A stretch of DNA of 45,107 nucleotides. It comes from Deltaproteobacteria bacterium. GTDB taxonomy: Bacteria; Desulfobacterota; WTBG01; CAIYCZ01; CAIRTM01. Numbering within the stretch: position 1 is the first letter of the stretch; every line of letters begins with the position of its first letter. The notes under the pieces are model-generated. The model was not told where the DNA came from, did no database searches, and was given only the letters and a program-made list of their open reading frames with translations. The position numbers and the translations under genes were made by a program. Positions 1-45,107 of the stretch are shown here, piece after piece. Location: assembly GCA_016875025.1 (NCBI GenBank), contig VGSH01000011.1, forward strand, positions 1 through 45,107. Direction: 5' to 3'.

Positions 1-2
1 TG

Positions 3-269
3 CTGCGCGCGGTTGAAAACAAGCGTTTCCTGCTGCGCGCCGCCAACACCGGTATCAGCGCGGTGATCGCACCCACCGGGCAGATCATGGCGCAAACAGC
101 CCTGTTCACCGAGGCAGCGCTGCCGGCCGAGGTAACCTCGCTGGACCGGATGACCGTGTACACGCGTATCGGGGATGTGTTCGCCTGGCTGTGCGTGCTT
201 TTTTGCGCAGGGCTCGTGCTGGCCGCGAAGCAGCGCCGGGCGTACCCGAAAAAACCAGCATGCGCCTGA
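3..269 (+). CDS. lnt: Apolipoprotein N-acyltransferase, C-terminal fragment
   Basis: This is the last 88 codons of a gene that enters from the left edge, so the start is not visible. Lnt is an inner-membrane nitrilase-fold enzyme that N-acylates the terminal cysteine of lipoproteins in Gram-negative bacteria. The visible part reads RAVENKRF..RAANTG, the family signature just after the catalytic region, then a YTR.GDVFAW stretch and a final hydrophobic helix (about the last 25 residues), as in the Lnt C-terminus. It ends 40 bases before the cytochrome gene. Two probable lipoproteins encoded here (the fusion protein at 2766 and the PPIase at 23383) would be substrates. The identification rests on this C-terminal pattern only. 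Confidence 0.9.
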   Translation: MRAVENKRFLLRAANTGISAVIAPTGQIMAQTALFTEAALPAEVTSLDRMTVYTRIGDVFAWLCVLFCAGLVLAAKQRRAYPKKPACA

Positions 270-309
270 TCTCAGGCAGGCCATGCGCCGCATGCGGACT
301 AATGGATCT

Positions 310-2151
310 ATGAAGACACTTTTTTTGCTGTGTGGAATATTTTTTTCACTGATTTGTTTTTCAGCACCTGCAGGCGCACAGCCTGCAACAGCCCGAGTCG
401 CCACAGCTGCCGATGCGCTTGATGCTGCGGTCAAGTCAGCAGCCGGGCAGGGCCGGCGCCTGCTGCTTTTTTTCTACAGCATTGATGCTGCGAGGGTTGG
501 GGATGCGGTGGCGCTGATGCAGCAACTCTATCTGCAGCGGCGCCAGTACAATTTCGATATAGCCGGCATCGCCCTTGATGGCGCACGCCCCGATGCAGTG
601 CGATCGTTTAACGCCGGACACGGGTTGACATTTCCCGTGCTGATTGACGTGGACGGCACCCTGGCGCGGCAGCTGGCCAGCGACAGCACGCTCGGCTTTG
701 TGCTGCTCAACGAGCAGGGGCGCCGGATCGGCTTTCGGCTGGCATCGCACACTCCTGAACATATGAACCTGAAACAGCAATGGCAGACCTACCTGAGCTC
801 TCTGCTCAATATGCCGTATATGCCTGCTGACCAGCCCGTGCTCGGCCTCAAGCCCGCTGTGCCGTCGTTCGAGGGCGAAACAGTCAACGAAAAAAAAATC
901 TCCATTGCGACGCTGCACCGGGAAAAACCGCTGGTGCTGGTTATTTTTTCACCGCGCTGCGTCAACTGCGTCAATGAGCTGAATTTTCTGAACAGCCTGT
1001 ATGCCGGGGAACTGAAAAACCGCTTCGAGATCCTTGCCCTGAGCCTGATGGGCGTTGAGCCCACCGCTGCCTTCATGCGCGACAACGGCTACGTGTTTCC
1101 GGCAATCGCCGACCCTGAGTGGCAGCTGGTTTCCCTGTTTGAAACGTTCACCGGCCCGGTGCCCGCAGCTTTTTTCATCAACATGCAGGGCGCTGTCGAG
1201 TATGTGCATATCGGCTTCAGCGACGGTCTCAAAGACGTCTACCGCATGTGGCTGCGCAGGCTTGCCGGCATGGACAATCCGCCGCTGCTTGTCAAGGACG
1301 GCTACTCCGGAGAGCAGCGCTGCGTGATCTGCCATGAAAGAGAGCATCTGCAATGGTCGCTCACCGGCCATGCCTCGGCCTTTGCATCCCTGCACCGCAA
1401 GGCGCAAACCAACAACCCGGAATGCATCGGCTGCCACGTAACCGGCTACGGGCAACCGGGCGGCTACCAGCTTGGGCGCGGGCCGCGGGATATGGAAAAC
1501 GTGCAGTGCGAATCATGCCACGGCCCGGGATATCAAAGCTGCAGCGCCTACACAGGCCAGAAAACCGCGAAAAAAAATGCCGCGCAGTGGAAAGCGCTGT
1601 GCGTCGCCTGCCACACTGAAAAAGAATCCCTCAACTTTGTCTTTCCCCGGCGCTTTATGCAGGTGCGCCACACTGCCATGCCCGACCTGGACGGACTCGA
1701 CCGCGCCGGGCGGCTTGACCTGCTGCATCGCACGGGCAGACGCGACAGTCCCTTTGACAACCCGGCCCGCTATGTGGGCGCTGCGGCCTGCCGGGCCTGC
1801 CATGCTGAACAGTACCGGCACTGGCAGTCAACACCGCATGCCGCTATACAGCCGGACAGCGCCGCAGAAAACGGAAAACTGTATCGCTTTGTGACCGGTA
1901 TTAACGCCGAAGGCGGCCACCCGGAGCCGGGCCGCACGGGCGTGCAGTGCGAAGCCTGCCACGGCCCGGGCGAACGCCACGTACAGCAGCCGGAGGCCAA
2001 AGGCCACGGCTTTATTGTCGGCCTGGGCGCCGAGTGCCCGAGCTGCGTCGTGGAGCAAATCTGCCGCACCTGCCACGGCGTTCAGGATGACCCCGAATTT
2101 GACTTTGACCGGGCCATTGATCGGGTCCGCCACCCCATATCCTCACCCTGA
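310..2151 (+). CDS. Exported redoxin-multihaem cytochrome c fusion
   Basis: This is a predicted periplasmic protein of 613 residues. The ATG at 310 is chosen because it begins a clear signal peptide (MKTLFLL... ending near AGA-QP); the frame stays open upstream but that part has no export signal. Residues about 45-165 form a redoxin-like domain without a CxxC. Residues about 180-315 form a TlpA/ResA-like thioredoxin domain with a C217-V-N-C220 pair. The C-terminal half carries seven CxxCH haem motifs starting at residues 338, 372, 400, 431, 494, 547 and 585, in a cytochrome c-554-like arrangement (several CHGPG and HW/H motifs nearby). An extra CPSC without His precedes the last haem. Family knowledge suggests electron transfer linked to thiol or substrate redox; the substrate is unknown. 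No maturation or quinol-oxidase genes lie beside it. Confidence 0.85.
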   Translation: MKTLFLLCGIFFSLICFSAPAGAQPATARVATAADALDAAVKSAAGQGRRLLLFFYSIDAARVGDAVALMQQLYLQRRQYNFDIAGIALDGARPDAVRSFNAGHGLTFPVLIDVDGTLARQLASDSTLGFVLLNEQGRRIGFRLASHTPEHMNLKQQWQTYLSSLLNMPYMPADQPVLGLKPAVPSFEGETVNEKKISIATLHREKPLVLVIFSPRCVNCVNELNFLNSLYAGELKNRFEILALSLMGVEPTAAFMRDNGYVFPAIADPEWQLVSLFETFTGPVPAAFFINMQGAVEYVHIGFSDGLKDVYRMWLRRLAGMDNPPLLVKDGYSGEQRCVICHEREHLQWSLTGHASAFASLHRKAQTNNPECIGCHVTGYGQPGGYQLGRGPRDMENVQCESCHGPGYQSCSAYTGQKTAKKNAAQWKALCVACHTEKESLNFVFPRRFMQVRHTAMPDLDGLDRAGRLDLLHRTGRRDSPFDNPARYVGAAACRACHAEQYRHWQSTPHAAIQPDSAAENGKLYRFVTGINAEGGHPEPGRTGVQCEACHGPGERHVQQPEAKGHGFIVGLGAECPSCVVEQICRTCHGVQDDPEFDFDRAIDRVRHPISSP

Positions 2152-2184
2152 ACCGCCGCGCGCCTTCCTGACAGTTTTTTTCGC

Positions 2185-2213
2185 TTGACTGCAATACTTC
2201 ATGCGGATAATAT
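2185..2213 (+). promoter_or_regulatory. Promoter of the marR-RND efflux operon
   Basis: TTGACT (2185-2190), a 17-base spacer and TAATAT (2208-2213) form a near-consensus sigma-70 promoter. Transcription would start near 2220, about 40 bases before the GTG of the MarR gene. Confidence 0.7.
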
Positions 2214-2223
2214 TTATATATGT

Positions 2224-2241
2224 AAGTTATATATATAACTT
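2224..2241. promoter_or_regulatory. Probable MarR operator, 18-bp perfect palindrome
   Basis: The sequence AAGTTATATATATAACTT is its own reverse complement over 18 bp. It lies immediately downstream of the predicted -10 box and covers the predicted transcription start. MarR proteins bind such palindromes of 16-20 bp and repress their own operons, so bound repressor here would block initiation. The operator role is inferred from position and symmetry. Confidence 0.65.
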
Positions 2242-2258
2242 TTTTTCCCGAGCCTCCG

Positions 2259-2732
2259 GTGAACCATATTCAAAAAAAATACAGCGCCTACCAGAACCTT
2301 GAAGAGTACATGCGGGCCGCCGGGTGCTTTTTCAGTGAATACTTCCGCCGCACCATGACCAAACCGGCCATGGACGAACAAATGGACCTGACCATACTGG
2401 AACTCAAGGGCCTGTCTGCGTTCGTCGATCTTGACGCTGAATACAGCATGAGCGAGCTGAGCAAAAACGCATACCTCCCGCTCTCAAATATGACCGTCAT
2501 CGTTAAACGGCTCGAAAAAAAAGGCATTGTTCTGCGCGAGCGCAGCCAGCACGACCGCCGCATCGTGCGTGTGCGCCTGACCGACCATGGCCGCGAGATA
2601 CTGTACGCATTCGTCGGGCAGCGCCTGCGCGAGCTCGAAAACACCCTGGGAAAACTCAGCAAGCACGACCAGCAGGAGCTCTTAAACGCGCTCGTAACGG
2701 CAACGGATATTTTTCGAAAAATTGCATATTAA
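2259..2732 (+). CDS. MarR-family transcriptional regulator
   Basis: This 157-residue protein has the usual MarR length and begins with GTG at 2259. Residues about 60-125 form the winged helix-turn-helix: SMSELSKNAYLP..NMTVIVKRLEKKGIV is the recognition region and ERSQHDRRIVRVRLTDHGR is the beta wing with the conserved D-R-R. It is the first gene of an operon with a membrane-fusion protein and an RND permease, and a palindromic operator covers its own promoter. It therefore most likely represses the pump genes and releases them on binding a small aromatic or lipophilic ligand. The ligand cannot be told from the sequence. The Shine-Dalgarno is weak. Confidence 0.9.
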   Translation: MNHIQKKYSAYQNLEEYMRAAGCFFSEYFRRTMTKPAMDEQMDLTILELKGLSAFVDLDAEYSMSELSKNAYLPLSNMTVIVKRLEKKGIVLRERSQHDRRIVRVRLTDHGREILYAFVGQRLRELENTLGKLSKHDQQELLNALVTATDIFRKIAY

Positions 2733-2765
2733 TAAAGAGCGGTACCCGAAGAACGGACACAGCCC

Positions 2766-3806
2766 ATGAACTATTGCATACACCGCAGCACAAGCCTGCT
2801 GCTCCTGCTGCTGTGCGCTGCCTGCGGCAACGGCACACCGGCGCAGCCCGAAACCGCCCCGTCGCAGCCGGAGCTGCGCACCGCGCCGGTGCTGCGCGAG
2901 GAAATTTATGAGCACATCAGTGGCATGGGCGTAATTCGCGCACGGCAGGAGGTCGAACTGAGCGCGGAAATCTCCGGCCGGGTTGCGGCCCTGCACCATG
3001 ACATCGGCGATGAGGTGCGCACCGGCGACGTCATCGTGGAGCTTGAAAGCGAAAGCCGCCTGATCGCACTTGAGAAAAAAAAGGCCCAATTTGAAAGGGC
3101 CCGGGCGCAGCTTGACAAAAGCGACCGTGACAAAAACAAGGCTGAGAAGCTGTTCAAGGACGGCATACTGTCGGATACCGATCATGACAGCGCTACCCTT
3201 GGCGCGGCTGTTTCAAGCGCTGACCTGCAGCTTGCCCGGGCCGAGCTCAGGGCGGCTGAAAAGGAGTACCGCGATACGAAGATTACAGCTCCGTACAGCG
3301 GCACCATAGCCCTGCGCGCGGTTGAAACCGGCCATTTTGTGACACCCGGACAGTGCCTGCTGACCCTGGTCGACCTCTCAGGTGTCACCATCGTTATCAA
3401 TGTTGCCGAGCGGGACATCTCCAAAATAAGCCTCACAAGCCCGGCCAGCGTATCAATCGACAGCCTGCCCGGCGAAACCTTTTCAGGTACGGTCAAAACG
3501 ATCGCCCGCAAGGCCGATGACACATCCCGCTCGTTTCCGGTTGAAGTGTGGGTGGACAACAAAGACCGGCGAATCCTGCCGGGCATGATCGCACGGGTCA
3601 GCATCACATCCGCCCGGCCTGAGCCGCAGCTGACCATCCCGAACAGCGCGGTCGCGTCCGTGCACGGCGAAACGATCGTACGGATCATGCTCGACGGCGC
3701 GCCTGTGATGCGCGCCGTCGAGCTCGGCGCAGTTCTGGGCGAACGTGTTATCGTGCGGTCCGGCCTTGAAGAGGGCCAGCAGGTCGTGCTGCCCGACACG
3801 ATGTAG
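2766..3806 (+). CDS. RND efflux periplasmic adaptor (membrane-fusion protein)
   Basis: This 346-residue HlyD/AcrA-type adaptor would bridge the RND permease and an outer-membrane channel. The N-terminus is a hydrophobic leader with a cysteine at the LCAAC-G site, so a lipoprotein is likely although the lipobox is not ideal. Residues about 50-90 and 170-200 make the split lipoyl domain (SGRVAALHHDIGDEVRTGD; APYSGTI..R.VE.G..V.PG). Residues about 95-165 are the charged alpha-hairpin, rich in K, E, R and A. Beta-barrel and membrane-proximal segments follow. It sits 33 bases after marR and 55 before the permease, the standard order. The adaptor role is secure; substrate is unknown. Confidence 0.93.
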   Translation: MNYCIHRSTSLLLLLLCAACGNGTPAQPETAPSQPELRTAPVLREEIYEHISGMGVIRARQEVELSAEISGRVAALHHDIGDEVRTGDVIVELESESRLIALEKKKAQFERARAQLDKSDRDKNKAEKLFKDGILSDTDHDSATLGAAVSSADLQLARAELRAAEKEYRDTKITAPYSGTIALRAVETGHFVTPGQCLLTLVDLSGVTIVINVAERDISKISLTSPASVSIDSLPGETFSGTVKTIARKADDTSRSFPVEVWVDNKDRRILPGMIARVSITSARPEPQLTIPNSAVASVHGETIVRIMLDGAPVMRAVELGAVLGERVIVRSGLEEGQQVVLPDTM

Positions 3807-3861
3807 CCGCGCAATTTTTTTCAGCAGGTGCCTGCGTCACTGTCATAAGGAATGAACGCGC

Positions 3862-6800
3862 ATGTGGATACCGAAATTTTCGATTGAACAGCCGGTGCTT
3901 GTCAACCTGACAAGTGTACTCGTGCTCATAGCCGGCATCGCCTCATTCATCAACCTTCCCAAGGAAGAATGGTCCGCGGTTGAGATCAATACCATTAAAA
4001 TCGAAACCGTCTACCGCGGCGCCTCCCCTGAGGAAATCGAGCAGCTTATCACGCAGCCGCTTGAAGAAGAACTGGTCGACCTGGACGACGTTGAATCGCT
4101 TGCATCTTTTTCCTCAGAGGGCATGTCGGTCATCAACGTCAATTTCACGCAGGAAACCTCCGACATGGTGCGCAAGCTCCAGGAGGTGCAAAACGAGGTC
4201 AACAAGGTAACCGACCTGCCCGAGGACGCTGAAACGCCGGAGATCAAGCGCGTCTCGCCGCCGTTCCGCCTGATCGTCGTCGCCCTGGTCGGCGACGGCA
4301 TGGAGCGCGTGCTCACTGCAATCGCCGACGATCTTGCCTACGAGCTGAAAAAAATATACGGGGTCTACGAAGTCAATGTCGTCGGCCGCCGGGAACCCGA
4401 AGTCTGGGTGGAGATTGACCCGCTGCGCATGGAGAGCTTCGGCCTTTCACTGCCTGATGTGGTTCGCGCCCTGCGCGCCAAAAATATCAACCTTCCCGCC
4501 GGCACTTTAAAACAGGGGGGCAACGAATTCCTGGTGCGCACGGTCGGCGAAAGCCTTTCGGTTCGTGATTTCGAGGATATTACCATCAGCAAGAACCCCC
4601 TGGGCGGGCACGTGTATATACGCGACATCGCACGCGTCACGGACACCTTCGAGGACCCCGTCCTGCTGGCGCGCATTGACGGCCGGCGCGCCATTCTGCT
4701 CAATGTACGGCAGAACAATTTCGGCAAGATCGCCGATATCACCGCCTCTATCAAAGAAACCGTTGAGCGCTACCGCGCACAGCTGCCCGACGGCGCCGAG
4801 CTGCTGACCGCCCATGACAACTCCCTGAACCTTGACCGCCGGCTGGGCATACTGTATTCCAATGCCCTGCAGGGCCTGACGCTGGTGGTGGTGAGCCTGT
4901 ATTTTTTCATCGGCCTGCGGGCGGCACTGCTCACCGCGATCGGCATCCCGTTCGCCCTGTGCGCGACCTTTACCCTGATGGAGATAAGCGGCATCACCAT
5001 CAACTCGATATCCCTGTTTGCCATGATCATCGTGCTGGGCATGCTCGTGGATGACGCCATTGTTGTGTGCGAAAACGTATACCGCTATATCGAGGCCGGC
5101 ATGCCCGTGCGCGAGGCCGCCCTTATCGGCTCGCAGGAGGTTTTCTGGCCGGTCATCTCGGCCATTGCCACTACGGTCGCGGCATTCCTGCCCCTGCTCA
5201 TGATGGAAGGACCGATCGGCAAATTCATGAGCACGGTTCCCAAGGTGGTGATCTTTGCCCTGCTGGCTTCGGTGTGGGAAGCCTTTTTCGTGCTGCCATC
5301 GCACCTGGCCGAAATTGCCAGGCCGGTCAAGGTAAGCAAAACGGCCGAAGGTTCGCAGCACTGGTTTGCCCGCCTGCTCGCGCTCTACACCCGGGTACTC
5401 ACCTTTCTCATGCGGCGGCGCTACCGGGCCGCGCTGGGTCTCGGGGCGGGATTCGTTGTGATCTTTACGCTGGCCTTCGGAACGCTTGAATTCATCCTGT
5501 TCCCCAACCAGGACTTCGATACCATCACCATCAACATGGCGGCACCGCAGGGGCTCACCCTGGAGGAAACCGACGAAGCGACCCAGGACGCTCTCGACGT
5601 GATTGCCGGCATGCCGCCGGGGGAGATTCTGCACGCGACATCGGCAACCGGCAAGCGCATGGCCGCCCTGGGTTTCAAGGAGGGCGGCACGGAATTCGGT
5701 GGCAATTACGCTGAAATTGAATTGCGCCTCACCTATGGCGGTGAACGTGAGCGCACAGGGGCCGAGATTTTCAACGATCTGGGCGCGCGCCTGAAAAAGC
5801 TGCCGCACGGCTCCTGGTATTCACTTGACAAGCAGCGCATGGGGCCGCCCATCGGCCGCGACGTGCTGGTGCGCGTGACCGGCGATGATTTTGCGGTCCT
5901 GTCCCGGATCGCCCGTCAGGTCACGGCCGAGATGGCGCAGATTGCAGGCCTCACGGATATTGAAGATGACTACCGTCCCGGCAAGGACGAATTGCGCGTG
6001 TTCGTTGACGAGGACCGCGCCGCAATCTACGGCCTGACGGTCGATGATGTCGCCACCAGCGTGCAGTATGCCCACATGGGCGGCATAGCCACGACCTTCA
6101 GCACCCGCAACGAGGAGTTCGACGTGGTGGTCAAGCTCGACGAGCGCTTCCGGGTCAACTCTTCAGACATCCTTGAGCTGAAGGTGAAAAACAGCGACGG
6201 CGCCCTCATTCCCCTTAAAAATGTCGCCGAACTGCGCCGCACCGGCGGATTCGGCAAAATCCGCCGGTTTGACCAGCGCCGCGTTATTAATGTCACCGCC
6301 AACACCAGCAATGAGGTGATAACCCCCCAAAACGCACAAGCGGAGATTTCGCGCCGCATGCAGGCCTTTATGCAGGATTATCCGGGCTACACGCTGAAAT
6401 TCGGCGGCGAAGTCGAGGACACGCGCCGGTCCATGGCGTCGCTGGTGCGCGCGTTCGGCCTGGCACTGCTGCTGATCTACATGATCCTGGCAACCATGTT
6501 CAAATCCTTTCTGCAGCCCTTTATGATCATGCTGAGCATCCCCTTTTCGCTTTTGGGCGTTCTGCTCGGCATGGTCCTTACCCAGACGCCCATGGGCATG
6601 ATGGCGTTTATGGGGGTCACCGCCCTGGCAGGCATTGTGGTCAATGATTCAATCGTGCTGATCAGCTTTATCAATGACCGCAACCGCGGGGCCGACCCGC
6701 TGCCGGTTTTCGACGCGGTGGTGGAGGCCTGCCGCGTGCGGCTGCGCCCGATCATGCTGACCCAGATTACGACCGTGCTGGGCCTGCTGCCGCTGGCCCT

Positions 6801-6987
6801 GGGTCTGGGCGGCCGTGAGGTGCTGATGACGCCCATGGCCATCGCCATTGTCTGGGGCCTGCTGTTCGCCTGCTCGCTGAATCTGCTGTTTCTGCCCTGT
6901 TTTTACCTGATCAATGATGACATTACCCGTCTGACCGGCCGCCTGTTCGCACGACAGTCAAACGCCTCCTTTGCAAACGGCCGTTAG
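3862..6987 (+). CDS. RND-family efflux permease (AcrB-like)
   Basis: This 1041-residue inner-membrane antiporter has full family length. TM1 lies at about 12-32, followed by a large periplasmic loop, a TM bundle at about 330-480, a second loop and a final bundle at about 865-1020. TM4 carries the proton-relay aspartate pair in GMLVDDAIVVCEN (D397-D398). The TM10 counterpart reads GIVVNDSIVL, so the lysine of AcrB is replaced, as in several RND subfamilies. A good AAGGA ribosome site precedes the ATG. No TolC-type outer-membrane factor is encoded in the window, so the complex must use a channel from elsewhere. The adjacent MarR gene suggests induction by a toxic small molecule. Confidence 0.95.
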   Translation: MWIPKFSIEQPVLVNLTSVLVLIAGIASFINLPKEEWSAVEINTIKIETVYRGASPEEIEQLITQPLEEELVDLDDVESLASFSSEGMSVINVNFTQETSDMVRKLQEVQNEVNKVTDLPEDAETPEIKRVSPPFRLIVVALVGDGMERVLTAIADDLAYELKKIYGVYEVNVVGRREPEVWVEIDPLRMESFGLSLPDVVRALRAKNINLPAGTLKQGGNEFLVRTVGESLSVRDFEDITISKNPLGGHVYIRDIARVTDTFEDPVLLARIDGRRAILLNVRQNNFGKIADITASIKETVERYRAQLPDGAELLTAHDNSLNLDRRLGILYSNALQGLTLVVVSLYFFIGLRAALLTAIGIPFALCATFTLMEISGITINSISLFAMIIVLGMLVDDAIVVCENVYRYIEAGMPVREAALIGSQEVFWPVISAIATTVAAFLPLLMMEGPIGKFMSTVPKVVIFALLASVWEAFFVLPSHLAEIARPVKVSKTAEGSQHWFARLLALYTRVLTFLMRRRYRAALGLGAGFVVIFTLAFGTLEFILFPNQDFDTITINMAAPQGLTLEETDEATQDALDVIAGMPPGEILHATSATGKRMAALGFKEGGTEFGGNYAEIELRLTYGGERERTGAEIFNDLGARLKKLPHGSWYSLDKQRMGPPIGRDVLVRVTGDDFAVLSRIARQVTAEMAQIAGLTDIEDDYRPGKDELRVFVDEDRAAIYGLTVDDVATSVQYAHMGGIATTFSTRNEEFDVVVKLDERFRVNSSDILELKVKNSDGALIPLKNVAELRRTGGFGKIRRFDQRRVINVTANTSNEVITPQNAQAEISRRMQAFMQDYPGYTLKFGGEVEDTRRSMASLVRAFGLALLLIYMILATMFKSFLQPFMIMLSIPFSLLGVLLGMVLTQTPMGMMAFMGVTALAGIVVNDSIVLISFINDRNRGADPLPVFDAVVEACRVRLRPIMLTQITTVLGLLPLALGLGGREVLMTPMAIAIVWGLLFACSLNLLFLPCFYLINDDITRLTGRLFARQSNASFANGR

Positions 6988-7285
6988 CACCGGCGCCCTC
7001 TCAGCACTCAGCCCCGCCCCCGCCCTGTTCTTCCAGCCCATAGAGGTTTCCCGTTCCGCACAGCCCCGTTGATACCCCTTGCAATATTCTCTTAAAAATG
7101 TAATGTTTGCAAAATGTGAACCGAAAAATGCAGATAGGGAGCATTGCTGCGCGGCGGTTCCGGATTATATATGGAACAACACACCTGTCCAAACCACATG
7201 GCCGGAATAGCATGGAGTGTCCGCCGGCCTCAGCGCTCCCGCCCCGGCCCGAAGGGCCTGTGTATAATTATTCTGGACACCAGTG
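6988..7285. other. Intergenic stretch, about 300 bases
   Basis: No gene or clear terminator was seen after the RND permease. The left half is C-rich and carries no coding pattern on either strand. A TATAAT occurs at 7263-7268 but has no -35 partner at the right distance. Confidence 0.4.
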
Positions 7286-7750
7286 ATGGAAAATGAAACA
7301 CTCAGGGTGTTTCTGCAGGAATCCCGGGAGCTGCTCGAAGATCTCAAGCGGCTGGGAGCGTCATTGCGCAATGTAAATATCCCCGACAATGCAGAATACG
7401 CCCGGCTTACTGAACTCACCAACAAGCTCAACCGCCTGATCGGCGGAACCGCGTCCATGGGATTCAGTATGTTCACGCCGCTTGCCCGCAAAACATCCCT
7501 GCTGTCAGCCCGCACAGCGGTATCACGCGATACTTCAATCCGTGAGGTTATCCTGAACCTGAATGCGCTGATCTCGGTCTGCTCGATGTACTATAACTCC
7601 CTTGAAGATATTCAGGAGCTGGAGTTGCGCCTTGCCGACGTGGAAAAAAGAATCGATACATGCATGCAGCTGCTTGAAATCACCACAACGCTCGACATCA
7701 AAGAACAGAAAGATGTTGACGATATCATGTCGCTGTTCCGCGACATTTGA
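7286..7750 (+). CDS. Degenerate Hpt-like domain protein
   Basis: This all-helical soluble protein has 154 residues. The frame opens at GTG 7283, with an ATG directly after at 7286, which is preferred. The segment LTNKLNRLIGGTASMGFSMFTPLARK lines up with the H-x-L-K-G-x-A-x-x-L-G core of CheA-P1/Hpt domains, including the two glycines and the downstream LA helix. The phospho-acceptor histidine position is Asn and the following Lys is Ile. If the alignment holds, the domain cannot be phosphorylated and may act as a docking or phosphatase-blocking partner. The C-terminal half is coiled-coil-like. It converges on the receiver-HATPase gene at 8141, separated by repeats. The family assignment is by eye and tentative. 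Confidence 0.5.
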   Translation: MENETLRVFLQESRELLEDLKRLGASLRNVNIPDNAEYARLTELTNKLNRLIGGTASMGFSMFTPLARKTSLLSARTAVSRDTSIREVILNLNALISVCSMYYNSLEDIQELELRLADVEKRIDTCMQLLEITTTLDIKEQKDVDDIMSLFRDI

Positions 7751-7805
7751 TCCCGCCGGGCGTTTTTCAAACGCAGAAACGAGTTCATTTTTCTCAACAC
7801 TATAA

Positions 7806-7992
7806 CAGGGTGTTGAAAAAGTCCTTTTATACAGGCTGTTCAAAAACGCTCGGATGCAAGGCGTGCGAAATCATGAGGAATGAGGCGTACTTTGCCGTCC
7901 GCCGCAGTGACGAATGATGATCACAACGCAGCAGATGGGCCCGTCCTCCGCAGTAGACCTGCTACGGAGGAAGGACGTTTTTCAACAGCCTG
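7806..7992. repeat. MITE-like element, copy A
   Basis: A 187-bp element without a transposase. The left end CAGGGTGTTGAAAAA and right end TTTTTCAACAGCCTG are inverted copies with one mismatch. ATAA flanks both ends (7802-7805 and 7993-7996), a possible target duplication. The interior matches the copy at 13491 closely, including a second near-copy of the terminal repeat (ACAGGCTGTTCAAAAACG) just inside the left end. Confidence 0.8.
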
Positions 7993-8014
7993 ATAAAGCC
8001 TTCAATATAAGACC

Positions 8015-8104
8015 GTCCGTTCGCCCTGAGCCTGTCGAAGGGCCGAACGGATCACGTATCACAGGACAACCCCGTTCATGGTTCGACAAGCAAGCCACGA
8101 ACGG
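8015..8104. repeat. Double-hairpin dispersed repeat, copy 1
   Basis: Two imperfect hairpins side by side. The first has arms CCGTTCGCCCT / AGGGCCGAACGG around GAGCCTGTCGA. The second has arms CCGTTCATGG / CCACGAACGG around TTCGACAAGC. The same unit occurs at 13351, 14200 (inverted) and 42290. It follows copy A of the MITE. Confidence 0.75.
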
Positions 8105-8140
8105 CTGAAGCTTCTTTTTAAAAAGGCACCCGGAAATGCT

Positions 8141-8974
8141 CTACTGCAGCACCCGCTTGACCTCAGGCTCAAGGTATTTCACCATGGTCGCCTTGTTGCC
8201 CGTGTCGTTAAAGAAGACCTCATCCATCAGATAATGCACGATGAAAAGGCCGCGCCGCTCCGGAAGCGTGTCAACATTATCGACAAGCTCTCCGAGAACC
8301 TTCCTGTGGTCAAACCCCTGGCCCTGGTCCTCAACGCTGATCATGGCTTTTTCCTGATCAAATGCCAGCGTGACAAAAATGCTGCGGCCCTCATCGAGAT
8401 CATTGCCGTGCAGCAGGGCATTCGTGAGCAGTTCATCAACGCAGATGGAAATATTGCTCAGGGCGGCTTCATCTTCGATTCCGCGCCACTGGCATTCCCG
8501 CACGACATAGAGCGCAACAGAGGGCAGCAGGTGCGGATAGTTCGGCAGGGTCATTTCCGTGCTGTTGCGCACTCCCTCAAGCAGACGGTGCGTACCCAGC
8601 GAAAATTCGCGCAGCCGCAGGCCGCGCTTGACGATGTTTTCAATCTCCCTGATCGTAAACGGTTTAGTAATAAAGTTGTAGGCTCCCTGGGTAAGCGCGC
8701 TGACGACATTGCGCACCTCGCCGTGTCCGGAAATGACCGCTATGGGTATGTTCACGTTCAGCCGGCGCGCATTCTGAATGAGTTCAAACCCGTTCATCTG
8801 CGGCATCATGAGATCGGTAATCATCAGATCAATTTTACGCGTCCTGATAATGTCAAGTGCTTCACGGCCGTTTTCCGCCGATACGGGGCTGAGCCGCAGC
8901 TCGGTAAGTATTTCGGTAAGCGTACTGAGCACATCGCGATCATCATCAACCACCAGAACGGTTATCTGTTTCAT
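8141..8974 (-). CDS. Receiver domain fused to a HATPase (anti-sigma-kinase-like) domain
   Basis: This 277-residue cytoplasmic signalling protein has an N-terminal CheY-like receiver with the acidic pocket D10-D12, phospho-acceptor D54 (ITDLMMP), S82 and K104 (ITKPF). Residues about 145-265 form a GHKL ATPase of the RsbW/HATPase_c_2 type. Its N-box is DELLTNALLHGN (E181, N185) and its G1 box is DQGQGFD (D216). There is no dimerisation/phosphotransfer histidine segment between them, so this is not a usual histidine kinase. By family logic phosphorylation of D54 would control a serine kinase acting on an anti-sigma antagonist; no such partner gene is next to it. It is transcribed divergently from miaA. 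Confidence 0.88.
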   Translation of the reverse strand: MKQITVLVVDDDRDVLSTLTEILTELRLSPVSAENGREALDIIRTRKIDLMITDLMMPQMNGFELIQNARRLNVNIPIAVISGHGEVRNVVSALTQGAYNFITKPFTIREIENIVKRGLRLREFSLGTHRLLEGVRNSTEMTLPNYPHLLPSVALYVVRECQWRGIEDEAALSNISICVDELLTNALLHGNDLDEGRSIFVTLAFDQEKAMISVEDQGQGFDHRKVLGELVDNVDTLPERRGLFIVHYLMDEVFFNDTGNKATMVKYLEPEVKRVLQ

Positions 8975-9021
8975 CTGCGCGACCCCCCCGGGGGAAATGG
9001 GACTACGACCTGTATATCTTT

Positions 9022-9071
9022 TTGTTTTTCCGTGTAGGTTCGTTATATAATGCAGCCTGCGGGCGCGTCAA
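9022..9071. promoter_or_regulatory. Overlapping divergent promoters between miaA and the receiver-HATPase gene
   Basis: On the minus strand TTGACG (9066-9071), 16 bases and TATATA (9049-9044) point to the receiver-HATPase gene. On the plus strand TATAAT (9046-9051) has a weak TTGTTT 18 bases upstream and points to miaA. The two -10 boxes overlap, so the two genes would compete for polymerase. Proposed from sequence match only. Confidence 0.45.
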
Positions 9072-9134
9072 GGGAAAAGAGAACCTGCCCTGCCGCATGC
9101 CGCACAGGCCCATTGCAAGTAGCGGGAATCTGCC

Positions 9135-10058
9135 ATGCAGGAAGATAAAAAAGTTACAATCGTAGTTATGCAGGGCCCGACCGGTGTCGGCAAAACCCGC
9201 GCCGCACTGGATCTGGCCGGCGTACTCCCCGTGGAAATCATCAATGCCGACTCAATGCAGGTATATCGCGGCATGGATATCGGCACATCCAAGCCGGACG
9301 CATCGCAGCAAACCCTGGTGCCTCATCATCTCTTTTCCATTGCCGAACCGGATGAAGATTTCAGCGCCGCGGATTATCTGCGCCTGGGGCGCGCGGCCAT
9401 TGACGACATCACCGCGCGGGGCCGCATTCCCCTTGTGGTCGGCGGCACCGGCCTGTATGTACAGGTTCTGCTGCACGGGCTTTCATTGGCTCCGGGCGGC
9501 GACGCCCGCAACCGGCACCTTTTGCGGCAGCAGGATCCGGCAGCGCTCTATGCGCGCCTGCAGGCCTGCGATCCGCAATCAGCCGTGCGGATTCACCCCC
9601 GCGACACGCTGCGCATCGTGCGCGCGCTGGAGGTATTCATGAGTACCGGCACGACCCTGTCCGCGCATCATGCCGCGCACCGGTTCCGGCCCGCGCCCTA
9701 CAATGCCGTGCGGCTGTGCCTGAGCCGCGCCAGAGCGGAACTCTACGAACGCATCAACGAACGGGTGCAGCAGATGTTTGAAGAGGGCTTTATCGCAGAG
9801 GTGCGCGCTCTGCTTGAGCGCGGCATTGCCGCGGATGCCAAACCCATGCAGGCTATCGGTTACCGCCATGCGCTCATGTATCTGCGGGGAGAATGCAGCC
9901 TTGACGAAACAGTGCGCTGTATGCAGAGGGATACCCGGAACCTGGCCAAGCGTCAGTTTACCTGGCTGAGGCGCATCGGGCAGGCCCAGTGGATCAACCT
10001 GCCCCAGGATCAAGCCCTGATTGCACCCTGCATAAAAAAAGCCTTGAATAACAGCTGA
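9135..10058 (+). CDS. miaA: tRNA dimethylallyltransferase
   Basis: MiaA transfers a dimethylallyl group to N6 of A37 in tRNAs that read UNN codons, in the cytoplasm. The 307-residue protein has the normal length. It shows the P-loop GPTGVGKT (14-21), the NADSMQVYRGMDIGTSKP substrate loop with the conserved D and Q, PHHLFSI, and VVGGTGLYVQ..L.G, all in canonical order. The C-terminal AKRQFTWLRR motif is also present. It begins with ATG 9135 behind a weak GGGA site. The exported-protein gene starts 20 bases after it, so the two may be co-transcribed. Confidence 0.97.
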   Translation: MQEDKKVTIVVMQGPTGVGKTRAALDLAGVLPVEIINADSMQVYRGMDIGTSKPDASQQTLVPHHLFSIAEPDEDFSAADYLRLGRAAIDDITARGRIPLVVGGTGLYVQVLLHGLSLAPGGDARNRHLLRQQDPAALYARLQACDPQSAVRIHPRDTLRIVRALEVFMSTGTTLSAHHAAHRFRPAPYNAVRLCLSRARAELYERINERVQQMFEEGFIAEVRALLERGIAADAKPMQAIGYRHALMYLRGECSLDETVRCMQRDTRNLAKRQFTWLRRIGQAQWINLPQDQALIAPCIKKALNNS

Positions 10059-10078
10059 ATCTTGTCTATCATGAGGCC

Positions 10079-11293
10079 ATGCTGAATATAACAAGGAATA
10101 TTAAAAGGTTAAATATCGCGCTCAGTGCCGCGCTCGTTGCGCTGATCATGCTGCCGGCCACTACCTGTGCGCAGGACAGCCCCGGCCCGGCCCGTACAGC
10201 CCGCGGGATCGCACCCGTTTCCGCCGGCAATATGTCCGCAGCCCGCGCAGCCGCCCTGACCGATGCGCAGAAGAAGGTTGTGCTGGCGGCCCTGGCCGAC
10301 CAGATGCCGCTTGAAAAGCTGAACGGTGCGGCTGCAGCCCTGCAGCCGCTTTTTTTCAACAAGCCGGATGTGTATCTGCAGCGGTTTAAAATCATCAGCG
10401 AAACTACCGTTGCCGGCGCTCTTCATATTCTGATTGAAGCCGCTGCTAATGATGAGCTGATACGCAGCGACCTTGCGACAATCGGCCTGTACAAGCCGCC
10501 ACAGCAGAAAATCCAGCTGCTTCTAATGGTGACTGAGGACGCGGCTGACGGCAACTATGCCTGCTGGTGGGCTGTTGACCCGGCGCAGCGGGTCGTCCCG
10601 TTTGATGCAGGCGGCCGCATGGCAGAGCTTCTCCGAGAGCGCGGCATCGAAGTGCTTGATCCGGGCACCCTGCCGCTTGAGCAGCTTGCGCCGAGCCAGG
10701 GCGAGGTATTTCCTGCGCGCGGGGCTCTGCTGGAGGCTGCGCGACGGTCAGGTGCCGCATTCGTGGTGATGGCCCGGGCCGCCGTAAAACCCGCGTCATC
10801 CCCGGCCGGTTCAACCGTTGCGCATGCGCAGTGCGACCTGCAGGCCGAGGTGCTTGACGTGCACACGCGCGAAATGCGGCTACACAGCGCAACCAACGCT
10901 CTGGGCACGCACATCGATCAGGAAGCCGCCGCCCAGGATGCTGTTGCAAAAGCATGTTCCCGCATTGTTGAGTACATCCTTGACCGGCTGCCTGACGCGA
11001 ACGCAAACAACTACAGGCATTCCTTTCGCTTTGCATTCCCCGGCCCGCTCACGGAATCGACGGCGCATGATTTTTTCAAGCTCCTGCGCGCGGCCCTGCC
11101 GGAAATCATTCGCATTGCGGTGCGAGAGACCGACAGCCAGAATATCCGTGCGGCTGATATCGTCAGCAGCCTTGACGCCGCAGCGCTCACGCAGAAAGCC
11201 CTGCAGGCGGACCTGAAGGGCTATACTATCACACCCGGCGCAGAAGACGATAGCGGGATCACCCTAAGCGTGATGGTGCCCGGGACACGGTAA
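10079..11293 (+). CDS. Exported protein of unknown function
   Basis: The 404-residue product begins with a signal peptide: a basic N-region with K and R, a hydrophobic stretch at about 12-28, and cleavage near TTCAQ-D. It is therefore likely periplasmic. I do not recognise the family with certainty. The segment after the signal (ALTDAQKKVVLAALADQM) followed by NKPDVYLQRFKII recalls the N-terminal repeat of FlgT/LPP20-type envelope proteins. A middle region (about 230-300) with alternating strand pattern and VLDVHTREMRLHS may be a curli-assembly/CsgG-like or SHS2-like fold. It lies in a run with miaA (20 bases upstream) and coaBC (26 bases downstream). The GAGG before the ATG is unusually close, so the start could shift. 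Confidence 0.7.
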   Translation: MLNITRNIKRLNIALSAALVALIMLPATTCAQDSPGPARTARGIAPVSAGNMSAARAAALTDAQKKVVLAALADQMPLEKLNGAAAALQPLFFNKPDVYLQRFKIISETTVAGALHILIEAAANDELIRSDLATIGLYKPPQQKIQLLLMVTEDAADGNYACWWAVDPAQRVVPFDAGGRMAELLRERGIEVLDPGTLPLEQLAPSQGEVFPARGALLEAARRSGAAFVVMARAAVKPASSPAGSTVAHAQCDLQAEVLDVHTREMRLHSATNALGTHIDQEAAAQDAVAKACSRIVEYILDRLPDANANNYRHSFRFAFPGPLTESTAHDFFKLLRAALPEIIRIAVRETDSQNIRAADIVSSLDAAALTQKALQADLKGYTITPGAEDDSGITLSVMVPGTR

Positions 11294-11319
11294 CACCTGC
11301 TGAGCAGGAGACTGATGCA

Positions 11320-12519
11320 ATGCACAACATACTTTCAGGACGAAATGTAATACTGGGTGTTTCCGGGGGCATCGCGGCCTACAAAGCCGCCGAACTGGCG
11401 CGCCTGCTGGTCAGGGCCGGAGCCGATGTGCACTGCGTCATGACGGCTGCAGCACGCGAGTTTATCGGACCGCTGACCCTGCAGACGCTGACAAAAAATC
11501 CCGTGGCGATCTCGCTTTTCAATCTCTGGGATGAGCGTGAGATCGGCCACATCTCCCTGGCCGAACGCGCCGACCTGTGTATCATCGCGCCCGCGACCGC
11601 CAACTGTATCGGCAAAATCGCCCTCGGCATCGCCGACGACATGCTCTCAACCGTGGTGATGGCAACCCGGGCCCCGCTGCTGATTGCACCGGCCATGAAT
11701 GTGAACATGTGGAACAACCCCGCCGTGCAGGAGAACATTCGAACGCTGCAGGGGCGCGGCGTTCATATCATTGATCCCGAATGCGGCGAGCTCGCCTGCG
11801 GCGCTGAGGGCACGGGCCGCCTTGCCGATAATGAGGCGATTTTTGAACGCGCCGCAGCGCTTCTGTGCCCGCAGGATTACAGCGGTGTCAAGGTGCTGCT
11901 CACTGCCGGACCGACCCGTGAATTTCTTGATCCTGCCCGGTTTCTCAGCAATCCGTCATCCGGCAAAATGGGCTATTGCCTGGCCAGGGCCCTGCAGTGG
12001 AGAGGCGCAGAGGTAACGCTGGTGAGCGGCCCTGTTGCGCTGCAACCGCCCCGGGGCGTCGCGCATATCGCAGTAGCCAGCGCGCGCGAAATGGCCGCAG
12101 CGGTTGAACAGCACTATGAACAGGCCCGCCTGATCATAAAAGCCGCGGCAGTTGCCGATTACCGGCCACGCGTGCAGCTTCCGCGCAAGCAGAAAAAACA
12201 GGCCGGGCCGCTCACTGTTGAACTTGAGCGCAACCCCGACATCCTGGCAGGCCTTGGCGCGCGCAAAGGCAGCCGCGTTCTGGTCGGGTTCGCAGCGGAA
12301 ACAGATGATATTATTACCCACGCGAAGAAAAAACTGACTGAGAAAAATCTCGATATGATTATCGCCAATGACATCAACCGACCGGATGCCGGCTTTGAAA
12401 GCGATACCAATCAGGTCTGCATTCTGACAGCCGGCAGCGAGCCGGAGCATCTGCCCTGCATGTCCAAGGATCTACTGGCGCATGCAATCCTTGACAGGAT
12501 ACAAAAACTGCTGCACTGA
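11320..12519 (+). CDS. coaBC: Phosphopantothenoylcysteine decarboxylase / phosphopantothenate-cysteine ligase
   Basis: This bifunctional coenzyme A enzyme has 399 residues, the usual length. The N-terminal CoaC flavoprotein half shows [11 protein letters not shown], the [10 protein letters not shown] stretch with the catalytic His, [12 protein letters not shown] (substrate clamp) and the [14 protein letters not shown] loop with its catalytic Cys. The C-terminal CoaB half shows [13 protein letters not shown], the NPSSGKMGY nucleotide-binding loop, and [11 protein letters not shown] good AGGAG lies before the ATG. A uracil-DNA glycosylase gene follows after 79 bases, an arrangement I recall from deltaproteobacterial genomes. 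Confidence 0.97.
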
Positions 12520-12570
12520 GAAAAGCCGCTTCTGCAGCCCGGGAAGCAGCGCCATCCAGGCGCCGCTCGC

Positions 12571-12606
12571 TTTAACCTTCAACTGTGAACCATGAACCGT
12601 GAACGT
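12571..12606. repeat. Short AACC/GTGAACC simple repeat
   Basis: A run of near-identical 7-9 base units (TTTAACCTTC, AACTGTGAACC, ATGAACCGTGAAC). It is the same kind of run as at 44081-44123. The start codon of the following UDG gene falls inside it. Confidence 0.45.
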
Positions 12607-13288
12607 TTCCCTGCCTGCATGCATTGAAAGCCTTGAGCTGCATCTGCGCTGCCTGCAGCGCACAGGTCTCAGGTTCGACGGTCTCGCTGCACAGCGGCCA
12701 CAGACCGCCTGTGCTCTGACACCTGAGGAGCGGCTTGCAGCGCTTTACAGCGAAAACGCTCAGTGCCGGCGCTGCCGGCTGTGCTCAAACCGCACCCATA
12801 TTGTGTTCGGTGAAGGCTGCGCCGAAGCCCGGCTTATGTTTATCGGCGAAGCGCCCGACAGCGCCTCTGATGCACAGGGACGGCCCTTCGCCGGTGAAAG
12901 CGGACAGCTTCTGACCCGCATCATCGAGGCCATCAAAATGCAGCGAAATCAGGTGTATCTTACAACCGTAGTCAAATGCCGTGCGCAGCCGGATGATCCC
13001 GGCGAGGATGCCATTGAAGCCTGCCGGCCTATTCTTCAGCGGCAGATTGAAATCATACAGCCGGAAATCATCTGTGCGCTCGGCCCGGCTGCCGCCCGGG
13101 CGCTGCAGGGACAGGCATCCGGCGCAAATCCCGCGCGGGGACAATTCTACCGCGCCGGAGCAGTTCCGGTAATGCCGACCCATCCCCCTGAACTGCTGCT
13201 GCTCAGGCCTGAGCTGAAACAGGAAACCTGGATTGATGTGCAGAGAATACAGCGGGAGCTTGAATCCAAACCATCCCGGGAGGGCTGA
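12599..13288 (+). CDS. Family-4 (iron-sulfur) uracil-DNA glycosylase
   Basis: This would remove uracil from DNA to start base-excision repair. The best start is GTG 12599, giving 229 residues; the extra N-terminal ~55 residues before CRRCRLC are common in this family. Visible features are the paired cysteines CRRC (first half of the 4Fe-4S site), GEAP at the start of motif A with GRPFAGESGQLL, and VVKCRAQ...EACRPIL, which supplies the other two cysteines. The C-terminal motif is PTHPPELLL, in place of the more usual YHPSYLLR. The residue after GEAP is Asp instead of the usual Gly. The cluster ligands look intact; the two substituted motifs may alter activity or specificity. Confidence 0.88.
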   Translation: MNVSLPACIESLELHLRCLQRTGLRFDGLAAQRPQTACALTPEERLAALYSENAQCRRCRLCSNRTHIVFGEGCAEARLMFIGEAPDSASDAQGRPFAGESGQLLTRIIEAIKMQRNQVYLTTVVKCRAQPDDPGEDAIEACRPILQRQIEIIQPEIICALGPAAARALQGQASGANPARGQFYRAGAVPVMPTHPPELLLLRPELKQETWIDVQRIQRELESKPSREG

Positions 13289-13350
13289 GATATCAGGAAA
13301 CAGCCTGCTATGGCATTTAACTGAATTCTATAGCCTGCGATACAACACCG

Positions 13351-13440
13351 TCCGTTCGCCCTGAGCCTGTCGAAGGGCTGAACGGACAACGTTTTTGATG
13401 CCGAGTTTTGTTCATGGTTCGACAAGCTCACCACGAACGG
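13351..13440. repeat. Double-hairpin dispersed repeat, copy 2
   Basis: Same two-hairpin unit as at 8015: TCCGTTCGCCCTGAGCCTGT and its mate ending CACCACGAACGG, with about 30 bases between. It lies between the UDG gene and MITE copy B and encodes nothing recognisable. Confidence 0.8.
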
Positions 13441-13490
13441 CGTCACATTCTCTTCTGAAACAGGTTACAGAAAAAAGTTACCTGCTCTAG

Positions 13491-13676
13491 CAGGCTGTTG
13501 AAAAAGTCTCTTTATACAGGCTGTTCAAAAACGTTCAGATGCAAGGCGCGCGAGATTATGAGGAATGAGGCGTACTTTTCGTACGCCGCAGTGACGAATG
13601 ATGAGCGCAACGCAAGAGATGGGCCCGTCCTTCGCAGTAGTCCTGCTACGGAGGGTGGACGTTTTTCAACAGCCTG
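13491..13676. repeat. MITE-like element, copy B (within the 3' end of the PilZ gene)
   Basis: A 186-bp element with a perfect 15-bp terminal inverted repeat, CAGGCTGTTGAAAAA (13491-13505) and TTTTTCAACAGCCTG (13662-13676). It shares most of its length with copy A at 7806. Inside it, GGCGTAC TTTTC GTACGCC forms a short stem. The right end lies inside the PilZ reading frame. Confidence 0.85.
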
Positions 13677-14024
13677 ATAGAACGGTTCGGCCAGCTCCCG
13701 GTCAATACTGTCGGGATCGGTGGTGTTGTACTGCACAAGGCGCTTGAGATGATAAAAGGCTTCTTCGTCCATGCTGTCGAAGAAGACCGCGGCTTCCTTT
13801 TCCGAGCATCGCACAATGCTGCCGTCAATACCGAATTCAGACCCGGACCCGAGGGTACACGTTACACGGCAGGCAGACCCCTGCGTAAAGCGGCGGTCCG
13901 GCGTACACCCCATCCCCCGCAGGCTCAGATTCCAGGTCTGAACCTGCACATCTTCGCTGCCGACAGTCACGGTGACGGAAATCTGCAACGGCACCCGGGT
14001 ACGCCTGCGTCGCTCAGCGGCCAT
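13512..14024 (-). CDS. PilZ-domain protein with a repeat-encoded C-terminus
   Basis: The predicted protein has 170 residues. The N-terminus has the cyclic-di-GMP signature of PilZ domains: an arginine cluster RRRRTR (5-10) followed by N32-x-S-x-x-G37 (NLSLRG). This indicates a cyclic-di-GMP receiver or adaptor. From Q117 onward the frame is supplied by the MITE-like element (13491-13676), adding 54 residues (QAVEKRPP...). That tail is basic and has no PilZ-family counterpart. The native end of the gene was therefore probably lost or displaced when the element inserted. The PilZ core (about 1-110) seems complete, so the protein may still work. Its partner is unknown. Confidence 0.85.
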   Translation of the reverse strand: MAAERRRRTRVPLQISVTVTVGSEDVQVQTWNLSLRGMGCTPDRRFTQGSACRVTCTLGSGSEFGIDGSIVRCSEKEAAVFFDSMDEEAFYHLKRLVQYNTTDPDSIDRELAEPFYQAVEKRPPSVAGLLRRTGPSLALRSSFVTAAYEKYASFLIISRALHLNVFEQPV

Positions 14025-14199
14025 TCAGACAACCTCACACCCAAGGGTGAATAAACGGCAGCCCTGCCTGCATCCGCAGCTGCCGTTTTTTGCCGGTCAT
14101 TATAAAATAGAATATCCGCAAATAAAACAAAAATCTCTCACGCTCTCGGCGGGCTTCTATAGCTTATTCCTTTTTACTGCAGCCATTCAAGGAGAAAGC

Positions 14200-14290
14200 C
14201 CGTTCGTGGTGAGCTTGCCGAACCGTGAACGGGTCTGCCGTTCTTATATATGATCCGTTGTGCCCTTCGACAGGCTCAGGGCGAACGGAC
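14200..14290. repeat. Double-hairpin dispersed repeat, copy 3 (inverted)
   Basis: The reverse-orientation copy begins CCCGTTCGTGGTGAGCTTG and ends CAGGCTCAGGGCGAACGGA. Confidence 0.75.
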
Positions 14291-14553
14291 AGTGTTTCGG
14301 AAGCTATGGTTTTTTAGAAAAAGCTCTAACCTGCGCAGCTCACAGCCTGCATGCGCTGCCGAGAGCCGCACGGTTCAATGCAATAGCAATAATAATTGCA
14401 CCGCAACAATTCATACAATGGGCACATGCAAGATGCATGCGTAAAAAATTCGCAGGCAAGGCGCGCACATCTAAAAGATTGCGTCAAAAAATCAATCGTT
14501 AAATATCGCCATGATACACGCCTGCGCACTGCAAAAAATGATCAAGAAAACTC

Positions 14554-14582
14554 TTGCATTGACCGATTAAATAGTCTAAACT
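14554..14582 (+). promoter_or_regulatory. Candidate promoter for the outer-membrane protein gene
   Basis: TTGCAT (14554-14559), a 17-base spacer and TAAACT (14577-14582) lie in the AT-rich leader, which would give a 5' leader of about 145 bases. Moderate match only. Confidence 0.35.
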
Positions 14583-14734
14583 GGAGTTAATATTAGATTA
14601 ATTTCCTATAAAAATTAAATACTTTAGCATAAACTTTTAAACAGCAGTCCTGCTGAATTCTTATTTATTACAGCGCATATACGTTTTCAACATAACCGCT
14701 CATACAAACATTAACGTGGTGAAAGGGGAATGAT

Positions 14735-15631
14735 ATGGCCAAAACAATGCTGAAAATTATTCTGATTGCTGTTTTCCTCGTAACAGCCCAGCTCGGGGTC
14801 AGCGAGGCCAATGACAGAGCCCGCTACCAGAAAATCAAAACAGAGTCGGCCTCAGTTGTCGAATCCGGAAAATTTGAAATTGATTTAAGCTATATGCTTA
14901 TTGATCAGATCGGCAAGCAGAGCGGCGCTTTCAGCAACAGCTTTGGCACAACGAGCCAGGACCGCAGCAAAATGAGATACCATCAGGCGATGCTTGCCGT
15001 TACCTACGGCCTGATGGACAAAATGGACATCACCGCCCGCATCGGCTGGGCCGATATCAAGGACAGGGAATACCCGTTCGCTGATTCGCACGGTAATGGC
15101 ATCACGGATCTGGAAATCGAAACCAAGTACGTTTTCTACCAGGATGATGAAAACGGAGTCAAGCTGGCCTATGTGGCCGGCCTTGAAGTCCCTATCGCCA
15201 AGGCATCGCGCACGGGTAAACTGCGTATCGGTCAGAATTTCTGGTCATTCAATCAGCAACTGGTGCTGACCAAGGACCTTAATGAAGACTGGACCATGAA
15301 CGCCGATGTCGGCTACCAGCTGCCTTTCGGGCGCACACGCGATGCCTATTCACCCAGATTCGGCCGCAGGATGGCCGATACGCGCGGTACGCTCGAGAGC
15401 AACGTTGCTTTCGGCTATACCGGCATAGATTTTCTGCAGCCGGTTGTTGAGGCAAACTACGCGCATGAATGGCTTGATTCCGCCAGTGATTTCGACCTGC
15501 TGGGCTTTACTGTCGGTGCGATCGTTCCGCTCGACAAACACCGTCTGAGAATCGGCGTGCAGCGTGACTTCTGGGGACGCAATGCCGTAAACGCCTACAC
15601 CTGGACGGCAGGTTTCACGATGGCCTTCTAA
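14735..15631 (+). CDS. Outer-membrane beta-barrel protein
   Basis: This 298-residue exported protein starts with ATG 14735 behind a strong AAGGGGAA site. Residues 1-25 form a signal peptide ending near SEA-ND. The rest alternates short amphipathic strands (FEIDLSYMLI, MLAVTYGLMDKMDITARIGWADI, VKLAYVAGLEVPI, WTMNADVGYQLPFG, LRIGVQRDFWG) and ends in the outer-membrane signature FTMAF with terminal Phe. A GITDLEIETKYVFY segment resembles the putative-transporter barrels of the MetA-pathway/phenol-degradation type. Long leader, strong ribosome site and a perfect terminator suggest high single-gene expression. The cargo cannot be inferred. Confidence 0.8.
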   Translation: MAKTMLKIILIAVFLVTAQLGVSEANDRARYQKIKTESASVVESGKFEIDLSYMLIDQIGKQSGAFSNSFGTTSQDRSKMRYHQAMLAVTYGLMDKMDITARIGWADIKDREYPFADSHGNGITDLEIETKYVFYQDDENGVKLAYVAGLEVPIAKASRTGKLRIGQNFWSFNQQLVLTKDLNEDWTMNADVGYQLPFGRTRDAYSPRFGRRMADTRGTLESNVAFGYTGIDFLQPVVEANYAHEWLDSASDFDLLGFTVGAIVPLDKHRLRIGVQRDFWGRNAVNAYTWTAGFTMAF

Positions 15632-15659
15632 AAAAACCGTTCAAGCAACAAAGCTGCAC

Positions 15660-15696
15660 AAGGCCGGCCCCCCTGCGGGGCCGGCCTTTTTTCTTT
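15660..15696 (+). terminator. Rho-independent terminator of the barrel-protein gene
   Basis: A 12-bp perfect stem (AAGGCCGGCCCC / GGGGCCGGCCTT) with loop CCTGC is followed by TTTTCTTT, 28 bases after the stop codon. Confidence 0.93.
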
Positions 15697-15804
15697 GCCG
15701 GGCAGCGCTGACAAGCGCCGACACCGCCCTTGCCTGACCGCCTTGCACATGGTATCATTCACAACCGTGCAATGGCATGTATACATCATAGAGGAGACAG
15801 CACA

Positions 15805-16020
15805 ATGTCAAAGCCGGATATGTTTGCGACTGCACAGCGCGAGGCCTGGATGGGCGCTGAGCTTGAACAGGAACTCACATCGCTTGCCGTTAACGGCAGG
15901 GTCGCCTGTGCGCAGGCGCAGCAGTTTGCCGAGCGGCACGGGATAGCCATGATGGATATGCGCCGATTTCTTGATGTCCTGCACCTGAAAGTCGGCAGCT
16001 GCCAGCTTGGCTGCTTTTAA
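15805..16020 (+). CDS. Small protein ending in CQLGCF
   Basis: This 71-residue protein starts at ATG 15805, chosen because GAGGAG lies 8 bases upstream; the frame is open further back but without a site. The middle (VACAQAQQFAERHGIAMMDMRRFLDVLHLKV) looks like a helix-turn-helix or small helical bundle. The extreme C-terminus GSCQLGCF presents two cysteines four apart. I recall small anaerobe proteins with this same ending, but no assigned function. It is 29 bases upstream of the MoxR/ChlI-like ATPase and probably in one operon with it. The cysteine tail could hold a metal or an Fe-S cluster; that is inference. Confidence 0.75.
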   Translation: MSKPDMFATAQREAWMGAELEQELTSLAVNGRVACAQAQQFAERHGIAMMDMRRFLDVLHLKVGSCQLGCF

Positions 16021-16049
16021 CCGTCACGCACTGCACAGGAGACCGTATC

Positions 16050-17075
16050 ATGCCCGTAAAAACGCTGCGCCAGGAATTGCGCGATGCGATTCTTTCCCGG
16101 ATTGCGAAAAAACAGGACCCTTTGGAGGGATTTTACTGCGATGAGATGACCCGCGAATCGATTCTGGCCGTGCTGGTTGCCGGACGCCACCTGCTGCTGG
16201 AGGGTCCTCCGGGCATCGGCAAAACAACCGTGGCAAAAATTATTGCCGCGCTGCTGCCCCCCATGGAAACCGTCGCCGACTGCCGCTATAACTGCCTGCC
16301 CGCGAAACCGGCCTGCCCTGACTGCGTCGGGAAGAAAAAGATACGAAAAATAACCGTGCCCGGCGCGCAGCGCTTTATCCGCATCCAGGGCTCCCCGGAG
16401 ATGATGCCCGAAGACCTGATGGGCGATCTTGACCCGGTGCTGGCAATGAAGCTGGGCATTCAGGATCCGCGCGCCTATACGCCCGGAAAAATTCAAAAAG
16501 CACACCGCAAAATCGTATTTATCGATGAACTCAACCGCGTGCCGCAGCGAACCCAGAATACGCTGGTACAGGTGCTCGAAGAGGGCATAACGACCATTGC
16601 GGGGTTTGATCTCGACAGCGAGGTCGACACCCTGGTCGTGGCTACCGAAAACCCCGAAGACTACGCGGGTGCCGAGCGTGTCAGCGAAACACTGTCCGAC
16701 CGCTTTGAACAGATCCGCATCGGATATCCGGCATTTGAACAGGAGGTCGAGATTCTTGAGCGCTACGGCAGGCGCATTGAGGGCGTCAAAGCCTCAGATG
16801 CAGTCCTGCGCCAATCGGTGGCGATTACGAACGCAGCGCGCATGCTGCCCGATGAGCTCGACCGGCTGCCGAGCGTGCGAGCCAGTTTGTCGATTTTCGA
16901 GCAGGCCCAGTCCCTGGCGCGCCTGAAGAACGCAAAGCAGGTAACTGCGGCCCACGTTGAAGCCGCTGCCCGGCGCGTTCTTGAAGGCCGGCTGGCAGTC
17001 AGCAGCGAATCGCGCTATTCCGAAAAGCAGGACGCGCTTGTTGAAAAAATAATCGACGCGGCCCGCAAATTTTGA
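16050..17075 (+). CDS. MoxR/magnesium-chelatase-I-like AAA+ ATPase
   Basis: The 341-residue cytoplasmic AAA+ protein has Walker A GPPGIGKTT (52-60), Walker B VFIDE (156-160) and the sensor stretch VVATENPEDYAG. A C-terminal lid domain holds the DRFEQIRIGYP motif. A four-cysteine insert (C78, C82, C89, C92) between Walker A and B resembles the cysteine insert of ChlI/BchI-type ATPases and may bind zinc. Such ATPases pair with VWA proteins to remodel or metallate a client enzyme. A VWA protein follows at 17227, but about 150 bases, mostly repeat debris, now separate the two. The client is not identifiable here. Confidence 0.9.
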   Translation: MPVKTLRQELRDAILSRIAKKQDPLEGFYCDEMTRESILAVLVAGRHLLLEGPPGIGKTTVAKIIAALLPPMETVADCRYNCLPAKPACPDCVGKKKIRKITVPGAQRFIRIQGSPEMMPEDLMGDLDPVLAMKLGIQDPRAYTPGKIQKAHRKIVFIDELNRVPQRTQNTLVQVLEEGITTIAGFDLDSEVDTLVVATENPEDYAGAERVSETLSDRFEQIRIGYPAFEQEVEILERYGRRIEGVKASDAVLRQSVAITNAARMLPDELDRLPSVRASLSIFEQAQSLARLKNAKQVTAAHVEAAARRVLEGRLAVSSESRYSEKQDALVEKIIDAARKF

Positions 17076-17108
17076 CGGAAACGCAAGGATCACAAGACAC
17101 TTAATTTA

Positions 17109-17226
17109 CAAACGCGCTCATACATGTTCGCAGGCAAGGCGCGCAAATCCAAAGGAATGAGGCGTACGTTTTGTACGCCGCAATGACTGAGGATGCAGCG
17201 CAACGCAGCATCCGGACTTTTTATGA
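17109..17226. repeat. Degraded MITE-like copy between moxR-like and VWA genes
   Basis: The stretch AGGCAAGGCGCGCAAATCC, GGAATGAGGCGTACGTTTTGTACGCCGCAATGAC and CAGCGCAACGCAGCA matches the interior of the elements at 7806 and 13491. Terminal repeats are gone. The palindrome GGCGTAC GTTTT GTACGCC is retained. Confidence 0.65.
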
Positions 17227-20133
17227 GTGCGTGCGGATCATGCAATGCACAGGCTCATCACCCTGACACCTGAAGACCTGCAGCAGGCCCTGCTCAACGG
17301 TGCAGCCCTTGATGATGTGGCCGCGCGCCTGCGCCGCCGGCTGAAAATCCCGCCTGCGCTCAAAACCGAAAACCGGTCCCTGCTGGCCCACCTGCAGCCG
17401 CACGCACCCGTGCTCACAACGCTCGCTGAAGGCTGGCTGCGGGGAGCGGCCCCCGCGCTGCCGGAGCGCGCTGTCCGGCCGCGGGCGTTCCACCTGCTGC
17501 CGTTCTGCCCGCAGGACCTGAACGCTCAACACTATCTTATCCCGCTGCTGAAAAAAATCAGACCGTCGGTTATCGCGCTTGATGCGAGCCCGTTCGAAGC
17601 AGCCGCAGCCCTGCAGTACGCCTGCTCGCTGTATTTCGCCCTGGGTAGTGCCGGCCGCTGCGTGCTCAACGACAACCACGGCAATCCGGTCGCGGAGACG
17701 CTCTTTCGTCCGGATAATTTTCTGCCGGCTGTTGCGCTGCACTGCCACCAGAACAAGCTGCCGCTTGTGCCGCTGGGAACGCCGCGGCGACTGGTTGTAT
17801 CCGAGCATCAGCATGCCTACAGCCGGATGCTGACCGGGCTCTACCGGGAATTTGCCGCTCACGCCGGCCCGGCCCGTGCGCCTGAAACCCTGCAGAAGCT
17901 GGCCGGACAACTGATGGGAGCGCTGTTTACCTCAGGCCAGCACATGGCACTCGAGCGTGAAAACTGTATCACCCGCGCATGCGCCCTTGCCAGCCGCGTC
18001 TGTGAACTGCTGCACGCAACTGCTGGAGACAGAGCCCTGAGCGGACCGATACTCGTGCTGTATCATATTGAAACCGGCCTTGATCTGCCCTCGCTTGTCA
18101 CGACATTTCTCCAGGATGCCGCGGCACGCAGCGAACTCTGCTGTGCGCCGGAGCCGCAACCGCCGGGAACGCTTGCCCGGCTCACGCCGGCCCCCGCTGC
18201 CGGAATTGACGGAACTGCATCAGCGCCCATGCCGCGCCCGGCGCATGCGGCGCTGCTCGCGGTGATCCTCGAGCGCATGTCCGAAACGGTCAGCCTCCAG
18301 GAGGCTGACCGCAGTATCGCCGGGCTGGCCCGCGCACTGCGTTGCCACCCGCGCATTGAGCGCCCCGCCGGCGTACGTGCAACGCTGGCTGCGCACGAAA
18401 TCGCGCAGGCATTTGCACTGCTGCGCGGTTCGATCTGCCGGTCAACCCTGGCACAGGCCGCATCGATTGCCTTCACGCACCGCACGCGCATGGCCCAGGG
18501 GCCCGGGCCCGGCTGGGAGGAAGTTTTCAAATCCCTCGTCAGTCGCTATATCTACGGTATCGCACTCGAACCCGAAGCGGATACGGCTGCGCCCACGCTT
18601 CTGCGCGCCCTGACCCGCGATGAGCTGAATCAGGCCCTGCAGGGCCTGATGGATGCCGGAGTGCGCACGATTGCGCCTGATGAAGCCCTGCCGCTCGACA
18701 ATTCTGAATTCGCTCAGGAAGTCATGAACCATCCGATGGTGCAGCAGGCACTCAAGGATGCCGCTCCCCCCGGCGATGGCGATTCAGCGGGCGCCGAAGA
18801 AATGTTTTCCGACATGATGCAGCAAATGGCTGAACGCGGTCTGCTTGAAAAAGCCTCGGAACAGACCATGACCCTGAGCTCTGAGGGCCGGGATCAGTAC
18901 CGGGGCGCTCTCGAAGACGCGCACAGCCGGGGCGACCTCTCAGATGAGGCCCTGGCCGATGCCCTCGCCAGAGCCGAAAGCATGCCGAAGCCTGCCGGCG
19001 CCGAAGGGCAGAGTATGCAGCTGCCCCTGTCAGCCGGGGAGCAGGCCGGGATGCTGGCCGAGCTTATGGATTTTCAGCATCAGGGCCGCGCTGAATCAAG
19101 TTCGGTTGAAGACCTCTACGTGCACTATACGATCGATGAAAACAAGGGCATTCCTGTTTCAAAAGACAAGGTCGACTATGAGCGCCTGAAGGTAATCCTG
19201 CACCAGCTCGAAGAGCAGGGGCATGTGAAGCTTTCATCCGAAGGGCGCCTCAGGTTTACCCTGACCCATCGGGCGCTCAGCGGACTTCTTGAAGGGCTGG
19301 TGCGGCGCCGGGACAGCCGTGTGCTCCAACAGCGCGCCTTCAAGCGCGAGCATGAAACCGACAAGTCTGAAATCAGGCGCTACCGCCGCGGCGACGTATT
19401 TCGCGACATCTCGCTGCGCCACACCATCCGCCGCATCATGCGCAAAGGCAAATGCATTGAAGACATTAACCACACAGACCTGCGCGCATTTGAAAAGCAG
19501 CCTTCAAATCAGCTCGATATTGCCGTGTGCGTTGATATTTCAGCTTCAATGAGGGAGGGCGGCAAGCTGCGCTACGCTAAAATGGCAGTTGCCGAGCTTT
19601 GCCGGGCCGCGATCGAAAAGCGCGACCGGGTCGGCATTGTGGCGTTTTCCAATCTGGGCGATGTGATGGTGCCGCTCACGGACACCATCACATCGCTGCT
19701 GGAAGCAACCATGCATATGCGCTCAAAGCAGTTTACCAATATCGGCAACGGCATTTCCACCGCCCGCCGCATGCTGCAGAAAAGCAGAAAGGAAAATCCG
19801 AAGTATATCATCCTGATTACCGACGGCGAACCCAACGCTGCCCTGTCCGATGATATCGCGGGCGCCGACTATTACCAGCGCGTAGCGCAGTTTTCACGCG
19901 AGACCACCATGGAAACCAAGCGGGCCATGGGCGCGCGGCACGCCCTGCAGGAAGCCTCCCGCACAAGCCGTGAGCACATCAAAATATCGGTGGTCTATAT
20001 CGCACCGCATGAGGGCGGCATTGATGAAAGCGAAAAAGTCGCCCGCGAAATCGCGCGCATCGGCGGCGGCCGCTTCCACCGTGTCAGGACAATAGAGAAC
20101 CTGCCGATGGAGACGCTTGAAACCGTCGTTTGA
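17227..20133 (+). CDS. Large VWA-domain protein, partner of the MoxR-like ATPase
   Basis: The product has 968 residues from GTG 17227; ATG 17245 is an equally possible start, since neither has a good ribosome site and repeat debris abuts. The C-terminal ~210 residues are a von Willebrand A domain with an intact MIDAS: D770-I-S-A-S774, the TNIGNG loop, and ITD866GEP. Residues 1 to about 560 are helical, with an acidic low-complexity stretch at about 510-620, and match nothing I recognise. The organisation parallels CoxE/BchD-type partners of MoxR or chelatase-I ATPases, in which the MIDAS metal site contacts the client. The unusually long N-terminus probably carries client recognition. Downstream genes are on the opposite strand. 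Confidence 0.87.
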   Translation: MRADHAMHRLITLTPEDLQQALLNGAALDDVAARLRRRLKIPPALKTENRSLLAHLQPHAPVLTTLAEGWLRGAAPALPERAVRPRAFHLLPFCPQDLNAQHYLIPLLKKIRPSVIALDASPFEAAAALQYACSLYFALGSAGRCVLNDNHGNPVAETLFRPDNFLPAVALHCHQNKLPLVPLGTPRRLVVSEHQHAYSRMLTGLYREFAAHAGPARAPETLQKLAGQLMGALFTSGQHMALERENCITRACALASRVCELLHATAGDRALSGPILVLYHIETGLDLPSLVTTFLQDAAARSELCCAPEPQPPGTLARLTPAPAAGIDGTASAPMPRPAHAALLAVILERMSETVSLQEADRSIAGLARALRCHPRIERPAGVRATLAAHEIAQAFALLRGSICRSTLAQAASIAFTHRTRMAQGPGPGWEEVFKSLVSRYIYGIALEPEADTAAPTLLRALTRDELNQALQGLMDAGVRTIAPDEALPLDNSEFAQEVMNHPMVQQALKDAAPPGDGDSAGAEEMFSDMMQQMAERGLLEKASEQTMTLSSEGRDQYRGALEDAHSRGDLSDEALADALARAESMPKPAGAEGQSMQLPLSAGEQAGMLAELMDFQHQGRAESSSVEDLYVHYTIDENKGIPVSKDKVDYERLKVILHQLEEQGHVKLSSEGRLRFTLTHRALSGLLEGLVRRRDSRVLQQRAFKREHETDKSEIRRYRRGDVFRDISLRHTIRRIMRKGKCIEDINHTDLRAFEKQPSNQLDIAVCVDISASMREGGKLRYAKMAVAELCRAAIEKRDRVGIVAFSNLGDVMVPLTDTITSLLEATMHMRSKQFTNIGNGISTARRMLQKSRKENPKYIILITDGEPNAALSDDIAGADYYQRVAQFSRETTMETKRAMGARHALQEASRTSREHIKISVVYIAPHEGGIDESEKVAREIARIGGGRFHRVRTIENLPMETLETVV

Positions 20134-20240
20134 GATACGATTGCCGCAAGCCGCAATTCATCGCACCGTGCATACTCATTGTATACAAGAGGCAGCCAGC
20201 CGCTCCCGCGCTCCAGGCTCCGCACTCCCTGCTCAGCACT

Positions 20241-20666
20241 TCACGCATCCTCATCCCCGGCCCGGCCGCGCAGCTTCTTAACCTGACTGCGAATGCGCTT
20301 GGATGACACCCGGCGGCGGCGCTCGGCCTGCGGCACGGTGGTGGGACGGCGCGCACGCGGCGGGCGGGCTGCGCGTGCGATTAATGAGCTCAGCCGTTCG
20401 AGCGCGTCGCGGCGGTTGGCCTCCTGTGAGCGGAAACGGCGCGCCTCAATAATCAGCTCACCGTCAGTGGTAAGGCGGCTGCCGGCCAGATGAGCAAGCC
20501 TGCGCTTGACATCCGCGCTCAGCGAGGGCGAACTGACCATGGGAAAACGCAGCTGGACGGCTGAGGATGTTTTATTGACATGCTGGCCTCCGGGCCCGGA
20601 GGCGCGCATATAAGCAAAGGAAATCTCGGAAAGTGGAATACGGATTGACCCAGAGATTATAAGCAT
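20241..20666 (-). CDS. arfB: Alternative ribosome-rescue factor / peptidyl-tRNA hydrolase (ArfB type)
   Basis: This protein hydrolyses peptidyl-tRNA on stalled ribosomes. The GGQ catalytic loop lies in RASGPGGQHVNKTSSAVQL. The basic C-terminal tail that enters the empty mRNA channel is present (RRRRVSSKRIRSQVKKLRGR). The start at 20666 gives 141 residues, the normal length, and begins MLIISGSIRIPLSEI as the family does. A start at 20714 would overlap the hesB-like gene. It is the last gene of a three-gene minus-strand run (thioesterase, hesB-like, arfB) with 20-base gaps. Confidence 0.93.
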   Translation of the reverse strand: MLIISGSIRIPLSEISFAYMRASGPGGQHVNKTSSAVQLRFPMVSSPSLSADVKRRLAHLAGSRLTTDGELIIEARRFRSQEANRRDALERLSSLIARAARPPRARRPTTVPQAERRRRVSSKRIRSQVKKLRGRAGDEDA

Positions 20667-20686
20667 CGGCTGTTTGAGCCCCGCGC

Positions 20687-20998
20687 CTATGTGCCGCACC
20701 CGGTTGATCCGCATCCGGAACAGCCCTCGCCGAATGACACAGCTGCGCGGACCGTGAAGGTATTATTACAGAAATCAACCGTTACCGGCTTGATCTGTTC
20801 GAAAAAGCCATGTTCCACCACGTAGGTAAGCCCGTCAACCACGAACGTCCGATCGCCGTCGCGCTGCTCATCCATGCCGACAACCAGCCGGGGGCCGCCG
20901 CAGGTATTGGTCTTCAAAAAGACGCGCAGGGGCTGCACGTCTTTGTCGGCAAAAAAGGCTTTCAACTCCTGCCGGGCGCTCTCAGTGACTTCAAACAT
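20687..20998 (-). CDS. HesB/IscA-like protein
   Basis: This 103-residue small protein of the iron-sulfur carrier superfamily starts MFEVTESARQELKAFF. The key motif is T-C33-G-G-P, followed by GMDE, FVVDGLTYVVE, and VDF. The C-terminus is a cysteine-rich tail GCSGCGSTGCG. It resembles the HesB-like group common in anaerobes, in which the motif cysteine is often selenocysteine (UGGP/UAGP); here it is an ordinary Cys codon. The role in cluster assembly or sulfur/selenium handling is inferred. It lies between a thioesterase and arfB in one operon. Confidence 0.85.
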   Translation of the reverse strand: MFEVTESARQELKAFFADKDVQPLRVFLKTNTCGGPRLVVGMDEQRDGDRTFVVDGLTYVVEHGFFEQIKPVTVDFCNNTFTVRAAVSFGEGCSGCGSTGCGT

Positions 20999-21018
20999 AC
21001 TGAATAACTCCTATAGTA

Positions 21019-21408
21019 TTATGCGGAAGCAAGGACGTGTTTCTGCGGGGCAAAACACGTAAACATACCGTCAAATATCGCTTCGCCGCCGCGCAGCACG
21101 CTGACGCGCACCAGTATTTTTTTCTCAATGCGCTGCTCTACGACAGCCTCGGCAATCAGGCGCTCGCCGACCCTGACCGGTTTCAAAAAACGGACCTCGG
21201 CGCTTCCCAGCACCGTATTGGGATGATTGACCGCGATCATGGCGGCATAATCTGCCAGGCTGAATACAAAACCGCCATGCACCAGTCCGCTTGCATCTGC
21301 GGCCATGCACTGCTCGGCTACCAGCTCAACGCGGCTGAAGTCAGGCCTGAGTTCCAGTGGTGTGCCGCTCAGGCTGCGGTCAATTTTTTGATGCGTTTCG
21401 ATAGTCAT
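21019..21408 (-). CDS. Hotdog-fold thioesterase (PaaI/FapR-like)
   Basis: The 129-residue 4HBT-type protein starts at ATG 21408, with a GTG one codon upstream. The signature SGLVHGGFVFSLADYAAMIAVN matches the hotdog helix motif, with the conserved HGG and the acidic residue in ADYA. The strand following (VLGSAEVRFLKPVRVGERLIAEA) is also typical. Family members hydrolyse acyl- or aryl-CoA thioesters or sense malonyl-CoA. No CoA pathway gene is adjacent, so the substrate is open. It is the first gene of a minus-strand operon with hesB-like and arfB. Confidence 0.88.
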   Translation of the reverse strand: MTIETHQKIDRSLSGTPLELRPDFSRVELVAEQCMAADASGLVHGGFVFSLADYAAMIAVNHPNTVLGSAEVRFLKPVRVGERLIAEAVVEQRIEKKILVRVSVLRGGEAIFDGMFTCFAPQKHVLASA

Positions 21409-21547
21409 CACTGATTCCCGTTTTATTCCCCTGATTCTTCCCGGCTGCCCGGAGCCGACTGTTCCCCCGGTTTATACCAGAAAAACCGCTGCCGTGCCAC
21501 AAAATAGGCTGCAGCTTCTCCAGGACGAACCCGCATTTCAATTTCAT

Positions 21548-21577
21548 TTGACAATTTTAAGCCGTCTGCATTATACT
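21548..21577 (+). promoter_or_regulatory. Sigma-70 promoter of serC
   Basis: TTGACA (21548-21553) is a perfect -35. TTATAC follows at 17 bases (21571-21576), or TATACT at 18 bases. It predicts a leader of about 88 bases before the serC ATG. This is the best consensus promoter in the window. Confidence 0.85.
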
Positions 21578-21670
21578 TTCTCACTCTCAGCCTGCCGCAG
21601 ATGATCATGCGACTGCCGGCAGCGAGGCTGAATCGCATACAAACAGGCAGTTATAACAAGGAGAACAAAC

Positions 21671-22756
21671 ATGTCTCGCATCTATAACTTTTCCGCCGGC
21701 CCCTCAACCCTGCCGGTGGAAGCGCTCGAAGAAGTTGCCGGCCAGCTTGTTGACTATCAGAAATCAGGGATGTCGCTGGTGGAGATGAGCCATCGCGGCA
21801 AGCAATATGACGCGGTCCACAATGAAACCATCCAGCTTCTGCGCGAGGTTCTGCAGGTACCCGAAGGCTACCATGTGCTGCTGCTGCAGGGCGGCGCCAC
21901 GCTGCAGTTCGGCATGGTTCCGATGGCTTTTCTGAAACCCGGAATGAGCGCCGACTATATCATGACCGGCTCCTGGGCAAAAAAAGCCGCCGAGGACGCG
22001 CGGGTCGTCGGTGCGGTCACGGTCCCCTGGGACGGCAAAAGCTGCAGCTACGCGCGCATCCCGTCGCAGCAGGAACTAAGCCTGAATGCGGATGCAGCCT
22101 ACGTGCATATCTGCTCCAATGAAACAATCGGCGGCATACAGTGGCAGACCATGCCCGATACCGGCAGCATACCGCTGGTGTGCGACATGTCGTCTGACAT
22201 TTTGTCACGGCCGCTTGCGTGGGAGAAAATCGGCATGGCGTATGCCGGCGCACAGAAAAACCTTGCTCCGGCCGGCATGGCCCTTGTGATCATGAGCGAA
22301 CACATGGCCTCCGCGGCCCGCACGGATCTGCCCGCCTACCTGCGCTATGATCTGCACATCAAGGAGAACTCGCTCTACAACACGCCCCCGACCTTCGTGG
22401 TATGGATGACACAGCTCACGCTCAAATGGATCAAAAAGATCGGCGGCATGGCCGAAATAGAGCGCCGTCGCGATGAGAAGGCCGGCATGCTCTACAGCGC
22501 CATCGACAACAGCAGCGGCTATTACCGCTGTCCGGTTGATCCGGCCAGCCGCTCGGCAATGAACGTTGTATGGCGCCTGCCCAGCGAAGAGCTTGAAAAC
22601 CAGTTTCTGAAACAGGCGCAGGCTGAAGGCCTGAGCGGGTTGAAGGGCCATCGATCCGTGGGCGGATGCCGGGCGTCGATCTACAACGCAATGCCGGTTG
22701 AGGGCGTTAAGACCCTGACTGACTTCATGCGGAATTTCATGCAGAAGAACGGTTGA
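21671..22756 (+). CDS. serC: Phosphoserine aminotransferase
   Basis: SerC makes phosphoserine from phosphohydroxypyruvate and glutamate for serine (and often pyridoxal phosphate) synthesis. The 361 residues match the family length. The N-terminus reads YNFSAGPSTLPVEALEE, then GMSLVEMSHRGKQY, LLLQGGAT.QFGMVPMAF, and the PLP lysine K196 lies in GAQKNLAPAG. The C-terminal GLKGHRSVGGCRASIYNAMP is also canonical. A strong AAGGAG site precedes the ATG. Own promoter and terminator make it a single-gene unit; serA and serB are not in the window. Confidence 0.98.
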   Translation: MSRIYNFSAGPSTLPVEALEEVAGQLVDYQKSGMSLVEMSHRGKQYDAVHNETIQLLREVLQVPEGYHVLLLQGGATLQFGMVPMAFLKPGMSADYIMTGSWAKKAAEDARVVGAVTVPWDGKSCSYARIPSQQELSLNADAAYVHICSNETIGGIQWQTMPDTGSIPLVCDMSSDILSRPLAWEKIGMAYAGAQKNLAPAGMALVIMSEHMASAARTDLPAYLRYDLHIKENSLYNTPPTFVVWMTQLTLKWIKKIGGMAEIERRRDEKAGMLYSAIDNSSGYYRCPVDPASRSAMNVVWRLPSEELENQFLKQAQAEGLSGLKGHRSVGGCRASIYNAMPVEGVKTLTDFMRNFMQKNG

Positions 22757-22764
22757 GCAACACG

Positions 22765-22794
22765 AAAGCCGGCCCTGCGGGGCCGGCTTTTTTT
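22765..22794 (+). terminator. Rho-independent terminator of serC
   Basis: An 11-bp stem (AAAGCCGGCCC / GGGCCGGCTTT) with loop TGCG runs into TTTT, eight bases after the stop codon. Its core is nearly the same as in the terminator at 15660. Confidence 0.9.
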
Positions 22795-22873
22795 ATGCGG
22801 TTTACTCACGCGGCGCCCGGAAGAAGCGCCGTGTTATTTTTTTATACGGGTAAAACTGAATACAGGTATGTGT

Positions 22874-23152
22874 TCAGCGCCGTCCCCGTTCCTCAGAGCG
22901 CGCACGCGGCAGCTGGGCTTCGCTGACAATGATACCTCGACCGTATATCGCCGTGCGGTTCAGCTGCCGGATCGCTTCGCGAGCATCATTTTCAGTCGCC
23001 ATTTCAACAAAAGCAAACCCCTTGGACTGACCGGTGAACGTATCAAGGACAATCTTTGCGGAAAGGCATTTCCCGGCTTCGGAAAACTTCTTTACAAGGT
23101 CTTCCTCGGTTGCACGGTATGATACATTACCTACATATAATTTAGTTGGCAT
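22874..23152 (-). CDS. RRM-type RNA-binding protein
   Basis: This 92-residue single RNA-recognition-motif protein has RNP2 LYVGNV (5-10) and RNP1 KGFAFVEM at about residues 44-51, and an arginine-rich tail (RARSEERGRR). Bacterial RRM proteins of this size bind single-stranded RNA and are often cold- or stress-responsive. It starts five bases after the stop of rpsU, so the two are almost surely co-transcribed, a linkage that fits a translation-related role. Its RNA target is unknown. Confidence 0.93.
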   Translation of the reverse strand: MPTKLYVGNVSYRATEEDLVKKFSEAGKCLSAKIVLDTFTGQSKGFAFVEMATENDAREAIRQLNRTAIYGRGIIVSEAQLPRARSEERGRR

Positions 23153-23157
23153 GATTC

Positions 23158-23337
23158 TCAGTATTTTTTGCGTTTGCGTTTAGCCGCTTCCGCCTGTTTG
23201 CGTTTCTTCTTTATGCTGGGCTTCTCATGAAACCTTCTGCGGCGAAGTTCTTTTTGAAGCCCGTCGCGCTGCACTTTACGCTTCAGAACCCTGATGGCTT
23301 TTTCAATATCTCCGTTTACACGAACATCAATCGACAT
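23158..23337 (-). CDS. rpsU: 30S ribosomal protein S21
   Basis: A 59-residue very basic protein that starts MSIDVRVNGDIEKAIRVLKR, contains ELRRRRFHEKPS and ends in lysine/arginine runs (KKKRKQAEAAKRKRKKY). This is the S21 pattern and length. AAGGAAGG lies just upstream of the ATG. S21 sits on the 30S platform and helps initiation with canonical ribosome-binding sites. It is followed directly by the RRM protein gene. Confidence 0.96.
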   Translation of the reverse strand: MSIDVRVNGDIEKAIRVLKRKVQRDGLQKELRRRRFHEKPSIKKKRKQAEAAKRKRKKY

Positions 23338-23382
23338 AATCCTTCCTTCTCTTAATAAACATAGCGTGCTGAAGTAGCGGTT

Positions 23383-24402
23383 TTAATTTTTGGCATATTC
23401 TATCTGCGCATTTTGCCGCAGATTCTGTAAAAACGATTCGAACGCTGCCTCTTCCCTGCTGGTCTGCAGATGCTGACTGATTTCCTGATGCACATCTTCC
23501 AACGCGACAACGCGGGGTTCATTGTGCTCGGTAACCTTGATTACATGATAGCCGAACTGCGTTTCAACCACCGGGCTGATTTCACCCGCTGCCAGGTTGA
23601 ACGCCGCATCGTCAAACTCCTTAACCATGCGGCCGCGCTCGAAAAGCCCCAAATCGCCGCCCTGCTCCTTGCTGGGACAGTCGGAGAGCTCTTTGGCAAG
23701 CGCTGCGAAATCAGCGCCTTCAACAACCTGAGAGCGCACCTTTTCAAGCTCCTGCTTCTTTAAGCCTCGCGTCTCGGGGCTGGCGTCCTGCGCAACGCTG
23801 AAAAGGATATGACTCGCGCGGACCTGCTCGGGAACCTTGAACGTTTCCGTGTTTTCATTATAAAATTTATTGATATCCTCTTCGGTAACGGGCGGCAGCG
23901 CTTCGGTTGCGCGGACATAGACGCCTTTGACCTTCAAATGATCACTGATGTCGCCGCGCAGCTGCTCAGCAGTGATCCCCATGGTGTTCAGCTGTTCCTG
24001 AAACATTTCCGGCGAAGGGAACTGAGCGGTAACCGTTGCAAGCTCGGCCTCGATCTGCTGATCATCCGGCTGAATGTTCTGCCGGTCGGCCTCCTGAATG
24101 ATCAGGCGCTTGCTGATCAGGTTCTCAAGGGCCTGCTCGCGCATGCGCGGCTCAAGTTCCTGCATCTGCTCAGGCGGCACGCGACCGCCGAACCGGGCAA
24201 GAAGCCCCTTCATTTCCTGATCGACATCGCCGGCGGTAACTGCCTGGCCGTTCACGCTGGCCACCATGGCGGCAGGGTCTTTCAGGGCCGCGGCTTCAGG
24301 CGCGGCGGCCGTCTCTTTAACCTCAGCCTCTTTGGAACCGCAGGCATAAAGCACACAGGCGCACATCAGGAGTAGTACACTTAAGATAGACTTTGATTTC
24401 AT
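23383..24402 (-). CDS. Lipoprotein peptidyl-prolyl isomerase (SurA/PrsA-like, parvulin type)
   Basis: The protein has 339 residues from ATG 24402, chosen because GGAGG lies 7 bases upstream and the leader [12 protein letters not shown] with lipobox LYAC-G starts there. It should be a lipid-anchored periplasmic chaperone. Residues about 45-190 are the SurA-type N-terminal helical domain ([31 protein letters not shown]). Residues about 193-290 are the rotamase domain ([42 protein letters not shown]). It probably helps outer-membrane protein folding. It is a single-gene unit between rpsU and the HIT-type gene. Confidence 0.93.
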
Positions 24403-24675
24403 ACCATTGCCTCCAGCAAAAAAAAAGTGCCCGCCTTTTATCAAAACTCCCGGGGACACTCGTCGAACTTGACTGTAGTAGGAATTTTAATAGCGTCTTT
24501 TTAATCACCAAACTGCATCAATTTTGTTCATAATTACATACTATTCTCATGAGGTCAAGCAAATAAAAAGTACCGACTGTCTGCATATTGCGCATGACAA
24601 CCATGATGTTTTCAGGGTATATCATGCTGCAGGAACGCCAAGGTCTGATCACACGGCAACAATTACGGAATATGC

Positions 24676-25656
24676 ATGGAACTGCCCAAAAAAATCTCTG
24701 ATGAGCAGTTACGGCCGTATCTCAAGTATGGCGAAAACGACGCGCGCGCCCGGCTGCAGGCCTTTATCCGCCAGCAGCACGCGACCTGGCCGGACCTGGC
24801 AGCGGCGCATCGCCGGCTCGACACACGGTTGACGCGCACTCTGCCCCTGACGGACAGCAGCGTCGAGCTGCAGTGCAACCCGGGGCGAACCCGCAGCACC
24901 ACGGCGAAGGTAGCAGCAAAGGATGTTGCACAGCGCCCCTGTTTTTTATGCCCGGCCAATCTGTACCCGGAGCAGCTCGGCCTGCTCTTTGCTTCTGACT
25001 GGCTGATCCTGAACAACCCCTTTCCGATATTCAACGGCCACATGGTCATCAGCACCATACGCCACACTGCCCAGCTGCTTGAGCCCGCCCTGCCGGCAAT
25101 GATCAGCTTTGTACACGAGCAGCATGGCACGTTCAGCGCCTTTTACAATGGCGCGCGCTGCGGTGCTTCAGCCCCGGATCATCTGCATTTCCAGGCCTGT
25201 CCGGCAGGCATGCTGCCGATTGAGCGCCAGCTGTCAGCGCTGCTGGATGAGCCCCTGCGCAAAGAAACTCCCTGGTACGTTACCACGCTCGACAATCGCG
25301 GCATCGGCCTGTGCCGTGCTGCCTCAGCCCCTGAGCTTCTCGGCCGCCTGCGCGTCATGTGCGCCCGACTCAACCGCACGGCAGATCCCGGCGACGAGGC
25401 TGACCTCAACCTGATCATCTTCGGCCGCAGAGGTCGGCTTGCGGGTGTATGCCTGCCGCGCAGAACCCACCGGCCGGCCTGTTTTTTCGCCACCGGAGAT
25501 GCGCAGTACGTAATCAGCCCCGGCGCGGTCGATGTAGCCGGACTTGCGATTCTGCCCCGCCAGATGGATTTCGAGCGCATGACAAAAGAAAAAATGCTTT
25601 CAATCTACGCGGAAGTCTGCCTGGGCGCCGATGTCATGGCCGATTGTACAACGTAA
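24676..25656 (+). CDS. HIT-superfamily nucleotide phosphorylase/adenylyltransferase-like protein (DUF4922 type)
   Basis: The 326-residue protein has an N-terminal helical segment and a C-terminal domain of HIT type. The catalytic-like motif is APDH169-L-H171-F-Q173. It is preceded by the FxxFNGHMVIS-like strand (NNPFPIFNGHMVIS), which HIT nucleotidyl transferases use for substrate. A CFLC pair (PCFLCPANLYPEQ) recalls the zinc/phosphate loop of GDP-glucose phosphorylase and Ap4A phosphorylase relatives. The family uses the second histidine as nucleotidyl acceptor. The exact sugar or nucleotide substrate cannot be given. It converges with the DUF6642-like gene, 23 bases apart. Confidence 0.75.
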   Translation: MELPKKISDEQLRPYLKYGENDARARLQAFIRQQHATWPDLAAAHRRLDTRLTRTLPLTDSSVELQCNPGRTRSTTAKVAAKDVAQRPCFLCPANLYPEQLGLLFASDWLILNNPFPIFNGHMVISTIRHTAQLLEPALPAMISFVHEQHGTFSAFYNGARCGASAPDHLHFQACPAGMLPIERQLSALLDEPLRKETPWYVTTLDNRGIGLCRAASAPELLGRLRVMCARLNRTADPGDEADLNLIIFGRRGRLAGVCLPRRTHRPACFFATGDAQYVISPGAVDVAGLAILPRQMDFERMTKEKMLSIYAEVCLGADVMADCTT

Positions 25657-25679
25657 TCCATGCCCATGGCGTCAGGCTC

Positions 25680-26270
25680 TCAATCCGCTATCGAAACTAT
25701 TCTAAAGCTGATGTCTTTGTGTCTGTCGGAATCGGCGAACCTGCGCCGGAGAGAATCGCACTTGGCAACGATTGATCGCACCCCGCGCCCGTCAAACGTA
25801 TTTTCCTGCAACTCGGTCAGCAGCAGCAACTCAAAGGCGGTTGAGCGCATCCAGTCGACATCGTTGCGGTACCCGCAAACTGCAAAGGCACCGGTGGCCT
25901 TTAAAAATGACTTCAAAATCCGCTTATTGATATCAAGCACGCTGCATGATCCGATAATAACAAGACGGCCCTTGCACTGGTTTCCCAAAAGCGCTCCGAT
26001 ATCTTCAAGGTCAAGCGAGGTTTTCCCTGAAATCAGTATTCTTCCGGGCTCTCCATGGAAGGCCAGATAGAGGATCGGGTAGTCCCGGTACTGAACCTGC
26101 GGGAATTTTGACAGATAGAACTTGAACTCCTCCTGCGTGGCGCAGTCGCGATAAATATAGGGAATGCCTGCGTTCTGCTTGAGGAAGGCAAGAATCGGCT
26201 GGACCGTGGAGGCCTTCCTGAGATCGGCCTGCCAGAGACCTTCAAGACAAAAAACACCTTTTGCAGCCAT
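25680..26270 (-). CDS. Caspase/CHAT-like fold protein (DUF6642 type)
   Basis: This is a cytoplasmic protein of 196 residues. The start ATG 26270 has GAGGGGAG just upstream. The strand YPILYLAFH72GEPG and the strand RLVIIGSC109SV carry a His-Cys dyad at the positions used by clan CD (caspase, CHAT) peptidases. The N-terminus GVFCLEGLW and the segment AVCGYRNDVDWMRSTAFELLLL match my memory of the DUF6642 family. Whether it is an active protease is unproven. It has no recognisable sensor or effector beside it, which is unlike CHAT proteins in known defence modules. It stands only 1.6 kb from the defence island. Confidence 0.7.
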   Translation of the reverse strand: MAAKGVFCLEGLWQADLRKASTVQPILAFLKQNAGIPYIYRDCATQEEFKFYLSKFPQVQYRDYPILYLAFHGEPGRILISGKTSLDLEDIGALLGNQCKGRLVIIGSCSVLDINKRILKSFLKATGAFAVCGYRNDVDWMRSTAFELLLLTELQENTFDGRGVRSIVAKCDSLRRRFADSDRHKDISFRIVSIAD

Positions 26271-26598
26271 TGCACTCCCCTCTCGCTGTCCAGCTCATAA
26301 TAAAAACCTCAAAAAAACAATAAATTTTGTCTGTTGTATCTGTATATCTACCGGTTTTTAGATGCGCCTGCCTTATTCTATAGCATTCATACCGGTCACC
26401 GGCAAAGAACAATGACAAGCGCTGCCTCCTCTTCAGGAAAGACTGTTCAAAGACGCCCGGATGCAAGGCGCACGAAGGCATGATTTCCAGGGGCACGGCA
26501 TGCCGTGCCCCTAACGTACTGCGTCCTGAACCGTCTCTGCGGGGAGTGATCCCGCCATGGCGGAACAACGCAGCAGATGGATTTTTTTCAACAGTCCT
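26271..26598. other. Intergenic region with AT-rich leader and repeat copy D
   Basis: About 330 bases. The first 170 are AT-rich and probably contain the promoter of the DUF6642-like gene on the minus strand, though no box pair stands out. The rest is the degraded MITE-like element at 26441-26597. Confidence 0.5.
26441..26597. repeat. Degraded MITE-like element, copy D
   Basis: The left end GACTGTTCAAAGACGCCCGG and right end TTTTTTCAACAGTC are inverted partners; GATGCAAGGCGCACGA and ACGCAGCAGATGG match the interior of copies A and B. The centre is replaced by a different palindrome, GGGGCACGGCA / TGCCGTGCCCC (26491-26512). The right end stops one base before the stop codon of the DUF486 gene. 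Confidence 0.7.
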
Positions 26599-26949
26599 TC
26601 AGGCGAACCTGCCGCGGAACATGAAATACACCGCCCCCACCAGGCACAGCCCGGCCCACAGATAGTCCAGCTTCAGGGGTTCTTTCAGATAAAACACGGC
26701 AAAGGGCACAAACACGCTCAGCGTGATGACCTCCTGCAGGATTTTCAGCTCCGCGACGGATACAACAGTATAGCCGATCCGGTTGGCCGGCACCTGCAGC
26801 AGATATTCAAACAGGGCAATGCCCCAGCTCACCAGGGCGGCAATCAGCCAGGGCTTGTTATTGAGCTCCTTCAGGTGCGCGTACCACGCAAATGTCATAA
26901 AAATATTGCTGCAGATCAACAGGCCGATTGTGGAAAGCATTGAGTTCAA
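26599..26949 (-). CDS. DUF486 family small membrane protein
   Basis: The 116-residue inner-membrane protein has four predicted transmembrane helices (about 5-24, 34-52, 68-88, 94-112). Conserved-looking stretches are FMTFAWYAHLK, WGIALFEYLLQVPANRIGY and LKILQEVITLSVF, characteristic of DUF486, a branch of the drug/metabolite transporter superfamily. Its transport substrate is unknown. The stop codon is flush with a repeat element, so the native 3' flank has been replaced. Confidence 0.9.
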   Translation of the reverse strand: MNSMLSTIGLLICSNIFMTFAWYAHLKELNNKPWLIAALVSWGIALFEYLLQVPANRIGYTVVSVAELKILQEVITLSVFVPFAVFYLKEPLKLDYLWAGLCLVGAVYFMFRGRFA

Positions 26950-27192
26950 GGGTGGTTCTCCCGTATGGTGTTGATATTTTTTCCGATTGATACCACAACG
27001 CCATTGAGTGTCAAATCAAATCTTGGCGCACGCCTAAAAAGTCCCGATATGATCCTGAAACAGCGCAGCATTTCACACGCACAGAATTCAATTCCGGCTT
27101 GAAATCCGTGTATTTTTCTTCTTTTGCATGGTATGTTTTTATCTCATTTTTAAAAAAATATACCCTTCCAATAGCGCCTTGAACGGAGAAAC

Positions 27193-27285
27193 ATGACGCT
27201 TGCCATCAATAAAACCAGGCTCGATAATCGTGCGAACGAAATCCGGAAATCAGCCGAACGGTTGCGGGGGAAGTTTAAGGCTTAA
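27193..27285 (+). pseudogene. Possible N-terminal remnant of an HsdM-type methyltransferase
   Basis: A 30-codon reading frame with a ribosome site (GGAGAA) and ATG 27193. Its segment ANEIRKSAERLRGKFK resembles the helical N-terminal start of type I HsdM subunits (IW..ADxLRGxFK), then stops. Such a truncated start at the edge of a restriction island suggests an eroded gene. The match is short, so this is tentative. Confidence 0.3.
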
Positions 27286-27304
27286 GAGTATCAAATTTTT
27301 GAGG

Positions 27305-27667
27305 ATGATACGTGTGCCGCGCACAAAACAAAACACACCCACGCCTGATATTTCACAGTCTATAGAAGAACTTGCGGCGAAAGTCGCGCAGCTTGTCCGC
27401 CAGGCAGAACAACTCTACGCCCCGGAGGTTGATGCGCTGCTGAGCGAACAGTGCCGTGATCCCCGGCGCATTGAACAGCTGCTTGACGGCATGCTTGATT
27501 TTGCCTTCGATGAGGCCATGCTGCGCCTGTATAAAAAGCTTTGCCGATATTACTATGCCATTGATCCGCACGCGACGGTTTCGTATGTGACTGCCTACCG
27601 CGAAATGTGGGATGAAGCAGGGAGCGTGCAGGCAGACAGCCCGCAGTCGCCGGGGCGCGACGGCTGA
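27305..27667 (+). CDS. Small hypothetical protein
   Basis: The product has about 120 residues. The reading frame is open back to 27200. A GAGG directly before ATG 27305 and nine bases before GTG 27314 makes either of these a likelier start. The protein is helical and charged, with SIEELAAKVAQLVRQAEQLY and a C-terminal FDEAMLRLYKKLCRYYYAIDPHATVSYVTAYREMWDE. This ending looks like a small HEPN-like or helical-bundle protein, but no motif settles it. Codon use matches the neighbours. It lies at the left edge of the defence island. Function unknown. Confidence 0.55.
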   Translation: MIRVPRTKQNTPTPDISQSIEELAAKVAQLVRQAEQLYAPEVDALLSEQCRDPRRIEQLLDGMLDFAFDEAMLRLYKKLCRYYYAIDPHATVSYVTAYREMWDEAGSVQADSPQSPGRDG

Positions 27668-27736
27668 ATTCTTTCATTCCTTCTTTCATTCCTTAGTTGA
27701 CTAAGTTTCGCTCTTCCGCTACCATCAAACCATCTT

Positions 27737-27764
27737 TTGTTACATTGTGCAAAAAAATTAATAA
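27737..27764 (+). promoter_or_regulatory. Candidate promoter of the helicase operon
   Basis: TTGTTA (27737-27742), a 16-base spacer and TAATAA (27759-27764) lie about 120 bases before the helicase ATG. A 29-codon frame (27807-27896) in the leader overlaps the helicase start and could couple translation, but it has no clear ribosome site. Confidence 0.35.
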
Positions 27765-27885
27765 CCATAAAACCGCGGAGGGGATACTGACCGGTATACG
27801 TACTGATGCCTGACATTACAGCCTACATCCGCGCATTCTCCAGCCTCAACGTCAACCTTGCCCGTAGTTATCAACAGGCCTACGC

Positions 27886-30800
27886 ATGCAAATAATTGAC
27901 AACATATCAACCCTTCTGGGTGATGATCTCAAAAACACACTCCAGCCAGAAGCAAAGCTGAAAATTGCGGCTTCATGTTTTTCCATCTATGCTTATGAAG
28001 CCCTGAAAACAGAGTTAGCTCACATTGATTGCCTGCAGTTTTTATTTACCGCCCCCACGTTTATCGAAAATCAGATAACCGACAAACTTAACAAAGAAAA
28101 ACGCGAGTTTTACATCCCCAGACTCCAACGGGAAAGCAGCCTGTATGGTTCAGAATTTGAGATTCGTCTGAAAAACGAGCTTACACAGCGCGCCATAGCA
28201 AAAGAATGTGCAGCCTGGATTAAGCAGAAAGCGCACTTCAGGTCCAATCTTTCAAATGCCCCGATGCAGCAGTTTGCATGTGTTGAAGCCGGGCAGGGAA
28301 AATCAGCCTACGTCCCTTTAAGCGGTTTTACAGCGGTTGATCTTGGGTATCAGCGGGGTGATGCGGTATCAAATTTTGTCAACAAAATGGATGATGCAGC
28401 GCTCACAACCACCTATCTGCAGCTGTTTGACCAGATATGGAATGATGCTGAGAAGGTCGGCGATATCACCGACCGGGTATGTGAGCACATTGCCGCAGCG
28501 TATACTGAAAACTCTCCCGAATCAGTGTACTTCCTGATCCTTTTCAACATCTTCAAGGAGTTTCTCGAAGACATCTCTGAAGATGATATGCCCAATGATC
28601 TGACTGGCTATCAGAATAGCCTCATCTGGCACAAGCTGTTCAATTTCCAGAAGGATGCCGCTATCGGTATCATCAATAAGCTGGAAAAGTTCAACGGCTG
28701 CATTCTGGCTGACAGCGTTGGTCTGGGTAAAACCTTCACAGCTCTGGCCGTTATAAAGTATTACGAACTTCGCAATAAGTCTGTTTTGGTTCTGTGCCCG
28801 AAAAAACTCTCGGACAACTGGCAGAATTATAACCAGAACCTTGTTACAAATATTTTCGCCAGCGACCGTTTCAATTACGATGTTCTCTGCCATACCGACC
28901 TGCAGCGCACCCGTGGCTCTTCGTTGGGCATACGCCTTGACCGCATTAACTGGGGCAACTACGATCTGGTGGTCATAGATGAATCGCATAATTTCCGCAA
29001 CAACGATGCTTTTAAAGACCGGGAAACCCGCTATCAGAAGTTAATGAATAAGGTTATCAAGGCAGGGGTGAAAACTAAGGTTCTGATGCTCTCAGCCACG
29101 CCGGTTAATAACCGTTTTAACGATCTGCGCAATCAACTGGCGCTTGCCTATGAGGGCGACACCGAACAGCTGGATAAAAAGCTTCATACCGATAAAGACG
29201 TAAACGAAATATTTCGCCGCGCTCAGGCTGTTTTTAATGTCTGGAGTAAGCTGCCCCCTGCACAGAGAACATCGGCGGAAATCCTCACCCACCTTGATTT
29301 TGATTTTTTTGAAATGCTCGACAGTGTCACGATTGCCCGGTCCCGCAAGCATATTCAGAAATTTTACGACACCAAGGATATTGGCCCTTTCCCTGAGCGC
29401 CTCAAACCGCTATCGTTCAACTGCCCGCTTACGCACCGGTGCGAAATCATCGGTTTCAATGAAATTTTCAACCGGCTTGTTGCGTTAAGTATGGCGATCT
29501 ACGCGCCGTTTCAATATATTCTGGCAAGCCGGGTCAGCAAATATGAAGCCCAGTATGATACGCAGGTAAAGGGCGGTCTTTCGCGCTTGAAACAGCGCGA
29601 CCGTGAAGAAAGCCTCAAGGCCCTGATGACGGTCAATCTGCTCAAGCGTCTGGAAAGCTCCGTCGAGGCATTTAGAAGCACTCTGACCATGCTGCATGAG
29701 AAGCATGAGCAGATACTGGCAATGATTGATGCATTTAAGAATAGCGGTATCTCGGGTGTGTTTGAAGATTTTACACCGGCTTTTGAGAATGCCGATGAAG
29801 ATGCTCTGGATGTGCCGGAGGATGATGAGTTCAGCATAGGCGGTAAAATACAAATCAGCCTTGCGGATATGGACCTTGATTTATGGGGTGGCCAGCTCCG
29901 GAACGATTTGAAGGTCATCAGCGAACTGCATGCTGAAATGCAAAAAATCACTCCGCCCGATGATGCCAAGCTGCAACACTTAAAAAACCTGATCGCAGCC
30001 AAGCAGAAAGACCCCATCAATCCCGGCAACAAAAAAATTCTTATTTTCACAGCCTTTGCTGATACAGCCGCCTATCTCTACAATAATCTGGCCCCGTATA
30101 TTAAAGAACAGTTCGGCCTGCACAGCGCCAAGGTCACCGGCAGCGACAGCTGCAAGTCCACATTGAAGCGCCATCACAACTACCAAGAGCTTCTTACCTT
30201 GTTCTCCCCCATAGCTAAAGAAAAATCACTGATCCTGCCGGGTGAACCCTCAGAGATTGATGTGTTGATAGGTACTGACTGTATTTCAGAGGGTCAAAAC
30301 CTGCAGGATTGCGATTATCTTGTCAATTATGACATTCACTGGAACCCGGTGCGCATTATCCAGCGTTTTGGCCGCATCGACCGAATCGGCTCCAGAAACA
30401 GTCGGATTCAGCTGGTAAATTTTTGGCCTGATATTTCACTCGATGAATACATCAACCTGAAAGGCCGTGTTGAAAGCCGCATGGTCATAGCAGATGTGAC
30501 CGCAACCGGCGACGATAACGTGCTCAGTTCCGAGGCTAACGATCTGGCTTTCCGCAAGGAACAACTGCGCCGTCTCAAAGAAGAGGTTATTGATCTGGAA
30601 GATGTAAAAACCGGCGTTTCCATCACTGATCTGGGCCTGAATGATTTTCGCATGGATTTAGTTGCCCATGTAAAAACCAACGGGAGCCTCGATGGCGCAC
30701 CCAGGGGCATGCATGCTGTTATTGGCGTTGATCAGGAAAGGGGCCTGCAGCCGGGCGTTATTTTTGTCCTGCGCAACACAGACCACGGCATAAATATCGA

Positions 30801-31158
30801 TCAGCAGAATCGCCTGCACCCGTATTATCTGATTTACATCGATAGCAATGGTCAGGTCGTAATTGATCACACGCAGGTTAAAAAAATTCTCGATCTGGTG
30901 CGCTCTGCCTGCAAGGACCAATCAGAGCCGATACCTTCACTGTATGTGCCGTTTAATCGCGAGACGCATGATGGCCGCAAGATGGAGCGCTATTCACGCC
31001 TGCTTGAGCAGTCCATTCACTCCATGATTAATCTGAAGGAGGAAAAGGATGTAGACAGCCTGTTTTCATCAGGCGGTACAACGGCATTGATTAATCCTAT
31101 CAGCGGCTTGGATGATTTTGAGCTTATCGCCTTTCTGGTTGTGCGGGAGGCCGTCTGA
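27886..31158 (+). CDS. SNF2-family helicase with PLD-like N-terminal region
   Basis: The product has 1090 residues. The N-terminal ~200 residues (KLKIAASCFSIYAYEAL, LQFLFTAPTF) resemble the phospholipase-D-like region often found at the front of helicase-related defence proteins, without a visible HxK motif. The SF2 core has Walker A DSVGLGKT (276-283), DESH (365-368), SATP (403-406), and motif VI QRFGRIDRIGS (826-836). IGTDCISEGQNLQ belongs to the second lobe. It would translocate on double-stranded DNA. It is the first gene of a cassette with DUF4391 (2-base gap), a DNA methyltransferase, Fic and Res. Codon use is less GC-rich than in the flanking genes, which supports transfer. Confidence 0.9.
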   Translation: MQIIDNISTLLGDDLKNTLQPEAKLKIAASCFSIYAYEALKTELAHIDCLQFLFTAPTFIENQITDKLNKEKREFYIPRLQRESSLYGSEFEIRLKNELTQRAIAKECAAWIKQKAHFRSNLSNAPMQQFACVEAGQGKSAYVPLSGFTAVDLGYQRGDAVSNFVNKMDDAALTTTYLQLFDQIWNDAEKVGDITDRVCEHIAAAYTENSPESVYFLILFNIFKEFLEDISEDDMPNDLTGYQNSLIWHKLFNFQKDAAIGIINKLEKFNGCILADSVGLGKTFTALAVIKYYELRNKSVLVLCPKKLSDNWQNYNQNLVTNIFASDRFNYDVLCHTDLQRTRGSSLGIRLDRINWGNYDLVVIDESHNFRNNDAFKDRETRYQKLMNKVIKAGVKTKVLMLSATPVNNRFNDLRNQLALAYEGDTEQLDKKLHTDKDVNEIFRRAQAVFNVWSKLPPAQRTSAEILTHLDFDFFEMLDSVTIARSRKHIQKFYDTKDIGPFPERLKPLSFNCPLTHRCEIIGFNEIFNRLVALSMAIYAPFQYILASRVSKYEAQYDTQVKGGLSRLKQRDREESLKALMTVNLLKRLESSVEAFRSTLTMLHEKHEQILAMIDAFKNSGISGVFEDFTPAFENADEDALDVPEDDEFSIGGKIQISLADMDLDLWGGQLRNDLKVISELHAEMQKITPPDDAKLQHLKNLIAAKQKDPINPGNKKILIFTAFADTAAYLYNNLAPYIKEQFGLHSAKVTGSDSCKSTLKRHHNYQELLTLFSPIAKEKSLILPGEPSEIDVLIGTDCISEGQNLQDCDYLVNYDIHWNPVRIIQRFGRIDRIGSRNSRIQLVNFWPDISLDEYINLKGRVESRMVIADVTATGDDNVLSSEANDLAFRKEQLRRLKEEVIDLEDVKTGVSITDLGLNDFRMDLVAHVKTNGSLDGAPRGMHAVIGVDQERGLQPGVIFVLRNTDHGINIDQQNRLHPYYLIYIDSNGQVVIDHTQVKKILDLVRSACKDQSEPIPSLYVPFNRETHDGRKMERYSRLLEQSIHSMINLKEEKDVDSLFSSGGTTALINPISGLDDFELIAFLVVREAV

Positions 31159-31160
31159 GC

Positions 31161-31814
31161 GTGTTTATCTATCCTGAAAAGGCGTTGTTTAACCGGGTGC
31201 TGCCCAAAACAAAGATTTATGCCAATGCCAAACCGCGCAGGGCGATCAGAGAAAAATTTGTTTCACACATCAGCGAAATTGTCTGGAAGTATAAACTGGC
31301 CCCGGATACTATCAACCTGCCAGCGCGTGACGGCTACTTTGAAATTGAAGTTTTTGATATTAACCTGAAACAACCAGAGCTGAGCACCGATGTTTTAAGT
31401 GCCATAGATAAAGCCATTCCATACCCTATATTTTTCAGATTACTGTATGGGCACCGGGTGAAAGAAGTGGCAGCATATAAGCGCCCAGCAGCAGACGGCT
31501 CCAGCTCGTGGGTTATTGAAGACTATTTTGAATCCGGCTGGAAAAAAAATAGCGAGCCGACCATGCCTCTGCCTGTGGCCGTGCATTTAAAATCGCTGTA
31601 TGAGCAGATGCTACATGCCTACATCGATCAACCACAACGGCCCGGTGAAGCATTTGAGTCTTTGGTTGAGCGGATGCGTCAGGTTCGTAAATGTCAGCGC
31701 GAACAGAGCATGCTTGAAGCACAGATAAAAAAAGAAAAGCAGTTTAACCGCAAGGTTGAAATTAATGCACAGCTGCGAAACCTTAAAGCACAGGTAGCTG
31801 AATTGACGAAATAA
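31161..31814 (+). CDS. DUF4391 domain protein
   Basis: The product has 217 residues and a GTG start two bases after the helicase stop, so it is translationally linked to it; GGGAGG lies inside the helicase end. The fold seems alpha/beta for 1-150 (LPKTKIYANAKPRRAIREKF; YPIFFRLLYGHRVKEVAAYKRP) and ends in a charged coiled coil (about 175-217). DUF4391 is known to me mainly as a companion of helicase-methyltransferase defence loci; no activity has been assigned that I can name. A bridging role between helicase and methyltransferase/nuclease is inference. Confidence 0.85.
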   Translation: MFIYPEKALFNRVLPKTKIYANAKPRRAIREKFVSHISEIVWKYKLAPDTINLPARDGYFEIEVFDINLKQPELSTDVLSAIDKAIPYPIFFRLLYGHRVKEVAAYKRPAADGSSSWVIEDYFESGWKKNSEPTMPLPVAVHLKSLYEQMLHAYIDQPQRPGEAFESLVERMRQVRKCQREQSMLEAQIKKEKQFNRKVEINAQLRNLKAQVAELTK

Positions 31815-31840
31815 AGAATCCGGCCTACAGGGTTTTATCT

Positions 31841-31957
31841 GTCATTTCGACCGAAGGGAGAAATCCTGCATTTTAAGATTTCTCAGTCGCGTCCGCTCCA
31901 TCGAAATGACATAATGGTACACTCTGGTCATTCTGAGCGTAGCGAAGAATCTCGTTT
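31841..31957. repeat. Dispersed palindromic repeat between DUF4391 and mod
   Basis: GTCATTTCGA (31841-31850) pairs perfectly with TCGAAATGAC (31901-31910), and AGAAATC with GATTTCT inside it. A second motif, GGTCATTCTGAGCGTAGCGAAGAATCTCG, follows. Both are of the type seen scattered through many bacterial genomes. It lies between genes of the operon. Confidence 0.7.
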
Positions 31958-31975
31958 TGAAAAAAAGGGAACCCC

Positions 31976-33865
31976 ATGGAAAAGATGAAAATGCACTCTC
32001 CGAACCTTACCCAGGAAAACATCGCCCGCATACGCGAGTTGTTTCCCACCTGTGTTACCGAGGCTAAAGGAGAAGACGGCAGCTTGAAGCTGGCTGTTGA
32101 TTTTGACCAGTTGCGTCAGGAATTATCCGACTCCATTGTTGAAGGCCCGCAAGAGCGTTACCATCTCAACTGGCCGGGTAAACGCGAGGCCCTGCTTACT
32201 GCCAATGCACCCATCGCCAAAACGCTTCGCCCCTGTCGGGAAGAAAGCGTTGATTTCGACACCACGAAAAACCTGTTTATTGAGGGCGATAACCTCGAAG
32301 CCCTGAAATTGCTGCAGGAGACCTATCTCGGTAAGGTTAAGATGATCTACATCGACCCGCCGTATAACACGGGCAATGATTTCATCTATGAAGACGATTT
32401 TGCTGAGACCGCAGACGAATTTTTGAAACGTTCAAACCAGAAGGATGAGTTAGGCAATCGGTTGATGGCGAACACCGAAGCCAATGGCCGGTTTCACTCG
32501 GACTGGCTTTCGATGCTTTACCCGAGGCTCAAATTGGCGAGAAATCTTCTCAAGGATGATGGCGTAATATTTATCTCGATCGGCGATGAAGAAGAATCGA
32601 GTGTCAAAAATATTTGTAATGAAATATTTGGTGAGGATAATTATAGAAACTGCTTTGCTGTAAGAAGGCACGATAAAAATTTGAATCGACAATTTATGGC
32701 CTCAGGACTAAAAACGCTAAATGTAGGTTTTGAGTTTGTATTGGTTTATGCAAAATCACAATTATACAACTTTAATCCAGTATTCAAAGAAGCCTCTGAA
32801 ACTCGTGCAAGTAATGGTTATTGGAAAGGATTCTGGAATGCCCCTGACAGGCCTACAATGAGATACGATATCTTGGGATTTACTCCTAACGAAGGTCAAT
32901 GGAAGTGGAAAGAAGAAACTGCTTTAGAAGCGGTCGAAAATTACAAACTTTATGAATCAGAATATTCATCGCAAATGACTCTTGAGCAGTACTGGGAGAG
33001 CACAGGGAAAGTTAAAAAGTTTATACGTCGTAATCATAACGGCGCCGGGAGAAATATGGGGGTTGAACATTGGATCGAACCTTCGGAAGGCATTCTCAGA
33101 AATAGCAATTTATTAGATATTTTGGCTACCCAAGGCTGTGATGAAATTCGAGGTTTTTTTGATTTTCCGAAAAATATTGAGTTGCTGTCCGTACTTTGCC
33201 AGTTTGCAAGTGAAGATAATGATTTGGTCCTCGACTTTTTTGCCGGTTCCGCCACCACAGCCCATGCTGTTATGCAGCTTAATGCCGAAGACGGTGGAAA
33301 CCGAAAATTCATAATGGTTCAGCTGCCCGAGCCCTGCGATGAAAAGTCCGAGGCATTCAAGACGGGATACAAGACCATCGCCGAAATCAGTAAAGAGCGC
33401 ATCCGACGGGCAGGTAAAAAAATCAAAGAAGAAAACGCGATTACAGCAGCCGACCTTGACATCGGCTTTCGCGTGCTGAAAATCGATTCATCCAATATGG
33501 CTGACGTTTACTATCGTCCTGATCAATATTCGCAAGATATGCTGGCCACGATGGAAGGTAATATCAAGCCGGACCGCACGCCTGAAGACCTGCTGTTTCA
33601 GGTGCTTCTGGACTGGGGCGTTGATCTTACGCTGCCCATCAAAAAAGAAATCATTCAGGACAAAACCGTATTTTTTGTTGATGAAAACGCGCTGGTCGCC
33701 TGTTTCGACAATGAGGTGAATGAAGAGTTGGTAAAGGAACTGGCCCGTTTTAAGCCGATTCGGGTGGTATTTCGTGATAACGGTTTTGTCTCCGACGCCG
33801 TCAAGATCAACGTTGAGCAGATTTTCAAGCAGATGTCTCCGGGCACTGAGGTGAAGTCGATATGA
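31976..33865 (+). CDS. mod: Beta-class site-specific DNA methyltransferase (type III Mod-like)
   Basis: The 629-residue product would methylate an adenine (or N4-cytosine) to protect host DNA. The catalytic motif IV DPPYNTG (127-133) comes before the AdoMet motif I DFFAGSATTAHAV (420-432). This order and the surrounding FIEGDNLEALKLLQETYLG.KMIYIDPPYNTGNDF pattern define the beta class used in type III systems. Residues about 195-400, the target-recognition region, are encoded by visibly more AT-rich DNA than both flanks. The C-terminal ~150 residues match the Res-contact part of Mod. Its stop overlaps a 21-codon frame by ATGA. A methyltransferase and a Res subunit with intact motifs suggest a working system. 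Confidence 0.93.
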   Translation: MEKMKMHSPNLTQENIARIRELFPTCVTEAKGEDGSLKLAVDFDQLRQELSDSIVEGPQERYHLNWPGKREALLTANAPIAKTLRPCREESVDFDTTKNLFIEGDNLEALKLLQETYLGKVKMIYIDPPYNTGNDFIYEDDFAETADEFLKRSNQKDELGNRLMANTEANGRFHSDWLSMLYPRLKLARNLLKDDGVIFISIGDEEESSVKNICNEIFGEDNYRNCFAVRRHDKNLNRQFMASGLKTLNVGFEFVLVYAKSQLYNFNPVFKEASETRASNGYWKGFWNAPDRPTMRYDILGFTPNEGQWKWKEETALEAVENYKLYESEYSSQMTLEQYWESTGKVKKFIRRNHNGAGRNMGVEHWIEPSEGILRNSNLLDILATQGCDEIRGFFDFPKNIELLSVLCQFASEDNDLVLDFFAGSATTAHAVMQLNAEDGGNRKFIMVQLPEPCDEKSEAFKTGYKTIAEISKERIRRAGKKIKEENAITAADLDIGFRVLKIDSSNMADVYYRPDQYSQDMLATMEGNIKPDRTPEDLLFQVLLDWGVDLTLPIKKEIIQDKTVFFVDENALVACFDNEVNEELVKELARFKPIRVVFRDNGFVSDAVKINVEQIFKQMSPGTEVKSI

Positions 33866-33927
33866 ATCCGCAGATTACAAAAAACATGGCCGCGCAAGCT
33901 GCGGACATATCCGGAGGTGGCACATGA
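33862..33927 (+). CDS. 21-codon frame bridging mod and fic
   Basis: A short frame (MNPQITKNMAAQAADISGGGT) begins with ATGA overlapping the mod stop and ends with ATGA overlapping the fic start. It contains the fic ribosome site (CCGGAGG). It may serve as a coupling peptide or be the residue of a deleted gene. No homologue is recalled. Confidence 0.35.
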   Translation: MNPQITKNMAAQAADISGGGT

Positions 33928-35027
33928 AGCCATATCAGCCCGATAGTTTGCCATTGCAGAATTTGGATTATCAACGGTTGCTGCCCCTGGTGGGGCAGGC
34001 TAATGCCGCATTGGCTCGTTATGACGGCCTGTTGCAGGGCATTCCCAACCCGGCAGTCATGCTGTCGCCGCTGACTACACGTGAAGCGGTGCTGTCCTCT
34101 AAAATTGAGGGCACGCAGGCCACGGTTGATGAGGTGCTGGAGCAGGAGGCCGGGCTCCTGAAAGAAGGAGAAAAGTATAAGGATATTCAGGAAATTTCCA
34201 ACTATCGGAAAGCGCTGTTTGCTGCGCGGGAGTATCTGAAAGACTACCCCATACGCCTGAGCCTGCTGCGTGAACTTCACCGCATTCTCATGGACAGTGT
34301 GCGTGGTCAGGATAAAACCCCGGGACAGTTTCGCAAAGATCAGAACTGGATCGGCAAATACGGCTGCACCATCGAGCAGGCCACGTTTGTGCCACCCAAC
34401 GCCCTCCAGTTGCCTGATTTTCTGCAGGCATGGGAAAATTATCTGAACGGCACTGATATAGAATTATTGCTGCAAACCGCTGTGGTACATGCCCAATTCG
34501 AGCTGCTGCACCCCTTCAATGACGGTAACGGCCGTATCGGCCGCATTCTGATTCCTCTGTTCATCTATCAGAAAAAGCTGCTGTCGCAGCCGATGTTTTA
34601 CCTCTCTGAATATCTGGAAAGCAATCGCGAAGATTATTACCAGCGGCTGAAAGCAATTTCAGCGGAAGGCGACTGGAACGGCTGGATTGCTTTTTTCCTT
34701 GAGGCTGTTGCGGCACAGGCTGCCCAAAACAGCCTCCGGGTGTCTTCTATTAAGGCTTTGTATGAGGAGATGAAAAATAAGATTCATGCGATTACGCATT
34801 CACAGTATAGCATTCATCTGCTGGATGCCATTTTTGATCGTCCGATTTTTGCCACCACCGATTTTATTACGAGAACCGGCATCCATAAGCCGACCGCAAT
34901 GGGGCTTATCAGGCAACTGAAGGCGGAGAATATCCTGAAAGAACTGCAGCCCGGCAAAGGACGACGGGCGGCTGTGCTGTGCTTTCCCGCGCTTCTTAAT
35001 ATTGCTGAAGGCAGGGACATTCTGTGA
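33924..35027 (+). CDS. Fic-domain protein with N-terminal inhibitory helix and C-terminal winged helix
   Basis: This protein has 367 residues. The Fic motif HPFNDGNGRIGR (H196 to R207) is intact, so AMP transfer (or related) activity is possible. The N-terminal inhibitory motif [S/T]xxxE[G/N] is present as S58-SKI-E62-G63, which marks a self-inhibited class II Fic protein. The N-terminal segment FPxxxL-like pattern LPLQNLDYQRLLPLVGQANAALARYDG is typical. The C-terminal ~80 residues (FATTDFITRTGIHKPTAMGLIRQLKAENIL) form a winged helix, so DNA binding is likely. It sits inside the methyltransferase-Res operon, where it may regulate transcription or act as a toxin. A good CCGGAGG site precedes the ATG. 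Confidence 0.92.
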   Translation: MKPYQPDSLPLQNLDYQRLLPLVGQANAALARYDGLLQGIPNPAVMLSPLTTREAVLSSKIEGTQATVDEVLEQEAGLLKEGEKYKDIQEISNYRKALFAAREYLKDYPIRLSLLRELHRILMDSVRGQDKTPGQFRKDQNWIGKYGCTIEQATFVPPNALQLPDFLQAWENYLNGTDIELLLQTAVVHAQFELLHPFNDGNGRIGRILIPLFIYQKKLLSQPMFYLSEYLESNREDYYQRLKAISAEGDWNGWIAFFLEAVAAQAAQNSLRVSSIKALYEEMKNKIHAITHSQYSIHLLDAIFDRPIFATTDFITRTGIHKPTAMGLIRQLKAENILKELQPGKGRRAAVLCFPALLNIAEGRDIL

Positions 35028-35361
35028 GTTGATTTGTGTATCGCTTGGCCATGTCTATGGCTTTTGTGTATTATAAAATAATTTTTACGATACACAAAAG
35101 GCTTTGCGGATTACAGAATATCAGTAATACATTTTGTGTATTGCGTTTCTTGATAAATTGTACGCAAAATTATGTAGCGATGGTATTCGTGCTCAATCAC
35201 AATAGCCGCCTGGAGGCAGGTGATTGAAAATTTGCAGAAGAAAAAGCCCATGTTAAGAAAGATTTTTTTGATAGATTTAGTAAAATCAAGTAGTTAGCAT
35301 TCTTAAATGCAGAAAAAACGGCGTTTTTAAGAAAGCCGTACAGCAAAGGAACAAGGGATAC
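35028..35361. other. AT-rich regulatory gap between fic and res
   Basis: About 330 bases with no gene. It contains four TTTGTGTAT motifs (see separate entry) and an AT-rich stretch, which make it the likely control region of the res gene. No terminator stem was seen. Confidence 0.6.
35033..35141. promoter_or_regulatory. Cluster of four TTTGTGTAT motifs
   Basis: The nonamer TTTGTGTAT occurs at 35033-35041, 35063-35071 and 35133-35141 on the plus strand, and at 35090-35098 on the minus strand. The middle two are part of a perfect 11-bp inverted repeat, CTTTTGTGTAT (35061-35071) and ATACACAAAAG (35090-35100). This is a strong sign of a regulator-binding region between fic and res. The winged-helix end of the Fic protein is a candidate binder. 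Confidence 0.6.
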
Positions 35362-38300
35362 ATGGCCATGAAACTGAAGTTTAAAGTCCAGCCCTTTCAG
35401 ACCAGCGCGGTTGAATCCGTGGTTGACTGCTTTGCCGGGCAGGTTAATACCTCTGGTATTGTGTACCGGATCGATCCGGGAGTTGTTGCTCTTCAAGCAA
35501 AGCAACAGGCTTTAGCCTATGAGCCGGAGCACAGCACCGGGTTTAAAAATGCCGACATTCAATTAATTGATGACCAACTGTTGAACAATATACATGCTGT
35601 TCAGCGGCGGCAGAACCTGCCCCTGTCCGACAGGCTGGTATCCAGCGCCGGGTGTAAGGTCAACCTTGATGTTGAGATGGAAACCGGCACCGGTAAAACC
35701 TACTGCTATATCAAAACCATTTTTGAGATGAATAAGCGCTATGGCTGGACCAAGTTTATCGTGGTGGTGCCCAGCATCGCAATACGTGAGGGTGTGCTCA
35801 AATCGCTTGAGATCACCGCCGAGCATTTCACTGAAAGCTATGGCAAAAAGGTTCGCTTCTTCGCCTATAACTCCCGCCAGCTGCACCATCTGGAGAGCTT
35901 TTCATCTGATGCGGGCATTAATGTGATGGTCATCAATATTCAGGCATTCGCCTCCCGTGGAGCTGACAACCGGCGTATTTATGATGAGCTGGATGATTTT
36001 CAGACACGCCGTCCTATTGATGTGATCAGCAGCAACCGCCCCATTTTGATTCTTGATGAACCGCAGAAGATGGAAGGTCAGGCGACCATGGAGTCGCTTA
36101 CCAAATTCAGGCCGCTGATGATCCTGCGCTACTCTGCCACCCACCGTACAACGCATAACAGGGTCCATCGTCTCGATGCCCTTGATGCTTATAACCAGAA
36201 GCTGGTGAAAAAAATTGCTGTGCGGGGCATTGCCGTGAAGGGACTGGCAGGCACTAACGCATATCTCTATCTGGAGTCCATCGAGATTTCCAAAAAGGCA
36301 CCTGTTGCGCGGATCGAGATGGAGGTAAAACAGGGTAATGGTATTAAACGAATCGTAAAGCGGCTTGAAAAAGGCAGAGACCTGTTCGCTGAATCAAACG
36401 AGCTGGATCAATATCGCGGTTTTGTCATCTCCCAGATCGACGCCAATACAGATACGGTTGAGTTTACTAATGGGAATGTACTGAGCGCCGGGGATGTGAC
36501 TGAAGACATTACTGAAATGGCCATGCGGCGTATTCAGATCAGGGAGGCGATCAAGGCCCACTTAGACAAAGAGCAGAACCTGTTCGCTCAGGGTATCAAG
36601 GTGCTGTCGCTTTTCTTTATCGATGAGGTCGCAAAGTATCGCGATTACAGTCAAGCAGATGAAAAGGGAGAATATGCGCGCATTTTTGAGGATGAATACG
36701 AAACGCTTAAAAATGAATATCTGAGCGAGCTGCCCTTTGATAATCATGCCTACCGTAAGCATCTGGAAACCATACAGGTCGCCCGCACGCATAATGGCTA
36801 TTTCTCCATTGATAAGCGGACCAATAAGCTGACTGATCCGAGCTTTAGAACCCGTGGGGAAGATGCCGGGCTATCGGATGACGTTGATGCGTATGATTTG
36901 ATTTTGAAGGATAAAGAACGGCTGCTGTCCTTTGAAGAGCCGGTTCGGTTTATTTTTTCGCATTCAGCCCTGCGTGAAGGTTGGGACAACCCCAATGTTT
37001 TTGTCATGTGCATGCTCAAGCACAGCGATAATACCATTTCACGCCGTCAGGAGGTGGGCCGGGGCCTAAGGCTGTCCGTTAATCAGCACGGTGACCGCAT
37101 GGATAATCCGGCAACGGTCCATGATGTGAATATCCTGACCGTTGTTGCCAGTGAGAGCTACAGGGAATTTGTCGGTAATCTGCAGCGGGAAATCAGCGAT
37201 TCTCTTTCTGCTCGGCCCCGCAAGGCTGATGAGGCATATTTTTCCGGGAAGGTTATCACTACGGAAACCGGGACGGTGGAAATTACCCCAGCCATGGCTA
37301 AGCAGATTTACAAGTATTTGCTTAAAAACGATTATACCGATGATGCCGATCAGGTTGCCGAGGCTTATCACGAAGCAAAAGCCAGCGGAACTCTGGCAGC
37401 CCTTCCCGCAGAACTGGCCCCGCATGCTGATCAGATATTTAAACTGATCGACAGCGTATTCAGTGAATCCCAGCTGCCGGGCGTGGATGATGACCGCAAG
37501 CCGAAAATTAATCCGCTGAACGACAATTTTCAAAAGAAAGAATTTCAGGAGCTCTGGAACCGTATCAACCAGAAGGCGGTTTACCGTGTTGATTTCGATT
37601 CTGAGGAGCTTATCCGCTACAGCATTCGTGCTTTGGACACATTGAATGTGACTCCGCTGCAATACATCATCCAGGGCGGTGAGCAGGTTGATCAGGCGAC
37701 CTATGAGCAGTTGAAAGGCGGTGAGGGGTTTAAAATTGAGGAAACAGCTACGGAAGAATACAAGGCCTCAATACATTCAATGGTGAAATATGACCTGCTG
37801 GGTAAGCTGTCGGAAAACACACAGTTGACCCGGAAAACAATTGCTGAAATTCTTGGCGGCATCCACCCAGATACATTTAAGCAGTTTAAACAGAACCCCG
37901 AAAGTTTTCTGACTGAGGCATCCCGCCTGATTAACGAGCAGAAGGCCACAATCATTATAGAGCGACTGAGCTACGACAGTATCGCTGAAACCCACGATAT
38001 TGACATTTTTACTGCTGGCCAGAACAGGCAGGACTTCAGCAGGGCCGGTGCGAAAATGAAAAACCATATCTATGATTACGTTATTACCGACTCAGGGGTT
38101 GAGCGTAAGTTTGTGGAAGAGCTGGATACCAGCGCCGAGGTGGTTGTGTATGCAAAACTACCGCGTGGGTTCCTGATCCCGACGCCGGTCGGTGACTACA
38201 ACCCGGATTGGGCGATATCCTTCAAGGAAGGCTCTGTTAAACATATTTATTTTGTCGCCGAGACTAAAGGCTCTCTGGAAAGCCTTGAGCTTAGAGAGCT

Positions 38301-38436
38301 GGAAAATGCAAAAATTTCATGCGCCCGGAAATTCTTTGATGAGATTAATCGAAAGTTGAAACCTGAAAACGTGAAATATGATGTGGTTGACAGCTTTGGC
38401 AGGCTGATGGAGATTGTCGGCGCGGCAGGTGTTTAA
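35362..38436 (+). CDS. res: Type III restriction endonuclease subunit (Res)
   Basis: The protein has 1024 residues. The SF2 helicase core has Walker A TGTGKT (K112), DEPQ (232-235), RYSATH, and the second-lobe motifs [16 protein letters not shown] and [14 protein letters not shown]-terminal PD-(D/E)xK nuclease is present, with P948-D949 and E967-T-K969 (GDYNPDWAI...FVAETKGS), the arrangement of type III Res proteins. It would translocate or switch along DNA and cut near sites recognised by Mod. All catalytic residues seem intact. It is separated from mod by the fic gene and a 330-base gap with operator-like repeats, so it may be expressed under separate control. Confidence 0.95.
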
Positions 38437-38862
38437 GAATATGCAAAAATAATTGCGTTACTCAAACAACACAGTTGGATAATTGTTCCCAGGTTAGCGT
38501 AAAGTTTTTTCCGCAAATTACAGTAAATCATTTTGTATAATATAGTGTGAGGGACGCCCTTAAATAAGTAAATAATTTTTTGCGGGAATTGCGGAAGCCG
38601 GTGAGCGGTATGGAAGGGCTTGGAGAGGGTGGAGGGTCAAACCTACACTATTGACTAATAGCAGAGGGCCAATGAGGGTCGGGCCAAGGTAAGTATCTGT
38701 AATGGTTTCAAAATCATTTAAAAACAGGCAAAGAGATAGAGTTTCAGTTTTTTCAAGGCGCACCACTGCCTTGTGCCGAAAAGTAAGTGCCTTGCCGAGG
38801 GGCCGAACCCGGAAAAAGAAGTCAGCTGAAATATGAAAAGAGGTTTCTCTTTGTGCGTCCTG
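38437..38862. other. Intergenic region after res
   Basis: About 425 bases. No gene is supported on either strand and no good terminator stem is seen. A lone TATAAT (38536-38541) has no -35 partner. The AT-rich first part gives way to a GC-rich stretch (38580-38640). Confidence 0.4.
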
Positions 38863-39267
38863 CTACGGCGATATTATTTTAACCGTTGGAAAATATGTTT
38901 TTATCCGTGTAACATCTCTGGTAAGAAGCTGCAGGTTTTCCACTGCTGCGTGGGCTCCGATGAAAAAGTCGGGCAGGGGTGATGCCTTGCTACCCTTGCG
39001 TCGCCTGTATTTTAAAAAGGCTTTGCCGGCAAGGAACAGGGCTTCCTTGGGTATAGGCAGTATCCGCAAGTCGCATCCGGCAAGCGCTTCTTCAAGCTCC
39101 TCAATCCGCACAAAGCCGATAGACACCTCAGCGTAAACAACCGGATTAATAAAAAGCTGCTGACGGATCGAGCAGGCAGCAAGCAGCGCTTCAGACCGCT
39201 CTGCCCAAAAAGGATCGTTTTGAAAAACATCCAGAATAACAGACGAATCAACGAGAAATCCCCCCAT
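38863..39267 (-). CDS. vapC: VapC-type PIN-domain ribonuclease toxin
   Basis: This 134-residue PIN protein has the acidic residues expected of a metal-dependent RNase: D7 (FLVDSSVILD), E47 (YAEVSIG), D100 (PLPDFFIGAHA) and D118 (LLTRDVTR). VapC toxins usually cleave initiator tRNA or rRNA. It starts two bases after the stop of the AbrB-type antitoxin gene, the normal order. It lies inside the defence island and could stabilise it; this is inference. Confidence 0.93.
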   Translation of the reverse strand: MGGFLVDSSVILDVFQNDPFWAERSEALLAACSIRQQLFINPVVYAEVSIGFVRIEELEEALAGCDLRILPIPKEALFLAGKAFLKYRRRKGSKASPLPDFFIGAHAAVENLQLLTRDVTRIKTYFPTVKIISP

Positions 39268-39269
39268 GG

Positions 39270-39494
39270 TTATCCCCGTGTCAGAGCCATAATCTCATCG
39301 GTGGTCATCTTAATGGTAGCAGCGCCCCTGAACCGGCGAAACTTATTATCCCGCTTGAGGCTCCGCCCCGTTTTTTTCACAATATATACATGGTTGTTTT
39401 CTTCCTTGAAATCAACCTCACTATTCGGCATGATGCCGAGCTTTTCTCGAATGGAGCGGGGAATGGTGACCTGACCTTTAACGGTAACACGCAT
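39270..39494 (-). CDS. vapB: AbrB-type antitoxin (VapB)
   Basis: The 74-residue swapped-hairpin AbrB DNA-binding protein has VKGQVTIPRSIREKLGI in its first 20 residues. The rest (RSLKRDNKFRRFRGAATIKMTTDEIMALTRG) would wrap the PIN toxin. It binds VapC and represses the operon. AAGGAG lies 8 bases before the ATG. The DNA just upstream holds a direct repeat suitable as its operator. Confidence 0.93.
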   Translation of the reverse strand: MRVTVKGQVTIPRSIREKLGIMPNSEVDFKEENNHVYIVKKTGRSLKRDNKFRRFRGAATIKMTTDEIMALTRG

Positions 39495-39520
39495 ATGGCG
39501 TTCTCCTTACAACACATGAA

Positions 39521-39562
39521 GTATTACTTTGGATGGTATTACTTTTTGCGTGCCCATGTCAA
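39521..39562 (-). promoter_or_regulatory. vapBC promoter with direct-repeat operator
   Basis: On the minus strand TTGACA (39562-39557) is followed at 15 bases by TAATAC (39541-39536). The motif GTATTACTTT is repeated at 39521-39530 and 39536-39545 (15-base period), overlapping the -10. This is the likely VapB autoregulation site. Confidence 0.5.
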
Positions 39563-39668
39563 CCAAAAATGCGTATAGGGGACAACGGTTCTAGTTTTAG
39601 AGCGGAGGGTCGGGGTCGGACCAGAATTTTTTTAAATAGAGGCGGAAGGGGACAGGCGAAAAATGCTT

Positions 39669-39697
39669 CAATGTGGCCACAGCGGGTGGCCACATTG
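39669..39697. repeat. Perfect 12-bp hairpin without T-run
   Basis: CAATGTGGCCAC and GTGGCCACATTG are perfect inverted partners with loop AGCGG. No poly-T follows on either strand, so it is not a standard terminator. Confidence 0.7.
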
Positions 39698-39944
39698 CGA
39701 AATACGACAGAAGAAGGAGAAAATTTACACCGTTACAATTAAAAGCGGATAACGAAATGCAATGTTTCCAAGAGCCCTTCTTGCCAAAGCCTTCCGGGGG
39801 GAATTGTGGGCTTTTCATGTGATTGAAACCATGCAAACACTGATTGCAAAATTACATTAGAGATATCTGGACGCTTTAAGATTGACGAAAACGCCCGGAA
39901 ATAGCATGATTGAAGAGTTACTTTGATAATAAACGAGGTGGATT

Positions 39945-40157
39945 ATGAAAATACAATCAATCCGGTTGAAAAATTTCAAAGCTTTTCAAGACGCTGAATT
40001 GCGGGATATACCGAGTTTTTGCGTCTTCGTTGGCGCAAACGGCACCGGCAAAAGCACAATCTTCAGTGTTTTCGGTTTCCTGCGGGGTACACTAGGGGGT
40101 ACACTAGGGGGTACACTAGGGGGTACACTAGGGGACGTCCATAAATATATAAATTAG
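39945..40157 (+). pseudogene. Truncated AAA/SMC-type ATPase running into a tandem repeat
   Basis: The frame opens after a fair ribosome site (GAGGTGG) with MKIQSIRLKNFKAFQDAEL and Walker A GANGTGKST (about 31-39), the classic start of RecF/SMC-like or OLD-type ATPases. About residue 46 the family sequence stops. The frame continues as four GTLG repeats made by a 12-bp tandem repeat, and ends. No Walker B or rest of the ATPase is found downstream. This is a broken gene, probably by repeat or mobile-element insertion. Parent family members are common in defence islands. Confidence 0.8.
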
Positions 40158-40195
40158 GGGGTACACTAGGGGACGTCCATAAATATATAAATTAG
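40084..40195. repeat. Nested tandem repeat (12-bp and 38-bp units)
   Basis: The 12-bp unit GGGGTACACTAG is present four times in a row (40084-40131). The last unit begins a 38-bp unit (unit plus GGGACGTCCATAAATATA..ATTAG) that is repeated exactly (40120-40157 and 40158-40195). GACGTC inside is palindromic. It may derive from the end sequence of a REP/IS200-type element; that is a guess. Confidence 0.9.
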
Positions 40196-40229
40196 TAAAA
40201 AAATGAGTGACAGGCGAACAATGAACATT

Positions 40230-40307
40230 CTCCGCGCCTCAGCGCCTCTGCGGGAGAAAAGAATTGTGAAATGCATGCCTCGCGCAGAGGCGCAGGGGCG
40301 CAGAGAA
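40230..40307. repeat. Inverted dispersed repeat (GCGCCTCAGCGCCTCTGCG type)
   Basis: The left arm TCCGCGCCTCAGCGCCTCTG and the right arm CAGAGGCGCAGGGGCGCAGA are imperfect inverted copies around about 25 bases. Such elements are scattered in many genomes. No gene is present from 40158 to 40437. Confidence 0.7.
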
Positions 40308-40437
40308 GAACAAAGGCCCGGCAACATATGTCTATTCATCCGGTTGAAGGTCATGGGAAGTCTTTTGGCCGGATGGCGACTATGATATAAAAAACCGGGC
40401 TCCGGTTTAATCGAAAAGCTCGCCTGGAAGGCACAGG

Positions 40438-41541
40438 ATGTACAACACCCGAGCGTCGGGTATAGAGATGAACCACGCTATGAAACACAAGCAGGACGAA
40501 AAGCACGAAAAAACTGCCGCCGGCGGTGAAATCGTCGTCTATCAAAGCGAAGACGGGCGTATAAAGCTGGATGTGCGCCTGCAGGATGAAACCGTCTGGT
40601 TGACACAGCCCCTGATGGCTGAGCTGTTTCAGACAACGCAGCAGAATATAAGTCAACATATTATAAATATTTACGATGAAAAGGAGCTTCCGGAGGCGGC
40701 AACTCACAAGAAATTCTTGTCAGTTCGCCGGGAAGGCAGCCGCAATGTTCAGCGCAATCTCGATTTCTACAACCTCGACATGATCATATCGGTCGGCTAC
40801 CGGGTAAAAAGCCATGTTGCCACGCGTTTCCGCATCTGGGCCACCCAAAGGTTGAAGGAATACATTGTTAAAGGATTTGCTCTGGATGATGAACGGCTAA
40901 AAAACCCGGATCAGCCCTTTGACTATTTTGAAGAGCTCACCCGCCGCATTCAGGACATCCGCACCTCGGAGAGGCGCTTTTATCAAAAGATTACTGATAT
41001 TTACGCAACCAGCATTGATTATGATCCCACGCTTGAGATCAGCCTCGACTTCTTTAAAACAGTACAGAACAAGATGCACTGGGCCATCACCGGCCTGACC
41101 GCTGCCGAGATCATCCACTCCCGCGCCGACAGTAATAAACGCAATATGGGACTCACGAACTGGCGCGGGGCGAAAGTGCGCAAGCAGGATGTGACCATCG
41201 CCAAAAATTACTTGAACGAAAACGAACTGGCGGCATTAAACAATCTGGTTGAGCAATATCTTATTTTTGCCGAGGGGCAGGCCATGCGGCGCATCCCCAT
41301 GCGTATGACCGACTGGATCAAAAAGCTTGATGCCTTTTTGAACATCAACGATCGCGAAATTCTGACACATGCGGGCACTATCTCCCATGAAATAGCAAAG
41401 CAGCTGGCAGAGGACGAATACGAGAAGTTCAGCCACACACGGTTGGTGAAACAGGACCAAATCGGCAATGCCTTCGACAAACTGATCAAGCAGCTACCAC
41501 CCGGCAAAACCGACAGTAAGAAAAAACAAACGGGCAAATGA
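40438..41541 (+). CDS. RhuM-family (virulence RhuM-like) protein
   Basis: The 367-residue protein has ATG 40438 (GAAGG six bases upstream), with ATGs at 40468 and 40480 as alternatives. The N-terminal part IVVYQSEDGRIKLDVRLQDETVWLTQPLMAELFQTTQQNISQHI is the RhuM signature. It includes a helix-turn-helix-like stretch, followed by NLDMIISVGYRVKS..ATRFRIWATQRLKEYIVKGF. The C-terminal part is helical with KNYLNENELAALNNLVEQYL. RhuM-like genes are often found in restriction or toxin loci and Salmonella islands; the molecular function is not established. Full length seems intact. It is near but not inside the main cassette. Confidence 0.9.
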   Translation: MYNTRASGIEMNHAMKHKQDEKHEKTAAGGEIVVYQSEDGRIKLDVRLQDETVWLTQPLMAELFQTTQQNISQHIINIYDEKELPEAATHKKFLSVRREGSRNVQRNLDFYNLDMIISVGYRVKSHVATRFRIWATQRLKEYIVKGFALDDERLKNPDQPFDYFEELTRRIQDIRTSERRFYQKITDIYATSIDYDPTLEISLDFFKTVQNKMHWAITGLTAAEIIHSRADSNKRNMGLTNWRGAKVRKQDVTIAKNYLNENELAALNNLVEQYLIFAEGQAMRRIPMRMTDWIKKLDAFLNINDREILTHAGTISHEIAKQLAEDEYEKFSHTRLVKQDQIGNAFDKLIKQLPPGKTDSKKKQTGK

Positions 41542-41660
41542 TGAAAAAAAACAGACACGTTATTGACGCACGGGTAAAATCCCAGGTTTTTTTCAGCCGG
41601 GCAGCAATAATAATCTCAGTGGCTGGCTTTTTGTAAAAAAATATCATCGAGAATGCAGCG

Positions 41661-42392
41661 GTGACTAAACACCACGATACTCATACAACAAAGGCACCAA
41701 ATCTCGAACAACTCCTCAATGAAAACCAGCGGCTTAAGTCATTGCTGGATGCACATGGCATTGAATGGCGGCAAGAGACTGTAACCTATCCAACCCCACA
41801 ACCAATATCACCTCCCGCTTTTCAAGAATGCACCCCGAACCTTGATTCCGCCCAAAAGGTTGCCCTTTTCCGAAGTCTCTTCCGGGGCCGCACCGATGTC
41901 TATCCCCTGCGCTGGGAATCGGCAAAAGGGAAATCCGGCTACTCGCCTGCCTGCGGAAATGAATGGAAGCCGGGAGTGTGCGGAAAGCCCCAAATAAAGT
42001 GCGCTGATTGCGAAAACAGGATGCTGCTGCCCGTTACCGATCAGGTCATCTATGATCATCTGAGCGGCAAACAGACCATTGGCGTCTATCCGCTGCTGAG
42101 CGATGATACCTGCTGGTTTCTGGCCGTTGATTTCGATGAGGCTGAATGGCGCGATGATGCCGGGGCTTTTATACAATCATGCCGGGAGCTTGGCGTGCCT
42201 GCGGCGCTTGAAGTATCACGGTCTGGGGAAGGCGCGCATGTCTGGATATTTTTTTCCGGGGCTGTGCCGGCGCGAGACGCCCGCCGACTGGGCGCTGAGC
42301 CTGTCGAAGCGTCCGAACGGAAAACGTATCCTGTAGACAACCCGTTCATGGTTCGACAGGCTCACCACGAACGGGGTTTCGTTTTGCCCTGA
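41661..42392 (+). pseudogene. TOTE conflict-system primase, truncated
   Basis: The 243-codon frame starts with GTG 41661. After a coiled coil (LEQLLNENQRLKSLLDAHGI), residues 64-210 match the archaeo-eukaryotic primase module of TOTE conflict systems: ALFRSLFRGRTDVYPLRWES, four zinc-type cysteines (C98, C107, C114, C117), the catalytic D157-F-D159 and SRSGEGAH193VW. From about residue 211 the frame is encoded by a double-hairpin repeat (EPVEASERKTYPVDN...), so the rest of the primase and the expected helicase and nuclease parts are missing. The DxD and H catalytic sites are still present, but the domain is cut short. I treat it as a decayed gene. Confidence 0.82.
42290..42377. repeat. Double-hairpin dispersed repeat, copy 4
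   Basis: GCGCTGAGCCTGTCGAAGCG and AACCCGTTCATGGTTCGACAGGCTCACCACGAACGGG repeat the unit at 8015, with a diverged first arm. It marks the break in the primase gene. Confidence 0.75.
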
Positions 42393-42465
42393 AAAACGGA
42401 ACAAAGAAGGTAATGCTCTATCTGTGTGTACATCGTAATTTAAAAATCTAAAAACGGAACAGTAT

Positions 42466-42918
42466 ATGCATATCTTCGTCGACGCCGATGCCTGCCCGGT
42501 AAAAAATGAAATATACCGCGTGGCACAGCGCTACGGCATTGGGGTAACACTGGTAGCAAACGCATGGATGCGCGTACCTCACAATACACTCATCCATCTT
42601 GAAGTCGTAACAGGCGGATTCGATGCTGCTGATGACTGGATCGCCGGGCGGGCCGGAAAGGATGCTATCGTCATTACGGCCGACATTCCGCTTGCAGGCC
42701 GATGCCTTGCACAGGGCGCCCGCGTTCTCGGCCCGTCCGGAAAGCCCTTCACGGAAGAAAACATCGGCTCCGCGCTGGCAACGCGGGAGCTGCTCTCCGA
42801 GCTTCGCGGCATGGGTGAAATCACCCAGGGGCCGCCGCCGTTCAGCCAGCGCGACCGCTCGCTGTTTTTACAGCAGCTCGACCAGATGGTTCAAGCAGTG
42901 CGCAAAAACCAGCGGTAG
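42466..42918 (+). CDS. YaiI/YqxD family protein (DUF188)
   Basis: The 150-residue protein starts MHIFVDADACPVKNEIYRVA, the near-invariant opening of the DUF188 family. GGFDAADDWIAGRAGKDAIVITADIPLAGRCL and the ATRELLSELR segment follow. The acidic N-terminal residues and D in ITADIPL resemble the PIN-like metal site, so a nuclease fold has been suggested for the family, but its substrate is unknown. This looks like the return from the island to core genome. Confidence 0.93.
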   Translation: MHIFVDADACPVKNEIYRVAQRYGIGVTLVANAWMRVPHNTLIHLEVVTGGFDAADDWIAGRAGKDAIVITADIPLAGRCLAQGARVLGPSGKPFTEENIGSALATRELLSELRGMGEITQGPPPFSQRDRSLFLQQLDQMVQAVRKNQR

Positions 42919-43038
42919 ATACAGCGGCATGGGAATATGCCAAAACTCCACTTGTGATCAGCTGCACACATCATACTGCGGCAGCGCGGTTCCGGCGCAG
43001 GTCTTGACCGATTTCATGTGTGACATCTGCGCCCATAA

Positions 43039-43737
43039 TTATTTCCCGAAAAACATATCATAGGCCCGCTCCCGCGCACCAACGGCGCCGAACATGCGCT
43101 TTAAAAACCGCATGGCCGGGTCATGCTCGATCACCAGGTCTGCATAGTCGTCAAATGCCTGGCGCGCCCCTGGCAGCTGAGCATCTGCTGGGGGCTGCAC
43201 TGCGTCAAGCGCGTCAAGATACCTGCGCAGGTAGTGCTGCAGCAGCTCCGCTGCACGGCCATAGCGGTCCGGCGAAAGTTTCACATACACTGCCGCAGGT
43301 GAAAAACCGCGCGCTATCTCGCCCCTGACAGCTGCCGGCTCGGCCAGCAGGTCGGCATAGCCTGACCGGATAGCCTGCACGTCATCAAACAGACGTTCAC
43401 AAAAACGCTCAGCTGCTGGGAAGACCTGCTGCACATCAACCAGGAACAGAACCCTGCGTCCCATTACAATGGTCTCATTTGTAAAAACCGGGAAATTAAA
43501 TTCCATCCGGGGACACAGCAGCAGCGAACGCGATGCTGTACCCAAAAACGATGTCCTGAGAAACAGCGCGCGCACAAGCCGGCCGGTACAGTATACATCG
43601 CCGTCGAATTTCAGCAGACCCGCAAGGCGCCAGGGACGCTCGGGGAACGGATGCTTCAAACCAACCGGCAGAAGCTGATAGCGTCGTCGCAGTTCAGCAA
43701 GCGTGCCGTCATGGATATTCATCCAGGCATGTTCCAT
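43039..43737 (-). CDS. Ferredoxin-dependent bilin reductase-like protein (tentative)
   Basis: This 232-residue cytoplasmic protein does not match a common family I can name surely. Its layout parallels phycocyanobilin:ferredoxin oxidoreductase as I recall it. LLCPRMEFNFPVFTNETI parallels the PRPEYPLPMFGCDI strand, VLFLVDVQ the IVDLSP strand, FSPAAVYVKLSP the FSPFCVFIRP strand, and YADLVIEHDPAMRFLKRMFG..RAYDMFF the C-terminal YCQKQ...RVLEKAFG helix. The bilin-reductase catalytic His and Asp are not obviously kept (the Asp region reads TNET). If right, it would bind a linear or open tetrapyrrole or another haem product. No haem oxygenase or phytochrome gene is nearby. Confidence 0.45.
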   Translation of the reverse strand: MEHAWMNIHDGTLAELRRRYQLLPVGLKHPFPERPWRLAGLLKFDGDVYCTGRLVRALFLRTSFLGTASRSLLLCPRMEFNFPVFTNETIVMGRRVLFLVDVQQVFPAAERFCERLFDDVQAIRSGYADLLAEPAAVRGEIARGFSPAAVYVKLSPDRYGRAAELLQHYLRRYLDALDAVQPPADAQLPGARQAFDDYADLVIEHDPAMRFLKRMFGAVGARERAYDMFFGK

Positions 43738-44137
43738 AGTCCATCAACCTCCGCAGATAGATTCAAGGCGTTTGCGCGCAAATCTCAACACCGGCACAGC
43801 GGACTCACGCACCAGGGGCCAACAGACTATAGAAAAACAGAGGGTGAATGGCAATCGGAAAATGACCTGCGCGAACCGGCCGTACATCACGGGGCCAGAA
43901 TCAGTACTGGCGGCGTGCGCGCCGAATTGGTATTGACAAATCCGCTTAAATCAATAAGCTCTATGCACAAAGCGACGCGGCGATCTCGTTTTTTCAGGTA
44001 CGTAGAAACGCTTCGCGGAGCCTGTCCTGAGCGAAGCGAAGGGCTCGCAATGGACTTCCGGGAGACGTGTTCCGCGGGCTTTAACCTTGAACTTTGAACC
44101 TTGAACCTTGAACTTTGAACCATACCCGTCCCCGCCA
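43738..44137. other. Intergenic region before mltG
   Basis: About 400 bases with no gene supported on either strand. It contains a hairpin repeat (CTTCGC at 44011-44016 with GCGAAG at 44031-44036) and the TTGAACC run at 44081-44123. Confidence 0.5.
44081..44123. repeat. TTGAACC(T/TT) simple tandem repeat
   Basis: Six units of about 7-8 bases (TTAACC, TTGAACTTTGAACC, TTGAACC, TTGAACTTTGAACC) sit just before the mltG start, as a similar run does before the UDG gene at 12571. Confidence 0.7.
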
Positions 44138-45107
44138 ATGCGAAACTGGCTTGTATCAGTCCTGATTATTGGAACCGCGATGAGCTCCTCGGGTGCGCTG
44201 CGCCTGTACCAATTCGGAACAACAGCGCATACAGGCGCGCAGGCGCCGGTCATACTGGTCATTGCCCCGGGCAGCAGCATGCGCCAGGTAAGCACACAGC
44301 TGCACGCCTCGGATGTGACCACATCCGCCCGGATGTTTGAGCTGCTGGCGCGCATAAAGGGCGCGGCGCGCTCAATCAAATACGGCACCTATGAGTTCAA
44401 AACAGCACTCAGCCCCCTGGATATTCTCGACCGGCTGCGGCGGGGCCTGGTGCGCCTGCATCCCTTTACCGTGCCCGAGGGCAGAACCCTGTTTGAAACC
44501 GCCCGCATTATCGCCGCAACAGGGCTGGCCGACGAGGAAGACCTGCTTAAAAAAATGACCGATCCTGATTTTATCAGCAGCCTCAACCTGGATGCTGAAT
44601 CGCTGGAGGGCTACCTTTTCCCGGACACCTATTTTTTCGGTCAGGAAGCCACGGCCGGATCGATCCTGAAAATAATGGTTGAACGCTACCGTCAGGTATT
44701 TGCCGAAGAAATACAGTTGGCCGGGCAGGCACCCGGCCTCAGCGAGCATGACATCATCACGCTGGCCTCGCTGGTTGAGGCTGAAACCGGCAAAGCCGCT
44801 GAGCGCACTCTCATCGCAGGCGTATTCCTGAACAGGCTTACAAAAGGCATGCGGCTTGAATGCGACCCGACCGTGGTGTACGGCCAGCTGCTGCTTGATC
44901 CCGGATTCAAAGAGCGCCTGCGCCGCAGGCATCTCAGGCAGCACACGCCGCACAACACCTATCTCAATTACGGCCTGCCGCCCGGCCCGATCTGCAGTCC
45001 CGGCCGCCTTGCGATCCGCGCGGTTCTGCAGCCCGAAAAAACGGACTTTCTGTTTTTTGTATCCCGTAATGACGGCTCACATGAGTTTTCGCGCACATTG
45101 CAGGAGC
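44138..45107 (+). CDS. mltG: Endolytic murein transglycosylase MltG, N-terminal part
   Basis: The gene runs off the right edge after 323 codons. MltG is an inner-membrane enzyme that cleaves nascent glycan strands and sets their length. The ATG at 44138 begins a short N-terminal membrane anchor (WLVSVLIIGTAMSSSGALRL). A LysM-like/YceG domain follows: IAPGSSMRQVSTQL; SIKYGTYEFKTALSPLDILDRLRRG; FTVPEGRTLFETARIIA; LEGYLFPDTYFF. The catalytic glutamate E214 lies in ASLVEAETGKAAER. GVFLNRLTKGMRLECDPTVVYG and NTYLNYGLPPGPICSPG are also canonical. The end is missing only because the window stops. Confidence 0.96.
   Translation, partial: MRNWLVSVLIIGTAMSSSGALRLYQFGTTAHTGAQAPVILVIAPGSSMRQVSTQLHASDVTTSARMFELLARIKGAARSIKYGTYEFKTALSPLDILDRLRRGLVRLHPFTVPEGRTLFETARIIAATGLADEEDLLKKMTDPDFISSLNLDAESLEGYLFPDTYFFGQEATAGSILKIMVERYRQVFAEEIQLAGQAPGLSEHDIITLASLVEAETGKAAERTLIAGVFLNRLTKGMRLECDPTVVYGQLLLDPGFKERLRRRHLRQHTPHNTYLNYGLPPGPICSPGRLAIRAVLQPEKTDFLFFVSRNDGSHEFSRTLQE

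Follow-up and report, generated by a model that had tools for sequence, protein, structure and literature searches.

The window, the whole 45,107-nucleotide stretch analysed here, carries genes for a SNF2-type helicase, a DUF4391 protein, Mod, Fic and Res, in that order (Table 1). The operon is a type III restriction-modification (RM) system in which a class II Fic gene separates mod from res. The SNF2-type helicase and DUF4391 genes upstream of mod also precede mod in the plasmid type III systems L188 and L247 (L numbers denote the loci compared in this work), and the pair looks like a part of this type of RM system. Shortly after the RM operon lie two further genes, one of the RhuM family and one with the AEP-TOTE primase domain of the TOTE conflict system, and a DUF4922/Ap4A-phosphorylase-like gene is found near the island. 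Searches of E. coli genomes returned matches to the res part only, and searches of viral contigs returned distant Fic relatives only.

Table 1. Genes and array elements of the window, with the evidence for each.
Feature	Position	Strand	Evidence
DUF4922/Ap4A-phosphorylase-like gene	24676-25656		
SNF2-type helicase and DUF4391 genes	27886-31814		PADLOC HKD+Snf2 profile 2e-124 (helicase)
mod, type III DNA methyltransferase subunit	31976-33865	+	Pfam N6_N4_Mtase 7e-30; PADLOC MTase_III 5e-223
fic, class II (SoFic-like) Fic adenylyltransferase	33924-35027	+	Pfam Fic_N, Fic; PADLOC SoFic 2e-118
Winged-helix domain of Fic, residues 296-353	34809-34982	+	Secondary structure of AlphaFold2 model
Recognition helix of Fic, residues 322-334	34887-34925	+	AlphaFold2 model; co-variation peak at 316-336
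Half-site F1, TTTGTGTATCG	35033-35043	+	Word count, geometry scan
R1 position, outer 26-bp dyad, degenerate	35048-35058	-	Geometry scan
Half-site F2, TTTGTGTATTA, left arm of central 36-bp dyad	35063-35073	+	Word count, geometry scan
Half-site R2, TTTGTGTATCG on the minus strand, right arm of central 36-bp dyad	35088-35098	-	
Half-site F3, TTTGCGGATTA, two mismatches	35103-35113	+	Geometry scan
R3 position, degenerate	35117-35127	-	Geometry scan
Extra half-site, TTTGTGTATTG, 30 bp after F3, outside the canonical six	35133-35143	+	
res, type III restriction subunit, first gene past the array	35362-38436	+	Pfam ResIII, RE_endonuc; PADLOC REase_III E=0
RhuM-family gene	40438-41541		
Gene with AEP-TOTE primase domain	41661-42392		

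A first-pass annotation of this DNA had reported four copies of the word TTTGTGTAT at 35033-35141, above chance and lying between a Fic gene with a winged-helix end and res. The copies are indeed there (35033-35041, 35063-35071 and 35133-35141 on the plus strand, 35090-35098 on the minus strand), in the interval between the two genes. Their number compares with 0.18 expected for the whole window under dinucleotide shuffling, the maximum among 100 shuffles being two. The perfect 11-bp inverted repeat that it had described, with 18 bases between the arms, was measured at the same lengths (35061-35071 and 35090-35100) and arises from the pair at 35063 and 35090. What had been overlooked is an imperfect fifth site in forward orientation, TTTGCGGATTA at 35103, together with the regularity of the forward series, whose members at 35033, 35063, 35103 and 35133 follow each other at 30, 40 and 30 bp. 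The repeat observation is real, and larger than it first appeared. Genome-wide (3.25 Mb), TTTGTGTAT occurs 21 times, with the remaining 17 copies unclustered, and the reversed pattern 27 times, showing that the word is not over-represented in the genome.

The four copies are the visible part of a larger, helically phased array of half-sites extending over ~100 bases. F2 follows F1 at 30 bp and is the left arm of a central 36-bp dyad, F3 lies at +40, and the outer 26-bp dyads are degenerate in the window, where two of the six canonical half-sites (R1 and R3) are affected; R1 is intact in L005, L189 and L002. A scanner that used geometry only scored this region at 42.3, a value reached by none of 2,564 shuffles of the region (maximum 41.3). 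Promoter scanning found three promoter-like sites in the region against 1.1 expected, and the only one inside the array is weak (TTGGCC-18-TATTAT, 9/12).

The Fic protein of the window has 367 residues. It carries the class II active-site motif HxFx(D/E)GNGRxxR, here HPFNDGNGRIGR, and the N-terminal inhibitory motif (S/T)xxxE(G/N), here SSKIEG, both intact; by the patterns used, both are retained in all but two of 54 relatives. Pfam recognises Fic_N (3e-26) and Fic (1e-19), while the SoFic-like C-terminal domain PF21248 scores 22.3 bits, below its gathering cut-off of 27. Notwithstanding this score, an AlphaFold2 model (pLDDT 93.8), for which 40 relatives were used, clearly shows the C-terminal winged helix. 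The best Foldseek match of the model is SoFic (3EQX/3ZEC), with a TM-score of 0.80-0.84 over the whole chain.

Genome contigs, plasmids and whole genomes, the last belonging to the window's phylum or to either of two other classes, supplied relatives of this Fic, of which 54 non-redundant ones with ~43% identity or more were kept. A word-based repeat finder used earlier was swamped in AT-rich flanks; the loci were instead scanned for geometry, the scanner being given the spacing (30/26/36/40/26) and not the TTTG. With this geometry, which was derived from some of the same loci later scanned, an array scoring 42 or more lay beside fic in 42 of the 54 loci, downstream in 34 and upstream in nine, L004 having both. 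No array of that score turned up in 113 control windows, placed at the 3' ends of the other genes of these loci, and none of 315 shuffles scored above 42.0. In the common layout, the forward half-sites follow one another at 30 and 40 bp, and a 36-bp dyad in the centre has a 26-bp dyad on either side; the position and geometry of the array are conserved across phyla. Unprompted, the scanner consensus begins with TTTG in nearly all loci; the half-sites keep this start and vary by locus thereafter (TATCG, GGAGC, TAAAG, GTCTCA and TCGATCA among others).

The exact word of the window is absent from most relatives, including the mod-fic-res type III loci L001, L002 and L189. These three do carry the array, with another half-site matched to another recognition helix. 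The first-pass annotation had proposed to look for the same motif before res in related loci; the word itself mostly failed to turn up, and what recurs is the array with a locus-matched half-site. Because the half-site differs between loci, a literal test for the exact word would wrongly refute a link between Fic and the array.

The usual place of the array is the fic stop codon, and otherwise the fic promoter. Downstream arrays start within ~10 bases of the stop codon in most loci, and in one group F1 overlaps it. An array downstream goes with a fic gene tight behind another gene (25/34), and an array upstream with a fic gene heading its own transcript (7/8; Fisher p 0.003). That the array side tracks the operon position of fic is as expected of a transcriptional operator placed in the nearest intergenic gap. 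The pair of fic and array is found in type III and type I systems, in other settings, and on its own. In ~16 loci a nuclease gene is next to fic, and in all of them the array lies between the two; these neighbours are restriction or helicase genes, namely type III res, type I hsdR or a third, ResIII-type helicase. The array also follows fic where the next gene is hsdS (L083, L116) or mod (L004), and in L192 and L193, where the neighbour is either an AAA_13 gene or a second fic with hsdM behind it; the hsdR, hsdM and hsdS identities were read from translations, with Pfam confirming only some. In ~8-12 loci, including L206, L208, L113, L114 and L120, the array stands behind fic and no co-oriented defence gene follows; in the first four of these the neighbour is a housekeeping or a convergent gene. 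From their translated sequences, we take the convergent genes of L206 and L208 to be lepA and cysK, and L113, in which res lies upstream of fic, presumably has a phosphomannomutase-like gene.

In type III operons that lack fic, 9-12 bp separate mod from res, or other genes stand there, and no array is present. This shows that the array is tied to fic and not to res: it belongs to fic. The junction between mod and res is itself an insertion hot spot. Among plasmid type III loci it is empty in L247, L249 and L188 (gaps of 9-12 bp), and its occupants other than fic are an AAA ATPase with DUF4276 in L248 and an RNA-binding-domain gene in L250.

Several loci elaborate on the common plan. L001 has a second array ~260 bp further downstream of fic, before res; L004 has arrays on both sides of fic, and then the apparent start of mod; and the upstream arrays of L013 and L014 are extended to about ten half-sites (TTTGTGTATAA/TTTGTGTAAAA), from ~210 to 25 bp before fic. 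A different, second Fic gene stands beside the array in two cases, co-oriented in the L193 locus (L233, 348 aa, with Fic-like_C) and convergent in the L195 locus (L234, 204 aa, with the Fic motif). In the wider winged-helix Fic family (30-42% identity), 222 dyads were counted beside fic against 16.6 expected, overlapping spans included. These dyads (e.g. in L096, L105, L128 and L037) apparently lie mostly upstream and use other half-sites such as AAAGTATAC. It therefore looks as if winged-helix Fic proteins in general have operators matched to themselves.

The half-site varies together with the recognition helix of the Fic protein. Helices with GIHKPTAMGL go with the half-site TTTGTGTATCG, those with a four-residue insert and GxHxKT with TTTGTGGAGYC, PT(R/K)xT with TTTGTGTAAAG, NRGTA with TACGG or near, PTARR with TCGATCA or TCGCTCA, and PTANRI or PTASRI with GTCTCA. 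Over 43 loci, which left out those with a consensus not starting in TTTG or with an uncertain frame (such as L205 and L210), distance between recognition helices predicted distance between half-sites after catalytic-domain distance was removed (partial Mantel r 0.31, p 0.0002), with a residual correlation between half-site and catalytic domain persisting. When 20-residue windows were moved along Fic, only 306-340 stood out, the peak of 0.30 lying at 316-336; no window that began ahead of residue 301 exceeded 0.10.

The relatives closest to the window illustrate this. The catalytic domain of its Fic is 79-81% identical to those of L189, L191 and L002, whereas identity drops to 32-46% for the HTH, and their half-site is GGAGC. 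Compared with L192, L193, L111 and L003, the values are 73-76% and 75-92%, and the half-site is GTATCG or GGATCG. The half-site of the window sides with the latter four loci, as its HTH does. The catalytic-domain tree mixes both helix/half-site classes, which by parsimony on that topology requires at least three joint switches, some of the forks that bear them being weakly supported. Co-variation and joint switching argue that Fic itself binds the array through its winged helix, and we consider it very probable that the Fic of the same locus does so physically. The earlier suggestion that Fic, with its winged-helix end, is the binder gains strong support from this comparison.

Computation has shown that the array exists, that it has a defined geometry, that it is linked to fic and that it co-varies with the recognition helix. 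How these features would work together can be outlined as follows. Fic, probably as a dimer, would read the 11-bp half-site (TTTG plus seven locus-specific bp) with its recognition helix and fill the three phased dyads (26, 36 and 26 bp), all on one face of the DNA in the interval that separates fic from the gene behind it. Fic bound there would most likely block or modulate transcription of the gene that follows. Where fic stands alone, its promoter contains the array, which would mediate autoregulation; within an RM operon, the array behind fic would separate the next gene, res in the window, from the methylase-fic part. We put the probability that the array is an operator for the Fic of the same locus, modulating transcription of what follows, at roughly 0.68.

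For Res this has a specific consequence. The first-pass annotation had proposed that Res is under separate transcriptional control, and the ~16 loci with the array between fic and a nuclease gene are in line with it, whereas arrays before non-nuclease genes are not. Arrays that have no co-oriented defence gene behind them are not explained by a pure role as the promoter of the nuclease. Separate control of Res by the array is plausible, and we lean slightly towards a transcriptional effect on res in the window.

The alternatives differ in what the array would be for. It could be a DNA switch in cis for the Fic enzyme, with bound Fic inactive or de-AMPylating, loss, damage or occupation of the array freeing the AMPylating toxin, and regulation of the neighbour secondary. 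The arrays behind fic that have no defence gene following (L206, L208, L113, L114) fit such a role, and six or more sites exceed the need of a simple repressor. Precedents exist: DNA binding by the winged helix-turn-helix (wHTH) of CbFic2 shifts its balance between AMPylation and de-AMPylation and has been proposed to bring about dimerisation (PMC10628234), and E. coli Sofic is toxic despite its inhibitory helix, its C-terminal domain governing toxicity (PMC12249575). However, the CbFic2 experiments used random DNA, the regulatory and toxic activities of CccR are reported to be independent (PMC9755527), and the correlation of array side with fic operon position is that of a transcriptional operator. 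We regard this switch as unlikely to be the principal role, and control of the Fic enzyme itself as a serious rival that is compatible with the operator reading. Still less probable is a DNA-tethered toxin, in which Fic parked on the array would be kept from reaching its AMPylation targets while also throttling the restriction gene; nuclease and toxin alike would be released once the array is destroyed, copied or occupied. If that were true, the array would serve in cis as both sensor and antitoxin, with an invader, or loss of the RM island, as the trigger.

Alternatively, fic and its array may be a self-contained, mobile toxin-type module that landed in RM operons, the array serving fic only and exerting no control over RM. 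The range of contexts in which the pair occurs, including alone, suits a module of this kind, as do the insertion hot spots at mod-res and hsdS-hsdR junctions, where other genes are found in L248 and L250 and DarTG2 sits between hsdS and hsdR in EPEC (PMC12255303). Yet in several loci (L123, L189, L082) the array takes up nearly the whole gap to the next start codon, so that binding should affect transcription of the next gene, and we think it unlikely that the array serves fic only. The repeats could also work as RNA, as hairpins in the fic-res transcript (a stabiliser, an attenuator or an RNA antitoxin). The strand folds far better than its shuffles (z -5.1), which any palindrome array should do, and contains one terminator-like stem. 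An RNA role is highly improbable given that all half-sites within a locus have a common sequence, which tracks the recognition helix of Fic, that dyad spans differ by whole helical turns and that mispairs in the dyads have no G-U excess (75 G-U against 99 A-C, the mirror-image class). Against Rfam, no family reached its gathering score, the sub-threshold match to K10_TLS (23.6 of 43 bits) being of a chance type. The array is a double-stranded DNA site and not an RNA element, to judge from these sequence patterns. Chance or low-complexity clustering, which the AT-rich composition of TTTGTGTAT might suggest, was rejected as having a negligible probability in view of the counts, the shuffles and the geometry shared across phyla, and a dispersed repeat element (REP, BIME or MITE) was rejected on the single cluster among the genomic copies. 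The balanced reading is that Fic on the array would control transcription across it, as autoregulation where fic stands alone and by splitting res from mod-fic in the window; Fic as the binding partner is well supported, and control of Res plausible.

Winged-helix Fic proteins occur across bacteria and count as anti-phage defence proteins. Within the literature found, a specific DNA site for such a protein is described for CccR only. The arrays supply a predicted cognate site for ~40 winged-helix Fic proteins, together with a readable code from helix to half-site. They would connect an AMPylating toxin with restriction-gene expression in both type I and type III systems, and they turn the purpose of the C-terminal domain of Sofic-type proteins, and the restraint of their toxicity, into directly testable questions.

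No description of the array turned up in the searchable open literature. The closest precedent for the pair of Fic and array is CccR of Yersinia pseudotuberculosis, a Fic protein with a C-terminal HTH that binds specifically to a palindrome with a wide spacer in its own promoter and represses that promoter (PMC9755527). CccR is a dimer and a T6SS effector, and its autorepression was demonstrated by reporter, gel shift and footprint (PMC9755527). Both are class II Fic proteins with a C-terminal HTH and widely spaced palindromic sites, the match between Fic and site being a prediction in the window. CccR uses a single 46-nt dyad (10-N26-10), whereas the window family has six or more 11-bp half-sites in 26- and 36-bp dyads, spans that are one or two helical turns away from that of CccR. 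The CccR site lies in its own promoter, whereas the array of the window is downstream of fic and that of the relatives upstream in 8 of 42; unlike the CccR site, arrays of this family lie mostly downstream of fic, before restriction genes.

Other Fic proteins resemble that of the window in parts. SoFic (SO_4266, PDB 3EQX, 3ZCN) has the same full-length fold, including the winged-helix C-terminal domain, at only ~26% identity. For the anti-phage toxin Sofic of E. coli, the toxicity of which is influenced by its C-terminal domain, no DNA site was reported (PMC12249575). Sofic has a 47-aa antitoxin, AS1, downstream (PMC12249575), whereas no AS1-like ORF was recognised between fic and res in the window. 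CbFic2 of Coxiella burnetii (PDB 8CIL) is a class II Fic protein in which binding of DNA by the wHTH alters enzyme activity (PMC10628234); it differs in that the DNA was random, with no known site, in being a host-directed effector and in a TM-score of only 0.62-0.64 to the model of the window Fic.

Among regulators of RM systems, RptR is a repressor that binds repeated sites and limits the expression of type I RM islands (PMC12255303). It is similarly tied to an RM operon and to repeated sites, but is an unrelated 79-aa protein encoded by the first gene of its operon, with a 6-bp site (TAGCTA) in the operon promoter. The C proteins of type II RM systems are likewise autoregulated DNA binders and could delay restriction relative to methylation, but they are small lambda-cI-like HTH proteins, are no enzymes and belong to type II systems (PMC12255303 and general knowledge). 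The candidate binder in the window is instead a full Fic enzyme, rather than a small stand-alone DNA binder of the C-protein or RptR type.
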